57,946 nt of DNA from an uncultured Negativibacillus sp. GTDB lineage: Bacteria; Bacillota; Clostridia; Oscillospirales; Ruminococcaceae. The stretch is from positions 1-57,946 of the forward strand of contig NZ_CALXIN010000006.1 in NCBI RefSeq assembly GCF_944388365.1, written 5' to 3'. A program made the position numbers and the translations under genes. The notes beneath the pieces were generated by a model. The model made no database searches and was not told the origin of the DNA. It saw nothing but the letters and a program-made list of their open reading frames with translations. How positions within the stretch are numbered: position 1 is the first letter of the stretch; each line of letters begins with the position of its first letter. This document shows positions 1 to 57,946 of the stretch, one piece after another.

Positions 1-42
1 TCTTCAATAAAAGGATTCCTTGATACCTACGCTATAACAACA

Positions 43-78
43 ACGCGGGCAGTTCCTCTCAAGAGGAACCGCCCGCGT
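43..78 (-). terminator. Bidirectional terminator after MATE gene
   Basis: A GC-rich hairpin with arms CGCGGGC+GTTCCTCT (44-59) and AGAGGAAC+GCCCGCG (62-77) ends 18 bases past the stop of the minus-strand MATE gene. T-rich flanks on both sides suggest it can also end a plus-strand gene lying left of the window. Confidence 0.8.
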
Positions 79-95
79 TTTCTTTTATTTTTCAC

Positions 96-1478
96 TTAGG
101 AATACAGCGACTGTCCGTCGGGCATCTGCTCACGTTTGCGCAGGATGCGCCCAATCAGCGACAGGAATATCGCTGTGCTGAACAATCCGCAGAAGATGTC
201 CACGATTGGCTCGGCATAGAACGCTGCCGTCGCACCAAAGTAGGCCGGAATCAGCAATGTCAGCACCAGGAACGCAACCTTACGGAACACCGACAAGGAT
301 ACCGACACCCTGACAATGCCCAGTGCCGTCAATCCATCTACGAACGCATACTGCAGCGCCAGCGGAATAATGCCGAAGGTAAAGACCTTGATGGCCCAGA
401 CCGAAAGCTGAATGTACTGTTCGTTCTGTGTGAACAAGCGAACAAAGACGCTCGACACCGTCTGTGAGATGATGAACATAATCAGGCAGAACAGAAATGC
501 CAGCTTGACAATCTCCTTCTCGCCTTTGCGGATGCGGTCGGTGTTTTTGGCGCCGTAGTTAAAGCTCAAAATCGGCTGGGTACCACTGGTGATGCCACCC
601 AGAGGCAGGGTGACAATCTGCATATAGCTCTGGACAATGGTCGCACAGGCGATGAGCATATCGCCGCTGCCATTTTCACCGTAGCGCTGCAGCACGGTAT
701 TGAGCGCGATAATCAGCACGCTGTCGCCGGCGATGATGATGAACGGGCAGAAGCCGAAGGTCAGCACCCGCAGCATCACCCTGGCAGAATAACCACCCAG
801 CGTGATTCGAACATGGGCACGGTATCCAAACAAAAACCATAGGACAAACGCACAGGAACAAGCCTGCGAAAGAACCGTTGCAACCGCTGCACCGCGGACA
901 CCCATGCCCAGCACAAAAATAAAGATCGGGTCGAGCACAATATTCATCACTGCACCGATGATGGTGGTCAGCATCGCCTCATTGGCAAAGCCCTGACAGG
1001 TGATAAACTGGTTAAGGCCCGCCGTCAGAATGGCAAAGACCGTACCTGTCACATAAAAGGTCAAATAATCGTAGGCATAAGGGAAGGTTTGTTCGCTTGC
1101 TCCGAAGAACATCAGCATCGGCTCTCGAAAGGCAATCGCTGCACCGGTCAGCATCGCTGACAATCCCAGCAGCATGACAAAGCAGTTTGCCAGTATCTTT
1201 TCTGCACCTTCCTGGTTTTCCTCTCCCATACGAATCGCCATCAGCGGCGCACCGCCGATACCTACCAGAAAGGCAAAGGAGGAGATCAGCGTCACGATCG
1301 GTCCGCACACACCGGCACCTGCCAGAGCAACTTCTCCTACCTCAGGGATGTTTCCTATGTACATACGGTCAACAATGCTGTACAGCACATTGACAAACTG
1401 CGCCAGCATCGAGGGGATTGCAAGTCTCCTGACCAGCTGCTTGATATCGTCCTTACCAAGGTCGTTTTGTTTGCGCAA
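96..1478 (-). CDS. MATE family efflux transporter (first copy)
   Basis: This 460-residue protein is a multidrug and toxin extrusion (MATE) transporter, an inner-membrane cation-coupled antiporter with about 12 hydrophobic segments. Early MATE signatures such as QFVNVLYSIVDRMYIGN and the later DPIFIFVLGMGVRGAA are visible. The frame stays open upstream to 1514, but the start is placed at a TTG (1476-1478) because AGGAGG (1486-1491) lies 7 bases before it; the upstream ATG has no ribosome site. It appears monocistronic, with its own promoter and a strong terminator. A paralogue sits at 40805-42175. The substrate cannot be told from sequence; drugs or small cationic metabolites are typical for the family. 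Confidence 0.9.
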   Translation of the reverse strand: MRKQNDLGKDDIKQLVRRLAIPSMLAQFVNVLYSIVDRMYIGNIPEVGEVALAGAGVCGPIVTLISSFAFLVGIGGAPLMAIRMGEENQEGAEKILANCFVMLLGLSAMLTGAAIAFREPMLMFFGASEQTFPYAYDYLTFYVTGTVFAILTAGLNQFITCQGFANEAMLTTIIGAVMNIVLDPIFIFVLGMGVRGAAVATVLSQACSCAFVLWFLFGYRAHVRITLGGYSARVMLRVLTFGFCPFIIIAGDSVLIIALNTVLQRYGENGSGDMLIACATIVQSYMQIVTLPLGGITSGTQPILSFNYGAKNTDRIRKGEKEIVKLAFLFCLIMFIISQTVSSVFVRLFTQNEQYIQLSVWAIKVFTFGIIPLALQYAFVDGLTALGIVRVSVSLSVFRKVAFLVLTLLIPAYFGATAAFYAEPIVDIFCGLFSTAIFLSLIGRILRKREQMPDGQSLYS

Positions 1479-1548
1479 TGTTCTTCCTCCTTTTTCGGGG
1501 CAAAATATTTTCACCGCAGGATATCCTGCCCTTTTTCACACGGGATAT

Positions 1549-1577
1549 AGTTTACTCCTGTCTTATTTTCATGTCAA
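1549..1577 (-). promoter_or_regulatory. SigmaA-type promoter of MATE gene
   Basis: Read on minus, TTGACA (1572-1577) and TAAACT (1549-1554) are separated by 17 bases. The start codon follows about 70 bases downstream. Confidence 0.6.
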
Positions 1578-1695
1578 CGATTTTTTTGCCATAAAAAATG
1601 CTCTGCTTTACTTTCGTTGAAAAATACAAAAGCAGCATTCCTGATGAAGTTTTTCCGTCGACTTTGTCAACATCGGTCGAGTGATCCAAGGATAC

Positions 1696-1730
1696 AAAAA
1701 AGAGGAAAGGACAAACCCTTTCCTCTTTTT
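1696..1730 (-). terminator. Terminator after proC
   Basis: Arms AAAAAGAGGAAAGG (1697-1710) and CCTTTCCTCTTTTT (1717-1730) form a perfect stem with A/T runs at both ends. It lies 16 bases beyond the proC stop and may work in both directions. Confidence 0.8.
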
Positions 1731-1745
1731 ATTGTAATTTTCCTT

Positions 1746-2546
1746 TTATGCCATGTGGCGGGATTTATCTGCACAGGCCCGCATTGCTTCGATGATTGCG
1801 CTGCGGAATCCCTTTTCCTCCAGCACACGGACTGCCTCAATGGTGGTTCCTGCCGGCGAGCAAACAGCGTCTTTGAGCTCGCCCGGGTGTTTGCCGGTTT
1901 CCAGCACCATCTTTGCGGAACCTGCTACCGCCTGTGCTGCAAACTGATAGGCTTTGGCGCGCGGCATTCCATCCATCACGGCAGCATCCGCCATCGCTTC
2001 GATCATCATATATACGTACGCCGGTGCACTGCCCGAAGCGGAAACCACTGCATCCATCATATATTCTTTGATGACCTCCACCATGCCACAGCTTCTCAGC
2101 AGCTTTTTGATCCAGTCCAGCTCTGCCGTGGTGATGTTTTTATTCGGGCAAACTGCGGTCATTCCTTCTCCGATCAATGCCGGTGTATTTGGCATCGCGC
2201 GGACGATCTTCTGTCCTTTTGCAAACAAGCTCGCCAGTTTTTCCAGGGTAAAACCAGGAGCGATGGTCAGCACAATGGTATCTCTGGAGATGATCGGACG
2301 AATTTCCTCGATGACCTCCTGATAAAATTGCGGCTTGACCGACAGCACGATAATTTCACTTTCAGTGGCGACCTTCTTGTTGTCGCTGGTGGTTTCAATT
2401 CCAAACTTCTGTTCTGCATTCTTTCTGGCTGCTTCCATAATCTCCGCCGCCACGATTTCCTCTTTCTTCAGCAGTTTGGAAGAGATGATGCCTCCGATAA
2501 TCGCCCCTGCCATATTACCGCATCCGATAAATCCAATTTTCTTCAT
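1746..2546 (-). CDS. proC: Pyrroline-5-carboxylate reductase
   Basis: ProC performs the last step of proline synthesis, NAD(P)H-dependent reduction of 1-pyrroline-5-carboxylate to L-proline, in the cytoplasm. The 266 residues match the usual family length. The N-terminus carries the Rossmann motif IGFIGCGNMAGAI, the middle has VRAMPNTPALIGEG, and the C-terminal half has the conserved SGSAPAYVYMMIEAM and SPAGTTIEA segments. GGGGGA precedes the ATG. It lies 42 bases downstream of a methyltransferase gene on the same strand, so the two are probably co-transcribed, although no functional link is obvious. Confidence 0.95.
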   Translation of the reverse strand: MKKIGFIGCGNMAGAIIGGIISSKLLKKEEIVAAEIMEAARKNAEQKFGIETTSDNKKVATESEIIVLSVKPQFYQEVIEEIRPIISRDTIVLTIAPGFTLEKLASLFAKGQKIVRAMPNTPALIGEGMTAVCPNKNITTAELDWIKKLLRSCGMVEVIKEYMMDAVVSASGSAPAYVYMMIEAMADAAVMDGMPRAKAYQFAAQAVAGSAKMVLETGKHPGELKDAVCSPAGTTIEAVRVLEEKGFRSAIIEAMRACADKSRHMA

Positions 2547-2588
2547 GATTTTCCCCCATCTGTTCTACAATATTCTCTAGTATTTATT

Positions 2589-3347
2589 TTATGGCTTGAT
2601 TGCCTTTGTCGCATAAAAGGTTGGCACATTCATTTCGTGCAAAAACCCTGTTCCGTTGGTGTCCTGATAGATTCCCTGCAGCAGGAATCCCGCTTCCAGC
2701 TGTCCGCCGATCTGTTCCTCGATCGTGTGGGAAAACTGAAATCCATCGTCGTGCTCGACACAATCTTCATACTGTTCCTGATTCTGCAACGGATCAAACG
2801 GCAGCGCGTAATGAATGGTGGTCTCATCATCGCCGGCAAACAGGTAGTTAAATCCGTTGTCGAAACCGGCAAGCAGGATGCCGCCTTTTTTTAATACGCG
2901 GAAGCACTCCTTCCAAATCGGTCTGACTTCCCTGACATAACAGTTGGACACCGGATGAAAGATCTGGTCGAAGCTCTCATCTGCAAATGGAAGCGGCTTC
3001 GTCATATCTGCCCGCACCGTGGTGATGTGGTACCCTTCCCGTTGTGCCACCAGTTTTTCCTTGTTGAGCTGTTCCTGCGAGTAGTCCAGTACGGTACATT
3101 CTGCTCCCAGTGCTGTAAAGATGGGCATCTGCTGACCTCCGCCGCTGGCAAGTCCCAGAATTTTTGCTCCCTGCATCGGACAAAACCAATCCTTCGGAAC
3201 CGGCTTGGTCGGTGTCAGCAGCACCGACCATTCGCCCTGTTTTGCCTTTTCCCAGGTGGCATGGTCGATCTCCTGTCCCCACTCCCAGCCTTCTTTGACC
3301 CATTGGTCAATCGTTTTGGAATTGTGTTCTGTATAGTTTGACTCCAT
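2589..3347 (-). CDS. Class I SAM-dependent methyltransferase
   Basis: This 252-residue protein is a class I (Rossmann-fold) S-adenosylmethionine methyltransferase. The SAM-binding motif is ILGLASGGGQQMPIFTALGA near residue 65, followed by an acidic position in CTVLDYS and the RADMTKPLPFADESFDQI segment typical of the Methyltransf_11 group. The N-terminal stretch rich in Trp (IDQWVKEGWEWGQEI) is characteristic of a clostridial subfamily of unknown substrate. It is the first gene of a likely two-gene unit with proC. The substrate (small molecule, lipid or protein) cannot be inferred. Confidence 0.85.
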   Translation of the reverse strand: MESNYTEHNSKTIDQWVKEGWEWGQEIDHATWEKAKQGEWSVLLTPTKPVPKDWFCPMQGAKILGLASGGGQQMPIFTALGAECTVLDYSQEQLNKEKLVAQREGYHITTVRADMTKPLPFADESFDQIFHPVSNCYVREVRPIWKECFRVLKKGGILLAGFDNGFNYLFAGDDETTIHYALPFDPLQNQEQYEDCVEHDDGFQFSHTIEEQIGGQLEAGFLLQGIYQDTNGTGFLHEMNVPTFYATKAIKP

Positions 3348-3434
3348 CTATCCGTTCCCCTGTTCATAATTTCATTTTAAAGAAATATTTATGTTATAAA
3401 TTCATTTTTATTGCATACATTCTTTCTGTTTCCT

Positions 3435-3464
3435 ATTATACTATAAATTCTATCTACAGGGCAA
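3435..3464 (-). promoter_or_regulatory. Probable promoter of methyltransferase-proC
   Basis: On minus, TTGCCC (3459-3464) and TATAAT (3435-3440) are spaced by 18 bases. It lies about 90 bases before the methyltransferase start and is the only good -10 box in the gap. Confidence 0.5.
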
Positions 3465-3561
3465 CCGTAAATTTGTGAAATAATAGACAAAAAAGCTGGT
3501 GGAAAACGTTGGATTTGATATTTTCCAATCAGCGATGAGGTGCTAAAGATTTTTGAACAAC

Positions 3562-3597
3562 AAAAAAGCGACTTGTTTTTCAACAAGTCGCTTTTTT
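3562..3597 (-). terminator. Terminator of tRNA-Val/tRNA-Lys operon
   Basis: Arms AAAAAAGCGACTTGT and ACAAGTCGCTTTTTT form a near-perfect stem directly after the tRNA-Lys 3' end, followed on minus by a U run. Confidence 0.85.
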
Positions 3598-3598
3598 C

Positions 3599-3674
3599 TG
3601 GTGACCTATCGGAGACTCGAACTCCGGACACCCTGATTAAAAGTCAGGTGCTCTACCGACTGAGCTAATAAGTC
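3599..3674 (-). tRNA. tRNA-Lys (TTT)
   Basis: Read on minus, a 76-base cloverleaf with acceptor GACTTAT/ATAGGTC, D-arm AGCTCAGTCGGTAGAGC, anticodon stem CTGAC/GTCAG enclosing TTT, T-loop GTTCGAGTC and an encoded CCA. Its 5' base directly abuts the CCA of the upstream tRNA-Val with no spacer. Confidence 0.97.
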
Positions 3675-3750
3675 TGGTGGGAACTACAGGGCTCGAACCT
3701 GTGACCCTCTGCTTGTAAGGCAGATGCTCTCCCAGCTGAGCTAAGCTCCC
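3675..3750 (-). tRNA. tRNA-Val (TAC)
   Basis: A 76-base cloverleaf on minus with acceptor GGGAGCT/AGTTCCC, anticodon TAC in the CTTACAA loop, T-loop GTTCGAGCC and encoded CCA. The gene is identical base for base to the tRNA-Val at 46887-46962. Confidence 0.97.
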
Positions 3751-3781
3751 ATTTTTGTGTCGTACCGTGACAACGTTTTAT

Positions 3782-3810
3782 ATTATACTATGCCTCATTT
3801 TATTTGTCAA
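3782..3810 (-). promoter_or_regulatory. Consensus promoter of tRNA-Val/Lys operon
   Basis: On minus, perfect TTGACA (3805-3810), 17 bases, perfect TATAAT (3782-3787). Five bases after the -10 box comes ACGTTGTCA, which recurs at the same distance behind the promoter of the other tRNA operon (47025-47053). Confidence 0.9.
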
Positions 3811-3849
3811 GCATTTTTTACATATTTTTTCTCTAAATTTTATAAAAAG

Positions 3850-3873
3850 AACGCCGGACAAAAAGTCCGGCGT
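3850..3873 (-). terminator. Terminator after transglutaminase-like gene
   Basis: Arms AACGCCGGAC and GTCCGGCGTT around a short A-rich loop, with T/A runs outside, lie 20 bases beyond the stop codon. Confidence 0.8.
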
Positions 3874-3892
3874 TTCTTATCGGTGATTTTGT

Positions 3893-4879
3893 TTATTTGC
3901 CATAGCTTGTGCTGGAGAGAGTTGGGTAGTTCATCGACGCATCTACGCGGCGGCTGTCGTTCTTAACAGTGCCGGTCATGAAGTAATCGTAGATGAGGTA
4001 GCTCTTGGTGCTGTCTCCTTTGACCTGTGGGTCATCCCAGTCGGTGTCGACCTGATACCATTTGCCGTTGAGTTTCACATAGTTCCATGCATGGGAGCCG
4101 GTATCGCCCACATTGTTGGTTGCCTGACCAACGACGATCAGACAATCAATTCCCTTCTGGTCGCAGGCATACTTAAATGCTTTTGCATAACCGTCGCAAA
4201 CTGCCTGACCTTCTACCAGCGGGCCAACTGCCTGATGCTGGTTGTGGGTTGCATTCTCAGGGTTTGCAGGATACTTGGTATTGCTGATGATGGTATCGTG
4301 AATGTTTTTAATCAGCTCATAGCCGGAACCAGTCATCTTTGCCACAGCATTGTTCATCTTGGTGGTGGTGTTTTTGATTGCAGTGGTATTGATGGTGGAA
4401 GCGGACAGCCCGTCCTTGCTTGCTGTACCATAGCCTGCTGCCGGACGTGGATAGAAGGTGATGGTGCTCAGATCAGCGCTGACAGCGATGTTCTGCATGG
4501 TATCCAGCCAGAACAGCTCTGGATGCTCGTCCAGAATCATCTGGAAAGAAAGTTTGAACGCAGCCTCAATCTGGTCATAGGTATAGCCTTTGACACTGAT
4601 GGTAATTTTGTTTTTGTACGAACGCAGTCCGTTGACAAAGGCGTTGTGCATTGCCAGCGCCAGTTTATCGTTTTTCAGCTGTGTCTGGCAAAAATCATAT
4701 GCTTCATCAGACGAGGTTGTCGTTGTAGTTGTTGTGGTGGTGGTTGTCGAAGATGTTGTTTTGTCCGAGGTTGTGGAGCTCTTTTTGCCACTGAGTGTGA
4801 GCGACGCTGCGGAACCTGCAACTGTCATGCTCAAAACCATTGCCATAGCAAGAGCAGCGGAAAGAATTTTCTTGAACAT
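3893..4879 (-). CDS. Secreted transglutaminase-like protein with poly-Thr linker
   Basis: The 328-residue product starts with a signal peptide (MFKKILSAALAMAMVLSMTVAGSAA). A Thr/Ser-rich linker follows with eleven consecutive Thr, then a C-terminal transglutaminase-like (papain-fold) domain. The triad is visible as Cys in GQAVCDGYAKAF, His in GSHAWNYVKL and Asp in YQVDTDWDDP. Such domains act as cell-wall-associated proteases or cross-linkers, but the role here is unknown. The start is set at 4879, behind AGGAGG, rather than an upstream ATG at 4906. A divergent paralogue is at 39561-40532. The Thr tract uses mixed Thr codons, so it is selected at protein level and is probably a surface spacer, possibly glycosylated. 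Confidence 0.85.
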   Translation of the reverse strand: MFKKILSAALAMAMVLSMTVAGSAASLTLSGKKSSTTSDKTTSSTTTTTTTTTTTSSDEAYDFCQTQLKNDKLALAMHNAFVNGLRSYKNKITISVKGYTYDQIEAAFKLSFQMILDEHPELFWLDTMQNIAVSADLSTITFYPRPAAGYGTASKDGLSASTINTTAIKNTTTKMNNAVAKMTGSGYELIKNIHDTIISNTKYPANPENATHNQHQAVGPLVEGQAVCDGYAKAFKYACDQKGIDCLIVVGQATNNVGDTGSHAWNYVKLNGKWYQVDTDWDDPQVKGDSTKSYLIYDYFMTGTVKNDSRRVDASMNYPTLSSTSYGK

Positions 4880-4950
4880 AAGTTTCCTCCTGAATCGAAT
4901 TTTCATAATGGTTCCATTATCACAAACAATGAAAACCTTGAATTGTCCTT

Positions 4951-4979
4951 ATTATAACGCAGATTTTGGACCTCGTAAA
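4951..4979 (-). promoter_or_regulatory. Promoter of transglutaminase-like gene
   Basis: On minus, TTTACG (4974-4979), 17 bases, TATAAT (4951-4956), giving a leader of about 65 bases before the start codon. Confidence 0.65.
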
Positions 4980-4999
4980 GACAATTTTTGTAAATATTT

Positions 5000-5701
5000 T
5001 TATTTTTGTCTGAGATTTTCCTCATTTTCCTGCATTTCCTTCCAGATGGTCCAGGAATAGTAATAAATGAGAATCGTGGCTAAAATCATACTCAACAGCA
5101 GTACAAGTACACAGACAAAATCCGACAAAAACACTGCTGCAACAGCCCCAATCAATCCGGCTGTAATGTAGGCATATCCAGCAAAGCGCTGTGTATGTGC
5201 CCAGACATTCTCATCCGAAAGCGCATAGCGCGTGCGGAATCCGTGCTTTCTTTTAAGCCTGTATTCCCACGAAACTTTCGGCAGATAATTTCCTGTCACG
5301 ATAATCACAAGGGACATCAGTCCACAAACCACTCTTCCAAAAGAAATATCCAAAATATTGACTTGAGGATGGACTGTCACATACAAAATCATCGGCTGGA
5401 TAATATTGAAGATAACCAATGTCAGCAATCCTCCCGCCCGAAACCCTTTGGGCTGTCTGCCAAAGGACTCCTTGAGCAGCAGACTTCCCACTAAAATAAC
5501 AACCACGGATGGTATCAACAGCTCATACCTGCTTCCGTATCGGTCCGGTGTTCCACCGATGCCCCAGTGCACTGCCACTGTATCCGGCAGGAATGGGAGC
5601 AGAACCAGAACCTCCAGCATCGGAATCAACATTAGAAGCACGACCGCTACTCTCCAAAAACGAATATTTTTGATTGTCCTTTCGTTTGTATTTTTCATCA
5701 T
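5000..5701 (-). CDS. SdpI/YhfL-type integral membrane protein (DUF1648)
   Basis: This 233-residue protein has about six hydrophobic segments. It starts with the DUF1648 signature (LVLLPFLPDTVAVHWGIGG, then PDRYGSR) and continues with the SdpI-like half, including ENVWAHTQRFAGYAYITAGL. In B. subtilis, SdpI gives immunity to the SdpC toxin and works with the repressor SdpR. Here an ArsR-family gene lies directly upstream (gap 35 bases), which reproduces the sdpR-sdpI arrangement. No toxin gene (sdpC) is visible nearby, so a general envelope-stress or bacteriocin-sensing role is as likely as true immunity. ATG ATG at the start leaves the first codon ambiguous by one residue. Confidence 0.85.
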   Translation of the reverse strand: MMKNTNERTIKNIRFWRVAVVLLMLIPMLEVLVLLPFLPDTVAVHWGIGGTPDRYGSRYELLIPSVVVILVGSLLLKESFGRQPKGFRAGGLLTLVIFNIIQPMILYVTVHPQVNILDISFGRVVCGLMSLVIIVTGNYLPKVSWEYRLKRKHGFRTRYALSDENVWAHTQRFAGYAYITAGLIGAVAAVFLSDFVCVLVLLLSMILATILIYYYSWTIWKEMQENEENLRQK

Positions 5702-5736
5702 AATCCCTCTTTTCCAGACAGTGAAAAATCTTTTGA

Positions 5737-6030
5737 TTATGGATTTTCCTTTTCATCATCCTTGTCATCCTGATGGGAAAACTGTGCAATCCACATCATG
5801 ATTTCCTCAAACACGCTGGTATTCAGCTGATAATAAATGTAGTTTTTCTTTTTTTCTTCCACAATCAGTTCCGCTTTTTTCAGTTGAGACAGATGATAGG
5901 AAACGGTCGCTCCTGTCATATCAAAATGTGCTCCAATCTCTCCCGCGGACATTTTTCCTTTTCGTAAAAGCAGCAGAATCTCTCTCCTTACCGGATCGGA
6001 AAGAGCTTTGAACGTTTCTGCCAATCCCAC
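5737..6030 (-). CDS. ArsR/SdpR family transcriptional repressor
   Basis: A 97-residue winged-helix ArsR-type regulator: FKALSDPVRREILLLLRKGKMSAGEIGAHF, then the recognition helix MTGATVSYHLSQLKKAELI and a beta-wing KKKNYIYYQLN. It lacks the Cys pairs of metal-sensing ArsR proteins, consistent with the SdpR branch, which is sequestered by its membrane partner SdpI. The GTG at 6030 is chosen because GGGAG lies 8 bases upstream; a GTG three codons earlier would overlap that site. A perfect palindrome covers its transcription start, pointing to autorepression. Confidence 0.88.
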   Translation of the reverse strand: MGLAETFKALSDPVRREILLLLRKGKMSAGEIGAHFDMTGATVSYHLSQLKKAELIVEEKKKNYIYYQLNTSVFEEIMMWIAQFSHQDDKDDEKENP

Positions 6031-6051
6031 AATCCTCACTCCCTTAAAAAG

Positions 6052-6073
6052 TATTTAGAAAATTTTCTAAATA
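6052..6073. promoter_or_regulatory. Palindromic operator at sdpR promoter
   Basis: A perfect 22-bp palindrome: half-sites TATTTAGA and TCTAAATA with a 6-bp AT spacer. It lies directly after the -10 box and so covers the predicted transcription start. The same half-sites with the same 6-bp spacing recur at 6108-6129. Confidence 0.8.
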
Positions 6074-6074
6074 G

Positions 6075-6103
6075 ATTATAGCATCGCAACATAGAAAAAG
6101 CAA
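6075..6103 (-). promoter_or_regulatory. Promoter of sdpR-sdpI
   Basis: On minus, TTGCTT (6098-6103), 17 bases, TATAAT (6075-6080). The -35 box lies in the foot of the hairpin that ends the preceding gene. Confidence 0.7.
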
Positions 6104-6140
6104 CACCTATTTAGAAAAAAATCTAAATAGGTGTTGCTTT
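6097..6140 (-). terminator. Terminator hairpin containing a second operator copy
   Basis: A perfect 19-bp stem with a 6-base A loop, followed on minus by a U-rich tract. The top 8 bp of the stem are TATTTAGA/TCTAAATA (6108-6129), identical to the operator half-sites at 6052-6073. It ends the cytidylate-kinase-like gene and may also be bound by the repressor as DNA. Confidence 0.8.
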
Positions 6141-6155
6141 CAATCAAAATCTGTA

Positions 6156-6776
6156 TCAGCTCATCTTAATGTCCAGATAGGCTTTGACGATCTGCATACA
6201 TTTTTCCCAGCCCAGTGTAGCACTGTCCAGACACAGATCGTAGTTATCCGCATCCTTCCAGTCGCGGCCGGCAAAGTAACGATAGTAGTCGCCGCGGCGC
6301 TTATCGACCTTGCGGACAAATTTTTCTGCTTCCGCCTGATCCAGGTTGCGGATCTCCATGGTGGTCTTGACGCAGTTTTCAAACGGTGCATGAACATAGA
6401 CCTTCAGCACATTCGGACGATCCTTCAGCACAAAATCTGCACAGCGTCCGATGATGACGCAAGACTCCTTGTCTGCCAGCATCTTGATGATCTTTGCCTG
6501 ATAGTTAAACAGGTTCTGCTCCGAAACAAAGTTTTTGCTTCCTGGCGGAATCAGCTCGTCGGTGTAAACGCTCTTGGAGGGTTTGAAAAAGATGGGACGC
6601 TTGAGCTGTTCGTCCGACTCTGCAAACAGCTGCTCGCTGATTCCGCTGTCATCCGACGCCATGCGCAGAATCTCCATGTCGTAGCATGGGATTCCCAGAT
6701 GGTCAGCCAGCATCTTTCCGATGGTTTTTCCGCCGCTTCCGTATTCTCTGGCGATGGTAATAACGTAATTTTCCAT
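6156..6776 (-). CDS. Cytidylate kinase-like family protein
   Basis: A 206-residue P-loop nucleotide kinase of the Cytidylate_kin2 type. The N-terminus ITIAREYGSGGKTIGKMLADHLGIPCYD is the characteristic modified Walker A region, and later segments IIGRCADFVLKDRPNVLKVYVHA and DKRRGDYYRYFAGRDW are family hallmarks. These proteins are distinct from the essential Cmk, and their substrate is not established. The start at 6776 follows AGGGCGG; an ATG six codons earlier has no ribosome site. It is monocistronic and ends in the hairpin shared with the sdpR promoter. Confidence 0.85.
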   Translation of the reverse strand: MENYVITIAREYGSGGKTIGKMLADHLGIPCYDMEILRMASDDSGISEQLFAESDEQLKRPIFFKPSKSVYTDELIPPGSKNFVSEQNLFNYQAKIIKMLADKESCVIIGRCADFVLKDRPNVLKVYVHAPFENCVKTTMEIRNLDQAEAEKFVRKVDKRRGDYYRYFAGRDWKDADNYDLCLDSATLGWEKCMQIVKAYLDIKMS

Positions 6777-6885
6777 GCAATACCGCCCTTTCATATTATC
6801 ACTCTAAAGTGCTAAATCGCACTTTCCGTTTATTATAAAACGAATCCCTCCGAATTTCAAGTGATATTGCCGATTCTGACAAAAC

Positions 6886-8130
6886 TTAGATGGCGTAGAT
6901 TTTGTCTCGACCTGGATAGAGGTAGGTCAGCACGCCGTCCTCGGTGAAGGCGACCGTTTCCTCAGCACAGAAGCGCACCTTCTGTCCGCCCCACATAGCA
7001 ATGTTGCTCTGTGTATTCAGTTCCAGTGCATAACAGGTGTTTTTGTGCAGCGGGACATCGCCGTAGGCGCCGATGCCGTTCTGCATATCCCACAGTCCGA
7101 CGACCGTGCCCGCACTGTGTCCAAAGAAACCGATCGGATGGCAGTAGAGCGAAGCCTCGATGCCCTCCTCTTTGGCGCGGTCCAGGCTGTATTTCAGAAT
7201 TTCATTGCCGGTGCGTCCGGTCAGATGCTCCTGTGCAACAATGTCCTGGAAACGGCTGGTGCGGGCAAAGCCCTGCTGCAGCTCCTGCGGGACCTCGGTC
7301 TCGCCTTCGCGCAGCACATAGCCCAGACGCTGGCTGTCCGAGCACAGGCCAAAGTAGCAGATGCCGACGTCGTAGTGCAGCAGGTCGCCGTGGCGGATGA
7401 TCTCTCCGCAGCTGCCCAGACCTTCCAGTCCCTGACGCTGTACATCAACATGAGGACTGAACCAAAAGCGCAGGCCCAGACGGTTGATCTCCTGTGCAAT
7501 CCATTCCTCCACCTCAGTGGTCGTGGTGACACCTGGAACGATTACGCTGCGGGAGAATGCCTCCTCACAGATGTCCATTGCCAGACCGTAGATGGTGCGA
7601 TAGCGGGAAAGCTCCTCCTCGGTGCGCGCCTCAATCCAGCGGATTGCCAGCGGAGCTGCACTGCACAGCTTTGCACGATCCTGCTCATCCAGTGCCGCAG
7701 ACAGCTTATCATACAGCTCCTTAGAAAGTCCGTCGCACAGCGCGAAGGTAGCGGAGCAGTTGATACCGATCTTCTGCGGATTCCATTTGCGGACAAAGGC
7801 GGACAGCTCCTCCATCTGATCCTTTTTGATGTCGGTGTATGCCTGGGTATAGACGGTCGCCAGCCGCTCATCTGGACGGCCAAAATTATAGGCGCCGAAG
7901 TGATCTCCCTGCTTTACAAAAACCAGACAGGACAGGCGCCGCGCGGTCAGACACAGCGACGGAATCATAGTGGTAAATACAGGGTCCTCGTTGTACTCTC
8001 TGCACAGGATGATCCACATATCATAGCCGGTCTCCTCCATCAGCTGTGGAAGCAGGTTATGGATGCGATAGCGCAGGGAGTTGTCAAATACTTCAAATTG
8101 TTTTTTGAGTGAAACGGTCTGCCGCGTCAT
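6886..8130 (-). CDS. M24 family metallopeptidase (Xaa-Pro aminopeptidase-like)
   Basis: A 414-residue protein of the pita-bread M24 family, which removes N-terminal residues next to proline. All five metal ligands can be traced: Asp in LLHYDVGICYF, Asp in GLCSDSQ, His in FFGHSAGT, Glu in CYALELNTQ and Glu in CAEETVAF. An N-terminal creatinase-like domain of about 190 residues precedes the catalytic domain. The start at 8130 follows AAAGGGG; upstream ATG codons fall in a TATAAT-containing stretch (8159-8164) that looks like the promoter. It stands alone and probably serves intracellular peptide turnover. Confidence 0.88.
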   Translation of the reverse strand: MTRQTVSLKKQFEVFDNSLRYRIHNLLPQLMEETGYDMWIILCREYNEDPVFTTMIPSLCLTARRLSCLVFVKQGDHFGAYNFGRPDERLATVYTQAYTDIKKDQMEELSAFVRKWNPQKIGINCSATFALCDGLSKELYDKLSAALDEQDRAKLCSAAPLAIRWIEARTEEELSRYRTIYGLAMDICEEAFSRSVIVPGVTTTTEVEEWIAQEINRLGLRFWFSPHVDVQRQGLEGLGSCGEIIRHGDLLHYDVGICYFGLCSDSQRLGYVLREGETEVPQELQQGFARTSRFQDIVAQEHLTGRTGNEILKYSLDRAKEEGIEASLYCHPIGFFGHSAGTVVGLWDMQNGIGAYGDVPLHKNTCYALELNTQSNIAMWGGQKVRFCAEETVAFTEDGVLTYLYPGRDKIYAI

Positions 8131-8348
8131 AAAAACGCCCCTTTCTGTTTTTTCTTTCATTATATCACCCATCTTCTGCTTTTTAAATCAGGAATTGAAA
8201 AATGCAGCTATCTGTCATCTTATTTTCAGATTATTCACAAAATAGAGCCTTCTTTTTGAAGAACATGCACGCTGACTCCCGTTTCATTTCACAGAGAGAC
8301 TAAACACAATTTTTGATAATCTATTCATTATTTAAAAGGAGCAAAACG

Positions 8349-8723
8349 ATGAAAACAATCGGCAATCTGATTTGGTTTCTTTTTGGCGGCCTGTGGATGG
8401 GTCTGGGCTGGACGCTGGTGGGATTATGCTGGTGCATCAGTATCATCGGCATTCCGGTGGGCATCCAGTGCTTTAAGTTTGCACACCTTGCCTTTTTCCC
8501 CTTTGGAAAGGTGATCGTCTACGGCGGCGGAGCATCTTCTCTGCTGCTCAATATCCTGTGGCTGATCTTCGGCGGGTTTGCACTGGCTGTTTCTTCCGCC
8601 ATCCATGGCATCCTGTTTTGTGTGACCATCGTGGGCATCCCGTTTGGAATGCAGTGCTTTAAGTTTGCACGGCTGGCACTCACTCCTTTCGGCTCGGATG
8701 TAGCGGTCAGCTATGCGATGTAA
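8349..8723 (+). CDS. YccF domain membrane protein
   Basis: This 124-residue membrane protein contains two copies of the YccF repeat: LIWFLFGGLWMGLGW with IIGIPVGIQCFKFAHLAFFPFG, and ILWLIFGGFALAV with IVGIPFGMQCFKFARLALTPFG. YccF proteins sit in the cytoplasmic membrane, and their function is not established. AAAGGAG lies 7 bases before the ATG at 8349; the frame is open upstream without a better start. A lipoprotein gene follows after 93 bases, so the two may share a transcript. Confidence 0.85.
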   Translation: MKTIGNLIWFLFGGLWMGLGWTLVGLCWCISIIGIPVGIQCFKFAHLAFFPFGKVIVYGGGASSLLLNILWLIFGGFALAVSSAIHGILFCVTIVGIPFGMQCFKFARLALTPFGSDVAVSYAM

Positions 8724-8768
8724 TCTCTCTCCATTTGCAGCTTTTTGCAGCTCTGCGGGATATTACAA

Positions 8769-8790
8769 GCAGAAGGAAGAATCCTTCTGC
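8769..8790 (+). other. Inverted repeat between yccF and lipoprotein gene
   Basis: Arms GCAGAAGGA and TCCTTCTGC enclose AGAA. There is no U run after it, so it is unlikely to be an intrinsic terminator; it may stabilise or separate the two mRNA parts. Confidence 0.5.
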
Positions 8791-8816
8791 CATCATCCAT
8801 AAAGGAGAGGATCTGT

Positions 8817-9275
8817 ATGAAGAAAAACTTATGTATGCTGTTGTGTGCACTGCTTACCCTTGCACTGCTGCTGACCGCTTGTTCCTCCGGCAAAGCAGTC
8901 TCCGATTTTCCTTCGTCGCTCGCTTTCACAGTGCAGCTGCCTGACTGCGTCAGCGACCGCATCCGCTACGATCTGGAGGAACGGGAATACAACGGCGAAA
9001 AGATTCAGGTCGTTCATGCCGTCTATCAGGGCGAGAGCGGCGACAGCAATTTGGTCACCTTTGAACAGATGAGTTCGGACAGCTGGACAAAAATGCAGGA
9101 GGAGGGCGGTCCACTGCCGGTGGAGCTGGGTACCTCCGACGAAGGCATCACTGTGGTGATGTATCCGCTGCAGTCCAATCCCTATGAACCGGACAGCGAC
9201 GACGCCAAAGTGATCGACCAATTTGCCTCTGAGCGCAAAACAATTACCGACACCTTCACATTTTCCAAGCAATAG
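8817..9275 (+). CDS. Putative lipoprotein of unknown function
   Basis: A 152-residue protein with a lipoprotein signal peptide: positive start MKKNLC, hydrophobic core and lipobox LTAC, with Cys about residue 20. The mature part is acidic with no family I recognise. It is mostly predicted beta/alpha with LTAFTV-like strands and no transmembrane segment, so it should be anchored on the outer face of the membrane. AAAGGAGAGG lies 7 bases before the ATG at 8817. A role in envelope maintenance is only a guess from location. Confidence 0.7.
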   Translation: MKKNLCMLLCALLTLALLLTACSSGKAVSDFPSSLAFTVQLPDCVSDRIRYDLEEREYNGEKIQVVHAVYQGESGDSNLVTFEQMSSDSWTKMQEEGGPLPVELGTSDEGITVVMYPLQSNPYEPDSDDAKVIDQFASERKTITDTFTFSKQ

Positions 9276-9296
9276 ACAGAGAATCCCCAATGAAAG

Positions 9297-9334
9297 CCAA
9301 CAGCCCGCATGGATAATTCCGTGCGGGCTGTTGG
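9297..9334. terminator. Hairpin between convergent genes
   Basis: A perfect 13-bp stem, CCAACAGCCCGCA (9297-9309) with TGCGGGCTGTTGG (9322-9334), lies between two convergent stop codons. Neither side has a strong U run, so termination efficiency is uncertain. Confidence 0.6.
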
Positions 9335-9344
9335 CGTAAAAAGG

Positions 9345-10610
9345 CTAGTTCCATCCGCAGATCTTTACCAGAAGCTGACAAGTATAGCCGTAGGCACTGA
9401 CCGGATAGTCCTCCTCGTTGATGGTGTTGGAGTGGATCAGATAGTCGATCACCTGTCCATCCTCATCGGTGATAACATCGGTAATAATGACGGCATGATA
9501 GAAGTTTTCCTCATTAAATCCAAGCAGCAGCACGTCGCCCACTTCTCCGCTGTCATAGGGTGCATCGGCTACTGCGACCATTCCGCTGCCGGTGTTGTTC
9601 TGTACATATTCCGAAAATTCGTTGACGCCCGACCAGGAGGCGGAACGTCCGGTCGCTCTAGCTGAGCTGTCCGGAGTATCTCCGTACCACTTCCACACAT
9701 AATCCCCTTGGATATCCATTGGGATACCGCCCGCATACAGACACTGGGACACAAAGTTTTGGCAGTTTCCGCCATTCATCGAATAGTCCGCCCACTGCTC
9801 ATTGCGGTCAGCTGCCCACTGGCGCGCATATGCCACCGCTGCTTCTCGGTCGTAGCTGTGCGTCGCTTGTGGCAGCGTCAAAACTGTATCCTGCTCCCGC
9901 TGCGTCAGATTCTCCTCCAGGTCGGCGGTGATCTGCTCGATATTCTGCTGGATATTGGCGATGATCTGTGCATCATCGGTTGCGCTCTGCATCAGCTGTC
10001 GGAAATCTTCCGGCAGCGACCAGTACAGCCGGTCATAGGTCATATGGCTGACAATCTTCCAGCTGCCGTCCTCCTGCTTCAAGGTAAAAATGTGGGTCAG
10101 ATCATCGGTCTTTGCCTCCACATCTGGATACTGCACAAAGTTTTGTACGCTGTACTCCGACAGTCGGAGCTGCACCGACTGATCTTCCTGTTCCTCCATC
10201 GAATCCACCCACAATCTGGAGGAGTATCCGTTCAGATGCAGATCGGTATTCTGCATCGAACGCACGGTGATCTGATAATTCCAGATCTGCCGTTCCAATT
10301 CGATCTGTGCAAGGGCATCATCCAGAAACAGTTCTTCAAAATCAACCATCGAAAATTTGGCCAGCGACCGATAATAACGATCCAGAAAATCGGTGATAAG
10401 CTGCTGCTGTCCGCTGTCCAGCTCTCCGGCATCTGCAAAGGAGACGCTTCCCTGCACTTCCACCTCCTTCTGTTCCTGTTCCTCCTGCTGAACCGACATT
10501 TCCGTCGATACAATCGGCTGCACTGTCTCCGCAGTTGTTTCCTCCTGCTGACTGCAGCCTGTCGCACACAACACACCGATACACATGATTGCTGCAAGAT
10601 AACGTTTCAT
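9345..10610 (-). CDS. Amidase_6 domain lipoprotein
   Basis: The 421-residue product has a lipoprotein-type signal (MKRYLAAIMCIGVLCATGC) and a Gln/Glu-rich spacer. A middle domain of about 170 residues follows, then a C-terminal putative amidase domain (Amidase_6, PF12671). The hallmark is YDREAAVAYARQWAADRNEQ followed by NGGNCQNFVSQCLYAGGIPM, where Cys is the predicted nucleophile, and His in NFYHAVIITDV. Such domains occur in secreted clostridial proteins and are thought to act on peptide or cell-wall amide bonds. The start at 10610 is behind AGGGG. A TATACT box at 10681-10686 (minus) may be its promoter. Confidence 0.85.
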   Translation of the reverse strand: MKRYLAAIMCIGVLCATGCSQQEETTAETVQPIVSTEMSVQQEEQEQKEVEVQGSVSFADAGELDSGQQQLITDFLDRYYRSLAKFSMVDFEELFLDDALAQIELERQIWNYQITVRSMQNTDLHLNGYSSRLWVDSMEEQEDQSVQLRLSEYSVQNFVQYPDVEAKTDDLTHIFTLKQEDGSWKIVSHMTYDRLYWSLPEDFRQLMQSATDDAQIIANIQQNIEQITADLEENLTQREQDTVLTLPQATHSYDREAAVAYARQWAADRNEQWADYSMNGGNCQNFVSQCLYAGGIPMDIQGDYVWKWYGDTPDSSARATGRSASWSGVNEFSEYVQNNTGSGMVAVADAPYDSGEVGDVLLLGFNEENFYHAVIITDVITDEDGQVIDYLIHSNTINEEDYPVSAYGYTCQLLVKICGWN

Positions 10611-10793
10611 TGCATCCCCTACCTTGTTTTCGTCCATTTTGTTGCATGAAAATTATATTTATACATTCATTTTCGCTTTTAGTATACAACAACCATGCCC
10701 ACTCCGGTCAAGATTTTCCCCCATAAACTTTTTGTAAACCTTGTAAACAATTCTTCAGGTTTCGCATTCGTGGAAATTACAGCTAGAAAAACA

Positions 10794-10825
10794 CAAAAAA
10801 GTAGGGTGTTTTGTACCCTGCTTTT
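10794..10825 (-). terminator. Terminator of GNAT-ykvA-DUF5131 operon
   Basis: On minus, AGCAGGGT pairs with ACCCTACT around an A-rich loop and is followed by six U residues, just past the DUF5131 stop. Confidence 0.8.
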
Positions 10826-10832
10826 TGTATGT

Positions 10833-11603
10833 TTATTCATTTTCCTCTCCCATCACCGGAGCCTTCTCCCAAGGTGCTGTTCTGTTTGCCGGCACAAAGT
10901 TGATTTGGGCGGCTTTGGCCTGACTGTGCTGATATTTTCGGGGAATTCGGTAGCACTTTCCATCTTTGATTAGCCTTGCACCGGTCTGCATAAAGTGAAA
11001 CGGCACACCGGCCTGTACACACTGCTCCCGCAGATCCAACACCCAATTATAATCGCATGGACGGGCTTCCGGTCCTGATTCGCCTCCGACCACCACCTCC
11101 TCGACCCAGTCACCCAGATAAGGACGCAGGTCGATGGCGCTCAATAGCGGCGAACAGATGATGCTCTTATGGCGAATCGGTGCCTTTTGATAAACCGGCA
11201 GACGGATGTCGGCCTGCCGCTGATTTTCCACCGTACAGCAGATATGGACATTCTCATACCCTTCTCCCCAGTCCGGCGGCAGGCACTCGTCAAAGCGGGT
11301 GATCCGCTTAGTAATGATAAAAAAGGTAAGGTCGCTGCGCCAGCGGATCATCTCCCAGGCGCTCTGCCGCCAGCTGTCGGCCTCCTCCAGAAAGAAATCC
11401 GAGCTGAAGCAGGTGTAAACAAACGTCCCGGGCGCCAGCTGATAGGTTCGGTCGCGCTTTCGGCGCATAGGCAGGTCAAACTCCTTGTTTTTGTACACCT
11501 GCGAGGCATCCTTGCCGTGAGCCGCGTCGATGCGGTAGACATAGCAGTGCTGACAGCCTTCGCTGTATTTACGGCAGCCATGCCATGGATTCCAGTTTGC
11601 CAC
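10833..11603 (-). CDS. DUF5131 (phage Gp37/Gp68-like) radical-SAM-like protein
   Basis: A 256-residue member of the DUF5131 / phage Gp37-Gp68 family. The opening WNPWHGCRKYSEGCQHCYVYR is diagnostic and provides a Cys cluster resembling the iron-sulfur site of radical SAM proteins. Later FIITKRI, VHICCTVENQ and VVVGGESGPEARPCDYNWV are family blocks. The family occurs in phages and bacterial chromosomes, and its reaction is not established. It is the last gene of a three-gene operon, 15 bases after ykvA. The absence of phage neighbours argues for a chromosomal role. Confidence 0.85.
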   Translation of the reverse strand: MANWNPWHGCRKYSEGCQHCYVYRIDAAHGKDASQVYKNKEFDLPMRRKRDRTYQLAPGTFVYTCFSSDFFLEEADSWRQSAWEMIRWRSDLTFFIITKRITRFDECLPPDWGEGYENVHICCTVENQRQADIRLPVYQKAPIRHKSIICSPLLSAIDLRPYLGDWVEEVVVGGESGPEARPCDYNWVLDLREQCVQAGVPFHFMQTGARLIKDGKCYRIPRKYQHSQAKAAQINFVPANRTAPWEKAPVMGEENE

Positions 11604-11618
11604 CGTTTTCCCTCCTCT

Positions 11619-11987
11619 TTACAGCAGCGCCAGCAATACAACCAGCAGCACCAGCGCCCAGATGGCCACCACCGGCAGCGCATAATACCAGTGCTTCTGT
11701 CCCTTCTGCCACATCTGGGCTGCATTGGCACGGTGCTCGGCAAATACCTGCGGTGGAATCATTTTGACGCTCCATGCCACCAGCACCGGAAGCAGCAGCA
11801 CATCGTCCAGATAGCCGATCACCGGCAAAAAGTCGGGGATCAGGTCGATAGGAGACAGCGCATAAGCCACCGCCAGACCTGCCAATACCTTCGCCAACAG
11901 TGGTGTGCGCCGGTCTTTCAGTGCCAGCGCCAGTGCAGGAATATCGGCGGTCAGCTGCTTTGCCCTCTGTTTTAAGTCCATTGTCAT
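11619..11987 (-). CDS. YkvA family protein (DUF1232)
   Basis: A 122-residue protein with the DUF1232 core LAVAYALSPIDLIPDFLPVIGYLDDVLLLP and a C-terminal hydrophobic segment (ALPVVAIWALVLLVVLLALL) that should anchor it in the membrane. YkvA proteins are small membrane-associated proteins without an assigned function. Its Shine-Dalgarno AAGGAG overlaps the stop codon of the upstream GNAT gene (TAA at 11997-11999), so translation is probably coupled. Confidence 0.85.
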   Translation of the reverse strand: MTMDLKQRAKQLTADIPALALALKDRRTPLLAKVLAGLAVAYALSPIDLIPDFLPVIGYLDDVLLLPVLVAWSVKMIPPQVFAEHRANAAQMWQKGQKHWYYALPVVAIWALVLLVVLLALL

Positions 11988-11996
11988 TCCTACTCC

Positions 11997-12503
11997 TTAT
12001 TTTAGATGCAGAACCATGCAGTCAACGTCGATGAGCTGCCCGTTAATCTCAAAAAATCCCGGGAAGGTTCCATATTTGACAAAGCCAAACGATTCATACA
12101 GGTGGATAGCGCGCGCATTGTCGCTGCGCACCTCCAGCGACAGGACACGAAAACCGCTGTCCTTTGCAAATCCAAGGAGCGTCTGCATCAGCATTCTTCC
12201 AATGCCCTGTCCCCACACCTGTTTGTCAACCGAAATTCCAATCTCGCCGCGATGATGCATCCGTGCACGGGCAAAGCCGGAAAGATTTGCTGTGCCAACC
12301 AGCTTTCCATCCTGACGCGCTATCAGAAACAGGCTGTTATCCGAGGCAGCACAGGAGGTCAGAAAAGCCTGTTCTCCTTCCAGTGTACAGCCAATCCCTT
12401 CTGCGCCAAAGCTGAGATTCTCTGTCTGTGCTCCCACCCGTTTGGTAAAATCCAAAATCTCCTGCGCATCCTTCGGTTCTGCTTCGCAAATGGTCAGTTC
12501 CAT
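11997..12503 (-). CDS. GNAT family N-acetyltransferase
   Basis: A 168-residue GNAT-fold acetyltransferase. The acetyl-CoA pyrophosphate loop is VWGQGIGRMLMQTLLGFA (motif A, Q-x-x-G-x-G/A), preceded by the GEIGISVDKQ strand and followed by LSLEVRSDNARAIHLYESFGF, the motif B region. The start at 12503 is placed behind AGGAGG (8-base spacing); an upstream ATG at 12536 overlaps the -10 box. It is the first gene of a compact operon with ykvA and DUF5131. The acceptor substrate is unknown. Confidence 0.85.
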   Translation of the reverse strand: MELTICEAEPKDAQEILDFTKRVGAQTENLSFGAEGIGCTLEGEQAFLTSCAASDNSLFLIARQDGKLVGTANLSGFARARMHHRGEIGISVDKQVWGQGIGRMLMQTLLGFAKDSGFRVLSLEVRSDNARAIHLYESFGFVKYGTFPGFFEINGQLIDVDCMVLHLK

Positions 12504-12534
12504 CCTGTCATCCTCCTCCATTTCTGTTTTTCCC

Positions 12535-12564
12535 ATTGTAGCACAAGCCCTGCGACGTTTTCAA
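12535..12564 (-). promoter_or_regulatory. Promoter of GNAT operon inside sigG hairpin
   Basis: On minus, TTGAAA (12559-12564), 18 bases, TACAAT (12535-12540). The -35 box straddles the arm/loop junction of the 20-bp hairpin at 12544-12590, and the spacer is the hairpin arm itself. Confidence 0.55.
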
Positions 12565-12590
12565 CTGCTGTGAAAACGTCGCAGGGCTTG
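12544..12590 (-). terminator. 20-bp hairpin after sigG
   Basis: A perfect 20-bp stem (12544-12563 with 12571-12590) and a 7-base loop begins 3 bases after the sigG stop. No U run follows, so it may act as a transcript end-stabiliser or an operator as much as a terminator. Confidence 0.65.
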
Positions 12591-12593
12591 TAT

Positions 12594-13373
12594 CTAGTCC
12601 TCCCGCATCTGACCTTTGATGCGGTCCAGGGCGCTCTTCTCCAAGCGGGACACCTGTGCCTGAGAGATACCAATTTCCCGCGCCACCTCGGTCTGTGTCC
12701 GTCCTGCCAGAAAGCGCAGTGTCAAAATACGTTTTTCCCGCTCTCCCAGCGAGCGGATGGCATCGCGCATGCTGATCTCCTCCAGCCAGTCGCGGTCATC
12801 GCTGTGATCTCCCACCTGATCCATCACAAAGATGGTATCTCCGCCGTCCGAATAGACCGGCTCATACAGCGACACCGGATCGACCACCGACTCGAGCGCC
12901 AGCACCACATCCTCTTTTTTGCACTCCAGCCGCTGGGCAATCTCCTCGACCGTCGGCTCGCGTCCCATCTCATGAATGAAGCTCTCCTTGGCCTGCATGG
13001 CACGGTAGGCCATATCGCGCATCGAACGGCTGACGCGGATGGCATTGTTGTCCCGCAGAAAGCGTCGGATCTCCCCGATAATCATCGGCACTCCATAGGT
13101 GGAAAACCGCACATCGAGGTCAGGATTAAAGTTGTCGATCGCCTTCATCAGTCCGATACATCCCACCTGAAACAGATCGTCCAGATTTTCGCCGCGGTTG
13201 GAAAACTTCTGCACCACGCTGAGCACCAGACGAAGATTGCCCTGGATCAGCTCTTCTCTTGCCTGCTTGTCGCCGGATTTGCACCTGCGCAGCAGCTCTG
13301 TCTTTTCCTGTTCCTTCAGCACCGGCAGTTTGGCGGTATTGACTCCGCAGATCTCCACTTTATTGAAGTACAC
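12594..13373 (-). CDS. sigG: Sporulation sigma factor SigG (late forespore)
   Basis: SigG directs RNA polymerase to late forespore genes after engulfment. The N-terminus NKVEICGVNTAKLPVL is the SigG-specific signature. Region 2 reads GNLRLVLSVVQKFSNRGENLDDLFQVGCIGLMKAIDNF, then FSTYGVPMIIGEIRRFLRDNNAIRVSRSMRD. Region 4 ends with TQTEVAREIGISQAQVSRLEKSALDRIK. At 259 residues it matches the family. I place the start at a GTG (13373), giving MYFNKVEICG as in related clostridia; an ATG five codons earlier is the alternative. The usual neighbours (sigE, spoIIGA) are not beside it here. Confidence 0.95.
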   Translation of the reverse strand: MYFNKVEICGVNTAKLPVLKEQEKTELLRRCKSGDKQAREELIQGNLRLVLSVVQKFSNRGENLDDLFQVGCIGLMKAIDNFNPDLDVRFSTYGVPMIIGEIRRFLRDNNAIRVSRSMRDMAYRAMQAKESFIHEMGREPTVEEIAQRLECKKEDVVLALESVVDPVSLYEPVYSDGGDTIFVMDQVGDHSDDRDWLEEISMRDAIRSLGEREKRILTLRFLAGRTQTEVAREIGISQAQVSRLEKSALDRIKGQMRED

Positions 13374-13447
13374 ACATCCACTTCCCATCTGTTTTTCTGA
13401 CAGTAGTCTGGGAAGTTTTGTGCCGTTTATTCCTGTAAAAATCTTCT

Positions 13448-13468
13448 GGACAGATGCGTAATCTGTCC
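13448..13468. repeat. Inverted repeat upstream of sigG
   Basis: GGACAGAT and ATCTGTCC flank GCGTA, 75-95 bases before the sigG start. It could be an operator or an RNA hairpin. Confidence 0.4.
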
Positions 13469-13530
13469 TCGATGTCTTTTCTTTTACAATGCAATTACCA
13501 GCACTTTACAAACTTTTTGTTTTTCCTTTG

Positions 13531-13559
13531 TTGTATTTTAACGGTCGAGGATTTATACT
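13531..13559 (+). promoter_or_regulatory. Promoter of pfkA
   Basis: TTGTAT (13531-13536), 17 bases, TATACT (13554-13559), about 45 bases before the Shine-Dalgarno AGGGGG. Confidence 0.6.
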
Positions 13560-13613
13560 AAAAATATTATAGATTTTGTTTTTAAGATGTTTTCAAAAAC
13601 AGGGGGTATTTGT

Positions 13614-14693
13614 ATGAAAATCGGTATGTTGACAAGCGGCGGCGACTGTCAGGGATTAAACTCTGCGCTGCGCGGTGTTGCCAAGGCACTGTATTATCGT
13701 TTCGGCAAGGATGTGGAGATCTACGGCATCCGCGACGGTTACCGCGGTCTGATCTACGGAGACATCCAGAAAATGAACCCCAAAGATTTTTCCGGTATCC
13801 TCACACTGGGCGGCACCATTCTGGGCACCTCCCGCCAGTCGTTTAAGACCATGTGCACCCCACTGGAAGAATTCGGCGGAAAAACCAAGCTTGACAAAAT
13901 GCTGGAAACCTGTAAAAAATATAAATTCGACTGCCTGGTCATTCTGGGCGGCAACGGCACCCACAAAACCGCCAACCTTCTGGCACAGAACGGCATCAAT
14001 GTCGTCAGTCTCCCGAAAACCATCGACAACGACCTTTGGGGCACCGATATGACCTTTGGCTTCCAGAGCGCCGTAGACATCGCCACCAACGTCATCGACT
14101 GCATCCACTCGACAGCTACCTCCCACGGCAGAGTGTTCATCGTCGAGGTTATGGGTCACAAGGTCGGCTGGCTGACGCTGCATGCCGGCATCTCGGGCGG
14201 TGCAGATGTTATCCTCATCCCTGAAATTCCTTACGATGTGGACAAGGTTTGCTCGGTACTGCAGAAGCGCAAGAAAAACGGCAAAGCCTTTTCCATCCTC
14301 GCTGTTGCTGAAGGTGCGATGTCCAAGGAGGAAGCAGCCATGAGCAAGAAAGAGTTCAAGGCTGCCCGCGCCAGCATGAAGGAGCCTTCCATCTCCTACC
14401 GCCTGGCAAACGAGATCACCGAGCGCACCGGTCAGGAGATCCGCGTCACCATCCCTGGCCATTTCCAGAGGGGCGGTTCGCCCTGTGCTTACGACCGCAT
14501 CCTGACCACCCGCTTTGGTACCGCAGCCGCCGAAATGATTGCCAACAAGCAGTTCGGTCGGATGGTCGCCATCCACAACAACGAGATCACCTCGGTGCCG
14601 CTGGAGGAGGTCGCCGGCAAGCTCAAGACCGTTTCTCCCGACTGTGACGAGATCCGCGCCGCCAAAGCGCTGGGTATCTCGATGGGTATCTAG
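13614..14693 (+). CDS. pfkA: 6-phosphofructokinase
   Basis: PfkA phosphorylates fructose-6-phosphate to fructose-1,6-bisphosphate, the committing step of glycolysis. The 359 residues show MLTSGGDCQGLNSALRG (phosphate loop), VILGGNGTHKTA, LPKTIDNDLWGTDMTFGF with the catalytic Asp in TIDND, VEVMGHKVGWLTLHA and PGHFQRGGSPCAYDR. The residue matching E. coli Gly104 is Gly, favouring ATP, while Lys stands at the position of Gly124. That Gly/Lys pair is known from the so-called group III enzymes. The Mg-binding Asp103 of E. coli is Asn here. The ATG at 13614 follows AGGGGG. Monocistronic with its own promoter and terminator. Confidence 0.92.
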   Translation: MKIGMLTSGGDCQGLNSALRGVAKALYYRFGKDVEIYGIRDGYRGLIYGDIQKMNPKDFSGILTLGGTILGTSRQSFKTMCTPLEEFGGKTKLDKMLETCKKYKFDCLVILGGNGTHKTANLLAQNGINVVSLPKTIDNDLWGTDMTFGFQSAVDIATNVIDCIHSTATSHGRVFIVEVMGHKVGWLTLHAGISGGADVILIPEIPYDVDKVCSVLQKRKKNGKAFSILAVAEGAMSKEEAAMSKKEFKAARASMKEPSISYRLANEITERTGQEIRVTIPGHFQRGGSPCAYDRILTTRFGTAAAEMIANKQFGRMVAIHNNEITSVPLEEVAGKLKTVSPDCDEIRAAKALGISMGI

Positions 14694-14706
14694 GAGCTAT
14701 TTAAAC

Positions 14707-14741
14707 AAACCGTTCGCTGGAAAACCGGCGGACGGTTTTTC
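14707..14741 (+). terminator. Terminator of pfkA
   Basis: A 13-bp stem (14708-14720 with 14725-14737, two G-U pairs) around AAAA is followed by a T run. Confidence 0.85.
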
Positions 14742-14770
14742 TTTCCGGTATGTTCACTTTTTAAAAAAGA

Positions 14771-14800
14771 TTGCCTTTGTACTGTGCCTAATGCTATAAT
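14771..14800 (+). promoter_or_regulatory. Promoter of 14828 gene
   Basis: TTGCCT (14771-14776), 18 bases, TATAAT (14795-14800), then AAAGGAG and the ATG. Confidence 0.65.
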
Positions 14801-14827
14801 TTTTAAAAAAGCAAAGGAGCGTTGTTT

Positions 14828-15268
14828 ATGAGTCAATTTTCATCTCTCGATCAATTTTCCTACCAGTGCGGCGTCATCGACGCCTTCAACGAAGTGGTCA
14901 AAGCCGGTGTCAAACGCATTGCGCTCAGTCATCCCACCGACACCAGAGAGGAAGCGCAGGCGTTGATCCCTTTCTCGGAGGAAATCTGTCAAAAATATGG
15001 CAACCACTTCTACTTCGACGAAAGTCCGCTGCTGACCGACCTGTTTCCGATTTCGATGAACAAGGGAAAATTTAACATTATCTACTACCGCGACGAAAAG
15101 GACATCCAGCTGTATCTGGAACTCAAGCAGCGCAAACAGCAGCTGATCGAGCAGGGAGCCTACTGTGGTGAGGCACGCCGCCAGATTGCTGTGGAGTATG
15201 GTCATCTGCTCTCCTACTCGGATGAAGCGATCGAACGCTATCTTTCTCAGAACAACGAAAAAGAGTAA
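14828..15268 (+). CDS. Conserved-looking protein of unknown function
   Basis: I do not recognise this 146-residue protein. It is soluble, charged and mostly helical, with no signal peptide or membrane segment. The N-terminal third reads DQFSYQCGVIDAFNEVVKAG and the middle contains SHPTDTREEAQALIPFSEEI and YYRDEKDIQLYLELKQRKQQ. It has a strong promoter and AAAGGAG 8 bases before the ATG, so it is certainly a gene. It stands alone between pfkA and the XRE-ImmA module. Confidence 0.75.
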   Translation: MSQFSSLDQFSYQCGVIDAFNEVVKAGVKRIALSHPTDTREEAQALIPFSEEICQKYGNHFYFDESPLLTDLFPISMNKGKFNIIYYRDEKDIQLYLELKQRKQQLIEQGAYCGEARRQIAVEYGHLLSYSDEAIERYLSQNNEKE

Positions 15269-15302
15269 TTTCCTGCGATCTTGTTTGTTATTATTCCATG
15301 TT

Positions 15303-15330
15303 TCGTCGAAAATCAAATGATTATGTCGAA
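15303..15330 (+). promoter_or_regulatory. Tandem GTCGAA repeats upstream of XRE gene
   Basis: GTCGAA occurs at 15305-15310 and again exactly 20 bp later at 15325-15330; the second is ATGTCGAATT, a full match to the Spo0A-box core TGTCGAA. They lie just upstream of the -35 box, in activator position. Confidence 0.5.
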
Positions 15331-15348
15331 TTTTGTGTGATTTTACCC

Positions 15349-15377
15349 TTGTTTTTTTTCAAAAAATGAGGTATCAT
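15349..15377 (+). promoter_or_regulatory. Candidate promoter of XRE-ImmA-GNAT operon
   Basis: TTGTTT (15349-15354), 17 bases, TATCAT (15372-15377). The -35 box is weak, as expected if an activator binds the repeats upstream. Confidence 0.45.
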
Positions 15378-15476
15378 CATCCATGACAGAGGATAATGAT
15401 AGATATATGATTCATCTTTTGAACAAATTCGCACAGAAACTGACTCGACACTGTGCAGATCAAAGGAGGTCGGAGG

Positions 15477-15857
15477 ATGGATATCGTCCTTACAAGAATT
15501 TTGGAATGTATGGGAACCAAACACGGAGCCGGCAAGGAATTGGCTGATTTTCTTGGCATTTCCGGCAATGTTATCACCAACTGGAAAAACGGCAGCAACC
15601 GTTCCTATCTCAAATATCTGCCTAAAATCGCAGAATTTTACAATGTTTCGGAGGACTACCTCCGCGGAAAAACCGACGTGCGCCAGGACGAAACAAAGGA
15701 GATGCAGCAGCTGCTGGATGATCCGGAGTTTTTGATCTTTGCCCGCCATACACAAAAGATTCCGGAGGCGGACCGCAGCCGAATTCTGCGCAATTTCCGC
15801 GACACCATTGACGTTTATCTGCGTGCCATCGGCATCGAAGAGGACGAGCAGGAATAA
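15477..15857 (+). CDS. XRE family helix-turn-helix regulator
   Basis: A 126-residue DNA-binding protein. The N-terminal helix-turn-helix reads GKELADFLGISGNVITNWKNGSNRSYLKYLPKIAEFYNVSEDYLRGKTD, a clear Cro/CI-type HTH_3 domain. The C-terminal half is helical (PEADRSRILRNFRDTIDVYL) and probably dimerises or contacts the partner. The ATG at 15477 is preceded by AAAGGAGG. The next gene encodes an ImmA/IrrE metallopeptidase, and such pairs work as repressor plus cleaving antirepressor, for example ImmR/ImmA of ICEBs1. Confidence 0.88.
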   Translation: MDIVLTRILECMGTKHGAGKELADFLGISGNVITNWKNGSNRSYLKYLPKIAEFYNVSEDYLRGKTDVRQDETKEMQQLLDDPEFLIFARHTQKIPEADRSRILRNFRDTIDVYLRAIGIEEDEQE

Positions 15858-15898
15858 CAGCAGCCACAAAATTGAGGAAAAAGGCAGGCGATGTGTAC

Positions 15899-16510
15899 AT
15901 GTCACCTACGGAGCGGGCCAATCTGCTCGCCGTCAAACTCCTGCTGCGCCAGCAGATTCGGTCGGTGCGAACCGATCCCTTTCATCTGGATTGCAGCGGC
16001 ACCATTCTGGTGGACTCCATCCAGCACTATGCGCACTGTGTGGGAGCACAGCCGGAGGATTTCTTGGCTCAGAACAGCCGCGACTGTGTTGTGCTGCAGA
16101 TGCCCCGCCTGCATCTGATTTTGTACAACCGCGACATCCTCTCCTCCTCGCGCAAACGGTGGTCGGTCGCCCATGAGATTGGACACATCTGCTGCCGGCA
16201 CGACTGCGACGGACCTGCACAGGAGATGCAGGCAAACGCCTTTGCCTCCTCGCTGCTGATCCCATCGGTGGTGGCACGGGAGTTTTTGCAGAAAGGCTAT
16301 CTGCGGCGCGCCGAGGATCTGTGCGCTCTGTTCGGCGTTTCGATGCAGGCAGCCCAGTACAAGTTTCCTCTGCTGCTGGATTATCAACCAAGCCAGCTGG
16401 AACAGGAGCTGCTGCTGCGCTACCGTCCAGCCATCGAGGAACAGCTGCATGGTCCGATCATCGACCTGCCGTATCACCGTTCCTTCGAACATTCTCCACT
16501 GCTTCTGTAA
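15899..16510 (+). CDS. ImmA/IrrE family metallo-endopeptidase
   Basis: A 203-residue zinc peptidase. RWSVAHEIGHICCRHD carries the HExxH zinc site, and EMQANAFASSLLIPS supplies the third ligand region, as in ImmA and the Deinococcus IrrE protein. The family cleaves cognate XRE repressors in response to a stress or quorum signal. The gene lies 41 bases after the XRE gene and 18 bases before a GNAT gene. Start choice is uncertain: ATG at 15899 or GTG at 15893, with a weak AGG-rich ribosome site. No integrase or conjugation gene is near, so this looks like a chromosomal stress switch rather than an intact mobile element. Confidence 0.85.
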   Translation: MSPTERANLLAVKLLLRQQIRSVRTDPFHLDCSGTILVDSIQHYAHCVGAQPEDFLAQNSRDCVVLQMPRLHLILYNRDILSSSRKRWSVAHEIGHICCRHDCDGPAQEMQANAFASSLLIPSVVAREFLQKGYLRRAEDLCALFGVSMQAAQYKFPLLLDYQPSQLEQELLLRYRPAIEEQLHGPIIDLPYHRSFEHSPLLL

Positions 16511-16528
16511 AAAGGAAGGAGGAATCCG

Positions 16529-17032
16529 ATGATGCAGATCAAAGCCCTCTCCCTGTCGATAGATAATCTTTTTACAAACCGGTGCCACATCCGCCTGTTT
16601 CAGGAAAAGGACCTTGAGCGCTTCATCCAGTACCGCAACAACCTTTCCTGGATGCAGTATCAGGGCTTTAAAGGTCTTACGCTGGAACAGTATCGGCAAG
16701 AACTTTTGCAGCCGCACCCGCTGTCCGAAGGGATTCAGCTTGCCGTCGCTGACCGACAGACCGACATCCTGCTCGGAGACCTCTATCTGCGGCAGGAGAA
16801 GGATTGCTGCTGGATTGGCTACACCATCTCCCCTGACTATGCCCGTCAGGGATACGGCTTTGAGGCCGTGGAAGGACTGATTCAGCGGTTATTTGCACAG
16901 GGGATTTTAACTGTAAAAGCGGGTGCTTTGCCGCAGAACACTGCTTCCATCGCTCTGCTGCAAAAGCTGGGCTTCCATTATCTTAGCATGGAGCAGGACG
17001 AAGCAATTTTTTGCAGGTACAATGTCCGATAA
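16529..17032 (+). CDS. GNAT family N-acetyltransferase
   Basis: A 167-residue acetyltransferase resembling the RimJ/RimL group (Acetyltransf_3): RLFQEKDLERFIQYRNN at the start, WIGYTISPDYARQGYGFEAVEGLI as the acetyl-CoA loop, and AGALPQNTASIALLQKLGFHYL in the C-terminal part. It is the last gene of the XRE-ImmA-GNAT unit (18-base gap, AAGGAGG before ATG ATG). The acceptor may be a protein N-terminus or a small molecule. Its link to the peptidase is contextual only. Confidence 0.85.
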   Translation: MMQIKALSLSIDNLFTNRCHIRLFQEKDLERFIQYRNNLSWMQYQGFKGLTLEQYRQELLQPHPLSEGIQLAVADRQTDILLGDLYLRQEKDCCWIGYTISPDYARQGYGFEAVEGLIQRLFAQGILTVKAGALPQNTASIALLQKLGFHYLSMEQDEAIFCRYNVR

Positions 17033-17033
17033 T

Positions 17034-17073
17034 AAAAAGAGGTTCCGAAGCACAAACTTCGGAACCTCTTTTT
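17034..17073. terminator. Bidirectional terminator
   Basis: A perfect 17-bp stem, AAAAAGAGGTTCCGAAG with its complement, around CACAAA lies between the convergent GNAT and DUF1540 genes, with T runs on both strands. Confidence 0.9.
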
Positions 17074-17074
17074 A

Positions 17075-17395
17075 TTATCTTGCCTGGAAGCTGCTGCAGT
17101 TGGTCTGACTGCGGACATCGGCACCCATGCCTTCGATGTCGATGTGAGCTGCGGTACAGCTGCCGTGGGAGTTGTGGCGGCAGTTATCTGCGGTACAACG
17201 CACCTCACAGGACGGATTTGCTGCGCCGGCGCCTACGCCGTTAAACATCTCGATCAGTCCCTTTCTCTCAAAGCTCTGGCACTCGGTCTCGCTGCATTTG
17301 CAGGCGCCTTTGCCCTGCACTTTGATGGATGGGCGGCAGCAGCAGCTGTCGCAGTTGCTTGCACAGGAGGTTACATGACAGGTCAGTTTGGTCAT
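17075..17395 (-). CDS. Tandem DUF1540 Cys-rich protein
   Basis: A 106-residue protein made of two DUF1540 repeats: LTCHVTSCASNCDSCCCRPSI...CSETECQSF, then PSCEVRCTADNCRHNSHGSC...TNCSSF. There are sixteen Cys, spaced as in small metal-binding or disulfide-rich proteins. DUF1540 is common in spore-forming clostridia, and no biochemical role is established. In the second repeat a CTA/IDIEGMGADV core is well conserved, while the first carries an extra CCC cluster. It is monocistronic and shares its terminator with the GNAT gene. Confidence 0.85.
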   Translation of the reverse strand: MTKLTCHVTSCASNCDSCCCRPSIKVQGKGACKCSETECQSFERKGLIEMFNGVGAGAANPSCEVRCTADNCRHNSHGSCTAAHIDIEGMGADVRSQTNCSSFQAR

Positions 17396-17651
17396 CTTTC
17401 ATCCTTCTTTCTTTCCATTTAGGGTTTGTAAAAAGAGCGTTTTATCTTCGCTTTTTTCGTTCTATATTCTGGCTCGACCGGTGCTGTTTTATGCAAATTG
17501 CCGCTTTCTGTACCGCACTTTTTCTATTTTTGTACCTTAAAATTGGAAAAACTCCCTCCTAGTCCTTCTATTTTCCGATAAAATATGTTAAGATAAAGCA
17601 GAAGATAACATTGTCTGTTATGAATTTTACATAGCCAAGGAGGTTTCTCTC

Positions 17652-19271
17652 TTGAAAAAGATCATTTCCCTGTTGATGGGAGTGGTTCTTGCCTGCCAGG
17701 TGGCGCTGCCTGTCTTTGCTCAAACCGGCACCACCTCACAGACAACCACCGATACCACAACACAGGAAGGCCAGACCACGGACAGCACCGAGCAATCCGG
17801 TGAAACCGGTACAACTGACACAACACAGTCCGAAGGAACTTCCACCACTGGAAGCACCGAGGTCACTGCCCTTCCGACCATCACATCCGATTCCTATATC
17901 GTTATGAACGCTGACACCGGTCAGGTGCTGATCTCCAAAAATCCGGACAAAAAGCAGTATCCTTCCAGCATCACCAAGATTTTGACCACCGCGCTGGCTC
18001 TGGAATATGTTGATCCCGAAGGAGAATATACCGTCACCACCGAGGACGTCTTTCCTACCTATCCTGAGTCCTACCGATTCAGCGACAGCACCTATGTTGC
18101 CATCACACAGGACGAAAACGTCAAGGTGCTCGACCTGATCTATGGTACCATCCTTCAGTCTGCGGACGACACCGCCAACGCTCTTGCTGACTGTGCTGCA
18201 AAGGCAGCCAACCGCTCGGTTGCACTGTCCGACGGCTCCACCAGCTATACGGCAGGCTTTGTCGAAATGATGAATGAAAAAGCCAAGTCGCTGGGCTGCG
18301 TCAACTCCAACTTCATGAATCCACACGGCCTGTACAATGAAAACCAGTACACTACCGCCTATGATATGGCGCTGATTACCCGCTACGCGCTGCAGACCAC
18401 CAACTTCCTGCAGTACTTCAGCCAGACCGAATATACCATGGCTTCCACCAATAAGCAGTCCTTGCCGCGCAACTGGAAACGTTCCCGCGAAGGAATGATG
18501 CTCAGCGGCAGCGACAACTACTACGAAGGCACTCTGGGCGTTGAGCTCGGCTATGAAACCCAGAGCAACCACACTGCTGTATCGGTGGTAGAGCGCGACG
18601 GCATCCGACTGATCTGCGTTGCTCTCAACTGCACCGGAAGCAACTCCTACGTCATCCAAAACGACATGACCAATCTGCTGGACTACTGCTACAATAACTT
18701 TGTACCGGTCACCTACACCGCAGCAGAGCTTGCTCCGGAAGGCTTCAAGACCCCTGTTTACGATCAGCGCGGCGAAGGCAGCCAGATGATCGGCACCGCT
18801 ACCTTCTCCACCGACGGAGATTTCACCGTCCTGGTTCACAAAAACTTCTCCAAAGAGGACATCAGCGTGAGTGCAGATATCCCGGGACGTTACTATCAAA
18901 ACGAGGACATGCCTTCCACGCTGACCTTCTCGATGAACAGTGCCAGTGCACAGAATGCTTCTCAGTATATGGTGCCCACCATGGCTGCTCTGAAATTACA
19001 GGTCAACGTGGTGACCTTCAGCGAGATTGAAGCGCAGAAAAAGGCAGAACGGCAGGAATTGTTTAACAAGATTTTCAATGTCGTCAAAATCATCTTCTTT
19101 ATCTTCCTGGGTCTGGTGATTCTGCTGCTGATCATCCGCATCCGCAACAAGCGCAAATATAAAAAGCGCATCGCCCGCAAAAAAGCTGCTCAGGCACGGC
19201 GTCGACAACTGCAGCAGGGTTCCTCACCACAGCGAAGAGAACCACCTCGCTCCAACAATCGCAAACGATAA
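17652..19271 (+). CDS. Peptidase S11 (D-Ala-D-Ala carboxypeptidase-like), divergent active site
   Basis: A 539-residue exported protein. A signal peptide is followed by a Thr/Ser/Gly-rich linker to about residue 72 and an S11 penicillin-binding-protein domain. A C-terminal beta domain, one membrane segment (KIIFFIFLGLVILLLIIRI) and a Lys/Arg-rich tail complete it. These enzymes trim the terminal D-Ala of peptidoglycan stems. The nucleophile motif is intact (SSITK). However, the usual SxN reads SAD (QSADDTAN) and the usual K[T/S]G reads ELG (GVELGYETQ). Activity is therefore doubtful or altered. The TTG start at 17652 follows AAGGAGG. The C-terminal anchor is unusual; PBP5-type enzymes use an amphipathic helix. 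Confidence 0.85.
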   Translation: MKKIISLLMGVVLACQVALPVFAQTGTTSQTTTDTTTQEGQTTDSTEQSGETGTTDTTQSEGTSTTGSTEVTALPTITSDSYIVMNADTGQVLISKNPDKKQYPSSITKILTTALALEYVDPEGEYTVTTEDVFPTYPESYRFSDSTYVAITQDENVKVLDLIYGTILQSADDTANALADCAAKAANRSVALSDGSTSYTAGFVEMMNEKAKSLGCVNSNFMNPHGLYNENQYTTAYDMALITRYALQTTNFLQYFSQTEYTMASTNKQSLPRNWKRSREGMMLSGSDNYYEGTLGVELGYETQSNHTAVSVVERDGIRLICVALNCTGSNSYVIQNDMTNLLDYCYNNFVPVTYTAAELAPEGFKTPVYDQRGEGSQMIGTATFSTDGDFTVLVHKNFSKEDISVSADIPGRYYQNEDMPSTLTFSMNSASAQNASQYMVPTMAALKLQVNVVTFSEIEAQKKAERQELFNKIFNVVKIIFFIFLGLVILLLIIRIRNKRKYKKRIARKKAAQARRRQLQQGSSPQRREPPRSNNRKR

Positions 19272-19274
19272 TAC

Positions 19275-19319
19275 ACCATAAAAAAACACATCCCTGATTG
19301 GGATGTGTTTTTTTATGGT
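19275..19319. terminator. Bidirectional terminator
   Basis: A perfect 20-bp stem, arms starting ACCATAAAAAAACACATCCC, lies between the convergent carboxypeptidase-like and ABC exporter genes. It overlaps the ABC stop codon by one base. Confidence 0.9.
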
Positions 19320-21163
19320 TAGCATGCTGTATTGAGCTTGGAATGCATCTCCTCCGCCTGGAACTGCTTGGAGTAGAGATCGTGGTAATAACCACCCTTG
19401 CGCAGCAGCTCCTCGTGTTTGCCCTGCTCGATGATTTTTCCATCCTTGACCACCAAAATCAGGTCTGCCTGGCGGATGGTGGACAGACGGTGTGCAATCA
19501 GGAAGGAAGTTCTTCCTTCCAACAGGCGCAGCGTTGCGTTTTGGATGAGCTGCTCGGTCTGTGTGTCGATCGAGCTGGTCGCCTCATCCAGCACAAAGAT
19601 GGCTGGGTCAGCCAATACTGCCCTTGCAAAGGAGATCAGCTGTTTTTCACCGGTGGAGAGCTTATCGCCGCCTTCGCCGACATCGCTGTCATATCCATTT
19701 TCCAGATGTTCTACTACGGTATCAGCGGAAACCGCTTTCGCAGCCTCCTTGACCTCCTCATCGGTGGCATCCAGTCTGCCATAACGGATATTTTCCATGA
19801 CCGTTCCCGAAAACAGATGCGGGTTTTGCAGCACATAGCCCAGCCGACTGTGCAGCCAGAGCTGACTGCGTTCGCGGTAGTCCACGCCGTCGATCAGGAT
19901 ACGGCCGCCGGTCGGTTCAAAGAAGCGGCAGGCAAGGTTGACCAGGGTAGATTTTCCTGCGCCGGTCTCGCCGACGATAGCGACGTTTGTTCCCGCTGGA
20001 ATCTTCAGGCTAAAGTGGCTGAGCACTTCCTCCTCGCCGTCGGGATAACGGAAGGACACATCGTCAAATTCGATGTCACCCTTGATCGGCTCCCAGTTTT
20101 CCTTCTTTGGATGGAAGCTGTCGCCGTATTTTGCAACAACTTCCGGAGAATCGACGATGTTTGGCTTCTGGTCGAGCAGTCCCATGACACGCTCGATGTT
20201 TGGCTGGACAGCGATGATGTTTGCAAGCACCCTTGCCATCTGCTGAATCGGCTCAAAGATGGACACCGCATAGGTGGTGAACGCCGACAGCGTACCGATG
20301 AGCATGCCATATTCCAGCACCATCTCGCCGCCGCGATAGAGCACGATGGCGGTCGCTGCCGAGCTTGCCAGCATGACCAGCGGGATATACAGCGCATTGA
20401 GTCCCGCTGCATGTACCGATGCACTGCGCATTTCTTCGGTCAGATCTGCAAATTCGTGGGTATTTTTGTCCTCGATGACCAGCGTCTTGGAGGTCTTTGC
20501 ACCCATGATGCCCTCGTTGAAGGCGCCGGTGATGCGGGAGTTGATCGAACGCACCTTGCGGTTCCAGAACAGAATCCGCTTCTGGAAGTAGGTGGTCAGC
20601 ACCGCGATAACCGGCACAATAATCATGACCATCAGCGCCAGCCGAAGGTCGAGCATTGCCATCGACACAAAGGCACACAGCACATAGCTCAATGCCCAGA
20701 GGATGTCGATCAAATCCCAGGCGGTGATGGCGGCAATACGGTTGGTATCGCTCATGACACGCGCCAGAATATAGCCGACCGGCGTCACGTTGTAGTAGGA
20801 AAAGGACAGCGTCTGCAGATGGACAAAGCAGGCGCGTTTGAGGTCGCGTCCCATGCGCATCTCCACCTTCATGGCGCTGAGTGTATAGAATACGAAGCTG
20901 AGCACCTGCAGAACAATCACACTGATGTAAGCTGCAATAAAGGTATTGAATCCGTCCAGTGTTCCCTTTTCAATAAAGTTATTGACGACATAGCGCTGAA
21001 ACAGCGGCAGCAGTACGTCTACAATCGAGATAATGATGTTGGTGACGATGATGAGCAAAAGCAGCCAGCGATAGGGTTTCGCAAAAGGAAACAGCCGCTT
21101 CCAGATGGAAAGCTGAAAGGACTTGTTGCTCTGCAAATCTTCGTCACGATTTGGATTTCCCAT
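19319..21163 (-). CDS. ABC exporter half-transporter, subunit with canonical Walker B
   Basis: A 614-residue type IV (ABCB-like) half-transporter: six membrane segments in the first 330 residues, then the nucleotide-binding domain. Walker A is IVGETGAGKST and Walker B IFVLDEATSSID has the catalytic Glu. The signature motif is degenerate, LSTGEKQLISFARA instead of LSGGQ. Its upstream partner has the reverse pattern, so together they form one consensus and one degenerate ATP site, as in the BmrCD and TM287/288 heterodimers. It starts 4 bases after the partner's stop, with AGGTGA overlapping that stop, so translation is coupled. Substrates are probably drugs or lipids. Confidence 0.9.
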   Translation of the reverse strand: MGNPNRDEDLQSNKSFQLSIWKRLFPFAKPYRWLLLLIIVTNIIISIVDVLLPLFQRYVVNNFIEKGTLDGFNTFIAAYISVIVLQVLSFVFYTLSAMKVEMRMGRDLKRACFVHLQTLSFSYYNVTPVGYILARVMSDTNRIAAITAWDLIDILWALSYVLCAFVSMAMLDLRLALMVMIIVPVIAVLTTYFQKRILFWNRKVRSINSRITGAFNEGIMGAKTSKTLVIEDKNTHEFADLTEEMRSASVHAAGLNALYIPLVMLASSAATAIVLYRGGEMVLEYGMLIGTLSAFTTYAVSIFEPIQQMARVLANIIAVQPNIERVMGLLDQKPNIVDSPEVVAKYGDSFHPKKENWEPIKGDIEFDDVSFRYPDGEEEVLSHFSLKIPAGTNVAIVGETGAGKSTLVNLACRFFEPTGGRILIDGVDYRERSQLWLHSRLGYVLQNPHLFSGTVMENIRYGRLDATDEEVKEAAKAVSADTVVEHLENGYDSDVGEGGDKLSTGEKQLISFARAVLADPAIFVLDEATSSIDTQTEQLIQNATLRLLEGRTSFLIAHRLSTIRQADLILVVKDGKIIEQGKHEELLRKGGYYHDLYSKQFQAEEMHSKLNTAC

Positions 21164-21167
21164 GCAA

Positions 21168-23030
21168 TCACCTGCTTTCTGTCGAGTCGCCGGCGCTCAC
21201 CTGCTGCAGCAGTTCACGGTCGGCGTTGTTCATCTGTATCTGATAAATATCCTGGTAGATTCCTTTTCTGGAGATCAGCTCCTCATGGGTGCCGATATCC
21301 GCCACTCTGCCGTTATCCAGCACCAGAATTCGATCCGCCTGCATCAGAGTGGTGATGCGGTGGGAGATGAGGATGGTGGTTGTATTGCCCATCTTCTCCT
21401 TGAGCTCGTGGCGGATCTTGGCGTCGGTCTCGGCATCCACCGCCGACAGCGAGTCGTCGAAAATCATGACCGGTGCATTCTGGGTCAGCATTCGTGCAAT
21501 GGCGACACGCTGCTTCTGACCGCCCGACAAGGTGACGCCGCGTTCGCCGACAATGGTATCATAGCCGTTGGCAAAGTTCTCGATTGCCTCATCGACACAG
21601 GCCGACCGCGCTGCACCGCGCACATACTCCATCATTTCCTCGCGGCCCTTGCTTTCGCAGGCAATGCCGATATTTTCACCGATAGTGCGGGAGAACAAAA
21701 ACGGCTCCTGCAAAACGATCGACACATTTTTGCGCAGATGTGCGCGGCTGATCTGGTTGATATCCACTCCACCGATGGTGATGGTTCCCTTTCCGTCCTC
21801 CAAATCGTACAGACGGTTGAGCAGATGCATCAGGGTCGTTTTGCCCGAACCGGTACCGCCCAGAATGGCAAAGGTGCTGCCCGCCGGAATGGTGAAGGAC
21901 ACGTCATCCAGCACAGGCTTTTGATTTTCATAGCCGAAGGTGACATGGTCAAACACGATGTCGCCGTCCATTGGCGGTGTCAGCGCCTGTGGTGGGTCGT
22001 GTTCCGGCTCGGATTGCAGGATATAGCTGACACGTTCGATCGAGACGCCGGTCTTGCTCATCTCCGAAAGGATCTTGCCCAGCGAACGCACCGGCCAGGT
22101 CAGTGTGGCATTGTAGGAGACAAACGCCAGAAATTCTCCCAGGGTAATTTCCCCGTGGACAGCGCTGACCGTTCCCACAGCGATGACGCACAGCACCTGC
22201 AGCGCCATAATCAGGTCGCCGGTGCTCCAGTAGGCGGTCATCATGTGACCCAGTCGAATCCACAGCTCCGAGAAGGCGATGTTCTTCTCATCAAAGCGGT
22301 CGATCTCAAACTGTTCGCGTCCGAAGGCGCGGACGACACGGACACCGGTCAGATTTTCCTGGACCACCGAGGACAGAACGCCTTCGGCGACGTCCGCGCT
22401 CATAAAGCGTTTGGAGATCTTGGAATTAAAGAAAAACGAATAAAACATAACCATCGGCACAAAGATGACCGCTACCAGCGAGATTTTGACATTCATGGTG
22501 AACATGATGGTCATGGTCATGACAATCAGAAAGCTGATGCGGAATACCTCGACCATCTGCGCACTGATAAAGTTGCGGATAACCTCGACGTCCGAGGTGC
22601 ATCGCTGGATGATCTCACCGGTCTGGTGGGCAGTGTGCCAGGAAAACGGCAGCTTCTGGATATGTCCAAACAGCTCGTCGCGCAGCGCCTTGATGGAACT
22701 TTCCGAGGCTTTTGCCGTGTTCAGGCGCGCAAAAAAGCTGAATACACCGGACAAAATAGCGGTAATCAGCACTGCGACCGCTGCCAGCAGCAGCATGGCT
22801 TTGGTATTATCGGCGGCAAACTGCGCAATCCCCGTCCTCTGAATCCATTGCGGAAGCTCCGAGGAACCGATGACCGAGTCCACCGTCATACGGATAATCT
22901 GCGGTGTCAGCGAGTTAAATGCCGTATTGAGCACCGAACACAGCAGGCCCAGTCCGAACAGCCACAAATTTTTTCGCACAAAGCGAAAAACGACTGCGGA
23001 GGCTTTTGGCTTGAGGTTGTTGCTTTGCAA
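21168..23030 (-). CDS. ABC exporter half-transporter, subunit with degenerate Walker B
   Basis: A 620-residue half-transporter and first structural gene of the exporter operon. The membrane domain has about six hydrophobic segments. The nucleotide-binding domain has Walker A ILGGTGSGKTT, an intact LSGGQKQRVAIAR signature and a Walker B, VMIFDDSLSAVD, where the catalytic Glu is replaced by Asp. It complements the partner at 19319-21163. The frame is open to 23165, but no ribosome site supports starts there. TTG at 23030 follows AGGAG at 10 bases, and GTG at 23039 (AAGGA, 7 bases) is possible. An attenuator with a leader peptide lies upstream at 23170-23434. Confidence 0.9.
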   Translation of the reverse strand: MQSNNLKPKASAVVFRFVRKNLWLFGLGLLCSVLNTAFNSLTPQIIRMTVDSVIGSSELPQWIQRTGIAQFAADNTKAMLLLAAVAVLITAILSGVFSFFARLNTAKASESSIKALRDELFGHIQKLPFSWHTAHQTGEIIQRCTSDVEVIRNFISAQMVEVFRISFLIVMTMTIMFTMNVKISLVAVIFVPMVMFYSFFFNSKISKRFMSADVAEGVLSSVVQENLTGVRVVRAFGREQFEIDRFDEKNIAFSELWIRLGHMMTAYWSTGDLIMALQVLCVIAVGTVSAVHGEITLGEFLAFVSYNATLTWPVRSLGKILSEMSKTGVSIERVSYILQSEPEHDPPQALTPPMDGDIVFDHVTFGYENQKPVLDDVSFTIPAGSTFAILGGTGSGKTTLMHLLNRLYDLEDGKGTITIGGVDINQISRAHLRKNVSIVLQEPFLFSRTIGENIGIACESKGREEMMEYVRGAARSACVDEAIENFANGYDTIVGERGVTLSGGQKQRVAIARMLTQNAPVMIFDDSLSAVDAETDAKIRHELKEKMGNTTTILISHRITTLMQADRILVLDNGRVADIGTHEELISRKGIYQDIYQIQMNNADRELLQQVSAGDSTESR

Positions 23031-23169
23031 GTAAATCACTCTCCTGTCCTTATCAAAAAACTCCTTCCTCCCCTTCAAAGGCTGCCGCTTCTTTCCCCCT
23101 TGTCTGCACAGCATTTGACGGGACGCCACAAGGTCCTTTTCCCGATTTGACCTTATGGACATCAATAAA

Positions 23170-23203
23170 AAAAAGCATCCCTGCGTTGACAGGAATGCTT
23201 TTT
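23170..23203 (-). terminator. Attenuator terminator before ABC exporter
   Basis: On minus, AAAAAGCATTCCTG (23203-23190) pairs with CAGGGATGCTTTTT (23183-23170) around a 6-base loop and is followed by eight U residues. One pair is U-G on minus but would be a C/A mismatch on plus, so minus is the functional strand. It lies 140 bases before the exporter start and is an alternative fold to the antiterminator at 23188-23312. Confidence 0.85.
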
Positions 23204-23312
23204 AGACACATTTTCTTTGCTGCTTTGGCGCACCTTGACCCAAAGCAGACCGAACGTACCTGTTCGGTATCAACAATACTTTCGAATCGAAGGCTGTAAA
23301 AACATTCCCATC
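23188..23312 (-). promoter_or_regulatory. Antiterminator pairing between leader ORF and terminator arm
   Basis: Minus-strand RNA 23312-23298 (GATGGGAATGTTTTT, codons 15-20 of the leader ORF) can pair continuously with 23202-23188 (AAAAGCATTCCTGTC). That gives 15 bp, including three G-U pairs. The second segment is the left arm of the terminator, so the two structures exclude each other. Two local hairpins, 23268-23249 (ACCGAAC/GTTCGGT) and 23248-23220 (CTGCTTTGG/CCAAAGCAG), fill the loop. Confidence 0.7.
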
Positions 23313-23356
23313 TTCTTTTGTTGATCCTTGCGGTTCATACCCATCTGATTAGTCAT
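23270..23356 (-). CDS. 28-residue leader peptide of ABC exporter operon
   Basis: A short ORF of 28 codons plus TGA, beginning MTNQMGMNRKDQQKK and ending QPSIRKYC. It has an excellent ribosome site (AAGGAGG, 6 bases before ATG) and a near-consensus promoter. The peptide is basic with five Met and a C-terminal Cys; no signal peptide or known motif is seen. Its position before a terminator and a heterodimeric exporter, and the overlap of codons 15-20 with an antiterminator arm, point to a regulatory leader peptide. The analogy is B. subtilis bmrB before bmrCD, although I see no resemblance in sequence. A free-standing small protein or exported peptide is the alternative. Confidence 0.75.
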   Translation of the reverse strand: MTNQMGMNRKDQQKKMGMFLQPSIRKYC

Positions 23357-23404
23357 ATTCTTATCCTCCTTCGTCGATCGTTTTCGGCTTCTAAAGCCGC
23401 TATC

Positions 23405-23434
23405 AGTATACTCCATCCACAGACAGATTGTCAA
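23405..23434 (-). promoter_or_regulatory. Strong promoter of leader peptide/ABC exporter
   Basis: On minus, TTGACA (23429-23434), 18 bases, TATACT (23405-23410). The short 5' leader includes CGGCTT/AAGCCG, a small hairpin just before the ribosome site. Confidence 0.8.
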
Positions 23435-23522
23435 GGCATTTTCATCAAAAACAACAAAATTTTTTCCTCATCATCACTTTAATTTCATCATATAGCACCT
23501 TCTGTGGATTTCATCGTCATTT

Positions 23523-23798
23523 TTATGGCTTGCGAATAAAAATGGCTTCCGCTTTTGCATCTCCCTGCACAGGCGTTTCGATGCGGTACAGTCCCAGCGG
23601 CACGGTCTGCTCCTTTGCAAACGCACAGTAGGCCTGTTCATCCATCCCTTCAAAGCGAATTGCCAGCCCGCAGCTGGTGGAAATCGCACGAGGTGTCGGC
23701 ATGATGCGGATTTCAAACTGCTCCCTTGCCTTCTTTTCGGTCTGCATGGTATCGGTCGTATTATAAAAGGACATCGCATAGTAGACGTTTTGTTCCAT
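23523..23798 (-). CDS. DUF3343 family protein (putative Se/S carrier-like)
   Basis: A 91-residue protein of the DUF3343 (putative Se/S carrier) family. The diagnostic block is FEIRIMPTPRAISTSCGLAIRFE with its conserved Cys, which resembles the TPR.IS.SCG motif of the family. DUF3343 genes often lie beside sulfur or selenium transfer genes, but here the neighbours are glgP upstream and the ABC leader downstream, so context gives no help. The ATG at 23798 follows GGGAGAG; the frame is open much further upstream, but that part is only the complement of glgP coding sequence. Confidence 0.85.
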   Translation of the reverse strand: MEQNVYYAMSFYNTTDTMQTEKKAREQFEIRIMPTPRAISTSCGLAIRFEGMDEQAYCAFAKEQTVPLGLYRIETPVQGDAKAEAIFIRKP

Positions 23799-23842
23799 CG
23801 TTTTCTCTCCCAACAATTCAAAAGGTTTTTTTAGTCCAGTCC

Positions 23843-23872
23843 ATTGTGTCACAGGAACTTTGCAGCCGTCAA
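23843..23872 (-). promoter_or_regulatory. Candidate promoter of DUF3343 gene
   Basis: On minus, TTGACG (23867-23872), 18 bases, CACAAT (23843-23848), just after the glgP terminator. Confidence 0.4.
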
Positions 23873-23890
23873 ATTGTTTTTTGCGATAAG

Positions 23891-23931
23891 AAGCGAGGAG
23901 CAAATAGATAAAATCTATTTGCTCCTCGCTT
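23891..23931 (-). terminator. Terminator of malQ-glgP operon
   Basis: A 19-bp stem with arms AAGCGAGGAGCAAATAGAT and its complement around a 3-base loop, 4 bases past the glgP stop. U content after it is modest. Confidence 0.75.
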
Positions 23932-23934
23932 TCT

Positions 23935-26196
23935 TTACAGTTTCCAGATGTCGTGGTTGTATTGTGCGATGGTGCGGTCGGAGGAAAAATATCCTGCGCC
24001 TGCAATGTTGTAGAGCATCTTTTTGCTCCAGGCGGTGCGGTCCTCATAGTCACTGAGCATCCGCTCCTTGACTTTGATGTAGTCCTTGAGATCCAGCAAA
24101 GTCTTGAACCAGTGCTTGCCCACGATCTCTTTGTACAGGCGGCACAGCGGCAGCACGTCACCGATGCGCAGCAGCTTTTTGTCGATGATAAAATCGACCA
24201 GCTTTTCGATCTCGGGATTGCTGTCGTACAGTTTTCCTGCGTGATAGCTCTTTTGTGCATACAGCTTGATGACCTCATCGCTGGATGCACCGAAGATGTA
24301 GATATTCTGCTCACCCACCAGGTCGTGAATCTCGACGTTTGCGCCGTCCATCGTTCCCAGCGTGACTGCGCCGTTGAGCATCAGTTTCATGTTGCCGGTA
24401 CCGCTTGCCTCCTTGGATGCAAGCGAAATCTGCTCGGAGATGTCGCAGGCGGGAATCAGCTTTTCGGCGTAGCTGACGTTGTAGTTCTCCACCATCACAA
24501 TCTTGAGATACGGGTCAACCTCTGGGTCGGAGGCAAACAGCTGCTGCAAACACAGGATCAGATGGATGATGTCCTTGGCGATGGTGTAGGCCGGCGCAGC
24601 CTTGGCGCCGAAAATCATGGTGATGGGGCGCTTTGGCAGAATGCCCTGCTTGATCTGGAAATACTTCCAGATGGCGTACAGCGCGTTCATCTGCTGGCGT
24701 TTATACTCGTGCAGGCGCTTGATCTGGATATCATAGACCGAATCAGGGTCGATGCGGACTCCCTCCCGCTGCAAAATCTCCTGTGCAAGTGCCGCCTTGT
24801 TTTGATGTTTGAGTTCCAGCAGCGTTTGCAGCACCGCTGGGTCATCGGCAAAAGCAGAAAGTTTTTTTAGCTGCATGGCGTCCTTCTTAAAGCCGTCGCC
24901 AATCAGCGAGCTGATATAATCGTTGAGCTTCGGATTGCACAGCATCAGCCAGCGGCGGAAGGTGATGCCGTTGGTTTCGTTGTGGAACCGCTCAGGATAG
25001 AGATGATAGAACGGTGCAAGCTCGCTCTCCTTGAGGATGTCGGTGTGCAGCTTTGCCACACCGTTGACCGAAAATCCATAGTGGATGTCGATGTGTGCCA
25101 TGTGTACCTGTTCCCGCTCGTCGATGATGGCGACCGCAGGATCAGAAAAAGCGGCTTTGACCCGCTTATCCAGATGTTCGATAATTGGGATGAGCTGCGG
25201 CACCACCTGCTCCAGATAGGCAAGCGGCCAGGTTTCCAGCGCTTCGGCGAGGATGGTGTGATTAGTATAGGCACAGGTCTTGGAAACGATGCGCACCGCA
25301 TCGTCCAATCCAATTCCCGACTCAACCAGCAGGCGAATAAGCTCTGGAATAATCATGGTCGGATGGGTGTCGTTAATCTGGATGACCGCTGCTTCTGCCA
25401 GCTGGTCGAGCGAATAGCCGCGGCGCAGGGTATCCTGCAAAATCTGCTGGGCGGCGGCGCTGACCAGAAAATACTGCTGATAGATGCGCAGCAGCCGTCC
25501 CTGCTCGTCGCTGTCGTCGGGATAGAGAAACAGCGTCAGATTGTGGCGGATGTCCTTTTTGTCAAACGAGATGCCCTCGCTGACCAGTTCCTCGTCCACC
25601 TGCTCCAGGTCGAACAGTCGCAGCGGAATGACATGGTCGGCGCCGTAGCCGGTGACATCCAGCTCAAACATTCTGGCCTTGACCTGTGTCTCCCCAAAGT
25701 TGACCGGAAAGACGGTGTCGGTTTTGCGCAGCCAGCCTTCCTTTTCCAGCCAATGGTCAGGATACTCATGCTGGCTGTTATGTTCAAATTTCTGCCGGAA
25801 CAAACCGAAGTGGTAGCAAAGTCCAATGCCTTCTCCATTTAGATTTAGAGTAGCAATCGAATCGAGGAAGCAGGCGGCAAGCCGTCCCAGGCCGCCGTTG
25901 CCCAGTGCCGGCTCCGGCTCGACCTCCTCGAGGGCGGCAAGGCTTCTGCCGTGCGCTGCAAGCAGCTGATTTGCCTGTTCATACAATCCCAGATTGAGCA
26001 GATTGTTGCTCAGCAGCCGCCCAATCAAAAACTCGGCGGACAGGTAGTATACCTTGCGTCCCTTGTCGTCCTTCTTTACAAGGCGGGCAGTCTGCTCCTT
26101 GACAAACGAGAGCATCGCCGCATACAGCTGCTCATCGGTGCAGTCGTCCAGTGTGGTTTTCTGTTTTGCCAAATATTCTGTCAGATAGTGTTCCAT
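23935..26196 (-). CDS. glgP: Glycogen/starch alpha-glucan phosphorylase
   Basis: GlgP releases glucose-1-phosphate from alpha-1,4-glucans using phosphate and pyridoxal phosphate (GT35). The 753 residues include [21 protein letters not shown]-like sequence ([19 protein letters not shown]), the PLP-lysine region [28 protein letters not shown], and [13 protein letters not shown]. It is shorter than the E. coli enzyme (about 815 residues), as usual for the clostridial branch. It starts 6 bases after malQ, with AAAGGAGG inside the last malQ codons. The operon pair shortens and re-joins maltodextrins and storage glycogen to feed glycolysis. Confidence 0.95.
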
Positions 26197-26202
26197 CTGT
26201 TG

Positions 26203-27759
26203 TCAGTCCTCCTTTGTTTGCTGCACCGCGCGCAGACCGCTGCGGTAATTGGGCAGTCTCCAGCTGGCCTGTGTGAGCCTGCGGATGCGCTCGGCGAGCT
26301 TTTTGTCTGCGGCGCCCTCACGCATCCTCCACTCCCAGTTGCCGCCCACAGTGGACGGCAGGTTCATCCGGCAGTCGGTTCCCAGATTGAGAAAATCCTG
26401 CATCGGCGCAATCGCCAGCTCACAGGGACTGGTCCATGCAGCGCGAATCATGCCCCAGGCAAACTGCTTTTTATGCGATACACCAAGATAAGCGGCAGCA
26501 GCTTCCCGTTCCTGCTTGCCTGCGGTGTGTGCCCATCCACGGGTGGTATCGTTGTCGTGGGTGCCGGTGTAAATCACCGCTCGTTTTGGACAGTTGTGCG
26601 GCAGATAACCGCTCTCCTCCTCAGGAGAAAAGGCAAACTGCAGCACCTTCATCCCAGGGAAGCCGCACCGGTCGCGCAGCTGTTCGACGTCCTCGGTGAT
26701 AAAGCCGAGGTCTTCGGCGATCAGCGATACCTTTGGAAGCTGACGGCGCACCGCAGAAAACAGCTTCATGCCAGGTCCCTTTTCCCACACGCCATCCACC
26801 GCTGTTTCGGCTTTTGCGTCGATGGCGTAGTAGCCGGCAAAGCCGCGGAAGTGGTCGATGCGGGTGAGGTCAAACAGCCGGCTCATCGCCGCAATGCGTG
26901 AAATCCACCATGCAAATCCTTCCTGCTCCATCACATCCCAGCGGTAGAGCGGATTGCCCCAGAGCTGACCGGTCTTGGAAAAATAGTCGGGCGGACATCC
27001 CGCTACCCGCAGCGGGCGGCAGTCGGCATCATATTCAAACAGGCGGGTATTTGCCCAGGTATCGCTGCTGTCAGGTGCAACATAGATGGGAATATCCCCG
27101 ATGAGCTTGACACCCTTACAGTGGCAATAGCTGCGAAAACGCTCCCACTGGTCATAGAACAAAAACTGGACAAAACGGTGGTAGTCGATTTCCTCTTTGA
27201 GCAGCGTGCGATAGGACTGCATCGCCTGTGGACGGCGCAAACGGATGTCCTCCTCCCACTGCTGCCAGGGCTTCTGACCCTGCTGTTCTTTGACCGCAAG
27301 ATAGAGTGCATAGTCATCCAACCACCATGCCTCCTTGTCAAAAAACTGCTCTGCACGCGCCCAGAGACCGCTGTCCTGTCTGGCACGCTGGAAAGCAAGA
27401 TGCAGCAGCGCTGTTTTCTGCTCCCTCACTCTGTCAAAATCCACCCGCTCGGTCTGCGGTCTTCCCTTTTTATCAAGCGCCGCCCAGCTTCTCTGTTCAC
27501 ATTCTTCGCACGTCAGCAGGCCCTGACCGATCAGCTCCTCCAGGTCGATGAGCAGAGGATTTCCCGCAAAGGTCGAATCGCTCTGATAGGGTGAATTGCC
27601 ATAGCCGGTCGGCCCGATGGGCAGAATCTGCCACCAGCTTAAACCAGCCCTGTGGCAAAAATCCGCAAACCGTCTGGCACTGGCTCCCAGAGTACCGATG
27701 CCGTATCGTCCTGGCAGGCTTGTGATATGCATTAAAACACCGCTGCTTCGCTTCATCAT
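26203..27759 (-). CDS. malQ: 4-alpha-glucanotransferase (amylomaltase)
   Basis: MalQ (GH77) transfers alpha-1,4-glucan segments between maltodextrins and releases glucose. The 518-residue protein is of the compact type: it starts RSSGVLMHITSLPGRYGIGTLG and has GNSPYQSDSTFAGNPLLIDL. The catalytic residues are Asp in FDLTRIDHFRGF, Glu in LIAEDLGFI and Asp in GTHDNDTTRGW. Translation starts at ATG 27759 or the adjacent ATG 27756, behind AAAGGGGAG. First gene of malQ-glgP. An inverted repeat at 27793-27820 lies 34 bases upstream and may be an operator. Confidence 0.95.
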   Translation of the reverse strand: MMKRSSGVLMHITSLPGRYGIGTLGASARRFADFCHRAGLSWWQILPIGPTGYGNSPYQSDSTFAGNPLLIDLEELIGQGLLTCEECEQRSWAALDKKGRPQTERVDFDRVREQKTALLHLAFQRARQDSGLWARAEQFFDKEAWWLDDYALYLAVKEQQGQKPWQQWEEDIRLRRPQAMQSYRTLLKEEIDYHRFVQFLFYDQWERFRSYCHCKGVKLIGDIPIYVAPDSSDTWANTRLFEYDADCRPLRVAGCPPDYFSKTGQLWGNPLYRWDVMEQEGFAWWISRIAAMSRLFDLTRIDHFRGFAGYYAIDAKAETAVDGVWEKGPGMKLFSAVRRQLPKVSLIAEDLGFITEDVEQLRDRCGFPGMKVLQFAFSPEEESGYLPHNCPKRAVIYTGTHDNDTTRGWAHTAGKQEREAAAAYLGVSHKKQFAWGMIRAAWTSPCELAIAPMQDFLNLGTDCRMNLPSTVGGNWEWRMREGAADKKLAERIRRLTQASWRLPNYRSGLRAVQQTKED

Positions 27760-28148
27760 GTTCTCCCCTTTACCGGTGATGTTCTATTTTTGGCAGAACC
27801 GACTTTCGCCTTGGTTCTGCTGGTAAATATCGGTATTTTCTGTTTTATTTTACCGCAAAACCGCTGCTTTGTATAGAACAGCTCCGCTGCATTTTATCCC
27901 TCTCCAACAGACAAATTGGACGCCGGAACAAGTTTCTGTCCTTTTCCGGTCGCATCCGTAAGAAAATATCACCAATCCATCTTGGTTTTTCTGAACGATT
28001 TACCAAAAATTTTAAAAACTTTCTTTTTGCTGCAACAAATTCCTGCTCTTTCCTCCACTTTAAAGGCAGAAAGGAGAAACACTGCAACATCAAACCACTT
28101 TTCTTATAAAATCATTCCGGCATCTGCCACCAGAAAGGAGCATGAACT
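27760..28148. other. Divergent intergenic region malQ / DUF4349 lipoprotein
   Basis: A 389-base gap between divergent genes. It contains the inverted repeat GCAGAACC (27793-27800) / GGTTCTGC (27813-27820) near malQ, and AAAGGAG before the lipoprotein ATG. I found no convincing -35/-10 pair and no small ORF with a good ribosome site. Confidence 0.5.
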
Positions 28149-29174
28149 ATGAAGAAAAATCATCGGATGCGACAGATCCTCTGCATTCTGACCACCATCG
28201 CTGTTGCATGGAGCTTTGCAGCCTGCGGCGCAAGCAGCGGCGGCAGCAAAACCGAAAGCATGATGCAAAACTCCGCTTCCTACGCTTACGACGCCGCCTA
28301 CGAGGAAGAAACCGGAGTCACCGAAGAAGCCATGTCAGCGGATACAACCTCCACTGCTGGAGAAAACGGCGCCCTGAGCAGCATCAGCCAGACCCAAATG
28401 CCGGAAGATCTCAACCTCAAGCTGATCTGGACGGCAAACGTCTCGATGGAAACGCTCGAATTTGACCAGAGCATCCAGGACATCAACGCGCTGGTCAGCG
28501 AACTTGGCGGCTTTGTGGAGTCCTCCTCCACCTCGGGCGGCTCGGACAGCCGCGGCAACTACATCAACAAGTATGCTTACTTCACCCTTCGGATTCCTTC
28601 CGAAAAGCTGGACGGCTTTATAGGACAGCTCAACGACTGCGGAACCATCACCAGTCAGGATCTCTCCAGCAAAAACATCTCGCTGCAATATGCCGACACC
28701 GAAGCGCGCAAAAAAGCGCTGGAAACCGAATACGACCGACTGCTTGAACTGATGGCACAGGCCGAAAGCATCGACGCGGTGGTTACCATCGAGTCGCGCC
28801 TGTCCGAGGTTCGTCTGCAGCTGGATTCTCTCTCCTCCCAGCTGCGCACCTATGACAATCTGGTCGATTATTCCACCGTCTATCTGAACATCCAGGAAGT
28901 ACGCAACATCACCGGCACCAATGCCGTCACCATCGGCGAACGCATCAGCAACGGCTTCTCGGAGACGCTGTACAACCTCCAGGTATTCTTTGAAGACCTG
29001 ATCGTCTTTGTCGTTGTCAACATTCCGATCTTCCTCATCATTGCTGTTGTCGTTATCATCGCACTGCTCGTCCTGCGTGCCCTTCGCCGCAGTGCACGCA
29101 AAAAGGAAGCTGCGAAATCGCTGCCGGACATCAATCCATCCGAACAGAAAACGGAGGACAAACAGAACGATTGA
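28149..29174 (+). CDS. DUF4349 domain lipoprotein
   Basis: A 341-residue lipoprotein: signal peptide with lipobox SFAAC (Cys about residue 26), an acidic Ser/Ala/Thr linker, then a DUF4349 domain. That domain comprises LIWTANVSMETLEFDQSIQDINALVSELGGFVESS, YFTLRIPSEKLDGFIGQL and YADTEARKKALETEYDRLLELM, the last part being a coiled coil. A membrane helix (VVNIPIFLIIAVVVIIALLVL) and a basic tail end the protein. It is therefore anchored at both ends, like other DUF4349 proteins, whose role is unknown. AAAGGAG lies 8 bases before the ATG. Confidence 0.88.
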   Translation: MKKNHRMRQILCILTTIAVAWSFAACGASSGGSKTESMMQNSASYAYDAAYEEETGVTEEAMSADTTSTAGENGALSSISQTQMPEDLNLKLIWTANVSMETLEFDQSIQDINALVSELGGFVESSSTSGGSDSRGNYINKYAYFTLRIPSEKLDGFIGQLNDCGTITSQDLSSKNISLQYADTEARKKALETEYDRLLELMAQAESIDAVVTIESRLSEVRLQLDSLSSQLRTYDNLVDYSTVYLNIQEVRNITGTNAVTIGERISNGFSETLYNLQVFFEDLIVFVVVNIPIFLIIAVVVIIALLVLRALRRSARKKEAAKSLPDINPSEQKTEDKQND

Positions 29175-29215
29175 TTTGTTCTGACAATCATTTCCATCTC
29201 TGACAATATTGGTTT

Positions 29216-29250
29216 ATTCAGGGGACCGGAAAGCTTCCGGTCCCCTGAAT
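29216..29250 (+). terminator. Hairpin after DUF4349 gene
   Basis: A perfect 16-bp stem (29216-29231 with 29235-29250) and a 3-base loop. The U run after it is weak. Confidence 0.65.
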
Positions 29251-29274
29251 CTGGTCATTTCAATTGAATTTCAT

Positions 29275-29303
29275 TTGCAAACGCAGTCAAAACATGGTAC
29301 ACT
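29275..29303 (+). promoter_or_regulatory. Promoter of mscS gene
   Basis: TTGCAA (29275-29280), 17 bases, TACACT (29298-29303). Confidence 0.6.
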
Positions 29304-29370
29304 CATTAAATAATGGTCGAGCTTGTCTGTGTCATTCTTCGGCCAACATTACCGAAAGGACGTGATATGT

Positions 29371-30465
29371 TTGTTTATCAATCTGTTCTCTGACATCATC
29401 GCCAGCAATCTCTGGTTGTTCCGACTTCTCGCTTCTATCGCCATCTTTCTGGCTTTCTGGTGCTTCAAGGCCCTGATTACCAAACTGGTGGTCAAGGGTT
29501 TGGACAAAGTTCTCAACCGCAAACGTCAGATCGCTGACCATGCCACCCTGACCTTCGTCCTTACACCACTCAAAACGCTGCTTGCTGCCAGCGGTATCTA
29601 TCTGGCGCTGATCAATCTGGATCTTGGCAACGGATTCGACAGCTTCTGGCTGAAGGCTTACCGCATCAGCTTTATCATTGTGATCACCTGGATTCTGCTC
29701 CGTCTGTGCGAATGCACCTCGGACAGTCTGTTCCATTTTAACCGGAAGCTGGACGAACAGCTGGATGTCAGCCTCGACAAAACCATCATCACTCTGCTCA
29801 AAAAGATCGTCAAGGTGCTTATCCTGATCGTAGCAGGAATTGCTGTGCTGAGTGAAACCGGCATCAATGTCACCACCGTCATCACCGGTATCGGACTCGG
29901 CGGTCTGACCTTCGCGCTGGCTGCACAGGACACCGCACAGAATCTGTTCGGCGGTCTGGTCATCCTGTTCGACAAGCCATTCTCGGTGGACGATTGGATC
30001 TCCACCTCCTCGATCGAAGGTGTGGTGGAGGACATCAACCTGCGCTCCACCCGTATCCGCACCTTCCCTAACTCGCTGGTCATCGTTCCAAACTCCAGCT
30101 TAGTTTCTTCTCCTATCACCAACTGGTCCAAGATGAACAAGCGCCGTGCCTCCTTCTCGATTGGTCTGACCTATGATACCCCGATGGAGAAGATGCAGAC
30201 CTGCGTTGCCCGCATCACCGAGATGGTCAACCAGAATCCAGAGGTTATTCCATCGGATACCGTTGTTCGTTTTGATACCTTTGCCGACAGCAGCCTGAAC
30301 ATCTCGCTGGTCTTTTTCACCCGTCCAACCGGTTATGCAGACTTCCAGCGCATCAAAGAGGCGGTCAACTACGGTATCATGCAGATTGTGGAGGAAGAGG
30401 GACTGAGCTTTGCCTTCCCAACCCGCACACTGTATGTAAATTCTTCCGAAGCTTCTCAAAATTAA
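29371..30465 (+). CDS. Small-conductance mechanosensitive channel (MscS family)
   Basis: A 364-residue MscS-type channel that releases osmolytes on hypo-osmotic shock. Four or five membrane helices are predicted. The pore-lining TM3 and following segment read VTTVITGIGLGGLTFALAAQDTAQNLFGGLVILFDKPFSVDDWI, the family hallmark, and the cytosolic beta domain has STRIRTFPNSLVIVPNSSLVSSPITNWS. The start is taken as TTG at 29371, in frame and 9 bases behind AAAGGA. An ATG just before it is out of frame, and a GTG at 29362 is too close to the ribosome site. Confidence 0.9.
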   Translation: MFINLFSDIIASNLWLFRLLASIAIFLAFWCFKALITKLVVKGLDKVLNRKRQIADHATLTFVLTPLKTLLAASGIYLALINLDLGNGFDSFWLKAYRISFIIVITWILLRLCECTSDSLFHFNRKLDEQLDVSLDKTIITLLKKIVKVLILIVAGIAVLSETGINVTTVITGIGLGGLTFALAAQDTAQNLFGGLVILFDKPFSVDDWISTSSIEGVVEDINLRSTRIRTFPNSLVIVPNSSLVSSPITNWSKMNKRRASFSIGLTYDTPMEKMQTCVARITEMVNQNPEVIPSDTVVRFDTFADSSLNISLVFFTRPTGYADFQRIKEAVNYGIMQIVEEEGLSFAFPTRTLYVNSSEASQN

Positions 30466-30488
30466 AACTTTACTTTTTAACCTCTTTT

Positions 30489-30522
30489 GGAGACAGAAAA
30501 ATTATTTTCTGTCTCCATTTCT
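30489..30522 (+). terminator. Terminator of mscS gene
   Basis: A perfect 12-bp stem, GGAGACAGAAAA with its complement, around ATTA is followed by a T-rich stretch. Confidence 0.85.
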
Positions 30523-30614
30523 ATTTTTACTTTACTTTTTTTGCAAAAATAAAAGTGTTTGTTTTACTTTCTGATATTTTTTTACAGAAAAATAGATTCT
30601 TTTTTAAAGAGCAC

Positions 30615-30643
30615 TTTACATTCTGATTTTTTTCCTGTACAAT
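30615..30643 (+). promoter_or_regulatory. Promoter of rpiR-type regulator gene
   Basis: TTTACA (30615-30620), 17 bases, TACAAT (30638-30643), about 100 bases before the ATG. Confidence 0.65.
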
Positions 30644-30742
30644 TTGTAGTATAAAATGATCGTTATCTGTTCCATATCCCTTGCTTTACCACAGGAACAG
30701 CTCCTCATTCAACATTATTCTACAAAGGACAGGACAAAAAGC

Positions 30743-31597
30743 ATGGACGTTATTCAAAGAATTCACAGCCTTTATCCCGAGATGACAAAAAAGCAGAAAA
30801 GCATTGCCGATTATCTCCTGGAGTTTCCTGAGGATATCTCCTATATCACCCTGGCACAGCTCAGCCGCGCCACCTCCTCGTCGGAGCTGACCCTGCTTCG
30901 CTTCTGCCAGAAGGTAGGCTATCCCAACTTCCTGGAGCTGAAAAATGCCTTTCGTGAGTACACACAGAACATGGTCAAGCTCCTCTCGTCGCCGCAGTAC
31001 TTTGTTCCCGACACCACCATCACCGATGCCGACGGAAAATCCGAGCTGCTGCGTCAGATCTGCCGCGAGGAAGCGGATGCCAGCCGAGAGTTTTTCTCCT
31101 CGCTGGACCTTCTTTCGATCATCTCGGCAGCAGAAGCTGTCCGCAAGGCAAAGCGCATCTTCATCTGCGCCCACGATATTTCCCATATTCTGGCGGAGTT
31201 TCTGCTGGCAAGGCTCAAGCTGCTCTACTTTGATGCTTACCTCATCGAGCTTGGCGACCTTAGCGACACCGAGGACAAGCTGGACAAGCTGACACCGGAC
31301 GATCTGGTCATCTTCATCGCCTTTCCAAAGTATTACTACCCGCTGAGCAGCATCGCCAAAAATGCCTTCTCCCATGGCTCGGTGATCCTGACCATCACCG
31401 ACAGCATCTCCTCTCCGACGGTGCAGTACAGCAAGCACATTCTGCTGTGCCATACCGCTACCCGCGTCTTTTATAACTCGCTCAATCTGCCAATGGCTCT
31501 GGCAAACCTGCTGCTGTCCTATCTGGTCATCGACCTGGGACCGGATTATCGCAGCCGCGATCTCAGCAATGCGCCTTCCTCTCCTTCTGCAAAGTAA
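30743..31597 (+). CDS. MurR/RpiR family transcriptional regulator
   Basis: A 284-residue regulator. The N-terminal HTH_6 domain reads MDVIQRIHSLYPEMTKKQKSIADYLLEFPEDISYITLAQLSRATSSS in pieces typical of RpiR proteins, with FCQKVGYPNFLELK ending it. A C-terminal SIS domain (about residues 120-260) would bind a phosphosugar: RKAKRIFICAHDISHILAEF and LTPDDLVIFIAFPKYY. It is slightly unusual that the sugar-binding S/T cluster is not the standard one. The ATG at 30743 follows AAAGGACAGGA. No sugar operon is adjacent; the NahK/nucleotidyltransferase or malQ-glgP genes would be natural targets, but this is a guess. Confidence 0.87.
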   Translation: MDVIQRIHSLYPEMTKKQKSIADYLLEFPEDISYITLAQLSRATSSSELTLLRFCQKVGYPNFLELKNAFREYTQNMVKLLSSPQYFVPDTTITDADGKSELLRQICREEADASREFFSSLDLLSIISAAEAVRKAKRIFICAHDISHILAEFLLARLKLLYFDAYLIELGDLSDTEDKLDKLTPDDLVIFIAFPKYYYPLSSIAKNAFSHGSVILTITDSISSPTVQYSKHILLCHTATRVFYNSLNLPMALANLLLSYLVIDLGPDYRSRDLSNAPSSPSAK

Positions 31598-31614
31598 ATA
31601 TCCGATAAAACAGC

Positions 31615-31646
31615 AACCGGCGCCTTCCGTTTGGAAGGCGCCGGTT
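31615..31646. terminator. Bidirectional terminator
   Basis: A perfect 14-bp stem, AACCGGCGCCTTCC with its complement, around GTTT lies between the convergent rpiR-type and femX genes. Confidence 0.85.
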
Positions 31647-31652
31647 TTGCAT

Positions 31653-32765
31653 TTACTTGTGTTCTTCTTTGGTTTCCTGTGTTTCCTTTGGCGGCTGTGC
31701 TGCCTGACGAGGCTGGTCGTGGTGGTTTTTCTTTGCCTTCATGCGCTGCAGCTTTGGCAGCAGCTTTGCAAAGCCTGCGTAAATGAGCGGGTTATATACC
31801 TTGTCAAACTCGCCGATAAACTCGGTCGCGCCTTCGCGGCGGCAGAAGCCCTCTTTAAACTTATACAGACCATTGGTTTTATCCAGAATAAAGACTCCGC
31901 CAAAGTCATAGATTTTCGAGCCATTTTCATAGCCCCAGCGGATCATCTCCGCCTGCATCGCATAGTTTGGCATCAGATTGCGCTTGTTGTTCGAGCTTGC
32001 ACCGTAGATATACCAGGTCTTGTGGCCGTAGTGGATACAGATGGCGCCGGAAAGCGCCTCTCCCTCGTGCTCTGCCAGATAGACGCGCAGAAGGTCGCTG
32101 CCCTCATAAGCCTGCAGCATCCGACGGAAGTACTCATACGGACGATGACCAATTTTATCGCGGATGGCAGTGATTTCGTACAGATTAAAGAATTTTTTGA
32201 GGTCCTCCTCACTTCTCGACCAGCGTACCGTCACTCCCTTGCGGGCAGAAAGACGGATATTGTAACGGGTCTTTTCGCTGAAGTGCGGCATCAGCTCATC
32301 AAAGGACGGTTCATCCAGATTGAGAATCATGTTATAACGCGGCTGAATCAGGTCGTACTTGTCGCAGCCATCGTTGCGCACCTGCAGTCCCAGTTTGCGG
32401 TATTCCTGTTCCAGCTCGGGCATTCTGGGCAGCTCTGGGTCAAAGCGCAGCATAAAGGCATGGTATTTCTTTGCCAGCGGCTTTGCTTCGTCGATCAGCC
32501 GCATGACCAGTGCAGTATCGTGAAGGTCACAGATCGGTGCACGCGGCGCGTACATCATCGAAAATCCACCCAGAATCTTTCGGATAATCAGTGACATCGC
32601 TGCAATGATCTTTCCATCTTCCTCCAGATATACCTGCTCTCCGATCCATCCATCTTTGACCTTTTCCCAGGCCAGGTCCTGTGTCGCATTGGCATAGGGG
32701 GAGGTCCGCACAAAGTTTTGATATTCCTCGACCTTTTTCAGGTCGCTGTGATTTAAAATCGGCAT
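31653..32765 (-). CDS. FemAB/MurM-type peptidoglycan bridge aminoacyltransferase
   Basis: A 370-residue member of the FemABX family, which attaches amino acids from aminoacyl-tRNA to the stem-peptide side chain of lipid II. It shows the tandem GNAT-like folds: SMMYAPRAPICDLHD and YNMILNLDEPSFDELMPHFSEKTRYNIRLSARKGV, then GAICIHYGHKTWYIYGASSN and YDFGGVFILDKTNGLYKFKEGFC. The last residues (PKLQRMKAKKNHH onward) form a charged tail. It follows murE by 21 bases in the same operon, so both act on the peptidoglycan precursor. The donor amino acid cannot be read from sequence. Confidence 0.9.
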   Translation of the reverse strand: MPILNHSDLKKVEEYQNFVRTSPYANATQDLAWEKVKDGWIGEQVYLEEDGKIIAAMSLIIRKILGGFSMMYAPRAPICDLHDTALVMRLIDEAKPLAKKYHAFMLRFDPELPRMPELEQEYRKLGLQVRNDGCDKYDLIQPRYNMILNLDEPSFDELMPHFSEKTRYNIRLSARKGVTVRWSRSEEDLKKFFNLYEITAIRDKIGHRPYEYFRRMLQAYEGSDLLRVYLAEHEGEALSGAICIHYGHKTWYIYGASSNNKRNLMPNYAMQAEMIRWGYENGSKIYDFGGVFILDKTNGLYKFKEGFCRREGATEFIGEFDKVYNPLIYAGFAKLLPKLQRMKAKKNHHDQPRQAAQPPKETQETKEEHK

Positions 32766-32786
32766 CTGTTGTTCACCCCTGTTCTA

Positions 32787-34310
32787 TCATATCGAAAGCA
32801 ACCGCTTGGCGATTGCCAGGTCGGATTCATAATATACATATTCTCCCCTGACCTTCTGATATACCTCCTCGCCCTTGGCTGCCAGCACAATGACATCCCC
32901 AGGCTGGGCGGTGGTGATTGCTTTTTCCACTGCCTGTGCGCGGTCCTCGATGATCTCATAAGGAGTATGATACGGTTCTACAAAGGAGGCAATCTCCTCG
33001 CAGATGGTGCGCACATCCTCAAACTGCGGGTCCTCAGCGGTCAGATAGAGGTAGTCGGCATTCTGTCCGGAGAGTGTGCCGATGTCGCGGCGGCGCAGGA
33101 AGGCTTTGCCGCCAGGACAGCCGACGACAACCACAATTCTGCGGCCTGGATAGTCCGCCTTGAGCGATTCATACAGCTTTTTGAAGCTGAGGTAGTTGTG
33201 TGCATAATCGACCAGCACGGTAATGCCGTCCTTCTCAAAAAGGTTCATGCGGCCCTGCACCTCGTTTTTGAGCAGACCTTCGCGGATCGACTGTTCGTCC
33301 ACACCCAGCGCTGTCGCCGAGGCGATGGCAGCCAGCGCATTCTCCACATTGAAGCGTCCTGCCATGTGGATGCGCCACTCCTGCTCCTTCATGCCATGAC
33401 TGGTAGTGAAGGTAAAGCCGACATCCTCCTTGCGGATGTCACGCAGCACCCAGCAGTCCTCGTCGTCGAGGTCGGCAGTTGCCAGTGTACCGAAGGTGAT
33501 GACCCGTTTAGCATGGGCGCGTGCACGGTCGAGCACCCGCTGTGCATGGTCCATGTCGCGGTTGATGACTGCGGTCTTGCAGTGCTCCATAAATTGCAGC
33601 TTGCAGGAGAAATAGTCCTCGAAGTCGGTGTGTTCCAGCGGACCGATGTGGTCCTCGCCGATGTTCAAAAACATGCCCAGGTCATATTCCACCCCGTAGA
33701 CACGGTTTAATTTGTACGCCTGCGACGAAACCTCCATCGTCAAAAAGGAGATGCCGCTGTCGCGGGTCTGCGCAAAATAGCGCTGGAGATCGGGCGATTC
33801 CGGCGTGGTCAGGTGCGCCTCATGCTGCTCGACGCCGGTATCCACCTCGACGGTGGAGAGCACCGCACTCTTTGGAACGCCGCACAGCTCAGGATGGCTC
33901 TTGCAGAAGGTGTCCAGAATGTTCTTCATGAAATAGGTGGTGGTAGTCTTTCCCTTGGTGCCGGTCAGTCCCACCAGACGGAAGGACTGGTAGGCGTGAT
34001 GATAAAATTCGATCGCCACCAGGCTCATTGCCTTGCGAATGTCACTGGTGATGATGCAAGGCAGCTGGACATCGTAGCGCTGCTGCGCAAGATAGACACC
34101 TGCGCCCTTGGAGATGGCGTCCTGAAGGTAGGCTTCCTTGAAGGAAGCGCCCTTGCAGATGAAAAAGGTGTTTGGCTGTACGTCCGCAGAGCTGTACGAG
34201 AGGTAATCAAAAGGATGATTCAGCAGCTCCTGCGGGCAGGAATATTCAACAAGCAGGTTGTCCTTGTTCAAAAGATCGACAACCTGCTGGATGGTAATGG
34301 AGTCATTCAT
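32787..34310 (-). CDS. murE: UDP-MurNAc-tripeptide synthetase, MurE-type (L-Lys-like motif)
   Basis: A Mur ligase that adds the third residue to UDP-MurNAc-L-Ala-D-Glu. The 507 residues show LVGLTGTKGKTTTTYF (ATP loop), TTPESPDL, LTMEVSSQAYKLNRVYGVEYDLGMFLNIGEDHIGPLEH, HMAGRFNVENALAAIA and VLVDYAHN. Where diaminopimelate-adding MurE has DNPR, this one has LTAEDPQFED, closer to the D(D/N)P(N/A) of lysine-adding enzymes of streptococci and staphylococci. The start is ATG 34310 behind AAAGGA, with TTG 34316 possible. femX follows, which fits a branched Lys-type precursor. Confidence 0.88.
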   Translation of the reverse strand: MNDSITIQQVVDLLNKDNLLVEYSCPQELLNHPFDYLSYSSADVQPNTFFICKGASFKEAYLQDAISKGAGVYLAQQRYDVQLPCIITSDIRKAMSLVAIEFYHHAYQSFRLVGLTGTKGKTTTTYFMKNILDTFCKSHPELCGVPKSAVLSTVEVDTGVEQHEAHLTTPESPDLQRYFAQTRDSGISFLTMEVSSQAYKLNRVYGVEYDLGMFLNIGEDHIGPLEHTDFEDYFSCKLQFMEHCKTAVINRDMDHAQRVLDRARAHAKRVITFGTLATADLDDEDCWVLRDIRKEDVGFTFTTSHGMKEQEWRIHMAGRFNVENALAAIASATALGVDEQSIREGLLKNEVQGRMNLFEKDGITVLVDYAHNYLSFKKLYESLKADYPGRRIVVVVGCPGGKAFLRRRDIGTLSGQNADYLYLTAEDPQFEDVRTICEEIASFVEPYHTPYEIIEDRAQAVEKAITTAQPGDVIVLAAKGEEVYQKVRGEYVYYESDLAIAKRLLSI

Positions 34311-34660
34311 CGTCAAAAATGTCCTTTCCTGTGATAATATCAGTATGTCTTTCTTATTATATCATGTTCTTACCTCAAAACAAGACCCAGCTTGTTAAAA
34401 GAAACTGCAAAGGATATGACCGTTTTGTTGTCTTTGTGTATCCGGCAGCGCATAAGCTGTAACAGGTTTTTCTGATTCTTCCCCACAAGACATGTTCTGT
34501 ATACAAAATCAATACAAAAACCTTACATTTCCTGCGCGGCAGCTCTGGAAGAAAGTCGATTTCGGTGCTATAATTGTTTAATAAATAGAAAAATCGGGAA
34601 TTTTGCTGGTAATTTTGTACCCCGATCAAATCACGGGAAAAAGCAGGGAGGGAATACAGG
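34311..34660. other. Divergent intergenic region murE / ABC ATPase
   Basis: About 350 bases of AT-rich sequence. The only promoter-like element is a TATAAT at 34569-34574 (plus) without a good -35 box, about 85 bases before the ATPase start. No small gene or hairpin stands out. Confidence 0.5.
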
Positions 34661-35362
34661 ATGTCTTTTGTAGAATTTCACGATGTCAAAAAGGTCTATC
34701 ACATGGGAGAAATCACCATCAACGCCCTCAATGATGTTAACTTCAGCGTAGAAAAGGGAGAGTTCTGTGTCGTTGTCGGTGCTTCCGGCGCCGGAAAAAC
34801 CACCATTCTGAACATCCTCGGCGGAATGGACACCCTCAGTGAAGGCTCGGTGTGGCTCGATGGCAAGGAGATCTCCGCCTACACATCCCGCCAACTGACC
34901 GAATATCGCCGCTACGACATCGGCTTTGTCTTTCAGTTTTACAACCTTGTCCAGAATCTGACTGCACTGGAAAACGTCGAGCTTGCCGCACAGATCTGCA
35001 AAAATCCGCTGCCGGCTGCCACCGTCCTGGAGGAAGTCGGACTCAAAGACCGCATGGGCAACTTTCCGGCACAGCTCTCCGGCGGTGAACAGCAGCGTGT
35101 CGCCATCGCAAGAGCGCTTGCCAAAAACCCCAAGCTGCTGCTGTGCGACGAGCCAACCGGTGCGCTCGACTACAACACCGGCAAAGCCGTCCTGAAGCTG
35201 CTGCAGGACACCTGCCGCCAAAGCGGCGTCACCGTCATCGTCATCACCCACAACCAGGCCATCACCGCGATGGCCGACCGCATTATTACCGTCAAGAGCG
35301 GCACCGTTGTCAGCGAGGTTCTGAACCCGAACATCGTGCCGGTTGAACAGATCGAGTGGTAA
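34661..35362 (+). CDS. ABC transporter ATP-binding protein (MacB/LolD type)
   Basis: A 233-residue ATPase of the MacB/LolD/YtrE group that powers FtsX-type permeases. Walker A is [18 protein letters not shown], the signature [15 protein letters not shown], Walker [13 protein letters not shown] and the switch His is in VIVITHNQ. The phrase [18 protein letters not shown] is characteristic of this subfamily. It ends 29 bases before the permease gene, so the pair forms one transporter. These systems usually act in mechanotransmission, antimicrobial-peptide resistance or lipoprotein/cell-wall enzyme control rather than classic drug export. Confidence 0.93.
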
Positions 35363-35391
35363 TTTTGTCCTGAACAAAAAGGGGTGAAGTG

Positions 35392-38300
35392 ATGGGATCT
35401 TCGATGAGGAAAACCACACTGCGCGAGATCCGTCAGAGCTTTGGCAGATACTTTGCCATCGTTGCGATCGTCGCGCTGGGTGTCGGTCTGTTTTCCGGCC
35501 TGAAAGTAACCAGAAGTGCCATGGTCAGCAGTGCACAGCTGTATTTTGACCAAACCAATCTATACGATCTTCGGCTGGTGTCCACCGTCGGCTTTGACAC
35601 CGACACCGCCAAACAGCTCTCCCGCAGAGAGCGTATCCTCGACGCAGAGGGTGCTATCTCGGTGGATGTCCTGATGCAGAACAATGAGGGCGAAGAAACC
35701 GTCCTGAAGGTGCACAGCCTGATGGAACAGCAAAACCTGCCGGTCGTTGTCCACGGCCGGATGCCGCAGTCTGCCGACGAGTGTGTCGTGGACGCACTTG
35801 CCTTCGGTGAGGACGCCATCGGCACAACGCTGACCTTATCGAGCAACAACGACGAGGATACCGACGAGATGTTCGCTCAGAAGAGCTTCCGCATCGTCGG
35901 CACGGTCAACTCCTCCTACTATGCAAACTATGAGCGCGGCACCACTTCGCTGGGCAACGGCACCATTCAGGGCTTTATGATGGTGGACAGAGAAGCCTTC
36001 GACTGTGACTACGACACCGAAATCTTTCTGCGGGTCAACACCGGCGGCGCTGCCATCTACTCGGATGAATATGATGATTCCATCGACGAGGTGGAGGACT
36101 GGCTGGAGGACTATGCACAGGAGCAGGCAGACCAGCGCTACGAACGCCTGAAAGCCGAGGCACAGGAGGAACTCTACGTCGCACAGCAGCAGCTGACCAA
36201 CGAAACCTCCAAGGGAGAGCTGGAGCTAAACGACGCTTCCGCCCAGCTTTCCAGCGCACAGGTGGAGCTGGAAAGCGGAAAGGCGCAGTTTCAGAGTGGA
36301 AAATCCGAGCTGGAAAGCGGAAAAGCACAGCTTCAGCAGCAGGAACAGGAGCTGCAGCAGCAGAAAACCGAACTGCTGCTGCAAAAGCAATCGGTGCTCA
36401 ACGGGCTCTCCCAGGTGGCAGCCGCCAAAGCACAGACTGCCAGCCTGGACTCGACCTCCTATGCGCAGGCACTCAGCCAGGAACAGCAGCTGCAGGCAAG
36501 CCTCAGCCAGATTGAGGCGGGACTGATCGAGATCGAATCCGGTCTGCAGCAGATTCAGCAGCAGAAAACCGAGTTAATTACAAAGGAAGCCGAGCTGCGC
36601 GACTCACAGATGCAGCTGGAAGCGGCACAGCGCGAATATGACGCCGGTCAGAAGGATTATCAGCAGGGCGTCGAGGAGCTAAACCAAAGCACAGAGGATG
36701 CGCAGGAGGAGCTGGACGACGCGCAGGAGGAGATCGACGACATGGAGGAGCCGGACGTCTACGTGCTGGACCGCAACACTAACATCGGCTACGCCAGCTT
36801 TGACAATGACTCCTCCATTGTAGATGCTATCGCCAACGTCTTCCCTATCTTCTTCTTCCTGGTCGCTGCACTGGTATGCGTCACCACCATGAACCGCATG
36901 GTCGAGGAACAGCGCACCCAGATCGGTGTGCTCAAGGCGCTGGGATACAGCGAAGGCAGCATCATGGGAAAATATCTGTTCTATTCGGGCAGCGCTGCCG
37001 GATTAGGCTGCCTGTTCGGGTTCTTCGGCGGGTCGTACATCTTCCCGTTGGTCATCTGGCAGGCCTATAAGATCATGTACACCATGGGCGACATCCAGTT
37101 TGTACTTGATCCCAAACTGGCGCTGATTTCGCTGGTCGCCGCCATGCTGTGTTCGATGGGAACCACCTTCCTCAGCTGCCGCTACGAGCTGATCAGCGTT
37201 CCTGCACAGCTGATCCGTCCAAAAGCGCCCAAGGCCGGCAAACGAATCCTGCTGGAATACATTCCGTTTTTATGGAACAACCTGTCCTTCCTGGTCAAGG
37301 TTTCGATTCGAAATGTACTGCGCTATAAAAAGCGCTTCTTCATGATGGTGCTGGGTATCGGCGGCTGTACAGCGCTGCTGGTCACCGGCTTTGGCATCAA
37401 AAACTCGATTGCAAACGTCGCCGAACAGCAGTTTGTCAACATCCAGACCTACGGCATCAGTGCCTTGATGAAGGAAAACTATACGCAGGGAGAATGGGAG
37501 GAGATCAAAGAATATCTGCAGGAGGAAACCTCCGGCTATGCGCTTGTCTCCGAACGTTCGATGGATGTTTCCCTGGCTGACGGCGGCTCCAAGTCGATCA
37601 CCCTGGTCATTCCCGAGGATGTTTCCCGCATCGACGACTACTGGGATCTGCACGATCAGGATGGCAATCCAATCGCTTATCCTCAGGAGGGCGAAGCGGT
37701 CCTCAATCGGGAATTTGCCCGCCGCAACGGCATCGACATCGGACAGGTATTGACACTGACCGACGAGGACGGACACGAGCTACAGCTTCGTGTCACAGCA
37801 TTGAGCGAAAACTACATCTACAACTATCTGTATCTGTCGCCGGAAAGCTGGGAAAATCAGACCGGCGAAGCCGCTGACTTCCGAACCATCTATGTCAACA
37901 CCGAGGGTGTACAGGATGAACACACCGTTCTGGCACAGCTGATGAACTTTGACGCGATGAGCAGCGTCACCGTCAATGCGGATACACTGGAAAAATTCAA
38001 CAACATGATGCAGAGTCTGGACTACATTGTCATCCTGATTATCATCTGTGCAGGCTCGCTGGCCTTCATTGTTCTTTACAACCTGACCAACATCAATATC
38101 ACCGAGCGCATCCGTGAGATTGCAACCATCAAGGTGCTCGGCTTCTACCCGTCAGAAACGGCCTCCTATGTTTTCCGTGAAAACATCTTCCTCACCGCCA
38201 TCGGCGGCGCCGTTGGACTGGGTCTGGGCAAGGCGCTGCACTGGTTTGTCATGGAGCAGATCAAGGTCGATCTGGTCAGCTTTGACAAGATCATCCTGCC

Positions 38301-38418
38301 GACCAGCTACCTTTACAGCATCATCCTGACCTTTGTCTTTGCCTGCATCGTCAACCTGGTGATGTTCTCCAAGCTGGAAAAGATCAACATGGCAGAATCG
38401 CTCAAATCCATCGAATAA
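35392..38418 (+). CDS. FtsX-family permease with large extracellular coiled coil
   Basis: A 1008-residue permease with two FtsX modules. TM1 (FAIVAIVALGVGLFSGLKV) is near the N-terminus. An outside segment follows that includes a long Gln/Glu/Ser-rich coiled coil (about residues 245-455, with repeats such as SGKAQ and QQQ). Then come a three-helix FtsX module (about 485-620), TM5, a second outside domain and the last three-helix module (about 880-1000, ending AESLKSIE). The layout resembles clostridial MacB-like mechanotransmission permeases. ATG 35392 follows AAGGGG; a GTG codon directly before is the alternative. Pairs with the ATPase upstream. Confidence 0.9.
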   Translation: MGSSMRKTTLREIRQSFGRYFAIVAIVALGVGLFSGLKVTRSAMVSSAQLYFDQTNLYDLRLVSTVGFDTDTAKQLSRRERILDAEGAISVDVLMQNNEGEETVLKVHSLMEQQNLPVVVHGRMPQSADECVVDALAFGEDAIGTTLTLSSNNDEDTDEMFAQKSFRIVGTVNSSYYANYERGTTSLGNGTIQGFMMVDREAFDCDYDTEIFLRVNTGGAAIYSDEYDDSIDEVEDWLEDYAQEQADQRYERLKAEAQEELYVAQQQLTNETSKGELELNDASAQLSSAQVELESGKAQFQSGKSELESGKAQLQQQEQELQQQKTELLLQKQSVLNGLSQVAAAKAQTASLDSTSYAQALSQEQQLQASLSQIEAGLIEIESGLQQIQQQKTELITKEAELRDSQMQLEAAQREYDAGQKDYQQGVEELNQSTEDAQEELDDAQEEIDDMEEPDVYVLDRNTNIGYASFDNDSSIVDAIANVFPIFFFLVAALVCVTTMNRMVEEQRTQIGVLKALGYSEGSIMGKYLFYSGSAAGLGCLFGFFGGSYIFPLVIWQAYKIMYTMGDIQFVLDPKLALISLVAAMLCSMGTTFLSCRYELISVPAQLIRPKAPKAGKRILLEYIPFLWNNLSFLVKVSIRNVLRYKKRFFMMVLGIGGCTALLVTGFGIKNSIANVAEQQFVNIQTYGISALMKENYTQGEWEEIKEYLQEETSGYALVSERSMDVSLADGGSKSITLVIPEDVSRIDDYWDLHDQDGNPIAYPQEGEAVLNREFARRNGIDIGQVLTLTDEDGHELQLRVTALSENYIYNYLYLSPESWENQTGEAADFRTIYVNTEGVQDEHTVLAQLMNFDAMSSVTVNADTLEKFNNMMQSLDYIVILIIICAGSLAFIVLYNLTNINITERIREIATIKVLGFYPSETASYVFRENIFLTAIGGAVGLGLGKALHWFVMEQIKVDLVSFDKIILPTSYLYSIILTFVFACIVNLVMFSKLEKINMAESLKSIE

Positions 38419-38424
38419 ACATAC

Positions 38425-38461
38425 AAAAAGGACGAACAGAGATTTTCTGTTCGTCCTTTTT
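38425..38461. terminator. Bidirectional terminator
   Basis: A 16-bp stem, AAAAAGGACGAACAGA with its complement, lies between the convergent FtsX-type and P1-peptidase genes, with T runs on both strands. Confidence 0.9.
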
Positions 38462-38477
38462 TACGGTGATTATCCAG

Positions 38478-39536
38478 TTATTTCTTCAAACGCTCCAGCC
38501 AGTCGGACAGGCAGTCGACGTGGTGTCCTTCAAAGCCGGTGACTGCATCGGCACAGCACATGCTGTCCAGCACGGCCTCCTCGGCACATTCTGCCATGGC
38601 GCGGAATGCAAGGTCGATCTTATTTTCCGGCATCACTTCCATGCTGCACACCGCCTGTTCATCGTAGCGGATGCGTCTTGCCGTGGAAAAGCCGATCATG
38701 ATCTCTCCGCTGCCGTGACCCACAAAGCTACCAAGCCGTGCCAGTCCTACGCTGGCACGCTTGAGGATGCGCTCCAGCTGCCGCTCGCTGACCGGAAGGT
38801 CGGTGGCGGCAATCATCATGATGCTGCCCTTGTCCGAAGCCTGCTGCATCGCCGCTTCGGTCTGGGTCTGCTGTGCGATGACCCTGCCGATGTTTTCTCC
38901 TGCGATGGTCAGGTCTGCCATGCGGCCGTGGTTGGATTGCACCAGCAGGCCGATGGTGTAGATCTTGCCGTCAATTTCGATCAGTCGGGAAGCCGAACCG
39001 ATGCCGCCTTTGAGTCCATGGCAGATGGTTCCCTTGCCCGCACCAATATCGCCCAGTGCAAAATCCTTCTGTGCCCACTCAATCGCTGCAAACAGATGCT
39101 CCTGATGTACGGCACGGTGGCAGATGTCATTGAGGCGGCTGTCGTTGCACTCGCCGACCACTGGATTGATGCTCTTCATCACGACGCCGTCCTTCCGGCA
39201 GCGCTGCACCATGTATTCCACCAGGGCATCCTGCATCAGTCCCACATTCAGCGTATTGGTCAGCGCGATTGGGGTTTCCAGCGTACCCAGCTCCTTGACC
39301 TGCACCAGTCCGGTGGTCTTGCCAAAGCCGTTCCAGACAAAGCAGGCCGCCGGCAGCTTTTCTGCAAAGATGTTCTGCTCACACGGCAGAATTACGGTGA
39401 CGCCGGTCTTATGCTGGTCAGTGTCGATGGTACAGTGTCCTACCCTGACGCCGGCAACATCGGTAATTTTGTTATAGTGGCCAGGTGGAAGTTCTCCCAC
39501 GATGATTCCATAATCTCTGATACGCTTACTTTTCAT
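38478..39536 (-). CDS. P1 family peptidase (DmpA-type aminopeptidase/amidase)
   Basis: A 352-residue protein of the DmpA/P1 family (Peptidase_S58), self-processing N-terminal-nucleophile aminopeptidases. Visible blocks are IVGELPPGHYNKITDVAGVRVGH, FVWNGFGKTTGLVQVKELG, PIALTNTLNVGLMQDALVEY, VVGECNDSRLND and the glycine-rich IGAGKGTICHGLKGGIGSASRLI. The C-terminal half includes ATDLPVSERQLERILKRASVGLARLGSF-like sequence. ATG follows AGGGGG. It lies 24 bases after a transglutaminase-like gene on the same strand, but I know of no functional link. The substrate is probably a short peptide or amino-acid amide. Confidence 0.88.
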   Translation of the reverse strand: MKSKRIRDYGIIVGELPPGHYNKITDVAGVRVGHCTIDTDQHKTGVTVILPCEQNIFAEKLPAACFVWNGFGKTTGLVQVKELGTLETPIALTNTLNVGLMQDALVEYMVQRCRKDGVVMKSINPVVGECNDSRLNDICHRAVHQEHLFAAIEWAQKDFALGDIGAGKGTICHGLKGGIGSASRLIEIDGKIYTIGLLVQSNHGRMADLTIAGENIGRVIAQQTQTEAAMQQASDKGSIMMIAATDLPVSERQLERILKRASVGLARLGSFVGHGSGEIMIGFSTARRIRYDEQAVCSMEVMPENKIDLAFRAMAECAEEAVLDSMCCADAVTGFEGHHVDCLSDWLERLKK

Positions 39537-39560
39537 GTCAAAACCCCCTCTTTGCTGTCC

Positions 39561-40532
39561 TTAACCCTGTCGTTTCAGGCTCTTTGTGCTGTTTTGCTCC
39601 GTTTTAGTCTCTTCCTGCTGGGTGGATGCTGCCTTTTTGCTGCTGGATGTTGTCTCAAAGTAGGAGCGTTCCGCCAGCACTCCCGGAGCACTGTTGTCCT
39701 CAACGTAATAGTCGACCGCATACTTTTTGCCCGCCAGGAAGGTCGGCGCGTCGCTGGCGCGCTGGTTGCCGTCATCCCAGGTCAGATCGACCATATAGTA
39801 GTTGCCGTCCAGCCACACATAGTTCCAGGCGTGCGGCTCCTTATAATAGCCGGTGACGATCCAACAGGGGATCTGTGCCTTATCGCACAGCAGCTTGAAA
39901 GCGTAGGCATAGCCCTGACAGACCGCCTTTCCCTCCATCAAAGCACCATAGGCATGGAAGGCGGTTGGATATTTGGTCGAGTCGCTCTGCGCCGCCTGAG
40001 TGTCATACTCTACGCGGTCCACCAGCGTCTCCTGAAAATATTGCAGCAGCTCGACGGTGGAATTTGTCTGCTGCTTACCTTGCTCGACGATGCGGTCCAC
40101 TTCGTCAAACATCGCCTGTTTCTGCTGTCCGGTGAGGTCGAGATACTCCAGACGGTAGACTGCACGGTAGTATCCGTCCTGATTGGAGTAGTACACAAAC
40201 TCGGTCTGATTGCTCAAAAAGCTCTCTGGATAGTCCCGACGAACCTGATACAGCGCCCGACGGCACAGCTCAATGAAGGTATCCTTGTCCTTGACAGGAT
40301 TTTCAATGGTTAAATCCAGGCTGGTCTGTCCCGAAAGAATCGCCTGACTCAGCTGGCGATAAATCTGCATCTCTAACTCTGTCTGTCCGAAAAAACGAGT
40401 GACTACACCCTCCTGTTTGACAGGCTCCACCCGAACGGCGGACGCCTGCAGCGGCAGTGCGGAGACAGCTGCTGCTGCCAGTGCAATACACAGCATTTTT
40501 TTGAGTTGTCTGGTAAAATGATTTGTGTGCAT
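39561..40532 (-). CDS. Secreted transglutaminase-like protein (second copy)
   Basis: A 323-residue protein with a signal peptide (KKMLCIALAAAAVSALPLQASA), an N-terminal region of about 140 residues and a transglutaminase-like domain. The triad is Cys in GKAVCQGYAYAFKLLC, His in KEPHAWNYVWL and Asp in YYMVDLTWDDG, with a Ser/Lys/Thr-rich tail. It matches the catalytic part of 3893-4879 but lacks the poly-Thr linker and has a C-terminal extension instead. First gene of a probable pair with the P1 peptidase; a structured-looking leader precedes it (40550-40641). Confidence 0.85.
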   Translation of the reverse strand: MHTNHFTRQLKKMLCIALAAAAVSALPLQASAVRVEPVKQEGVVTRFFGQTELEMQIYRQLSQAILSGQTSLDLTIENPVKDKDTFIELCRRALYQVRRDYPESFLSNQTEFVYYSNQDGYYRAVYRLEYLDLTGQQKQAMFDEVDRIVEQGKQQTNSTVELLQYFQETLVDRVEYDTQAAQSDSTKYPTAFHAYGALMEGKAVCQGYAYAFKLLCDKAQIPCWIVTGYYKEPHAWNYVWLDGNYYMVDLTWDDGNQRASDAPTFLAGKKYAVDYYVEDNSAPGVLAERSYFETTSSSKKAASTQQEETKTEQNSTKSLKRQG

Positions 40533-40549
40533 GAAAACATTCCTTCCTT

Positions 40550-40641
40550 AGAAGATCCGGTAAACCTCAAGAGCGAACCTCCGGCGATACGATGTCGGCG
40601 CTCTGACTGTCTTTCCCTTTTTGCCGGATAGTGCCAGTATA
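40550..40641 (-). promoter_or_regulatory. Promoter box and possible structured leader of second transglutaminase gene
   Basis: On minus, a TATACT box (40636-40641) is followed by about 95 bases of leader. ATCCGG near its start can pair with CCGGAT near its end, and GAGCG/CGCTC can pair inside. It does not match a riboswitch class I know; the -35 box is weak. Confidence 0.4.
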
Positions 40642-40804
40642 CCATGATTTTTCCGCTAATTCCAGAGAGAGGGATTGTTTTTACAGAAATTTACAAATTT
40701 AAAAATTGACAAAAGTATGTTGGGTTATGTACTTTATACTGATAGCGTGATAAAATATAAGAATCATAAAGCGTTCGGCTCAATGCCGGCAGGAGGGTAA
40801 GAAG

Positions 40805-42175
40805 ATGGTACAAACAACCGATATGCGCAGCGGCAATATTATACGCGGACTGATTCAGATGGCGCTGCCGCTGATGCTGCTCAATCTCATCAATTCCTTT
40901 TACAACATTGTGGACACCTTTTTCGTCGGACAGATCGGTGAATTACAGGTAGGCGCGGTATCGCTGGTCAATCCGATCATGAACTGCGCGGTCGCCTTTG
41001 CTACCGGTTTGAGTGCAGCGGCACTGGCGCTGATCTCCCGCGCAGTCGGCGCCTCCGACCACGAGAAATCAAACGAACTTGCCACCCATCTGATTCTGCT
41101 GTCCGTCATCATCGGCGCAGTCATGACCATCGTTACACTGGTGGCGATGGATGGCATTCTGGCGTGGCTGAAAACCCCTGAAGAAATCTACAACGACAGC
41201 CGCAGCTATCTGTTTGGTATCTCGTTTGACTATGCAGGAATGTTTCTGCTGTCGGTATTTCATGCCATCCATCAGGCAAACGGCGACAGCAAAAGCGGTG
41301 TGCGTTTAAACAGCATTGCAGCCATCCTGAACATGATCCTCGACCCAATCTTCATCTTTGTGCTGGGCATGGGCACACTGGGTGCAGCAATCGCCACTAC
41401 CCTGTCCAAAGTACTTGTGTTGCCTCTGATGTGCTGGCAGCTCTACCACGACCACAACGTCAGCCGTGTCAACATCCGCGCCTATCCTCTCACACTGCGC
41501 TCGGTCAAGGAGATTATGGTGGTCACCATCCCTGCTTCGGTGGGACAGTTCTTCACCGCCTTCGGCTTTATCCTGATGAACAAGGCCATCATCTATTACG
41601 GCTCGATTGCAATGTCCGCCTACGGACTGGGCAGCAAGATTGCCAACCTCTTTTACATCCCAGTCAATGGTTTGGGCGGCGCGCTGTCTGCTTTCATCGG
41701 TCAGAATCTGGGCGCAGGTGACATTCCACGTACCCGCTCATGCTACCACAAGTCGATGATTATCTGTGCATGGATTTCGGTGGTCACTACGATCTTCGGA
41801 TGGATCTGTGCGCCGCATATTATCCCCTTCTTTGTCAACAACGCCTCTCAGGAACTGCTGACCATGGCAAACGAATACACCTTCTATTCGGTGGCAACCG
41901 TCTTTTTCATGGGCTGGTACAGCCTGCTCAACGGTGTATTCAACGGCTCAGGCCATACCGCCTATACCCTGTGCCTGTCGGTATTCCGTCTCTGGGGTTG
42001 TCGTATCCCGATGATCTACCTGTTCCGCTTCCTTGGATTTGGTCCGACCGGCATCTGGTGGTCCATGGTGCTCAGCAATCTCTGTACCTGCGTAGTAGGA
42101 CAGGTGATGTATCAGTTCCATCGCTGGGAACGCCGTCCTGGTCAAAAGCGTGAAAAACAAGCCGTCCAGGCATAA
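40805..42175 (+). CDS. MATE family efflux transporter (second copy)
   Basis: A 456-residue MATE transporter with about 12 membrane segments. It opens with the family block GLIQMALPLMLLNLINSFYNIVDTFFVGQIGELQVGAVSLV and has the internal repeat MILDPIFIFVLGMGTLGAAIATTLSK plus AYGLGSKIANLFYIPVNGLGGALSAFIGQNLGA. It resembles the protein at 96-1478 in layout but is clearly diverged. AGGAGGG precedes the ATG. It is monocistronic and ends at a long perfect palindrome (42198-42235). Substrate unknown. Confidence 0.92.
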   Translation: MVQTTDMRSGNIIRGLIQMALPLMLLNLINSFYNIVDTFFVGQIGELQVGAVSLVNPIMNCAVAFATGLSAAALALISRAVGASDHEKSNELATHLILLSVIIGAVMTIVTLVAMDGILAWLKTPEEIYNDSRSYLFGISFDYAGMFLLSVFHAIHQANGDSKSGVRLNSIAAILNMILDPIFIFVLGMGTLGAAIATTLSKVLVLPLMCWQLYHDHNVSRVNIRAYPLTLRSVKEIMVVTIPASVGQFFTAFGFILMNKAIIYYGSIAMSAYGLGSKIANLFYIPVNGLGGALSAFIGQNLGAGDIPRTRSCYHKSMIICAWISVVTTIFGWICAPHIIPFFVNNASQELLTMANEYTFYSVATVFFMGWYSLLNGVFNGSGHTAYTLCLSVFRLWGCRIPMIYLFRFLGFGPTGIWWSMVLSNLCTCVVGQVMYQFHRWERRPGQKREKQAVQA

Positions 42176-42197
42176 CAGAAAAGAAGTTCTAAAACAA

Positions 42198-42235
42198 CAG
42201 GAGCCACACTGAATGATCATTCAGTGTGGCTCCTG
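42198..42235. terminator. 38-bp perfect palindrome after MATE gene
   Basis: A 38-bp perfect palindrome centred on TGATCA (42214-42219), arms beginning CAGGAGCCACACTGAAT. It sits between convergent genes. Flanking T runs are short (CTTATTG), so it works either as a terminator of both genes or as a protein-binding site. Confidence 0.7.
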
Positions 42236-42250
42236 CTTATTGTGATGTAA

Positions 42251-43144
42251 TTATCGTTCTACTGCCGCATCGCTGATCGACACGATGCCGTGCAGATCAC
42301 TTTCTTTGCCGGTGCCAAGCATCTGGTAGATACCTTCCAGCATCTTTTCCTTGTCATAGGGCAGCGTGCCGGTGACCATCACCGGATTGGTCACATGGCT
42401 GGTGGAAAATCCGGTGGGAGTGGAAAGCTCCAGGTGTTCCAGCAGACAGGCAAGCTCCTCGATTCGTTCACGACCATTTGCCTGCAGAAAGCTGCCTTCT
42501 TTGCACCAGGTTTCCAGCTCGGTATCAGGAAATACCGTCAGATTCATCATGATAATGTTGGACGAACGCACCTGATTGAGCATCTCGGCGCTGGCAATGG
42601 CGTTTTCCTCTCCGCAGCCATGGCCGCCCAATCCATAAATCAGGATGGAATTAAAGGGGATGTTTGCCTCGTTGAGCTTTTTTAACTGCTCGACCGCTTC
42701 GGCGGCAGTGTGTCCCTTTTTCATCAGTTTCAGGATGCGGTCGCTGCCGCTTTCCAGTCCGATGTACAAAAAGCCCAGTCCCAGCCGGTGCAGCTCCTTG
42801 AGCTGTTCGACGCTCTTATCGCGCAGATTCTTGATCGACGCATACATCGACACACACGCGCAGTAAGGCAGATATTTTTTGATCTGCACCAGAATCTCCT
42901 TCATCTGCTCAAACGGCAGACACAGAGGTTCACCGCCCACCAAAAAAACCCGTTCGGTGTAAGGGTTGTAGCCGGCAGCATCCCGAAGGTCCGCAATAAT
43001 CTGGCGCATCGGGATGACTTCAAAGTCGACCGTCTTGTACATATTACAGAAGGCACACTGGTTATACGAACAGCCGCAGGTCACCTGCAATAGCAGCGAG
43101 TGACGCTCAAACGGCGGATAATAGATGATCTGGTCATACCGCAT
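42251..43144 (-). CDS. Radical SAM protein (CX4CX2C type)
   Basis: A 297-residue radical SAM enzyme. The cluster-binding motif is TCGCSYNQCAFCNMYK (Cx4CxxC spacing), typical of one clostridial subfamily of unknown reaction. GGEPLCLPFEQMKEIL follows as the SAM-binding GGE block, then LGFLYIGLESGSDRILKLMKKG and ILIYGLGGHGCGEENA, features shared with HemN/Elp3-type proteins. It contains no extra auxiliary cluster. The start at 43144 follows AAAGAAGG; an upstream ATG at 43201 overlaps the -35 box. Monocistronic. Confidence 0.87.
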   Translation of the reverse strand: MRYDQIIYYPPFERHSLLLQVTCGCSYNQCAFCNMYKTVDFEVIPMRQIIADLRDAAGYNPYTERVFLVGGEPLCLPFEQMKEILVQIKKYLPYCACVSMYASIKNLRDKSVEQLKELHRLGLGFLYIGLESGSDRILKLMKKGHTAAEAVEQLKKLNEANIPFNSILIYGLGGHGCGEENAIASAEMLNQVRSSNIIMMNLTVFPDTELETWCKEGSFLQANGRERIEELACLLEHLELSTPTGFSTSHVTNPVMVTGTLPYDKEKMLEGIYQMLGTGKESDLHGIVSISDAAVER

Positions 43145-43172
43145 AGAAAAACCTTCTTTCCGATTTTCTTTC

Positions 43173-43201
43173 AGTATAATCCTTTTTTGTCCAGACGACA
43201 A
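43173..43201 (-). promoter_or_regulatory. Promoter of radical SAM gene
   Basis: On minus, TTGTCG (43196-43201), 17 bases, TATACT (43173-43178), directly after the stop of the kinase gene. Confidence 0.65.
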
Positions 43202-43204
43202 GTA

Positions 43205-44299
43205 TCAGCGCGCAAGATAGGTGCGGGAAATCTCCTCCAGCTGCTCCCAGCACTGTTCCATCTGGCGCACCAGGGTAAACTGGGTGCGGGCACGGTCAAG
43301 GTTATGATGCTCACGGCTGATCTTGAAATAGTGGTCGCCCTCCAAATAGTCGGTCAGAAAGCGCATACCACATTCGAGGGTCATCAGCTTGGCGCCCCAT
43401 GGCAGTGTGAGAATCTCTCTCTCGGTCAGCGACTGGCCTGCCTGCTCCAGAAATCCCTGCGCACATACCTTGTACAGTTCCGGCAGGAAGTGGACCTTGC
43501 TCTGATCCTCCTCGTCCTCGCGGCAGTCATTGGCGCCAAAGCGGACGGTGTCGCCAAAATCGTTGGCGGCAAGTCCCGGCATGACGGTGTCCAGGTCGAT
43601 GACGCACAGACCCTTCATCGTCTGCGCGTCCAACAGGACGTTATTGAGTTTGGTGTCGTTGTGGGTGACACGCAGCGGCAGCTGTCCCTGTTTCTGCAGA
43701 TCGACCATCACTGCGCAGTCAGCTTTGCGTGCACGCAGAAAGTCGATCTCCTCCTGCACAGCGGCTGCTCTGCCCAGTTTATCCTCAGCGACTGCACGTT
43801 CAAAGTCGCCATAGCGTTTGACCGTGTCGTGAAATTGTGGAATCGTCTCACTGAGCTGCTCCGCCGGAAAATCGCTCAGCAGCCGCTGAAAGCGTCCAAA
43901 TGCTGCGGCGCATTCGTACAGGTCCTGCTCATTTCTGGCTTTCTGAAGGCAGACATTGTCCTCGATATAGGACAGCATCCGCCAGCAGCTGCCGTCGTCC
44001 AGGCGCACATACAGTCCACCGTCGTCACAGCGGATCACCTGCATCGCTTCGCGGTCGACATCGCCGCCGGCCGCGCGGGTCTTTTCGCGCAAAAATTCGG
44101 TCACGCGCAGGATATTCTCCATCAGACCATCCACGTCGCGGAAGGTGTTGGTGTTGATGCGCTGCAAAATATACTGCTTCTTCTCGGTTTTTACCCGATA
44201 GGTATCGTTGATATGGCCGCTGCCGAAGGGTTCAGCCTCTTTGATCTCTCCCAGACTGGCCCAGGCAGCCAGTGCCTGCCATTGTGTTGATGTCTGCAT
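43205..44299 (-). CDS. N-acetylhexosamine 1-kinase-like phosphotransferase
   Basis: A 364-residue kinase of the aminoglycoside/choline-kinase fold that resembles bifidobacterial NahK, which makes GlcNAc-1-P or GalNAc-1-P. Shared blocks are PFGSGHINDTYRV, YILQRINTNTFRDVDGLMENI, ETIPQFHDTVKRYGDFERAV, LPLRVTHNDTKLNNVLLDA (catalytic HxD), VIDLDTVMPGLAANDFGDTVRFGAN (metal DLD) and LECGMRFLTDYLEGDHYF. It follows a sugar-nucleotide transferase gene by 16 bases, so together they could turn free HexNAc into UDP-HexNAc. No phosphorylase or sugar transporter is adjacent. Its exact sugar is not certain. Confidence 0.85.
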   Translation of the reverse strand: MQTSTQWQALAAWASLGEIKEAEPFGSGHINDTYRVKTEKKQYILQRINTNTFRDVDGLMENILRVTEFLREKTRAAGGDVDREAMQVIRCDDGGLYVRLDDGSCWRMLSYIEDNVCLQKARNEQDLYECAAAFGRFQRLLSDFPAEQLSETIPQFHDTVKRYGDFERAVAEDKLGRAAAVQEEIDFLRARKADCAVMVDLQKQGQLPLRVTHNDTKLNNVLLDAQTMKGLCVIDLDTVMPGLAANDFGDTVRFGANDCREDEEDQSKVHFLPELYKVCAQGFLEQAGQSLTEREILTLPWGAKLMTLECGMRFLTDYLEGDHYFKISREHHNLDRARTQFTLVRQMEQCWEQLEEISRTYLAR

Positions 44300-44315
44300 T
44301 CTCTTCCGGTCCTTT

Positions 44316-45239
44316 CTATCTTTGCTGCTGCGGCGCCCACAGAGGCTGTGGATACAGGCCCTCTTTGCTCATCCGCTCAAAGGCAGCAACCACCGTCTCC
44401 TTGTCCTGCTGATAGGTCACGCCGTACCAGCGGTCGGAGCTGGTCAGCACGCGCACCTTGGCGTTTTCCTCGTGGATCATCCGGCTGACAATCGACGGCA
44501 GGAAGTACTCGGCCTTGAGCGGGTTTTCTTTCATCGCCTGTTCCAAAAAGGCTGGGAAGCCTTCCTGTGCCCGTTTGAGGAAGCTCTGCGGAAATCCCCA
44601 GAAATTCATCGACACTGGCACCTGCGGGTCCAGAGCAGTGAAGGTTTTTCCCTCGTCCTCGCTGTAACCGATGTTCTGTCCATCTGCTTCGATCCAGGTG
44701 CGTTCGGTTACCTCCTGCAAAAATCCCTCGCTGCTGACCTTGCAGATACCGCGGGAGACATGTCCGCTCTCGGTGACGGTGCTGCTCAATGGATAAGCAA
44801 CCATTGCACAGCGCTCCTCGTCGCTGCAAAGCAGATCAAACAGCAGCTTGTATCCGTGCGGACCATAGTAGTCGTCAGCATTGATGACAGCAAACGGTGC
44901 GTTGATCACCTGTGCCGCGCACAAAACTGCATGACCGGTGCCCCAGGGTTTTTCCCTGCCTTCTGGAACAGAAAATCCCTGCGGCAGGTTGTCCAGCGTC
45001 TGGTAGGCATAGCGAACCTCAATATGCTCGCGCAGATGGCTGCCGACCGCCTCCTCGAATGCCTGCTCCATCTCCGGCTTGATGACAAAGACCACCGTTT
45101 CAAATCCGGCGCGCTTTGCGTCATACACCGAGTAATCCAAAATCTTTTCCCCATGCTTTCCCATCGGGTCGATCTGTTTGAGTCCATGATAACGGCTGCC
45201 CATTCCCGCAGCCAGCACAACCAAAACCGGTTTGTTCAT
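44316..45239 (-). CDS. Sugar-1-phosphate nucleotidyltransferase family protein
   Basis: A 307-residue nucleotidyltransferase (NTP_transferase fold). The signature is VLAAGMGSRYHGLKQIDPMGKHGEKILDYSVYDA, with GTGHAVLCAAQVINAPFAVINADDYYG providing the metal-binding Asp. The family makes NDP-sugars from sugar-1-phosphates. The operon partner is a NahK-like kinase, so a UDP-GlcNAc/GalNAc salvage enzyme is likely. First gene of the operon, with GGGAGAGAG before the ATG and a clear promoter. A 5' hairpin (45263-45295) sits in the leader. Confidence 0.85.
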   Translation of the reverse strand: MNKPVLVVLAAGMGSRYHGLKQIDPMGKHGEKILDYSVYDAKRAGFETVVFVIKPEMEQAFEEAVGSHLREHIEVRYAYQTLDNLPQGFSVPEGREKPWGTGHAVLCAAQVINAPFAVINADDYYGPHGYKLLFDLLCSDEERCAMVAYPLSSTVTESGHVSRGICKVSSEGFLQEVTERTWIEADGQNIGYSEDEGKTFTALDPQVPVSMNFWGFPQSFLKRAQEGFPAFLEQAMKENPLKAEYFLPSIVSRMIHEENAKVRVLTSSDRWYGVTYQQDKETVVAAFERMSKEGLYPQPLWAPQQQR

Positions 45240-45262
45240 GCCTTCTCTCTCCCATCTTGTGT

Positions 45263-45295
45263 CAAAGATTTGCCTTGTTTGCAGGCAAATCTTTG
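45263..45295. promoter_or_regulatory. Inverted repeat in nucleotidyltransferase leader
   Basis: CAAAGATTTGCC (45263-45274) and GGCAAATCTTTG (45284-45295) are perfectly complementary with a 9-base loop. They lie 24-56 bases before the ATG, downstream of the predicted transcription start, so it may be an operator or an RNA switch. Confidence 0.55.
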
Positions 45296-45319
45296 GTTTG
45301 ATAAAAAATCACTTGTCTC

Positions 45320-45348
45320 AGTATAGCCGTTTTCGATGGGTTTGTCCA
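45320..45348 (-). promoter_or_regulatory. Promoter of nucleotidyltransferase-kinase operon
   Basis: On minus, TGGACA (45343-45348), 17 bases, TATACT (45320-45325). Confidence 0.65.
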
Positions 45349-45391
45349 GCAATCAAACACCTTCCGCTTAACTTTTCCGCCGTCTGCATAC

Positions 45392-45426
45392 AAAAACCTC
45401 TCTGTTTTTGAACAGAGAGGTTTTTT
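45392..45426 (-). terminator. Terminator of spo0A
   Basis: A perfect stem, AAAAACCTCTCTGTT with its complement, around a 5-base loop, about 20 bases past the stop, with U/A runs at both ends. Confidence 0.85.
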
Positions 45427-45446
45427 AAACTGCCGTCACCTTTTTA

Positions 45447-46226
45447 TTAAAGGGCCTGCTTGTTTTTGAGCTGAAGTTTGAGGTTGTCCGCGATCATCGC
45501 AATAAACTCGGAGTTGGTGGGTTTTCCACGGCTGTTGCGGATGGTGTAACCAAAGTAAGAGTTGAGAACATCGACGTCGCCGCGGTCCCATGCTACCTCA
45601 ATGGCGTGGCGAATCGCACGTTCTACACGGCTGGATGTGGTATTGTTCATCTTGGCGATGGTCGGATACAAGAGCTTTGTCACCGAATTGATCATATTGG
45701 GATCATTGACTGCCAGCACGATGCCGTCGCGCAGATAGTGATAGCCTTTGATGTGCGCCGGCACTCCGATCTGGTGGATGATTTCGGTCACCATCACCTC
45801 CAGGTTTGGACGTGCTGCGCCCTGAACATTGTTATCGCCTTTGTCCTTGTCCGAACGTCCGGTCAGCTGGAAGATGCGCTCTGCCACCATCTGCGGATCG
45901 ATCGGCTTGAGGAAGCAGTAGGCTACACCGGAGGAAACCAGCTCCCTTTCTAGAATCGGGTTATTGTAGGTCGAGATAACCATAAAGATAGGAACGGTTT
46001 TGCCGTTTTCCCGCACCTGCTTGATGACACCGATGGCATCCAGATAGGGCATGAACACATCCATCAGCACCACATTTGGCTGATAGTCGCGGATCATCTC
46101 GAGCATCAGCTGTCCGTCCTTGGGTGCAACGGTGGTTTCAAAGCCACATCCACGAAGTGTTGCCGTACATTTTGCGCAAAATTCTTTATCATCGTCAGAA
46201 ATCAGAATTTTCAATTTAGAATCCAT
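45447..46226 (-). CDS. spo0A: Sporulation master regulator Spo0A
   Basis: Spo0A is the response regulator that commits the cell to sporulation. The 259-residue protein has an N-terminal receiver: [11 protein letters not shown] (acidic pocket), the phospho-acceptor Asp in [16 protein letters not shown], and Lys in FLKPID. A C-terminal Spo0A_C domain carries [16 protein letters not shown] and [22 protein letters not shown], the recognition helix region. The start at 46226 follows GGGAGG; an ATG at 46268 has no good ribosome site. With sigG in the same window this supports a spore former. The usual neighbour spoIVB is not present here. Confidence 0.97.
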
Positions 46227-46518
46227 ATATAAGTCCTCCCACTCTAATAATTTTCCATACTTTTCCAATAAATGGAAATTTCTGGAAATAGATTATCATA
46301 TTTTACAGACCTTTGCAAGAGCGGAAAATGGATTTTTTATCCGATGAGGCTGTTTTTTTGAAAAAAACTATTATTCTAACAAAAGTTCACGCAAAAAAAT
46401 TGTCATTTTTAAAACTATTTACCGGAAAAATGGCAGAAGTTTTCGCCGCTTCCTCGGCGAGGTCAGCATTAGGATTGTCAAAAACAGGCAGAAGCACCTG
46501 CCCTTGTTTTGACAACAA
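46227..46518. other. Intergenic region upstream of spo0A
   Basis: About 290 AT-rich bases between the tRNA terminator and spo0A. It holds an inverted repeat at 46475-46515 and TTTCCA/TGGAAA repeats at about 46262-46279. No gene-like ORF with a ribosome site is seen. A sigmaH promoter is expected from the biology of spo0A, but I could not find a convincing one. Confidence 0.5.
46475..46515. repeat. Inverted repeat with TTGTCAAAA arms upstream of spo0A
   Basis: TTGTCAAAA (46475-46483) and TTTTGACAA (46507-46515) flank a second pair, CAGGCAG/CTGCC. Each arm resembles a Spo0A box (TGTCGAA) with one change. It lies about 250 bases upstream of the spo0A start. Confidence 0.4.
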
Positions 46519-46550
46519 AAAAAATCCCGACCGCGATTGCGATCGGGATT
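46519..46550 (-). terminator. Terminator of five-tRNA operon
   Basis: On minus, AAATCCCGATCG pairs with the GGTCGGGATTT side around a short loop and is followed by a long U run. One pair is G-U on minus and a mismatch on plus, supporting minus as the active strand. Confidence 0.85.
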
Positions 46551-46552
46551 TC

Positions 46553-46627
<75 letters not shown>

Positions 46628-46631
46628 ATAT

Positions 46632-46707
46632 TGGAGCGGGTTACGAGGCTCGAACTCGCTACCTCCACCTTGGCAAGGTGGCGCTCTACCAGATGAGCTA
46701 AACCCGC
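46632..46707 (-). tRNA. tRNA-Gly (GCC)
   Basis: A 76-base cloverleaf on minus: acceptor GCGGGTT/AACCCGC, anticodon GCC within the CACCTT/AAGGTG stem, T-loop GTTCGAGCC, encoded CCA. Confidence 0.97.
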
Positions 46708-46711
46708 AAAT

Positions 46712-46787
<76 letters not shown>

Positions 46788-46804
46788 ATAGCCTAAAAAT
46801 AGGC

Positions 46805-46881
46805 TGGCGACCTGGATGGGGTTCGAACCCACGACCTCTAGCGTGACAGGCTAGCGTTCTAACCAACTGAACTACCAGGCC
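46805..46881 (-). tRNA. tRNA-Asp (GTC)
   Basis: A 77-base cloverleaf on minus: acceptor GGCCTGG/CCAGGTC, anticodon GTC in CTGTCAC, T-loop GTTCGAACC, encoded CCA. A small GCCTA/TAGGC hairpin separates it from tRNA-Phe. Confidence 0.97.
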
Positions 46882-46886
46882 ATATT

Positions 46887-46962
46887 TGGTGGGAACTACA
46901 GGGCTCGAACCTGTGACCCTCTGCTTGTAAGGCAGATGCTCTCCCAGCTGAGCTAAGCTCCC
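46887..46962 (-). tRNA. tRNA-Val (TAC), second identical copy
   Basis: A 76-base cloverleaf identical to 3675-3750: acceptor GGGAGCT/AGTTCCC, anticodon TAC, encoded CCA. First gene of the Val-Asp-Phe-Gly-Cys operon. Confidence 0.97.
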
Positions 46963-47024
46963 ACATTTTCTGTTCTCAGGTCCTTGGCATTTCGTTTGCC
47001 GTTGTTGTCCTGACAACGTAGATT

Positions 47025-47053
47025 ATTATACTATGAGATTTTGAAAATGTCAA
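47025..47053 (-). promoter_or_regulatory. Consensus promoter of five-tRNA operon
   Basis: On minus, perfect TTGACA (47048-47053), 17 bases, perfect TATAAT (47025-47030), then 5 bases and ACGTTGTCA, exactly as in front of the other tRNA-Val operon. Confidence 0.9.
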
Positions 47054-47240
47054 CACTTTTTTGAAAAAAATTTCCATTTTTTCAAAAGGTCTCATTTTCC
47101 GCTTAACTAAGCCATTTTAAGAGCATTTGGAGGCTGGTTTTCAGAGGTTATTACGTAAAATATTGAATATTTTTTGATTGGTCTTGCCTTTGCTTTACAC
47201 TCCTATCTTATGCAGGCAAAGTTCCAAAGTTTCCTGTACA

Positions 47241-47280
47241 GCAAAAAAATCCGCAGAAATTTTTTCTGCGGATTTTTGCA
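47241..47280 (-). terminator. Terminator of yerC-methyltransferase-hslO operon
   Basis: A long stem, GCAAAAA-ATCCGCAGAAA with its complement, directly after the hslO stop, with a U run on minus. Confidence 0.85.
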
Positions 47281-47282
47281 AG

Positions 47283-48173
47283 CTATGCTTTTTTGCTCCG
47301 GATCACTTTGATCAGATTTCGGATGTCGTTGGGTGTAAACTCATACTTTTTATCGCAGAACTGACAGCCAACCTCAATGGTCTTGTCCTCCTGCTCAATC
47401 TCCTCCAGCTCCTTGGTGCCCAGGCTGATGAGTGCGCGCTCCACCCTTGCACGGCTGCAGTCACAGACGTATCCCATCTGATACTCGTCAATGATGTTTG
47501 GCTCAAAGCCATCCATCGCTGCAAAGGCGATCTGTTCCGGCGTCATTCCCTGACGGATCATGGTCGATACCGGCGGCAGCTTTTTGATGTTCCCTTCCAC
47601 GTGGGAGATGGTCTCCTCATCTGCACCTGGCAGCAGCTGCAGCAGATAGCCGCCTGCCGCCGCAACACTCAGGTCAGGGTTGACCAGCACGCCCAGACCG
47701 CAGACGGTTGGAATCTGTTCGCTGGTCGCATAGTAGTTGGTGATGTCCTCGGCGATCTCTCCCGATACGATCGGCACCTGTCCGACGTATGGTTCCTTCA
47801 TGCCCATGTCCTTGATGACATACAGGAATCCGTCGTCGCCCACTGCTCCTGCAACGTCCAGCTTTCCTTTGCTGTTGAGCGGAATCTCAACAACAGGGTT
47901 GCCTACATAGCCCTTGACGTTGCCAGTACCGTCCGATACGGCGATCAGCATTCCAGCTGGGCCCTTGCCTTCCATGCGCAGTGTCACCGAATCCTTGGTG
48001 CTCTTGAGCATGGTGCCCATGATCGAGGCAGCTGTCAGCAGTCTGCCCTCGGCCGCAGTCACTACTGCGGAAGTTTTGTGGATCTGTTCCATGCGGGCAA
48101 TGGCGTCGGTGCTGTCCACTGCACAGCACATGACCATTCCGTCTCTGGAAATTGTCCTGACAATTTTTCCCAT
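47283..48173 (-). CDS. hslO: Redox-regulated chaperone Hsp33
   Basis: Hsp33 is a holdase that is switched on by oxidation of a zinc-bound Cys cluster and protects proteins during oxidative unfolding. The 296-residue product has MGKIVRTISRDGMVMCCAVDSTDAI at the start, LTAASIMGTMLK and VSGEIAEDITNYYATSEQIPT in the core. The C-terminal redox switch is CDCSRARVERAL followed by GCQFCDKKYEF, the CxC...CxxC pattern. The start at 48173 follows GAGGAAC, and the frame is open further upstream without support. Last gene of an operon with yerC and a methyltransferase. Confidence 0.95.
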   Translation of the reverse strand: MGKIVRTISRDGMVMCCAVDSTDAIARMEQIHKTSAVVTAAEGRLLTAASIMGTMLKSTKDSVTLRMEGKGPAGMLIAVSDGTGNVKGYVGNPVVEIPLNSKGKLDVAGAVGDDGFLYVIKDMGMKEPYVGQVPIVSGEIAEDITNYYATSEQIPTVCGLGVLVNPDLSVAAAGGYLLQLLPGADEETISHVEGNIKKLPPVSTMIRQGMTPEQIAFAAMDGFEPNIIDEYQMGYVCDCSRARVERALISLGTKELEEIEQEDKTIEVGCQFCDKKYEFTPNDIRNLIKVIRSKKA

Positions 48174-48210
48174 AATTGTTCCTCGTATTTCTCTTTTTGT
48201 ATGCCGGTGG

Positions 48211-49008
48211 TTAGTTAGCCGGCTTCTGTGCCACATAGATGATGCGCTGGGTGTCCGGCTGCACCGGATCAAAGCTGTCCGCAGCGTAGGTGGCCAGCAG
48301 CTTCAGGCCGCTGTTGCGGATAAACGATTGAATCTCCTCGTCGGTATATGCCCGCTCACAAAAGCTCTCGCTGGTGCGGGTATAGCGGTCGATCTGTGCA
48401 TCGTACTCAAAAAAATCCAGGTCCATCTGAACCTGAAATCCTTCTTCACAGTAGCTGTTCTGCCAGACGCAGTACACATCCTCGCGGTCAAACACAAACA
48501 CCTGATTGCCCAGCACCTCGCGGTGCTTATAGACGCTGTTGACATCAAAGACAAACACCGCTCCTGGGTTCATAAACAGGCTGACCCGATCAAACACCTT
48601 CTGCACCACTGCGGCATCGGTGATGTGGTTGAGGCTGTCCAGCGCGCACACTGCCGCGTCGATGGTTCCGTACATATCCAGCTCCTGCATCGGCTGGCAC
48701 AAAAACAGAACCTTTTCGATCTGCGGGTCGCTTGGCTCCTCGCGTTCAAAGTCCTCGCCATACAGCGCCCGTGCCTTTTTCTGCATGGCTTCGGAGAGCA
48801 TCTCCTGGGAGGCATCGGTGCCCACCACGTCATAACCCAGCTTTGCCAGTTCGATGGAAAGCGAACCGGTGCCGCACGCCAGATCCAACAAAATGGAGGC
48901 GTCAGGGTTAAAGCGTCGGATGATGCTGTCAAAATAAGCTGCCCGCGCCGGATAGGAGATGTTGTCGGTCAGTTCATCATAAAAATTGGCAAAGGTATTA
49001 TAACTCAT
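48211..49008 (-). CDS. Class I SAM-dependent methyltransferase
   Basis: A 265-residue Rossmann-fold methyltransferase. It begins SYNTFANFYDELTDNISYPARAAYF and has motif I ILLDLACGTGSLSIELAKLGYDVVGTDASQEML and motif post-I/II AAVCALDSLNHI, a pattern of the Methyltransf_25/31 group found beside yerC and hslO in clostridia. The substrate is unknown. Its ATG at 49008 lies inside the last codons of yerC (11-base overlap), with AAAAGGATC as ribosome site, so the two are translationally coupled. hslO follows after 37 bases. Confidence 0.88.
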   Translation of the reverse strand: MSYNTFANFYDELTDNISYPARAAYFDSIIRRFNPDASILLDLACGTGSLSIELAKLGYDVVGTDASQEMLSEAMQKKARALYGEDFEREEPSDPQIEKVLFLCQPMQELDMYGTIDAAVCALDSLNHITDAAVVQKVFDRVSLFMNPGAVFVFDVNSVYKHREVLGNQVFVFDREDVYCVWQNSYCEEGFQVQMDLDFFEYDAQIDRYTRTSESFCERAYTDEEIQSFIRNSGLKLLATYAADSFDPVQPDTQRIIYVAQKPAN

Positions 49009-49297
49009 GATCCTTTTCCAACCTCTCAAAAACAATGCGGTAACCGTCACAGCCGTAGTTGAGCGAACGGTTGACACGGCTGATGGTCGCTGTGCTGGCG
49101 CCTGTTTCTGCTACGATATCGCTGTATACCCGATGATCGTCCAGCATCTTGGCAACCAGAAGGCGCTGTGACAACGCTCTTAGCTCCGGCACAGTGCACA
49201 GGTCCTCAAAAAATTTGTAACATTCTTCCATCGTTTCCAGCTTTAGAATCGCCTGAAACAAAAGCTCGACGTTGAGTTCCTTGAGTTTTGAATTCAT
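48998..49297 (-). CDS. YerC/YecD family TrpR-like regulator
   Basis: A 99-residue protein of the YerC (TrpR-like superfamily) type. ELRALSQRLLVAKMLDDHRVYSDIVAETGASTATISRVNRSLNYG contains the helix-turn-helix with the family signature. YerC proteins are common in Firmicutes; their ligand and regulon are not well defined. The ATG at 49297 follows GGAGG at about 10 bases. The promoter upstream contains two direct TTAGTGT repeats that could be an autoregulatory site. It overlaps the downstream methyltransferase gene by 11 bases. Confidence 0.9.
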   Translation of the reverse strand: MNSKLKELNVELLFQAILKLETMEECYKFFEDLCTVPELRALSQRLLVAKMLDDHRVYSDIVAETGASTATISRVNRSLNYGCDGYRIVFERLEKDHEL

Positions 49298-49326
49298 TTT
49301 CCGATGTCCTCCTGCCTTATATATCG

Positions 49327-49361
49327 ACACTAATTTTAGCATTTTATAACACTAAAGTAAA
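49327..49361 (-). promoter_or_regulatory. yerC promoter with two TTAGTGT direct repeats
   Basis: On minus, TTTACT (49356-49361), 17 bases, TAAAAT (49333-49338). The repeat TTAGTGT occurs at 49355-49349, just after the -35 box, and at 49333-49327, at the end of the -10 box. The copies are exactly 22 bp apart. Confidence 0.5.
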
Positions 49362-49445
49362 GAATAAAGCCAGAGATTTTACAAAAGATAAAAAATTATT
49401 ATCATGTTAGCATGACTATGCTTTTGGTTTTTGTGCAGGTAGCAT

Positions 49446-49475
49446 AGAGGCCCTGGTTTTGTGCTCAGGGCCTCT
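49446..49475 (-). terminator. Hairpin after lysA
   Basis: AGAGGCCCTG and CAGGGCCTCT with a 10-base loop, 13 bases past the lysA stop. No U run follows on minus. Confidence 0.55.
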
Positions 49476-49487
49476 GTTTGCTGCTTT

Positions 49488-50786
49488 TTACAGATCGTTG
49501 CGGGTCAGATCTTCCAGACTCTCTCTGCGGACGATCACGCGGGATGCTCCGTCATGCACCATGACCACAGCCGGACGGCAGATGCGGTTATAGTTGGATG
49601 CCATCGAATAGTTGTAGGCACCGGTGGAAAGCACCGCTACAATGTCGCCGCTCTCCATCTTCTGTACCAGCATCTTTTCTCCCAGCAGATCGCCGCTCTC
49701 GCAGCATTTGCCCGCCAGAGTGACGGTCATCTCCTTTGGTTGTGCCGCTTTGTTGGCAACTACCGCCTCATATACCGACTGATACAGCGCATAGCGCGGG
49801 TTATCGGTCATGCCACCGTCCACCGCTGCATAGGTGCGGATATTCGGAATCTCCTTGATGGAGCCGGCGGTATACAGGGTGATGCCGGATGGACCGACAA
49901 TCGAACGTCCTGGTTCCAGCATCACAAAAGGCTGTGGGAATCCAAGGCGATGACAGCAGTCTTTCACCACTTCAGATACCTTTTCCATATAGCTGTCGTA
50001 GCGCAGTGCCTGATCCTCTTCGGTGTAGCAGATGCCAAAGCCGCCGCCAAGGTCGAGCTGTTCGATCACATGGCCTGTTTCCTCTTTGACCTGTGCCATC
50101 AGCTCAATCATGCGCTGTGCTGCCAGTTCAAACGGTTCCAGCTCAAAAATCTGGGAGCCGATGTGACAATGAACGCCCTTGAGCACAACATGCTTCATGG
50201 TCAGCGCCTGACGGATGATCTGCATCGCTTCGCCGTTTTCCAGTGCGACGCCGAACTTGCTGTCGATCTGGCCGGTGCGGACAAAATCATGGGTATGTGC
50301 ATCGACACCTGGCTTGATACGGAAGGCGATATTGACCGTTTTCTCCATCTGCTCTGCCATACGGTTTAAACGTACCAGCTCATATTCGTTGTCCACGATT
50401 ATCAGTCCGACACCGGTTTCCAGCGCATAGCGCAGCTCATGGTCGGTCTTGTTGTTGCCATGGAAGCAGATGCGTTCTGCCGGAAAGCCTGCCTGCAATG
50501 CGGTGTACAGCTCTCCTTCGGAAACGACATCCAGACCCATCTGTTCCTGGTCCATGATGCGGCAGATTTCCTTGCAGCAGAAAGCCTTGCTGGCGTAGCA
50601 GACCATTCCTCTGCCATCGTAGTAGCGTTCGATCGAATCGCGGTAGCTGCGGCAGGCTGCACGGATACCGTCCTCGTCCATCACATAAAGTGGTGTGCCA
50701 TACTGGGCTGCCAGCTCTACGGTGTCACAGCCGCCGATGGTCAGATGTCCCTGCTGATTGACACCCAGACGCTCGGATTGTTTCAT
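49488..50786 (-). CDS. lysA: Diaminopimelate decarboxylase
   Basis: LysA makes L-lysine by decarboxylating meso-diaminopimelate with pyridoxal phosphate. The 432 residues show the PLP-lysine block GMVCYASKAFCCKEI, FRIKPGVDAHTHDFVRTGQIDSKFG, HCHIGSQIFELEPF, LDLGGGFGICY and VLLEPGRSIVG-like sequence (VMLEPGRSIVG), plus LAGKCCESGDLLGEK near the end. It lies 51 bases downstream of engB and may be read from the lon-engB transcript. A lysine source fits the lysine-type MurE at 32787-34310. Confidence 0.93.
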   Translation of the reverse strand: MKQSERLGVNQQGHLTIGGCDTVELAAQYGTPLYVMDEDGIRAACRSYRDSIERYYDGRGMVCYASKAFCCKEICRIMDQEQMGLDVVSEGELYTALQAGFPAERICFHGNNKTDHELRYALETGVGLIIVDNEYELVRLNRMAEQMEKTVNIAFRIKPGVDAHTHDFVRTGQIDSKFGVALENGEAMQIIRQALTMKHVVLKGVHCHIGSQIFELEPFELAAQRMIELMAQVKEETGHVIEQLDLGGGFGICYTEEDQALRYDSYMEKVSEVVKDCCHRLGFPQPFVMLEPGRSIVGPSGITLYTAGSIKEIPNIRTYAAVDGGMTDNPRYALYQSVYEAVVANKAAQPKEMTVTLAGKCCESGDLLGEKMLVQKMESGDIVAVLSTGAYNYSMASNYNRICRPAVVMVHDGASRVIVRRESLEDLTRNDL

Positions 50787-50837
50787 TACACATCTTCCTC
50801 TCTGTTTTATCCTCTATTTTTCATGCTCTCCCGATAG

Positions 50838-51452
50838 TTAGAGGGCATTTTCTTCATCCTCGTTCTGTGCTTCCTGCGCAATTTCCTCAATGATTTCGCG
50901 CAGCTGTTCTACACCGTCTCCCTTGACAGCGGAAAACGGCACCATATGGATTTGGTCAGCACAGGGAAGTTCGGTCTGCAGTGCAGCCAGACGTTCCGCC
51001 TGCTGTTTTGCAGAGAGCTTGTCCTTTTTGGTCAGTACCACGACAAAGGGCAGCTCGTTTTCAATCAAAAAGTCGATCATCATCAAATCGTCCTTGGTGG
51101 GCGCATGGCGCATGTCGATCAGCTGGAACACCAGCCCGATGCGGCGGTCAGAATTGAAATAGGTTTCGATCAGGTCCGCCCAGCGCTTCTTTTCTCCCTG
51201 CGATACCTTGGCATAGCCGTAGCCTGGCAGGTCGGCAAAGCGCACATTCTCCAAGCGGAAAAAGTTGATGGTCGCCGTTTTGCCTGGGACAGCGCTGACG
51301 CGAGCCAACGTCTTGCGGTTGAAAATCTTGTTAATCAGGCTGGACTTGCCGACATTGGAGCGGCCTGCAAAGGCAATCTCCACCAGATCGGAGGCAAACA
51401 GCTGGTCTGCCCGTCCAAAGGAGGTTTCAAAAACGACGTTATGGTAGTTCAT
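50838..51452 (-). CDS. engB: Ribosome biogenesis GTPase EngB/YsxC
   Basis: An essential small GTPase that binds the large ribosomal subunit during late assembly. The 204-residue protein has G1 AFAGRSNVGKSSLI, G2 at VPGKTATINFF, G3 ADLPGYGYAKV, G4 VVLTKKDKL and G5 VPFSAVKGDG. The usual position is directly after lon, as here (gap 34 bases), so the pair is co-transcribed. The ATG at 51452 follows AAAGGA. It is followed on the same strand by lysA. Confidence 0.95.
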   Translation of the reverse strand: MNYHNVVFETSFGRADQLFASDLVEIAFAGRSNVGKSSLINKIFNRKTLARVSAVPGKTATINFFRLENVRFADLPGYGYAKVSQGEKKRWADLIETYFNSDRRIGLVFQLIDMRHAPTKDDLMMIDFLIENELPFVVVLTKKDKLSAKQQAERLAALQTELPCADQIHMVPFSAVKGDGVEQLREIIEEIAQEAQNEDEENAL

Positions 51453-51486
51453 GGGTGCCGTTTCCTTTCTGTCGTACATGGATCGT

Positions 51487-53931
51487 TTATGCGTTCAGAC
51501 GCGGTTTTGGTGCAGAAACCTTGTTCACCACCGAAACAGCCTCTTCTTTGACCGGAGGAGTTTTGTCCGGTGTACACAGCGGCAGCACCGGCACCAGCGC
51601 CTTTTCCAGTACAGCGCTGATCTCTTTGACCGGTACGAAGGTCACATTCTCCTTGACCACCGGATCGACCTCATACAGGTCCGGCTCATTGGCCTTTGGA
51701 ATGATGACCGTCTTGATGCCGTTGCGGTAAGCTGCCATTGTCTTTTCCTTGAGACCGCCGATCGGCAGAACTCGTCCGCGCAGGGTGATTTCACCGGTCA
51801 TTGCTACATCGTGGCGCACCGGAATACCGCTGAGAGCGGATACCAGTGCAGTGGTGATGGTCACACCAGCCGATGGGCCGTCCTTTGGAACTGCGCCCTC
51901 TGGAAAATGAATGTGAATATCCTTGTTGGTATAGAAATCCTTGTCGATGCCATAGTTCTGGCACAGGCCGCGCACACAGGTGATGGCTGCCTTGGCAGAC
52001 TCCTTCATAACGTCGCCCAGCGAGCCGGTCAGCTCGAGCTTGCCGCTGCCGTCGGTGACAGCGACCTCCGCCTGCAGAATCTCTCCGCCTACTGCGGTCC
52101 ACGCCAGACCGTTGACGACGCCGACCAGATCTTCCTTCTCCAGATCGTCGTCCTTAAACTTCTGCGGGCCCAGCAGCGATTCCAGCATCTTGGAGCTGAT
52201 ATAGCAGCTCTTTTTCTCGCCTGCAACAATCATCTTGGCGCTCTTGCGGCACAGCGAAGCAATTTCACGCTCGAGGGTACGCACGCCAGCCTCACGGACA
52301 TAGTGGTCGATCAGCGAATAAACCGCATCATCATAGAAGCGGCAGGTGCGTCCATTCAAGCCATGGCGTTTGACCTGCTTTGGAACGAGGTGACGTTTTG
52401 CAATCTGGAACTTTTCCTCGCGGGTATAGCTGGACAGCTCGATAATTTCCATACGGTCATACAGCGGGCCAGGGATGCCGGACGGATCGTTAGCGGTTGC
52501 AAAGAACAGGACATTGCTCAAGTCCAGTGGAATCTCCAGATAATGGTCGCGGAAGGCAAAGTTTTGCTCCGAGTCAAGCACCTCCAGCAGCGCCGAGGAC
52601 GGATCGCCCTTGTAATCGCTGCCCAGCTTGTCGATTTCATCCAGCAGCATCAGCGGGTTCATGCTGTCTGCCTGTTTGATGGCGGACACAATGCGGCCAG
52701 GCATTGCACCGATATAGGTCTTGCGGTGACCGCGGATGTCTGCTTCATCGCGCACGCCGCCCAGACTCATGCGGACATAGTTTCTGCCCATGGCAGCGGC
52801 GATAGATTTTGCAATCGAGGTTTTGCCGACACCTGGAGGGCCTACCAGACAGATGATCTGGCCCTTGATGTTCGGTTCGAGCTTGCGCACTGCCAGAATT
52901 TCCAGAATACGCTCTTTGACCTTCTGCAGACCGTAATGGTCGGCATCCAGTTTTTCCTTGGCAGCGTTGACATCCAGCTTGTCCTCGGTCATCTTGTTCC
53001 ACGGCAGCGAAAAGACGGTGTCCAGATAGTTGCGGGAGACCATTGCTTCCTGGCTGTTGTACATCATCTTGGAGAGCTTATTGATCTCCTCGGTCAGTTT
53101 TTTCTCGGTCTCCTCGTCAGGGTGAATCTCCTTGAGCTTCTGACGATACTTTTCAATCTCGTTGTCGCTGTCCTCGTCGTCGCCCAATTCGGCATGGATA
53201 GCCTTGAGCTGTTCACGCAGGTAGTATTCCTTCTGGTTGCGGTCGACCTGCTCTTTGACGCGCTCGGCAATGCTGCGCTCGATCGAAAGAATCTCATTTT
53301 CGCGGCGCAGCAGCGTGCTCAGCAATTCCAGACGCTTGCGGATGCTGGATTCCTCCAGAATCATCTGCTTGTCCTCAATCGAGAAGCCCAGATTCTGCGC
53401 CAGATATTCGCTGACATAAACCGGATCTTCTGCACCGATGATATTGACCACCAAATCCTTTGGCATCTTTGGTGCATAGTAGCAGTATTCCTCAAACAGG
53501 TCCTTGACCACCCGCAGATACGCGTCGATGGTCATCTGCTTGCCTTCCTCCACAGGGTTCATCGGAAGTTCCTCGCACATTACCTCGTAGAACGGGTCGT
53601 CGCCGATGAGCTCGCACATCCGCGCACGGTAGACACCCTCCACGACAACGCGGACAACCTCGCCCTGTGCTTTGAGAATCTGTTTAACCTTGGCGACCAC
53701 ACCGACGGTGTACAGATCGTCTTTGGTCGGATTTTCCACTCTGCTGCTTTTCTGGGTCATCAGAAAAATGCGCTGATTGCCCTGCATGGCGCGATTGAGC
53801 GCCAGGATGGATTTCTGGCGTGCTACATCAAAGTGCAGCACCATCTTTGGAAACATGACCAGCCCACGGATGGCGATTGCCGGCAGGCGCAGGGTCTGAA
53901 CGTGAGTTACCTGAATCTGTTCTTGGGTCAT
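51487..53931 (-). CDS. lon: ATP-dependent Lon protease
   Basis: Lon degrades misfolded and regulatory proteins. The 814 residues follow the standard order. The N-terminal LAN domain ([23 protein letters not shown]) runs to about residue 200, then a helical linker. The AAA+ module has Walker [17 protein letters not shown] and Walker [13 protein letters not shown]. The protease domain has catalytic Ser in [11 protein letters not shown] and Lys in [10 protein letters not shown]. The C-terminal tail after about residue 790 ([18 protein letters not shown]) is short and disordered. It has its own promoter, overlapped by an inverted repeat (54089-54128). Confidence 0.97.
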
Positions 53932-54080
53932 TCCTAATCACCTTTCCTTTTTCCGGCGGGAAAAAGCCGCCGTTTCTAAAGATACATCTATCTGAAAATG
54001 ATGTTGTTTTCCTCTTTCGGAAGTCTCCCTCTCCCCAGGGATGCCTCCATATCCAACAAATAAAACTGTCTGGTCATTTC

Positions 54081-54109
54081 ATTATATAGCAAAGGAACGT
54101 CCCTGTAAA
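54081..54109 (-). promoter_or_regulatory. Promoter of lon-engB
   Basis: On minus, TTTACA (54104-54109), 17 bases, TATAAT (54081-54086). The -35 box lies in the loop of the inverted repeat 54089-54128 and the spacer contains one of its arms. Confidence 0.75.
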
Positions 54110-54128
54110 GCAGTGGACGTTCCTTTGC
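54089..54128. promoter_or_regulatory. 14-bp inverted repeat overlapping lon promoter and clpX 3' end
   Basis: GCAAAGGAACGTCC (54089-54102) and GGACGTTCCTTTGC (54115-54128) are perfectly complementary with a 12-base loop. It starts 20 bases past the clpX stop. On minus it is not followed by a U run, so it may be a transcription-factor operator rather than, or as well as, a terminator. Confidence 0.6.
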
Positions 54129-54148
54129 AAAAAAAGTATGTTTCCGGT

Positions 54149-55480
54149 TTAAGCAAATGTCTTGCGGCCTTTGTGGGATTTTTCCTTGTCCGGAGAGACT
54201 GGAATCATCATGCGCACCGGCTTTTTGAGCGGGTCATGTTCATAGACAAAGGACTTTTTGTCCTCCACGCTCTGTTTGGTGACCAGAATGCGGCTGATGG
54301 TGGTGTCGGACGGAGATTCAAACATCACGCCGTCCAGTACTTCCTCCATGATGGCACGCAGACCACGGGCGCCGGTTTTACGCTCGATGGCGCGCTCTGC
54401 GATTGCCTCCAGTGCTTCCTTCTCAAAGTCGATGGTCACACCCTCCAGCTCAAACAGCTTTTTGTACTGTTTGACCAGCGAGTTTTTCGGCTCGGTCAGG
54501 ATGCGGACCAGTGTTTCCTTGTCCAGAGCGGTCAGGGTAGCGATGATTGGCAGACGGCCAACCAGCTCCGGAATCAGGCCAAATTTGACCAGGTCCTGTG
54601 GGGTAATCTGAGAGAGCAGCACATCCTGCTCCAACAGGGTTTTATCCTGAATCTGTGCGCCGAAGCCCAGCGAGGACTTGGCAACACGGCTCTCGATCGC
54701 TTTCTGGATGCCATCGAAGGCACCGCCGCAGATAAAGAGGATCTTGGAGGTGTCGATCTGCAAAAACTCCTGGTTCGGATGTTTTCTGCCACCGTTCGGT
54801 GGAACGTTGGCGATGGTTCCCTCCACGATTTTTAAGAGTGCCTGCTGTACACCTTCGCCGCTGACATCACGGGTGATCGAGGTGTTCTCCGATTTACGGC
54901 CGATCTTGTCGATCTCATCGACGTAGATAATGCCGGTCTCGGCGCGCTCGATGTCCCAGTCCGCTGCCTGAATCAGACGAAGCAGGATGTTTTCAACGTC
55001 CTCACCAACATAGCCTGCTTCGGTCAGGGTGGTAGCATCAGCGATGGCAAACGGAACATTCATCGTCTTTGCCAGCGTCTGTGCCAGCATGGTTTTACCG
55101 ACGCCGGTCGGACCAACCAGCAGAACGTTGCTCTTGGTGATCTCGACACTGTCATCGTTGTCCTTCAAAAATATTCTCTTGTAATGGTTATAGATTGCAA
55201 CACTCAGCGCACGCTTGGCACGTTCCTGTCCGATGACATATTCGTCCAATACGCGCTTAATGTCCTGCGGCTTTGGCATCGGCATGGTTTCGGCTGCCGA
55301 TGCTGCCTTTTTGGGTTTGGAGCGCTCGCTGGAACGGGTTTCTCCGTCCAGCACCTCCTGGCACAGCTCGATGCACTCGTTGCAGATGCATACCCCTGGG
55401 CCTGCGATCATGCGCTCTACCTCGTCCTGGTATTTTCCACAGAACGAGCATCTTAACATCTTATCATCATTCTTTGGCAT
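54149..55480 (-). CDS. clpX: ATP-dependent Clp protease ATP-binding subunit ClpX
   Basis: ClpX unfolds tagged substrates and feeds them to ClpP. The 443 residues begin with the zinc-binding domain [32 protein letters not shown] (four Cys). An acidic/basic linker follows, then the AAA+ module: Walker [19 protein letters not shown], Walker [11 protein letters not shown], sensor and pore region [23 protein letters not shown], and the ClpP-contacting loop around SLGFGA. It begins 17 bases after clpP, so clpP-clpX form an operon. Confidence 0.97.
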
Positions 55481-55497
55481 GGAACAAACACCAATCC

Positions 55498-56079
55498 TTA
55501 CCGTTTATCAATAATTTTGTCCACCAGTCCGTATTCCAGTGCCTGCTGTGCGGTCATAAAGTTGTCACGCTCGGTGTCGCGCTCGATGACCTCCAGCGGC
55601 TGACCGGTTGCTTCGGAAAGCATCTGATTGAGGCGTTTCTTGGTATCCAGAATCCATTCGGTGTGGATGCGCATATCGGTCGCCTGACCCTGTGCGCCGC
55701 CGGATGGCTGATGAATCATGATGGTGGAATTTGGCAGGGCAAGACGTTTGCCCTTGGTGCCTGCGGAGAGCAGGAATGCGCCCATCGAAGCTGCCATACC
55801 CATGCAGATGGTGGAAACATCACACTTGATATACTTGATGGTATCATAGATGGCAAGACCGGCTGTGACCGAACCGCCCGGGCTGTTGATGTACAGGCTG
55901 ATGTCTTTGTCCGGGTCCTGACCTTCCAGGTACAGAAGCTGTGCGACAACCAGGCTGGCGGTGGTATCGTTGACCTCATCACAGAGCATGATGATACGGT
56001 CGTTGAGCAGGCGGGAGAAAATATCGTAGGAACGTTCTCCGCGATTGGTCTGTTCTACTACATAAGGTACTAATGCCAT
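55498..56079 (-). CDS. clpP: ATP-dependent Clp protease proteolytic subunit ClpP
   Basis: ClpP forms the tetradecameric protease barrel. The 193 residues show the catalytic Ser in [16 protein letters not shown] and His in [12 protein letters not shown], with Asp in the usual position near GLVDK-adjacent sequence ([10 protein letters not shown] is the Asp region). It is of normal length with no insertion and has a short N-terminal propeptide-like stretch. AGGGAGG lies before the ATG. It follows tig after 300 bases that include a terminator and an inverted-repeat leader. Confidence 0.97.
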
Positions 56080-56170
56080 TTGACAAAACCTCCCTTTCTT
56101 TCATCAAAACAAAATCGGTTTGTCACGGGCGGGTGTGGACCGGCCCTTTGATTTTTCTGTATAAAAACTT

Positions 56171-56221
56171 ACCAGATGTATCCTTGCCGGAGTCACTCTC
56201 TTTTAATCGCCGACATCTGGT
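56171..56221 (-). promoter_or_regulatory. Inverted repeat in clpP leader
   Basis: On minus, ACCAGATGT (56221-56213) can pair with ACATCTGGT (56179-56171), closing a 33-base apical region; the element lies about 90-140 bases before clpP. I recognise no known CtsR, CIRCE or riboswitch motif in it. Confidence 0.45.
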
Positions 56222-56244
56222 TTTTTTATCCTTTGACAGCACGC

Positions 56245-56277
56245 AAAAAATGCGGCCGGCTATTCCTGCCGGCCGCA
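56245..56277 (-). terminator. Terminator of tig
   Basis: On minus, TGCGGCCGGC and GCCGGCCGCA form a 10-bp GC stem followed by six U residues. It stands 103 bases past the tig stop. Confidence 0.85.
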
Positions 56278-56379
56278 AACGGCTGTTTCTAAACGTCTTT
56301 CATTATACACGAAACGGTACGACAGTTCTTGTATAATCTATGAACGTTTTTTAAAAATCAAACCTGTTTTGAGGCAAAA

Positions 56380-57744
56380 TTATTCTTCTTCGGAAGCTGC
56401 TTCCTCAGTTGCTTCGCCTTCGGCTTTTTTCTTGGACTTGGAAGCGGTCTTTTTGATCTTCTTCTCGGTAACGTCAGCAGAATCTCTTACCAGGTCGATT
56501 GCCTTGTTAACGGTAACGTCCTTGATAACCTCTTTCTCTGGCAGAACACCTTTGACCTTCTGTGCGTCGATGCCGTAGTTCTTAGCGATCTTCTCGTACT
56601 CAGCCTCGATGTCCTCTGGGGTAGCAGTCAGGTTTTCAACCTCAGCGATCTTCTCCAGTGCCAGTCTGATCTTTACCTGTCTCTCAGCGGACTCTTTGAA
56701 GGTCTCGCGGAAGGATTCCATAGTGGAACCGGTGTAGTGCAGGTACAGGTCGAGGTTCATGCCCTGGGACTGCAGACGATAGGTGAAGTCGTTAACCATC
56801 TCGTTGATCTTGTTCTCGAACATGCACTCTGGAATTTCGCCTTCCATGTTCTCGATAACGGTGGTGATCAGGCTGTTTTCCATGTCAACCTGTGCTTTTT
56901 TGTCTGCTTCCTTCTGGAGTCTTTCTTTAACGTCTTTTTTCAGCTCATCCAGAGTATCGAACTCGCTGACGTCTTTTGCAAACTCATCGTCCAGTGCTGG
57001 CAGTTCTTTTTCCTGGATGGTGTTGAGTTTTACTTTAAAGACAACCGGCTGACCTTTGAGGTCCTCTGCATGGTAATCTTCTGGGAAGGTAACGTTTACA
57101 TCGAACTCGTCGCCGGTGTTGTGGCCAACAACCTGCTCCTCAAAGCCAGGGATGAACTGACCGGAACCGAGAACCAGTGGGAAGTTTTCGCCTTTGCCGC
57201 CTTCGAATGCAACGCCCTCTTTGAAGCCTTCAAAGTCGATGACAGCGGTATCGCCGTTCTTTGCAGCTCTGCTGTCGATGGTAGTCATGCGAGCGTTTCT
57301 CTCTCTCATTCTTTCCAGCTCAGCTTTTACATCAGCAGCCATGATGGACTCGATGTTCTTTTCAGCTTTGATGCCTTTGTAGTTCTTAACGGTAACGTCT
57401 GGTTTTACGGTAACAGTTGCTTTGAAGCTGAAGCCTTTGCCCTGCTCTACGGTCAGATCAGAAACGTTTGCACGGTCAACTGGCTCGATATTTGCCTCTG
57501 CAACAGCTGCTTCGTAAGCAGATGGGTAAACCATGTTGATAGCATCGTCGTAGAAGAACTCTTTGCCGTACATTTTTTCGATCATTGCTTTTGGAGCTTT
57601 ACCTTTGCGGAAGCCTGGCAGAGCAATGGATTTTACTTTCTTTTTATACGCTTTGTTCAGCGCATCCTGGAACTGCTCCTCGCTGACGTTGATCATCAGC
57701 TCTACGGTGTTGTGTTCAAGTTTGTTTACAGAAGTCAAACTCAT
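56380..57744 (-). CDS. tig: Trigger factor (ribosome-associated chaperone)
   Basis: Trigger factor binds the ribosome exit tunnel and shields nascent chains. The 454-residue product has the N-terminal ribosome-binding domain with the signature GFRKGKAPKAMIEKMYG (FRK motif), a PPIase domain (GDTAVIDFEGFKEGVAFEGGKGENFPLVLGSGQFIPGFEEQVVG) and a helical C-terminal domain with a Lys/Glu/Ala-rich tail (KKTASKSKKKAEGEATEEAASEEE in parts). AAAGGAA precedes the ATG. A structured-looking leader (57789-57874) lies upstream. First gene in the order tig-clpP-clpX-lon. Confidence 0.97.
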   Translation of the reverse strand: MSLTSVNKLEHNTVELMINVSEEQFQDALNKAYKKKVKSIALPGFRKGKAPKAMIEKMYGKEFFYDDAINMVYPSAYEAAVAEANIEPVDRANVSDLTVEQGKGFSFKATVTVKPDVTVKNYKGIKAEKNIESIMAADVKAELERMRERNARMTTIDSRAAKNGDTAVIDFEGFKEGVAFEGGKGENFPLVLGSGQFIPGFEEQVVGHNTGDEFDVNVTFPEDYHAEDLKGQPVVFKVKLNTIQEKELPALDDEFAKDVSEFDTLDELKKDVKERLQKEADKKAQVDMENSLITTVIENMEGEIPECMFENKINEMVNDFTYRLQSQGMNLDLYLHYTGSTMESFRETFKESAERQVKIRLALEKIAEVENLTATPEDIEAEYEKIAKNYGIDAQKVKGVLPEKEVIKDVTVNKAIDLVRDSADVTEKKIKKTASKSKKKAEGEATEEAASEEE

Positions 57745-57788
57745 TTTATTTACATTCCTTTCTTTTTTTGTGCCGAGTCAGAACAGGT

Positions 57789-57874
57789 GATTGTCCCATC
57801 GCCGACTGCAAAGGGTCCCCTTACACCGAGACCGTCAAACGATCTGAAGACCCAGGCGATATGTTCAGACAATC
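57789..57874 (-). promoter_or_regulatory. Structured leader upstream of tig
   Basis: Three nested pairs are seen: GATTGTC (57789-57795) with GACAATC (57868-57874), ATCGCC (57798-57803) with GGCGAT (57855-57860), and GGGTC (57813-57817) with GACCC (57849-57853). They would form one long irregular hairpin, 45 bases before the tig start. The sequence does not match 6S, SRP or tmRNA motifs I know. Confidence 0.5.
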
Positions 57875-57946
57875 CCTGCGGTCATACCTTGATCGGAACA
57901 GACCCTGCCCTCATAAAAAAAAAAGAACGGCACATTTTTATTCTTT

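Follow-up and report, generated by a model that had tools for sequence, protein, structure and literature searches.

The window, the whole stretch of 57,946 nucleotides that was analysed, carries on its minus strand a cytidylate-kinase-like gene followed by sdpR and an sdpI-like gene (Table 1). Against the NF033789 family model the SdpR protein scores 129.5 bits, above the curated cut-off of 100, which places it in this family; its homologue in N. massiliensis is 95% identical. The first GTG of sdpR (6039) overlaps the ribosome-binding region, with AAGGGA at 6045-6040, and GTG 6030, 9 nt after AAGGGA, is more likely to be the start, since most homologues align from residues 2-4. The sdpI-like gene is presumed to be co-transcribed with sdpR as its partner; an SdpI/DUF1648 gene follows sdpR here and in 139 of the 140 similarity-fetched loci described below. 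The genome contains two more places with an SdpI domain (C12:41487-41702 and C5:48665-48865), neither with an operator copy at up to 2 mismatches. Metal-sensing ArsR/SmtB repressors usually have a cysteine-based metal site. The SdpR domain encoded here has no cysteine, and only 4 of the 96 homologues with an operator pair contain any; assignment as a metal sensor was set aside and the protein was filed as SdpR-type.

Table 1. Features of the sdpR locus, in window coordinates.
Feature	Position	Strand	Basis
sdpI-like membrane protein gene (DUF1648 and SdpI domains)	5000..5701	-	PF07853, PF13630 above cut-off
sdpR, predicted ArsR-type autorepressor, 100 aa from GTG 6039	5737..6039	-	NF033789, HTH_5, HTH_20
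Putative proximal operator, TATTTAGA-AAATTT-TCTAAATA	6052..6073	.	Kept upstream of sdpR homologues
-10 box TATAAT with TG extension (TGCTATAAT)	6075..6080	-	By eye and promoter finder
Hairpin, predicted intrinsic terminator for the kinase gene upstream	6097..6140	-	Fold, complementarity, terminator scan
-35 box TTGCTT	6098..6103	-	Hairpin foot; by eye and promoter finder (row L085); L005 has an identical box
Putative distal operator, TATTTAGA-AAAAAA-TCTAAATA	6108..6129	.	Register conserved
Cytidylate-kinase-like gene, co-directional, upstream	6156..6794	-	PF13189, 194 bits

Two palindromes flank the sdpR promoter. Both are present with 0 mismatches where the earlier note had placed them, and their centres are 56 bp apart, as it had measured. 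Its description of the two operators as identical holds for the 8-bp arms but not for the 6-bp centres (AAATTT versus AAAAAA); over 23 nt the sites agree at 87%. The proximal operator lies 1 bp downstream of the -10 box and covers the probable transcription start near 6068 (about -5 to +17), the distal operator lies 4 bp upstream of the -35 box (about -61 to -40), and a core of 34 bp separates the two sites. The promoter spacer between TTGCTT and TATAAT is 17 bp. The -35 box is weak and agrees with the consensus at 3 of 6 positions only, which is why a simple promoter scan did not list the sdpR promoter. None of 100 dinucleotide shuffles gave two or more palindrome matches at up to 3 mismatches, so the pair is not expected by chance. 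In the whole genome (2.3 Mb, 169 contigs) these are the only two sites at up to 2 mismatches, and 7 other places match the palindrome, each with 3 mismatches.

The distal operator also forms the top of a hairpin that begins 16 bp after the end of the kinase gene, whose stop codon is at 6156. The stem (6140-6122 / 6115-6097) comprises 19 bp with 100% complementarity and encloses a 6-nt loop, and a T-run follows on the minus strand at 6099-6093. The minus-strand RNA folds with -32.6 kcal/mol (z -9.65 against 200 shuffles), and the hairpin is the longest terminator-like site within 4900-6900. A stable stem, a short loop, a U-run and a position after a co-directional gene identify it as a predicted intrinsic terminator. 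Like other intrinsic terminators, it has a GC-containing stem and lies just after a co-directional stop codon; unlike ordinary ones, its stem tip would be a repressor site and its stem foot the -35 box of the next gene. In N. massiliensis one C:G pair of this stem is replaced by G:C, which preserves the pairing. Rfam at the gathering threshold gave no known RNA element in 5600-6900. The perfect 19-bp hairpin of the earlier note, topped by the distal operator and with the -35 box in its foot (arm 6097-6115), was thus recovered in full. Its further proposal, that termination of the upstream gene and control of the sdpR promoter share the same bases, is supported at the level of sequence by the presence of both the -35 box and the distal operator within the hairpin.

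Conservation was studied in the 80 best of 366 loci by SdpR similarity, taken from named genomes and leaning to the clade of the Negativibacillus locus, as well as in 30 loci from 100 relatives and 30 high-scoring loci from a family search of 299 phylum genomes. The earlier note had held that operators of this kind should be conserved upstream of orthologues, and this is what the search of the orthologous upstream regions returned: two sites 55-57 bp apart are found upstream of sdpR or its operon in 63 of the 80 similarity-fetched loci. Pair-bearing records include Paenibacillus, Cytobacillus, Clostridioides, Coprococcus and Robinsoniella, as well as a Treponema bin and a Chitinispirillia bin. 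The pair is absent in 17 of the 80 close homologues, in some of them owing to the end of the contig or flank or to a position of sdpR inside an operon; others (L026, L030 and L071) are truly single-site homologues. Among the loci from the 100 related genomes the pair was present in 6 of 30 (8 of 30 with looser spacing), and in the phylum sample, which represents another SdpR clade, in 0 of 30. The two-operator design is not universal across the SdpR family.

The spacing of the similarity-fetched pairs (n = 70) was 56 bp in 51 cases, 57 bp in 15, 55 bp in 2, and 62 and 65 bp in one each. With no spacing limit, distances in the 140 loci cluster at 56 (54 pairs) and 57 bp (14 pairs), and a handful lie at 8, 16 and 72 bp, those at 16 and 72 bp arising from a third Ruminococcus site. 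In the Ruminococcus loci L012, L021, L025, L027 and L076, the proximal operator is followed 16 bp downstream by the start of this third, overlapping palindrome, so that three sites are present. Altogether, the 140 real loci contain 200 sites at up to 2 mismatches, and Markov-generated sequence contains 0.3 per set. On a quick tree with a midpoint root, poorly resolved and with many related loci, the 119 rows on one side include 93 of the 96 pair-bearing proteins, and the 49 rows on the other side include the remaining 3. Loci L115-L144, of the other SdpR group, often show a single array of TTAGA half-sites in steps of about 8 bp around the start site.

The reverse search used DNA alone: 391 genomes of the class were scanned for two copies of TTTAGAN6TCTAAA separated by 36-40 bp. 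It yielded 30 pairs in 29 genomes, and the reversed pattern, used as a control, gave 0 pairs in every one of the 391. At the loci of 29 of the 30 pairs, which include the Negativibacillus locus itself and one repeat (L150 of L109), an SdpR ORF lies directly downstream in 29/29 and an SdpI-like ORF is present in 28/29, the exception, L157, being a short contig. Within the genome pattern search the link of the predicted site to sdpR is exclusive. The SdpR family thereby gains a concrete candidate operator with a strict layout, and SdpR-controlled operons should be findable by DNA alone, since every examined pattern-fetched genome locus had sdpR. A scan of viral sequences for the pair returned 3 contigs, of which L176 holds sdpR-sdpI and L174 has the pair as a repeat inside a long ORF. 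In the remaining contig (L175:4584-4784), several TTTAGA-6-TCTAAA-like palindromes surround a promoter with an XRE-like regulator ORF beside it; SdpR is absent there, and the motif may have been adopted convergently.

The register of the operators to the promoter was determined for 95 similarity-fetched and pattern-fetched pairs, with 3 duplicate loci and the 2 pairs at 62 and 65 bp left out. A promoter finder left free over the interval put 78 of the 95 pairs at 4 bp to the -35 box and 1 bp to the -10 box; with shuffled interiors the same register was reached by 1.2 pairs on average and by 6 at most. Operator spacing correlates with promoter spacer length (rho 0.61, n = 95), and of the 16 pairs with operators 57 bp apart, 12 have a promoter spacer of 18 bp. 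Because the spacing tracks the spacer length, the operator-operator distance appears to be a by-product, each site being fixed to its own box, and this argues for a two-sided block of RNA polymerase and against a rigid bridge. The earlier note had envisaged a repressor bridging the promoter; in such a model two SdpR dimers would touch each other and bridge or loop the 34-bp core. Two equal sites at a near-constant spacing in many species would suit such an arrangement. However, the spacing varies with the promoter spacer, and it is the distance to each box that is constant; in addition, 56 bp is about 5.3 helical turns, which puts the sites out of phase and leaves little length for a DNA loop, and ArsR-type proteins are usually simple dimers. 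Contact between the dimers is therefore unlikely, that part of the earlier note is not supported, and it is simpler to assume that the two sites flanking RNA polymerase are occupied independently. Both operators are probably bound by the dimeric ArsR-type repressor whose gene lies immediately downstream, and the bracketing of the sdpR promoter by two sites for it, as put forward earlier, is supported by their conservation upstream of orthologues. The presumed recognition helix is TGATVSYHL in proteins with the operator pair and KPSISHHL in the array group; a small set of five proteins whose promoters carry TTAACATTTAG-type sites has ASISRHL. The SdpR relatives at L103, L105, L108, L111 and L112 combine helix ASISRHL with the different palindrome TTAACATTTAG...CTAAATGTTAA. 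Recognition-helix residues and operator type change together between clades, as expected if SdpR reads the sites. That a regulator other than SdpR binds the palindromes finds an argument in the viral contig L175, with its similar palindromes beside an XRE-like regulator ORF. It is very improbable in view of the sdpR gene directly downstream in all pattern-fetched genome loci and the joint change of site and helix.

Extension of the operator dyad into a hairpin is found well outside Negativibacillus. In 22 of the 95 loci the distal dyad is extended by at least 5 perfect bp towards or into the -35 box, whereas 1.5 such loci are expected from permuted flanks, in which left and right flanks of different loci were paired (maximum 6 in 1000 permutations). 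The proximal operator has an extension of at least 5 bp in 3 of the 95. The mismatch and T-count thresholds were chosen by us, and the excess of dyad extension holds both with perfect pairing and with one mismatch. The -35 boxes of the extended loci vary (TTGACA, TTGACT, TTGCTT, TTGAAA), and the left arms match the locus's own box. A hairpin with a T-tract occurs in 12 of 63 loci below co-directional upstream genes versus 0 of 27 below divergent ones (Fisher p 0.015; 5 of the 95 loci, with less than 300 bp upstream, were left out). Extended loci have more T after the -35 box; still, 12 of 24 are without 5 T in 8, so that extension alone is no proof of termination. The terminator-like state (15 of 95 by our own criterion) needs at least 11 changes on a poorly resolved tree. 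As judged from these sequences, the predicted operator-terminator overlap recurs in other lineages and is not unique to Negativibacillus.

Terminators and operators are both inverted repeats, and the hairpin could in principle be an ordinary terminator whose tip resembles an operator by chance. The probability of this is practically negligible, given the 16/16 match at the exactly conserved 56-bp register and the recurrence of this fusion, with different sequences, elsewhere in the family. A different role has been considered for the distal site, which might mainly be an A-tract UP element that raises promoter strength and where the repressor competes with the alpha C-terminal domains (alpha-CTD), the proximal site providing the block. 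The distal site has the position for it, at about -61 to -40, and its 6-bp centre lacks both G and C in 78 of the 95 loci versus 44 of 95 for the proximal one (p 3e-6), a bias that persists in the 69 loci without hairpin extension. Yet conservation of the distal arms (0-1 mismatch in 61/70) nearly equals that of the proximal arms and exceeds what a UP element would require, and the A/T bias may instead serve DNA bending or the hairpin loop. We regard a mainly UP-element role as possible but doubtful. A combined reading is offered tentatively: the distal operator may be at once a repressor site, an A-tract UP element and a repeatedly gained terminator whose stem includes the -35 box, the terminator having been gained where an upstream gene runs into the distal operator. 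If this were true, evolution would be using one set of bases to close a toxin-sensing, immunity-type promoter to initiation as well as to read-through, and SdpR could be displaced for a moment from the distal site when the neighbouring gene is transcribed.

The two-sided block remains the preferred reading: the SdpR-SdpI promoter is probably self-repressed, locked on both sides by its own repressor, with the distal site serving also as a terminator. One SdpR dimer would occupy the proximal operator, which directly follows the -10 box and covers the start site; a second would occupy the distal operator, directly ahead of the -35 box, in the region where RNA polymerase would touch the DNA with its alpha C-terminal domains. 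While both operators are filled, the 34-bp core would be unusable by the polymerase. In Negativibacillus, SdpR would presumably be released when its membrane partner SdpI captures it, as the B. subtilis precedent suggests. In Negativibacillus the arms of the distal palindrome appear to have been extended across the -35 box, with the T-run behind them, so the bases of the distal site would also stop transcription of the upstream kinase gene and shield the repressed operon from read-through. Binding, repression and release by SdpR, like termination at the hairpin, are inferred here from the DNA. The two-sided lock is a prediction open to a reporter assay.

The gene order corresponds to that of the sdpRI immunity operon of B. 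subtilis, in which the gene for an ArsR-type repressor of the SdpR family precedes that for an SdpI membrane protein, but the Negativibacillus genome is without a detected SdpC toxin (no match by TIGR04032, which among 14 control genomes matched B. subtilis only). The original B. subtilis work is reportedly that of Ellermeier and colleagues from 2006. More than one palindrome for a repressor at a promoter is familiar from the SmtB, TetR and LacI systems; the sdpR sites differ from these in being locked at 4 bp to the -35 box and 1 bp to the -10 box across distant lineages, and in that one operator can double as a predicted intrinsic terminator. B. subtilis SdpR is described as an autorepressor sequestered at the membrane by SdpI, with AbrB also involved, and the accessible text of that paper describes no sdpRI operator layout (PMC1626106). 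According to a 2025 paper, no member of the SdpI family other than SdpI itself has so far been characterised (PMC11995493). In searches of open-access literature, no description of SdpR operators was found. Autorepression by SdpR is thus known, and the strict, conserved two-sided layout of the putative operators and their recurrent overlap with predicted terminators would be new. The locus offers a natural case in which operator, promoter box and terminator would be the same bases, and other lineages show how such overlaps may arise.

The pair is also found on plasmids and at some distance from sdpR. Two plasmids were taken from the 25 matches listed in a plasmid scan: that of Ruminococcus albus 7 has a YhfC-sdpR-sdpI operon headed by the pair, and the SdpR homologue on that of Staphylococcus equorum is without a pair. 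The leading gene of the R. albus operon encodes a YhfC-type intramembrane protease. In L006, L008, L063, L076 and L177, sdpR-sdpI lies behind other genes, and the pair is at the operon head, about 0.8-2.3 kb upstream.

Follow-up and report, generated by a model that had tools for sequence, protein, structure and literature searches.

In an uncultured Negativibacillus sp., a two-gene ABC exporter operon is probably governed by a ribosome-mediated transcription attenuator that senses ribosomes trapped at the start of a short leader open reading frame (ORF). The whole device lies on the minus strand of the stretch of DNA that was analysed (57,946 nucleotides, referred to as the window), with a glycogen phosphorylase gene on one side and the exporter operon on the other (Table 1). 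Its parts, their conservation and the predicted switch come directly from computation; in the cell, the RNA would be terminated or read through as the predicted folds suggest, and the inducers are probably peptidyl-transferase drugs. An earlier, sequence-only reading of the window had proposed a leader-peptide attenuator at this site, and that proposal is supported by the finding that all parts are kept in two congeners.

The promoter is of the sigma-A type, with a TTGACA -35 element (23434-23429) and a TATACT -10 element (23410-23405) separated by an 18-base spacer, and would start transcription near 23398. The promoter, the 28-codon ORF with its AAGGAGG Shine-Dalgarno (SD) sequence, the two hairpins that follow the leader and the intrinsic terminator with eight U were all found as the sequence-only reading had described them, both hairpins being present in the predicted fold. 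The terminator starts 66 nt past the leader stop codon; its stem (23203-23170) comprises 15 pairs and a loop of 4, with the U-run at 23174-23167. The exporter gene had been placed 140 bases past the terminator, and the measured distance from the U-run to its TTG start codon at 23030 is 136 bases. On the other side of the device, a short coding region lies directly upstream on the minus strand (23523-23800, ending LGLYRIETPVQGDAKAEAIFIRKP); its counterpart stands at the equal position in Negativibacillus massiliensis (L033, identical to L004), so the exporter position is syntenic in the genus.

Table 1. Features of the leader region and the exporter operon, in window coordinates.
Feature	Coordinates	Strand	Basis
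Promoter, sigma-A type, TTGACA-18-TATACT	23405..23434	-	11/12 consensus matches
Predicted anti-antiterminator 5' arm (SD and start-codon region)	23349..23381	-	minimum-energy fold
Shine-Dalgarno AAGGAGG of leader ORF	23365..23371	-	sequence; overlaps anti-antiterminator 5' arm
Leader ORF, 28 codons and stop, MTNQMGMNRKDQQKKMGMFLQPSIRKYC	23270..23356	-	translation
Predicted anti-antiterminator 3' arm: mimic, then GCCUUCGAUUCG	23278..23312	-	minimum-energy fold
Terminator mimic (antiterminator 5' arm), GAUGGGAAUGUUUUU, codons 15-20	23298..23312	-	duplex, shuffles, alignment
Two spacer hairpins within antiterminator loop	23210..23270	-	folds
Terminator left arm, common to terminator and antiterminator	23188..23203	-	sequence, folds
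Intrinsic terminator, eight U	23167..23203	-	-18.3 kcal/mol
Exporter subunit 1, half ABC transporter, 620 aa from TTG	21168..23030	-	degenerate Walker B (IFDD)
Exporter subunit 2, 614 aa	19319..21163	-	canonical Walker B (VLDE)

The helix that the sequence-only reading had drawn between leader codons 15-20 and the terminator left arm forms in full, 23312-23298 pairing with 23202-23188 over 15 pairs, G-U included, at -16.6 kcal/mol. The antiterminator arm thus lies inside the leader ORF, and because the helix occupies the left arm of the terminator, the terminator and antiterminator are mutually exclusive in sequence and folding, as had been claimed. When the minus-strand leader RNA is folded, both hairpins appear, and the fold beats 200/200 shuffles (z = -4.9). 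About 0.3% of dinucleotide-shuffled ORFs equal the leader-terminator duplex (p ~0.003); the mimic duplex alone gives uncorrected p values of 0.003-0.03 across the window and its two congeners. In a synonymous-codon test only the window reaches significance (p 0.013 vs 0.11 and 0.71 in the congeners), so part of the constraint may act on the peptide GMF. As a background control within the window, the other 28 terminator-like hairpins were inspected, and none has a convincing SD-led leader ORF with such a switch; the nearest lookalike, at 47250, has TTG-start ORFs only and 7 bp. The leader sequence matches no named family, and the sequence-only reading had not recognised it either.

The predicted fold contains a third structure, overlooked by the sequence-only reading, in which the leader's own SD region pairs with the codons just beyond the mimic. 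This anti-antiterminator is predicted to hide the SD as well when no ribosome is present. Its interplay with the ribosome was followed by folding the nascent RNA as it would be before the terminator right arm exists, with the ribosome footprint barred from pairing, a procedure that leaves out kinetics and RNA polymerase pausing. In the window and both congeners, the antiterminator has 0-2 pairs with no ribosome, 11-15 pairs with the P-site at codons 1-3, and about 0 pairs with the ribosome around codons 15-20. A ribosome at codons 1-6 leads to predicted antitermination in all three Negativibacillus-group species, and this early window extends to about codon 14 in one of them (L034); in this group only, a second permissive window opens with the P-site in the last few codons. 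A switch score, defined as the antiterminator formed on early masking minus that formed without a ribosome, was compared with dinucleotide-preserving shuffles of the ORF, and the full switch was reached by 0/150 shuffles in each of the three species. With the right arm present, the terminator is always the stable state, and hence the antiterminator must win in time, as in other attenuators.

These folds suggest an attenuator with three RNA structures that exclude one another, and three states. With no ribosome, the SD and start region would pair with codons 15-25, the mimic would be locked, the terminator would form and the exporter would be off. During normal translation, the ribosome would cross codons 15-20 and mask the mimic, or else the anti-antiterminator would re-form behind the ribosome; either course would end in termination. 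A ribosome stalled on the start codon, or no further than about the sixth codon, would instead cover the SD arm; the mimic would then pair with the terminator left arm ahead of synthesis of the right arm, and the polymerase would read into the exporter operon. Because the anti-antiterminator sits on the leader's SD, an early stall, and not the mere absence of the ribosome, would be the signal. The earlier suggestion that ribosomes slowed early leave codons 15-20 free is thereby supported in silico: masking of the first codons flips 3/3 Negativibacillus-group leaders and 6/8 leaders of a second clade. It was incomplete in lacking the SD-based anti-antiterminator, and a late stall would also free the mimic in the Negativibacillus group.

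The leader evolves too fast to be traced as DNA: a search within the genus hit only its own genome, and relatives were located via the exporter protein. The exporter is 86% identical in N. massiliensis, the nearest named relative, and about 81% identical in a third species (L034, same DNA as L070). The promoter, the AAGGAGG SD, the leader and the terminator are present in both, and the alignment keeps GATGGAGTATACTG around the -10 element, GCAT(T/C)CCTG as the left arm of the terminator, and a leader that ends in Cys followed by the stop codon. The leader counterparts (MTKKMNLTDCGKVNMRGMFEPSKTGVC in L033, MTNKMNLINLITSKKRNIQGMFLLPPDQGCCC in L034) have diverged widely and have in common chiefly their start (MT..M) and the block GGGAATGTTT, which mimics the right arm of the terminator and is identical in the three species. 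In the congeners a bulged base interrupts the pairing of the mimic with the left arm, other hairpins occupy the position of the spacer hairpins, and the pairing of the SD with GCCU(U/C)C is again predicted (GCCUUC, but GCCUCC in L034). Comparison across relatives, which the sequence-only reading had named as a check, thus finds the parts conserved and little true covariation of the pairing arms within clades; the comparative support consists of conservation together with wholesale replacement between clades.

The second clade comprises eight orthologous exporters in three other genera (L006-L010 and L073-L075); one record, L035, is labelled Candidatus Fournierella pullicola. The leaders of this clade, 23-27 codons long (MTNxR... 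LSAPxLCPV), are followed by a terminator a short way ahead of the exporter; their sequence is unrelated to that of the Negativibacillus leaders and their layout is alike. An SD-adjacent GGCGG(A/G)CAG pairs with (C/T)TGTCCGC in all eight, and just before the latter a mimic, AGCCG..GGRA, imitates the terminator right arm and pairs with the arm CCYCCGGC. Footprint folding finds the early window in six of these leaders (L006, L007, L010, L073, L075 and, more weakly, L009). The switch is absent in L074, and in L008, unlike its relatives, the antiterminator is predicted to be open even without a ribosome, which may reflect a degraded or differently set switch. Late stalls fail in seven of the eight and partly work in L008 only. 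The early window therefore occurs in both clades and the late one only in Negativibacillus, so the common property is the sensing of the first few codons. The clade-2 mimic duplex alone is no stronger than in shuffles and the arms are nearly invariant, which makes covariation counts uninformative; support in this clade comes from position, conservation and the switch. The C-terminal peptide pattern LSAxxLCPV is encoded with many synonymous changes, and its Cys codon is always TGC; RNA pairing can explain most of its conservation, and a role of the peptide is possible.

Exporter orthologues in four other genera (g31, g12, g48 and g42) lack a comparable SD-led leader followed by a terminator, so not every orthologue of this exporter carries the device. 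Two further records (L037 and L081) carry a leader, MTLRRSSVSAATRIDTPEVPYCPPSDPTAQ, some 224 bases ahead of the exporter match; a strong terminator follows at about -61, and their folds give no clear early-stall switch. In a metagenome-assembled genome labelled Lachnospiraceae (L041), AAAGGAGGC precedes a possible short leader, MIIRTLGEELSR, some 229 bases ahead of the exporter match, and a terminator-like hairpin comes next.

The exporter itself can safely be assigned, on sequence, to the heterodimeric multidrug-type class, and it would export drugs. One degenerate and one canonical Walker B motif are a hallmark of heterodimeric type IV exporters, and in bmrCD the degenerate subunit is encoded first, as here. 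Matches in the PDB include BmrC/YheI (7m33_C) and TmrAB (6raf_B) for subunit 1, and BmrD/YheH (7m33_D), TmrAB (6raf_A) and TM288 for subunit 2; the scores, 299-314 bits for BmrC/BmrD, 318-324 for TmrAB and 278-325 for TM288, indicate class-level similarity only. Among the best 25 NCBIfam matches, all were generic and under the curated cut-off. BmrC and BmrD are matched in gene order, the degenerate subunit coming first behind the leader ORF and terminator. The earlier label "BmrCD-like" is therefore apt as to class, gene order and degenerate first ATPase; TmrAB and TM288 score about as well.

The ORF could be an ordinary small gene with its own strong promoter, SD and terminator, followed by an exporter with a promoter of its own, the leader-terminator pairing being incidental. 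The folds are predictions only, and the uncorrected p values of the mimic duplex alone leave room for such a reading. However, the RNA elements persist in their order although the peptides are poorly conserved, the three-state switch is found again in two clades, and the interval between terminator and exporter has no promoter-like site better than 8-9/12; the small-gene reading is accordingly quite improbable. Still less credible, to the point of being nearly negligible, is a sensor other than the ribosome (a riboswitch, a T-box or an RNA-binding protein) with an incidental ORF. A terminator/antiterminator pair alone does not name its sensor, but Rfam gives no family at gathering score for the leader region, only sub-threshold chance matches, and 11/11 leaders of the two clades have a start codon and SD, with clade-2 length differences in whole codons. 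Moreover, the anti-antiterminator arm is the SD itself, hence ribosome occupancy must affect the pairing.

The alternative that keeps a real switch and moves the signal to a stall near the leader end is unlikely, if less so than these two. Low levels of charged tRNA-Cys at Cys codons, or a C-terminal arrest peptide, would hold the ribosome over the anti-SD arm and free the mimic. All 11 leaders and a twelfth (L081) have Cys near the C-terminus: as the last codon in the window and L033, as three codons in L034 and third from last in all eight clade-2 leaders. The late permissive window of the Negativibacillus group is also what this reading expects. Yet in 7/8 clade-2 leaders the antiterminator fails to form when the Cys codon or its vicinity is masked, and early masking works in most; the clade-2 Cys codon lies in the arm of a TGCCC..GGGCA hairpin, so that RNA constraint can explain most cases, and a run of Cys codons occurs only in L034. 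In footprint folding, a late-stall or cysteine signal is not common to both clades.

If ribosomes trapped at the leader start are what the attenuator senses, the trigger is likely a drug that targets ribosomes and arrests them at initiation or directly afterwards; candidate inducers are of the lincosamide, pleuromutilin, streptogramin A, phenicol or oxazolidinone type. Lincosamides, pleuromutilins and streptogramins A hold ribosomes on the first five or six codons, and phenicols and oxazolidinones do so with Ala, Ser or Thr as the penultimate residue. Nine of the 11 leaders begin MT, a start that would suit a phenicol or oxazolidinone stall at codon 3 and is a lead only. The action of peptidyl-transferase inhibitors depends on nascent-chain residues (PMC8987054). 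A bolder version, plausible but not one to be favoured, is a peptide-independent sensor of start-codon occupancy: because the anti-antiterminator draws on the SD of the leader itself, induction would follow from any agent that holds a ribosome on the first few codons, whatever their sequence. If true, it would explain the near-complete turnover of peptide and RNA between genera with the layout kept.

A literature search found no paper describing such a leader in these bacteria. With this device, the attenuation of drug exporters by translation sensing, known from bacilli and streptococci, would reach gut bacteria of the Negativibacillus/Fournierella family, with two clades in which the RNA logic is kept though the sequence has been replaced, and it offers a testable rule for efflux-inducing drugs in gut commensals, namely that ribosomes held at codons 1-6 induce.

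In the E. coli trp attenuator, alternative hairpins are set by where the leader ribosome stands. The present device is alike in that the position of the leader ribosome would decide between alternative hairpins (trp is also discussed in PMC4191407); unlike trp, it has no run of one regulatory codon, and masking of the SD and start would decide. Predicted attenuators also precede ABC transporter operons in the ABC-leaders of a premature-terminator survey, including a multidrug export operon of lactobacilli, but these form a computational class with no named mechanism, and the likeness noted here is one of arrangement (PMC2965389). In the patA leader of Streptococcus pneumoniae, a terminator, antiterminator and anti-antiterminator are likewise predicted before a heterodimeric ABC exporter, and terminator mutations raise expression; unlike here, the parts of that account consulted describe no leader peptide and do not identify the signal (PMC4319486). 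The mef(E)/mel and msrD leaders regulate a drug resistance operon by transcription attenuation when a ribosome-targeting drug is present, as would the present leader, but their genes encode the mef efflux pump and an ABC-F factor and they respond to macrolides (PMC4335068, PMC10314930); the present leader has no known conserved stall motif.

The closest parallel is bmrB-bmrCD of Bacillus subtilis, where a translated leader ORF (translation being predicted here) with a terminator, antiterminator and anti-antiterminator precedes a heterodimeric ABC multidrug exporter operon (PMC4191407). Drugs that act on the 50S subunit (lincomycin, erythromycin and chloramphenicol) elicit a response of the bmrB leader, kanamycin and gentamicin do not, and its regulation requires leader translation; the role of its anti-antiterminator was left unclear (PMC4191407). 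The terminator and antiterminator of bmrB lie within the coding region (PMC4191407), whereas here the terminator (23203) lies beyond the end of the leader ORF (23270), and, unlike in bmrB, the anti-antiterminator uses the leader's own SD. The device thus appears to work like bmrB-bmrCD and to belong with the leader-peptide attenuators of resistance and efflux genes; it is somewhat unusual in placing its anti-antiterminator on the leader's SD and in a layout that persists between clades without sequence similarity.
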